Positions 1 through 5,652 of a stretch of DNA of 5,652 nucleotides are shown one piece after another. The number at the start of each line of letters is the position of its first letter. The stretch's first letter is position 1. The DNA is from Syntrophorhabdus sp. (lineage in GTDB: Bacteria > Desulfobacterota > BSN033 > UBA1163), in assembly GCA_020724025.1 (NCBI GenBank), contig DYHU01000167.1, forward strand, positions 2,463 to 8,114, read 5' to 3'. Made by a program: the position numbers and the translations under genes. The notes under the pieces were generated by a model that was not told the DNA's origin, ran no database searches, and saw nothing but the letters and a program-made list of their open reading frames with translations.

Positions 1-1
1 A

Positions 2-1669
2 GAAGAGGCTGCCCTTGAAGACGGACAGGAATTTGAAGATGAAGAAGATGAAATAAGAAAAGTTGTTGAAGCCCGTGGACCACAGCCAAATATGAGTTTC
101 TTCGGCTTTACTGCAACGCCTAAGGCCAAAACACTCGAAGTCTTCGGCAGCAGGGACCCGGATGGGAAACCACGGCCTTTTCACCTATATTCCATGCGCC
201 AGGCCATTGAGGAGGGCTTCATCCTTGATGTCTTGAAAAACTATACCACCTACGAGACATACTACCGTATTGCAAAAGCCATTGAAGAGGATCCTGAGTT
301 CGACAAACGCAAGGCCGTCAGAGCTGTCGCTCGCTTTGTCTCGTTGCATCCGCACAATCTCGCCCAGAAAACTGAGGTGATGGTGGAGCATTTCCGCGAG
401 ATTACATCCAAGAAGATTGGGGGTAAGGCGAAGGCTATGGTGGTAACGAGTTCACGTCTCCACGCAAAACGTTATTTCTTTGAATTTAAGAAATACATCA
501 GAGAAAAAGGGTATAACTGGATCAAAGTGCTCGTTGCCTTCTCCGGCAGTGTAAAAGACGATGATTTCCCGGAAGGCATATCAGAACCCCAATTGACCGG
601 ATTTGGCGAAAAACAATTGCCGGAGGTATTTGAAAAAGAAGATTATAGAATCTTGTTGGTGGCGGAAAAGTATCAAACAGGGTTCGATCAACCGCTGCTG
701 CATACGATGTTTGTAGATAAACCGCTTTTCGGAGTGAAGGCGGTCCAAACCCTTTCAAGAATCAACCGTATCCATCCAGGGAAAGAGGACACGTTTATCC
801 TGGATTTCGTAAATGACCGGGACACTATATTAAAGTCATTTCAGCCCTACTATGAAATGACTACCGTTGAACAGGTCACTGACCCCAATCACCTTTACGA
901 CCTTAAAAACAAGCTGGACGAAAAACAGGTTTACTGGCAATCCGAAATCGATGCCTTTGCCAGAGTCTATTTCCTATCGAAGAATATGCTAAACCCCAGA
1001 GAACAAGGAAAGTTGAACGCTTTTATTGATCCAGCAGTTGATCGGTATAAAGCATTGGAGGAAAACGACCAGGATGAGTTTAAGAAGGGGTTAAGAACGT
1101 GGACAAATATCTATTCCTATCTCTCTCAAATTATTACTTTTCAGGATGTTGGATTGGAGAAGTTTTTTGCTTACGGGAGGTTGTTACTTACTAAACTGCC
1201 TAAAAAAGACTTGGCAGAAAGATTAAGACTGACTGATGAGATCGCCCTGGAGTATTACAGGCTACAGAAGGCTTCGGAAGGTGCGATTGCCTTGGAAGCG
1301 CGGGGCGAAGTTGGGATTCAAAATATTACCGAGGCAGGGATAAAAAGAGCTAAAGAAGAAAAAGCACATCTTTCCGAAATTATCGAAATTCTAAATGAGC
1401 GCTTTGGTACGGATTTTAATAACGCCGATAAGCTATTCTTTGAACAGATAGAAGAGGAATTAATCGGGGACGAAAAACTCCAAATGCAGGCTAAAAGCAA
1501 CACCATTGAAAACTTCAAATACGGTTTTGATGAAGCTTTCCTGGCAAAATTGATAGAACGGATGGAGGACAACAAGGAAATATTTGAGAAAATTTTGGAT
1601 GATAAAGAGTTTGGAGATGTTGTCAGGAAATGGATGCTTAATAAGGTTTATGAGAGGATGAATGAATAA
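2..1669 (+). CDS. hsdR: Type I restriction enzyme R subunit (HsdR), C-terminal part, 5'-truncated by window edge
   Basis: HsdR is the ATP-dependent DNA translocase and endonuclease subunit of type I restriction-modification complexes (with HsdM and HsdS). The frame is open from base 2, so 555 residues are visible and the true start, nuclease domain and Walker A lie upstream. Visible superfamily 2 helicase motifs, numbered from the first visible codon: FFGFTATPK (motif III, about 33-41); MVVTSSR followed by an aromatic/basic helix (motif IV region, about 146-152); YQTGFDQP (motif V, about 224-231); QTLSRINR (motif VI, about 249-256). After these comes a long charged helical region ending in a segment with the FNNADKLFFEQIEEEL pattern, typical of the HsdR C-terminal helical domain that contacts the methylase core. 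A very acidic stretch (EFEDEEDE) precedes motif III. No frameshift is seen and the gene ends in TAA. The ATG at 92 is internal (the M before motif III), not a start. The family call is firm; the symbol follows the family. Confidence 0.93.
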   Translation, partial: EEAALEDGQEFEDEEDEIRKVVEARGPQPNMSFFGFTATPKAKTLEVFGSRDPDGKPRPFHLYSMRQAIEEGFILDVLKNYTTYETYYRIAKAIEEDPEFDKRKAVRAVARFVSLHPHNLAQKTEVMVEHFREITSKKIGGKAKAMVVTSSRLHAKRYFFEFKKYIREKGYNWIKVLVAFSGSVKDDDFPEGISEPQLTGFGEKQLPEVFEKEDYRILLVAEKYQTGFDQPLLHTMFVDKPLFGVKAVQTLSRINRIHPGKEDTFILDFVNDRDTILKSFQPYYEMTTVEQVTDPNHLYDLKNKLDEKQVYWQSEIDAFARVYFLSKNMLNPREQGKLNAFIDPAVDRYKALEENDQDEFKKGLRTWTNIYSYLSQIITFQDVGLEKFFAYGRLLLTKLPKKDLAERLRLTDEIALEYYRLQKASEGAIALEARGEVGIQNITEAGIKRAKEEKAHLSEIIEILNERFGTDFNNADKLFFEQIEEELIGDEKLQMQAKSNTIENFKYGFDEAFLAKLIERMEDNKEIFEKILDDKEFGDVVRKWMLNKVYERMNE

Positions 1670-1684
1670 AGAGGAAGTCAAAAC

Positions 1685-2347
1685 GTGAAGACGATCAAGG
1701 AGATGCCGGAATATGATCGACCGCGCGAGAAACTTAGAACCAAAGGTGCCGCAGCGCTATCCGACGAGGAACTCGTGCAGGTAATCCTGGGCCGAGGGGT
1801 GGAAGGGCACGATGTCCGGTCCATGTCAAAAGAAATCGCTGGAATTATCAAGAAAAAGAGGATCGGCCTCACGGAAACAGATTTAACGGCCATTTCTGGA
1901 ATGGGCCCGGCTAAGGCATTTCAGCTTATTGCAGCATTCGAACTTGCCCGGCGCCATTTGATCAAGGACGCAATTAAGATTATAAAGGCAGAGGATGTTT
2001 TGCCTTTGCTCACCGATATCACCAGTAAACAGCAGGAATACTTTGTATGCATCTCACTGAATGGGGCAAATGAGGTCATCGAGAAAAGGGTCGTAACAAT
2101 TGGACTCTTGAATCACAGCCAGGTCCACCCTCGTGAGGTTTTCGCCGATGTTATCGCGGATCGCGCCGCCTCCGTCATTTTTGCCCACAACCACCCATCG
2201 GGTGAACTTCAACCAAGCGAAGCCGATTTAAAGATTCATGAACAACTTATCCAAGCCGCGAAAATCCTTGGCATCCGAGTATTAGACCAGGTGATCGTGA
2301 CGAGGAAAGGATATTGCAGCTTTCAGGAGATGGGGTTAATCGAATAA
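1685..2347 (+). CDS. radC: RadC family JAB/MPN-domain protein (UPF0758)
   Basis: A 220-residue protein, the usual RadC length. Seen: an N-terminal RPREKL...GAAALSDEEL segment typical of the family (residues 13-30); a helix-hairpin-helix-like region TAISGMGPAKAFQL (68-81); and a C-terminal JAB metalloprotease-like domain with a complete JAMM signature, E151 in HPREVF, then H168-x-H170-PSG, S178 and D181. The start is GTG at 1685. GAGG at 1671-1674 lies 10 bases upstream, and the MKTIKEMPEYDRPREKL opening aligns with known RadC N-termini, so the later ATG at 1703 would cut the family core. The gene begins 15 bases after hsdR stops and is probably co-transcribed with it. The family was once linked to DNA repair in E. 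coli, a role later disputed. Relatives often sit in mobile or defence loci, which fits here, but the biochemical activity is unproven. The family call is sure; the role is open. Confidence 0.93.
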   Translation: MKTIKEMPEYDRPREKLRTKGAAALSDEELVQVILGRGVEGHDVRSMSKEIAGIIKKKRIGLTETDLTAISGMGPAKAFQLIAAFELARRHLIKDAIKIIKAEDVLPLLTDITSKQQEYFVCISLNGANEVIEKRVVTIGLLNHSQVHPREVFADVIADRAASVIFAHNHPSGELQPSEADLKIHEQLIQAAKILGIRVLDQVIVTRKGYCSFQEMGLIE

Positions 2348-2400
2348 CGGGAAAGACCCAGGGGAAATATTTGATTTTATAAGCATTCTTAAAGGAGTTT

Positions 2401-2424
2401 GATCTCAATCAAATCTATGAGATC
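2401..2424. repeat. Perfect 7-bp inverted repeat, 10-base spacer
   Basis: GATCTCA (2401-2407) and TGAGATC (2418-2424) are exact reverse complements, and a competing TTTGAT/ATCAAA pair overlaps at 2398-2413. No T-tract follows, so this is not a convincing terminator for the hsdR-radC unit. It could be an operator-like dyad or chance. Confidence 0.35.
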
Positions 2425-2600
2425 TGGACAAGATACTCCTCACCGTTGTCTGACAATCTACTGAAGGAAAGTGCCCGCTTCCCGGAAGATGTACTACGCA
2501 ACCCTGCGAATTTGAAGTTGTTCGTAATAAGTTCAAAGTCGTTCCCGATCGGCGACTTATATGTACAGCATAGCTACTCACAGACTCCTCATTGGGCTTG

Positions 2601-2622
2601 GGGGTCAGACTTGATTATTAAC
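2601..2622 (+). repeat. GGGGTC-type repeat element, copy 1
   Basis: It begins GGGGTCAGACTTGA and matches copy 3 (3796-3822) at 13 of the first 14 bases. Elements of this look are, from memory, frequent in deltaproteobacterial genomes and may relate to REP-type sequences and their IS200-like transposases; no such transposase is in the window. Its translation forms the tail of an unlikely short ORF. Confidence 0.5.
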
Positions 2623-2638
2623 TTTAGATAAGGAAAAT

Positions 2639-2658
2639 GGGGTCTGCCCTTGACATTT
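2639..2658 (+). repeat. GGGGTC-type repeat element, copy 2
   Basis: GGGGTCTGCCC followed by TTGACATTT, a diverged version of the same element. It shares the GGGGTC start, the CTTGA block and the GACATTT end with copy 3 at 3796-3822. It lies 41 bases before the 21-base repeat at 2699, the same order as in the right-hand copy. Confidence 0.45.
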
Positions 2659-2698
2659 GGCGAATCATCTTAGGAAACCGATGAGAAATCATGAGGGG

Positions 2699-2719
2699 GT
2701 CATCCATAAAAAAGTTGGC
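2699..2719 (+). repeat. 21-base direct repeat, left copy
   Basis: This is identical over 21 bases to 3833-3853 (it starts GTCATCCATAAA and ends AGTTGGC). Beyond the identity, both copies run into a loosely similar tail with ATGCGGATT and CGGAGT(T)AA. The two copies lie 1134 bases apart in the same orientation, one just before the OsmC-like gene and one just after the flavodoxin gene, so they bracket the cassette. Confidence 0.8.
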
Positions 2720-2757
2720 TATAGCAATTTCGGAATGCGGATTTTGGATTTCGGAGT

Positions 2758-2764
2758 AAGGAGG
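2758..2764 (+). promoter_or_regulatory. Strong ribosome binding site of the OsmC-like gene
   Basis: AAGGAGG lies 5 bases before the ATG at 2770 and is a near-perfect Shine-Dalgarno. It fixes the start of the upstream half of the split frame. No comparable site precedes the ATG codons at 2965 and 2968 just after the TGA, which argues that the second half is reached by readthrough rather than by independent initiation. Confidence 0.85.
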
Positions 2765-2769
2765 GGAGC

Positions 2770-3240
2770 ATGGGAGAGATTGTTCACACATCAAGAATCA
2801 AAATCGTAAGGGAAAAAGGTCCGACAAGAAGAGCCATGATAGAGGGATTTAATGAGCCGATCTATTACGGTGTCCACGGAGGGATTAAACGATTCTATAA
2901 AGTCGAGCCAGAAAAAGAACACGCAGCTACCCTCGATCATATTGTCGCTGCCACGGCAGCTTGAATGATGGGAACTCTGGCCAGGTTCCTGGCCGAAAGA
3001 CAGATCCCCACTCCAGAAGACCGTTATCGGGCAGAAGTTGAAGGGGATATCGAAAACGTCAACAACGTTCTGAAAATCACGCAGATTCGCGTCAGGTATT
3101 ATTTGAGAGTGGTTCAGGGAAAGGCTCAAGAGGCGAGAGATGCCTTTTCCTCTTACCTGACCTCCTGCCCTGCAGCTCAGAGCGTGATCGGCTGTATCAA
3201 TATCAAGGATGATCTCATGATCGAGGAGATGGCCGCATAG
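2770..3240 (+). CDS. OsmC/Ohr-family protein, probable selenoprotein with in-frame UGA (Sec65)
   Basis: OsmC/Ohr proteins are small cytoplasmic peroxidases that use a reactive Cys plus a second Cys to reduce organic hydroperoxides. Here two halves of 64 and 91 residues are in one frame, split only by TGA at 2962-2964. Joined, they give 156 residues, close to the usual 135-155. The residues before the TGA (ATLDHIVAATAA) and after it (MMGTLARFLAERQI) match the family's core helix, in which the catalytic Cys sits exactly at the TGA. The second conserved Cys is C133 in YLTSCPAAQS, 68 residues later (66 in E. coli OsmC, C59/C125). D56, nine residues before Sec65, stands where one branch of the family has an acidic residue. 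A hairpin fitting a bacterial SECIS follows the TGA. The strong RBS precedes only the first half and the real stop is TAG at 3238-3240. OsmC-like selenoproteins have been reported from marine metagenomes. The alternative is a nonsense-mutated pseudogene, made less likely by the exact position and the hairpin. The substrate is unknown. Confidence 0.85.
2962..2964 (+). other. In-frame UGA read as selenocysteine (predicted recoding site)
   Basis: This TGA is codon 65 of the OsmC-like frame and replaces the peroxidatic Cys codon. The next bases are ATGATG, so automatic gene callers would split the gene here into two proteins or drop one half. Decoding needs SelA, SelB, SelC and SelD, none of which is in the window. 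Confidence 0.8.
2965..2999 (+). promoter_or_regulatory. Candidate bacterial SECIS element inside the OsmC-like gene
   Basis: GGCCAGG (2979-2985) is the exact reverse complement of CCTGGCC (2988-2994), with TT between. In RNA this gives a 5-6 bp GC-rich stem topped by GGUUCC or GUUC. The apical GG (2984-2985) begins after 19 bases counted from the UGA, within the roughly 16-37 base range described for bacterial SECIS elements and almost the same as E. coli fdhF, whose loop is GGUC at 18 bases. A weaker lower stem can form between CUCU (2975-2978) and GAAAG (2995-2999) with a mismatch or bulge. I see no certain equivalent of the bulged U of fdhF; U2978 is a candidate. The hairpin is also coding (LARFLAE). 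Confidence 0.75.
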
Positions 3241-3308
3241 AAGAGCAGAGTATCAACAAGGTGGGCCCAGTCCGAGAGTAAAAAAGGATAGCGATATGTC
3301 AAGAATGA

Positions 3309-3315
3309 GAGGAGG
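3309..3315 (+). promoter_or_regulatory. Ribosome binding site of the flavodoxin-like gene
   Basis: GAGGAGG ends 6 bases before the ATG at 3322, a strong Shine-Dalgarno that supports this start. The 81-base gap after the OsmC-like gene shows no terminator hairpin that I can see, so the two genes may share a transcript. Confidence 0.8.
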
Positions 3316-3321
3316 AAGACT

Positions 3322-3789
3322 ATGGGGAAAATTATTGTTATTTATCACAGCCAGCAGTATGGGAATACTAAAATGCTTGCAGAAGCACTTGCGGAGGGGG
3401 CTCGGGAAGCTGGGGCTGAAGTTAACCTTATTAATACAAACGAGCGGCGGGTAACCCTAGAAGAATTTTTGGCCGCCGATGCAATTGCGATAGGCACCCC
3501 TGATTATTTCTCATATGTCGCGGGCACGATCAAGACCTTCTTCGATGATATCTACCTGTGGGATCAATCAGGCAAGCCTGTCAAAGGAAAACCGGCTGTG
3601 CTCTTCTTTTCCTGTGGTGGTGGCGGGAAAGTGAGGCAGCCTTTCGAATCCCTTGCTCAGCGCTTCTTCCAGCAGTTGGGGGAGACGGTAGGAAGTGAAC
3701 GTCCCATTAGCAACGAAGCAAAGAAGAAGTGCATCGCGCTAGGTAAGGAACTTGTGAAAAACCTAAGTAATAGGACTTCAAAAAAATAA
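3322..3789 (+). CDS. Flavodoxin family protein (FMN-binding, WrbA/flavodoxin-like)
   Basis: A 155-residue single-domain protein of flavodoxin fold. Seen: a beta strand KIIVIYHS running into the phosphate-binding loop S10-QQYGNTK (a variant of the usual S/T-x-T-GNT), which holds the FMN phosphate; AIAIGTPDYFSYVAGTIKTFFDD (55-76), matching the second FMN loop and following helix of WrbA-like flavodoxins; and VLFFSCGGGGK (93-103), the glycine-rich third strand and loop. There is no signal peptide, so it is cytosolic. Flavodoxin-like proteins carry electrons or reduce quinones via FMN; which applies here cannot be read from sequence. It follows the putative OsmC-like selenoprotein in the same direction, suggesting a shared redox role, which is inference. 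C98 in the third loop and C137 are the only cysteines. The stop is TAA, so no Sec is implied here. Confidence 0.88.
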   Translation: MGKIIVIYHSQQYGNTKMLAEALAEGAREAGAEVNLINTNERRVTLEEFLAADAIAIGTPDYFSYVAGTIKTFFDDIYLWDQSGKPVKGKPAVLFFSCGGGGKVRQPFESLAQRFFQQLGETVGSERPISNEAKKKCIALGKELVKNLSNRTSKK

Positions 3790-3795
3790 ACGTTT

Positions 3796-3822
3796 GGGGT
3801 CAGGCTTGAGTTTCGACATTTT
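3796..3822 (+). repeat. GGGGTC-type repeat element, copy 3
   Basis: GGGGTCAGGCTTGAGTTTCG followed by ACATTTT starts 7 bases after the flavodoxin stop codon and stands 10 bases before the right copy of the 21-base repeat. This is the same order of elements as at 2639-2719, so element and repeat seem to form one composite unit with a variable linker. Confidence 0.55.
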
Positions 3823-3832
3823 GAAAAGTGGT

Positions 3833-3853
3833 GTCATCCATAAAAAAGTTGGC
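3833..3853 (+). repeat. 21-base direct repeat, right copy
   Basis: This is identical to 2699-2719. It is followed by CGTATCAAATGCGGATTGCGG, a shortened relative of the sequence after the left copy (both contain ATGCGGATT and CGGAGT). Confidence 0.8.
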
Positions 3854-3894
3854 CGTATCAAATGCGGATTGCGGAGTTAATAAAAAAAACCAAT

Positions 3895-3926
3895 GAATGA
3901 GTTAATGGGTGAATGAGTTATTGAGT
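3895..3926 (+). repeat. Two tandem 16-base units
   Basis: GAATGAGTTAATGGGT (3895-3910) is followed directly by GAATGAGTTATTGAGT (3911-3926), with 14 of 16 positions equal. It is a short, possibly slippage-derived tandem duplication just before the terminator, with no known role. Confidence 0.6.
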
Positions 3927-3946
3927 AACTAAATCTTTGAGGTATT

Positions 3947-3978
3947 GAAACTGACTTAATTTTTAAGTCAGTTTTTTC
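3947..3978 (+). terminator. Rho-independent terminator after the OsmC-flavodoxin cassette
   Basis: AAACTGACTTAA (3948-3959) pairs perfectly with TTAAGTCAGTTT (3963-3974) over a TTT loop, and three more T follow (3975-3977), so the 3' side ends in a run of six T. The stem is 12 bp but AT-rich. It lies 158 bases after the flavodoxin stop. The T-tract is on the plus-strand side, so it would end rightward transcription and separate the cassette from rnd. Confidence 0.75.
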
Positions 3979-4395
3979 ATGTCAATGGCTTGTGGGCTCC
4001 TCCAACGGAAACAGGTTGTGAGTCTAAACGCCTGCCCCTCTTACTTCTTATTCCATTAGAACGATAGCACTGAAGTGGCGCCGTGGCAACGGGAGGCGGT
4101 GCTGAACAAGATGGACCCAAGCTGGATCTTTTCAATATCTTCCGAGTTGGTACCTAATGCAAAGAAAATTTCCAGGCGCAGTACCAACCTAACTGTTGGG
4201 GATCAGGAGGACATCCTATACATTCTGTCTGTATGCGTGAATCAAAGAATTTGGGGTCACCCATTAAAAGGCATTAATAATTAATTATTTCCTTTCCGAA
4301 AAATTCTTCGAGCCATTTTCAATAAATCCTTGGGTTTACTCGCAAAGTAAGGTATCCTGGTAGCTTGAATAATTGGAAAGGAATCGGCAAAGAGG

Positions 4396-5556
4396 ATGGA
4401 TGGAAATAAATTTTCCTATGAATGGATCGAGACTCTTCCACGCCTGGGAGGGGTTGCCCGGGTTCTGGGTCAGGCCAAAATCATCGGGGTTGACCTAGAA
4501 GCGGACTCTTTATACCACTACTTCGAAAAGGTATGCCTCATACAGATCGCTACGGAATCCACCTCTTATGTAATGGATCCTTTGGCGCTAAAGGATCTTT
4601 CCGCTTTACACCCCGTTTTCTCCAATCCCCGCATCCGCAAAGTATTCCACGGGGCGGATTATGATATCCGTTCCCTGTACCGGGACTTTCGGCTCGAGGT
4701 CGAGAACCTCTTCGATACACAGTTGGCCTGTAAATTTCTGGGCCTCCGGGAGAGCGGCCTGGAAGCGTTGCTGCGAAGTCGGTTCCATGTGGAGCTGAAT
4801 AAGAAATATCAGCGGGCCGATTGGTCCCAAAGACCCCTTTTCCCGAAGATGCTGGAATACGCAGCGATGGACGTCATGTACCTGATTCCCCTGGCCCGTA
4901 TGCTGGAAAAGGAACTGGAAGAGAAGAGCCGATTATCCTGGGTGGAGGAAGAATGCCTATTTCTGAGTAAGGTCCGATTCACGCCCCCCAGCCATGCCCC
5001 GCTTTACCTAAAAGTGAAAGGGGCTTTTCTCCTGGATCCCCGGAGTCTTGCGGTTCTGGAGGCTTTGCTGGAATTCCGAGAGGCCCAGGCCCAAAAGTCG
5101 GATCTTCCCCCCTTCAAGTTGCTCCCCAACGGACCCCTCCTGGAATTGGCTATGAAAAAACCTTTGCGCCTGGAAGAATTGGAAACGGGGAAAGTCCTGA
5201 GCCGGAAGCAAATCGACAGATATGGGACACGCCTGCTGCAGGAAATTCACCGAGCCATGGCCATTCCCGATGAAGATCTTCCGGTGTACCCCCGGGAAGC
5301 AAGGCCGGATTTGTCTTCCCCCTTACGCAAAAGGGTCAAAGCACTAAAAACCTGGCGGGATGTGCGGGCAAAAAATTTAGGGATGGAGCCTGGAATCCTT
5401 TTGAATAACGCCCTGATCAATGGTTTCGCTTTGAAAAATCCCCGGTCGATAGAAGAGATGGAAGAGATTCCGGGCTTGAAAAAATGGCTGCAAGATCATT
5501 TCGGCCGGGAGATTCTGGCTGCTCAAACAAAGGGGCACAAAGGGGATGGGAAATGA
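4396..5556 (+). CDS. rnd: Ribonuclease D (DEDDy 3'-5' exoribonuclease with HRDC domains)
   Basis: RNase D trims the 3' ends of tRNA precursors and other small RNAs in the cytoplasm using two metal ions. At 386 residues it is close to E. coli RNase D (375). The DEDDy exonuclease motifs are all present: Exo I GVDLEADSLY with D33 and E35; Exo II VFHGADYDIRSL with D90; NLFDTQLA (104-111); and Exo III Y155AAMD159, which carries the Tyr that defines the DEDDy type. SDW-like ADWSQRPL (141-148) is also typical. A first HRDC domain lies at about 214-290 and a second, more diverged one at about 310-375, as in the classical two-HRDC architecture. The start is ATG 4396: an in-frame TGA at 4366-4368 limits extension. 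GAGG directly abuts the ATG, while AAAGG at 4377-4381 is 14 bases away, so the ribosome site is not ideal. The gene stands alone after the terminator and ends in TGA. No defect is seen. Confidence 0.95.
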   Translation: MDGNKFSYEWIETLPRLGGVARVLGQAKIIGVDLEADSLYHYFEKVCLIQIATESTSYVMDPLALKDLSALHPVFSNPRIRKVFHGADYDIRSLYRDFRLEVENLFDTQLACKFLGLRESGLEALLRSRFHVELNKKYQRADWSQRPLFPKMLEYAAMDVMYLIPLARMLEKELEEKSRLSWVEEECLFLSKVRFTPPSHAPLYLKVKGAFLLDPRSLAVLEALLEFREAQAQKSDLPPFKLLPNGPLLELAMKKPLRLEELETGKVLSRKQIDRYGTRLLQEIHRAMAIPDEDLPVYPREARPDLSSPLRKRVKALKTWRDVRAKNLGMEPGILLNNALINGFALKNPRSIEEMEEIPGLKKWLQDHFGREILAAQTKGHKGDGK

Positions 5557-5605
5557 GGGTTCCGGATTAGGGAAAAAGCTTTCGGGTCATATAAGGCAAC
5601 GAGGG

Positions 5606-5652
5606 GTCGCGGTAGGGACGCTGGTTGCCCAGCGCCCCCCGCACAGATCCGT
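5606..5652 (-). mobile_element. Possible 3' end of a group II intron, continuing beyond the right edge
   Basis: Read on the minus strand, the window edge begins ACGGATCTGTGCGGGG, which resembles the closing strand of group II intron domain V and its linker. Next comes a GCGCTGG-GCAA-CCAGCG hairpin (5619-5634), placed like domain VI, and then CCTACCGCGAC, which resembles the branch-point region and 3' end of bacterial group II introns. The 3' splice site would be near 5606. The catalytic domain V start, the RT/maturase ORF and the rest of the intron would lie outside the window, so this is pattern recognition on about 45 bases. It could also be a solitary repeat fragment. Confidence 0.45.

What the first reader, a model, noticed from the sequence alone, without database searches (positions are those of the whole stretch)
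2770..3240. OsmC/Ohr-family protein with selenocysteine (UGA) at the peroxidatic cysteine position
Seen: two in-frame ORFs are separated by a single TGA; together they make a full-length OsmC-like protein, and the TGA sits exactly where the family has its catalytic Cys, with the partner Cys (C133) 68 residues later. Only the first half has a Shine-Dalgarno. Known: replacing a redox-active Cys by Sec is the usual pattern of bacterial selenoproteins, and OsmC-like selenoproteins were reported in marine metagenome surveys. Inference: this is an active selenoperoxidase or related redox enzyme that standard annotation would split into two hypothetical proteins.
Basis: partly seen in the sequence, partly recalled or inferred. 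Interest (0 to 1): 0.9.

Follow-up and report, generated by a model that had tools for sequence, protein, structure and literature searches.

The report
OsmC-like selenoprotein, unlisted subfamily
An apparent stop codon in this bacterial gene almost certainly codes for the rare selenium amino acid selenocysteine, giving a small redox enzyme of the OsmC family from a branch that the protein databases searched here mostly hold as two broken halves.

Summary
Window 2770-3240 (+) is one 156-codon gene with an in-frame TGA at codon 65 (2962-2964), the column of the peroxidatic Cys of OsmC/Ohr; the resolving column is Cys133. All 63 full-length relatives from one genome scan have TGA at that codon. 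Both sides of the TGA are under purifying selection. Synonymous change collapses in the hairpin region after it (pS 0.19 against 0.78). In Acidobacteriota-type relatives the hairpin shows compensatory change. selA, selB and selD are found in 47, 42 and 42 of 49 relatives' genomes. Cys forms exist at exactly this column.

OsmC-like selenoproteins are known, but this is not the published family (motif UxxT, NCBIfam NF041052): our protein scores 17.7 bits against a cut-off of 95. The 2026 inventory lists only UxxT; here it is UxxG. In samples of four phyla, 137 of 138 matches contain TGA, and Cys looks derived (at least five changes on the tree). Of 222 listed homologues, 192 are under 130 aa. 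Peroxidase activity is plausible but unproven: the Ohr catalytic Glu column appears to hold Leu. The window's own genome is not held.

The parts
2770..3240 (+). OsmC-like selenoprotein gene, 156 codons read through the UGA
   Evidence: Pfam OsmC above cut-off only when joined; 63 of 63 full-length relatives colinear with TGA at codon 65; purifying selection on both sides of the UGA
2758..2764 (+). Shine-Dalgarno AAGGAGG, 5 nt before the ATG
   Evidence: read directly; SD-like 4-mer before the first ORF in 60 of 64 sequences
2962..2964 (+). UGA codon 65, inferred selenocysteine at the peroxidatic column
   Evidence: conserved in 63 of 63 genome relatives; aligned with the peroxidatic Cys of OsmC/Ohr; Cys in 13 of 30 long database homologues
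2977..2996 (+). SECIS-like hairpin, 12 nt between it and the UGA (in the window its outermost pair, 2977 with 2996, is not formed)
   Evidence: synonymous constraint peak at codons 69-76; 93.4% of cells paired on 28 of 57 Desulfobacterota-type sequences; window fold -16.2 kcal/mol, z -1.93 (50 nt) or -1.32 (51 nt)
3166..3168 (+). Cys133 codon, resolving-Cys column
   Evidence: Cys in 64 of 64 sequences; aligned with the resolving Cys of OsmC/Ohr
3322..3789 (+). flavodoxin / FMN-reductase-like gene, 81 bases downstream, same strand; possible electron-transfer partner
   Evidence: Pfam FMN_red and Flavodoxin_1; adjacency is not generally conserved

Best explanation
The gene makes a full-length OsmC-fold selenoprotein. 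SelB with Sec-tRNA reads UGA 65 as selenocysteine, guided by a hairpin just downstream (inferred from relatives). The selenolate at position 65, in the long central helix, attacks an oxidised substrate, most likely an organic hydroperoxide or a related oxidised or sulfur species. Cys133 then resolves the oxidised Sec as a selenenylsulfide, which a dithiol or a flavodoxin- or thioredoxin-type reductant reduces. Shown: the conserved UGA, its column, selection on both sides, the constrained hairpin, Cys homologues, and Sec machinery in relatives. Inferred: insertion in this organism and the chemistry. Guessed: the substrate. The protein belongs to an OsmC selenoprotein subfamily distinct from the published UxxT/NF041052 one.
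For: TGA at codon 65 in 63 of 63 full-length genome relatives. In scans of samples of four phyla, 137 of 138 matches contain TGA; the one without is a fragment (model positions 86-152) that does not reach column 65. Window against L002: codons 2-64 dS 1.16, dN 0.014; codons 79-148 dS 0.69, dN 0.074. Mean pS over 1596 pairs: 0.781 before, 0.187 in codons 69-76, 0.783 after. Hairpin in the Acidobacteriota-type set: 96.2% of cells paired, 13 double-changed cells, 0 of 500 shuffles (31 sequences); with 7 Methylomirabilota rows added, 92.1% and 17 cells, again 0 of 500. Column 65 in 30 database homologues of 130 aa or more is only Cys (13) or Trp (17); Trp is what UGA gives under code 4 (five rows missed by the pattern read by eye). 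selA 47 of 49, selB 42 of 49 and 12 of 14, selD 42 of 49, selD itself mostly with an in-frame TGA. tRNA-Sec at 59 bits or more in 35 of 49; ARAGORN gives tRNA-Sec with anticodon UCA in the three loci tested. U65 and C133 align with the two redox Cys of OsmC/Ohr. Fold: mean pLDDT 88.4; OsmC/Ohr chains head both PDB comparisons.
Against: The window's own genome is not held, so its Sec machinery is untested. Some host MAGs lack parts: G034 has no hit for selA, selB or selD; G044 none for selA and selB. The tRNA-Sec model is leaky: over cut-off in 5 of 14 control genomes. In the Desulfobacterota-type set the hairpin has almost no covariation (1 double-changed cell, which 168 of 500 shuffles reach) and folding z-scores run from +0.08 to -2.05. 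In the Acidobacteriota-type set two of five measures do not exceed the shuffles (pairs with a change on both sides 179 of 500, pair types 499 of 500), and single-sequence folds often prefer other structures. Rfam gives no hit in the window. Peroxidase chemistry is not supported by the subfamily models, and the Ohr Glu column appears to be Leu55, invariant in 64 of 64. No conserved operon points to a substrate.
Confidence: 0.88

Rival explanations
1. Pseudogene or sequencing error: the TGA is a nonsense mutation or assembly error in an OsmC gene that has Cys or Trp there.
For: Database homologues with Cys (13) or Trp (17) at this column exist.
Against: 63 of 63 genome relatives share the TGA; dN/dS is far below 1 on both sides; the codons after it are under extra synonymous constraint.
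Confidence: 0.01
2. Two separate small proteins made from adjacent ORFs (TGAATG), perhaps reassembling as a split OsmC.
For: In 57 of 64 sequences an ATG follows the TGA directly, and databases hold the C half as a protein.
Against: SD-like 4-mer before the second ORF in only 2 of 64; the codon after the TGA is CTG or CTC in 7 of 64; the break lies inside helix 55-76 of the model; Cys homologues are single chains.
Confidence: 0.02
3. UGA is read as tryptophan (genetic code 4 or 25) throughout the genome.
For: 17 of 30 long database homologues carry Trp at this column.
Against: TGA ends the RNase D-like gene of the window and seems to end several of the OsmC genes of relatives; no full-length genome relative has TGG there; Cys, not Trp, is the alternative in OsmC/Ohr; hosts have Sec genes. 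The Trp proteins are best read as gene callers using code 4 on short contigs (inference; their DNA was not seen).
Confidence: 0.01
4. A selenoprotein, but not a peroxidase: a selenol-disulfide oxidoreductase, or an enzyme acting on persulfides, sulfite or other oxidised sulfur or selenium species.
For: The Ohr catalytic Glu column appears to be Leu in 64 of 64 (column); Ohr/OsmC subfamily models are not met; many hosts are, by record title, lineages usually taken as anaerobic (inference), where organic hydroperoxide may not be the main substrate.
Against: Both redox positions of Ohr/OsmC are kept; in one clade the next gene is rubrerythrin (5 of 24 downstream genes scanned), an oxidative-stress protein (recalled).
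Confidence: 0.4

Closest known systems
OsmC-like selenoprotein of marine surveys (Sargasso Sea 2005, GOS 2008), motif UxxT; taken here as the same as NCBIfam NF041052 OsmC_like_Se, whose two members found here have the motif ULLT
   Same: OsmC superfamily; Sec in the corresponding region; Cys homologues known
   Different: Motif U-x-x-G here (UMMG, UMTG, ULTG, ULLG); 17.7 bits against cut-off 95; hhalign of the family with an NF041052 member gives probability 0.2 on a scale of 100, though its short weak match pairs the two Sec columns. Two of 48 genomes, those of L058 and L060, encode both kinds.
Ohr and OsmC organic hydroperoxide reductases (TIGR03561, TIGR03562)
   Same: Fold; peroxidatic and resolving Cys columns (Sec65, Cys133)
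   Different: OsmC model 16.8 against cut-off 85.8; the catalytic Glu column appears to be Leu; in most structural alignments the first 37-52 residues of the monomer model are not aligned
Jann_2040 OsmC-like protein, PDB 3cje
   Different: 7% sequence identity; its function is not known to me

Membership tests
Bacterial selenoprotein | In-frame UGA conserved at one position in orthologues | tested here: met
   63 of 63 full-length genome relatives
Bacterial selenoprotein | Cys homologues at the Sec position | tested here: met
   13 of 30 long database homologues; the other 17 have Trp, taken as UGA read by code 4
Bacterial selenoprotein | SECIS hairpin directly downstream of the UGA | tested here: met
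   Constraint, pairing, compensatory change in the Acidobacteriota-type set; SelB binding not tested
Bacterial selenoprotein | selA, selB, selC, selD in the same genome | tested here: inconclusive
   Present in most relatives' genomes searched; the window's genome is not held
Bacterial selenoprotein | Selenium in the product | not testable with these tools
   Needs 75Se labelling or mass spectrometry
OsmC superfamily (PF02566) | Pfam gathering score | tested here: met
   37.1 against 27.5 bits
NF041052 OsmC_like_Se | Curated cut-off of 95 bits | tested here: not met
   17.7 bits; P0122, a member found with that model, scores 178.7
Published UxxT OsmC-like selenoprotein family | Sec motif UxxT | tested here: not met
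   Gly at Sec+3 in 64 of 64
Ohr/OsmC peroxidases | Subfamily model cut-offs TIGR03561 and TIGR03562 | tested here: not met
   TIGR03562 16.8 against 85.8; TIGR03561 not listed for this protein at E up to 0.1
Ohr/OsmC peroxidases | Peroxidatic and resolving Cys columns | tested here: met
   Sec65 and Cys133 aligned
Ohr/OsmC peroxidases | Catalytic Arg and Glu (Arg19, Glu51 of X. fastidiosa Ohr) | tested here: inconclusive
   By offset the Glu column is Leu55, with invariant Asp56 next to it; no equivalent of Arg19 could be assigned
Ohr/OsmC peroxidases | Hydroperoxide reduction | not testable with these tools
   Needs an enzyme assay

The most novel reading that the evidence does not exclude
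This is an ancestrally and almost exclusively selenocysteine-based branch of the OsmC superfamily, found in at least Desulfobacterota, Acidobacteriota, Methylomirabilota and Nitrospirota, with a substrate other than that of Ohr. Cys forms arose from Sec at least five times, the reverse of the usual picture in which Sec replaces Cys. The recoding hairpin sits about 7 nt further downstream in the Acidobacteriota-type genes than in the Desulfobacterota-type ones, within one homologous coding stretch. The gene is missed because annotation cuts it in two.
Probability: 0.4. Interest if true: 0.6.

Novelty: new variant of a known kind. Interest (0 to 1): 0.47.

Why it matters
It adds an OsmC selenoprotein subfamily that the inventory and models checked here do not list. 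With its sister groups it is common in some phyla (58 of 95 Methylomirabilota-phylum genomes at E 1e-20), and the listed protein records mostly hold it in halves. It gives a testable case of repeated Sec-to-Cys change, and of a recoding hairpin that differs in place between relatives. A curated family model for it would repair many records. It also asks why these lineages keep selenium in an OsmC enzyme whose Ohr-type catalytic Glu seems not to be kept.

Tried and rejected
Rejected: nonsense mutation, two-protein and code-4 readings (see rivals). Rejected: membership of the published UxxT family.

Led nowhere: conserved gene neighbourhood. No cluster of neighbours (blastp E 1e-8, half the query covered) occurs in more than 5 of the 64 contexts. 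Rfam scan of the window: nothing at E up to 1. tblastn against plasmids: nothing. phmmer of the single sequence against the PDB: two hits at E 0.5-0.7, unrelated by name. RNAalifold on a mixed 28-sequence alignment: no structure, probably because the hairpin lies at different places in the two groups; on the Desulfobacterota-type set it gives only 4 pairs. A third placement of the stem, columns 15-20 with 27-32, suggested by the Methylomirabilota rows, does not exceed shuffles on the 38 sequences (69.3% paired). Promoter and terminator scan: not above shuffles.

Selections that I made: 28 of 57 Desulfobacterota-type sequences went into the count; the 31 were picked after the shifted stem had been seen, and 7 Methylomirabilota rows (L151, L153, L154, L156-L159) that looked different were left out there but are; 24 of 25 downstream and 20 of 23 upstream neighbours found were scanned; six Trp-type proteins were left out of the tree; searches scored at most 9 candidates per genome. 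The NF041052 scan used 48 genomes.

Papers: PMC1088965, PMC2398784, PMC9312934 and PMC5962072, passages only; PMC13188914, passages plus all three parts of section 7. That this subfamily is not in print rests on these, on the searches (listings), and on NCBIfam; subscription papers and bioRxiv are not covered and supplements were not read, so an unsearched report may exist.

Full report
What is there. Window 2770-3240 (+) holds two in-frame ORFs separated by one TGA at 2962-2964. Joined, they give a 156-residue protein that passes the Pfam OsmC cut-off (37.1 bits against 27.5); the first half alone matches nothing and the second half alone stays below it at 24.2. The start has AAGGAGG 5 nt upstream.

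Relatives. One scan of genome contigs gave 64 loci. In 63 the gene is complete and every one has TGA at codon 65; L064 has only two short N-terminal fragments. One peptide pattern of that scan had Cys at the site (AATAACMM) and the other five do not touch it, so the scan was not tilted against Cys forms. Scans of samples of four phyla with a family profile gave 36 matches in 35 of 395 genomes (phylum of G002, whose record title says Deltaproteobacteria), 33 in 32 of 396 (phylum of G055, Acidobacteria), 66 in 58 of 95 (phylum of G061, Candidatus Methylomirabilota) and 3 in 3 of 198 (phylum of G032, Nitrospiraceae). Of these 138, 137 contain TGA (one, in G908, also a TAG); the other, in G529, is a fragment beyond the site. 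The place of the TGA was checked only for loci that were fetched. Matches near 110-180 bits are sister groups rather than close orthologues. Thresholds were 1e-25 and 1e-20 in the others, so remoter Cys forms would not have been listed.

Selection. Between the window and L002, codons 2-64 have dS 1.16 and dN 0.014; codons 79-148 have dS 0.69 and dN 0.074. So the stretch after the TGA is constrained as protein. Over all 1596 pairs of the 57 Desulfobacterota-type sequences, mean pS is 0.781 before, 0.187 in codons 69-76 and 0.783 after. Codons 69-76 are also where synonymous conservation peaks, up to 3.9 times expectation against a mean of 1.15 outside codons 66-78. Codon 138 is also high, at 3.4, and is not explained.

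Hairpin. In 28 of the 57 Desulfobacterota-type sequences the stem of columns 16-22 with 29-35 pairs in 93.4% of cells, but covariation is weak, because the sequence hardly varies. In the Acidobacteriota-type set (31 sequences, including one each from the Methylomirabilota and Nitrospirota scans) a stem 7 columns further downstream, 23-28 with 34-39, pairs in 96.2% of cells with 13 double-changed cells; none of 500 shuffles reaches either value or the covariation score, while two other measures (pairs with a change on both sides, pair types) do not exceed the shuffles; slid versions pair in 65.1% or less. An earlier count on 7 sequences agreed (12 of 500). Adding seven Methylomirabilota rows that I had left out gives 92.1% and 17 double-changed cells, again 0 of 500. 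This is the strongest sign of an RNA element. The set was chosen after the stem had been seen, and relatedness can inflate the shuffle control, as the tool warns.

Sec machinery. In 49 genomes of relatives selA is found in 47, selB in 42 and selD in 42; selB in 12 of 14 further genomes, one of which is that of L064. Most selD hits carry an in-frame TGA themselves. tRNA-Sec scores 59 bits or more in 35 of 49; the cut-off itself (38 of 49) is leaky, since 5 of 14 control genomes pass it. The three top loci were confirmed by ARAGORN as tRNA-Sec with anticodon UCA. By title nearly all are MAGs, and gaps are expected. G034 has no hit for selA, selB or selD, and G044 none for selA and selB. The nearest hosts: G002 has selA, selB and tRNA-Sec at 82.9 bits but no selD hit; G001 has selA, selB and selD but its best tRNA match is only 47 bits.

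Column identity. A profile of 23 family members aligns column 65 with the peroxidatic Cys of 1ukk, 1nye, 1qwi and 6d9n, and Cys133 with their resolving Cys, at weak E-values of 0.0038 to 0.075; a luciferase scores in the same range at 0.049. Across 30 database homologues of 130 aa or more the column is Cys in 13 and Trp in 17 (five rows missed by the pattern were read by eye: P0015 Trp; P0128, P0129, P0130 and P0137 Cys). Trp is UGA read with code 4 (inference); for example P0016 closely matches L113, which has TGA (by eye). In a tree of 113 sequences rooted on L147-L149, Sec is the root state and five changes to Cys are the minimum. Support for the nesting varies: P0006-P0011 with L004 and L009, UFBoot 100; P0004 among Sec forms, 90 to 99; P0018, 98; P0019, 87; the P0128 group, 68 and 92. 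The outgroup is itself Sec, so the root state is conditional on it. Six Trp-type rows were left out of that tree.

Neighbours. A flavodoxin/FMN-reductase-like gene follows 81 bases downstream in the window. In 5 of 24 scanned downstream neighbours the next gene is rubrerythrin, in one clade (L044, L045, L048, L049, L051). Upstream, 5 of 20 are sodium:sulfate symporters, in the same loci. No context is general.

Known or new. OsmC-like selenoproteins were reported from the Sargasso Sea (3 sequences, motif UxxT; PMC1088965) and GOS (5 selenoproteins in 3 samples, 161 Cys homologues, UxxT; PMC2398784), and are listed in reviews (PMC9312934; PMC13188914). NCBIfam has NF041052 for OsmC-related selenoproteins. 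Our protein scores 17.7 against 95; the two NF041052 members above cut-off in 48 host genomes have the motif ULLT, so I take NF041052 and the published family as one. The published sequences themselves could not be fetched. The 2026 inventory of 119 families counts different motifs as different subfamilies and has one OsmC row, UxxT. On that rule this is a separate subfamily (UxxG), not listed there. Hence: new variant of a known kind.

Noticed in passing
2696-2744 and 3830-3878: A 49-nt direct repeat (84% identical) flanks the OsmC-flavodoxin gene pair; it may be an intergenic mobile remnant or a duplicated leader.
   Followed up: partly
2-1669, 1685-2347, 4396-5556: Neighbouring genes: type I restriction R-subunit-like fragment, RadC-like protein (JAB domain), RNase D-like protein with HRDC domain (RNase D is my name for the 3'-5' exonuclease plus HRDC).
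   Followed up: no
L064 3967-4047 and a second site; L099: A genome of the family of G002 (G063) shows only short N-terminal fragments of this gene, which suggests loss by decay there.
   Followed up: no
codon 138, window 3181-3183: Synonymous conservation at this Ser codon is 3.4 times expectation, far from the hairpin.
   Followed up: no
L136-L149: Sister groups of OsmC-like genes (such as UMLGTF, ULTGTF, UMLGTLNG), also with TGA at the site; the two tested score 15.6 and 28.7 bits against the NF041052 cut-off of 95.
   Followed up: partly
P0019: One Cys form has Ser at the resolving position (SPAARS), so it lacks the resolving Cys.
   Followed up: no
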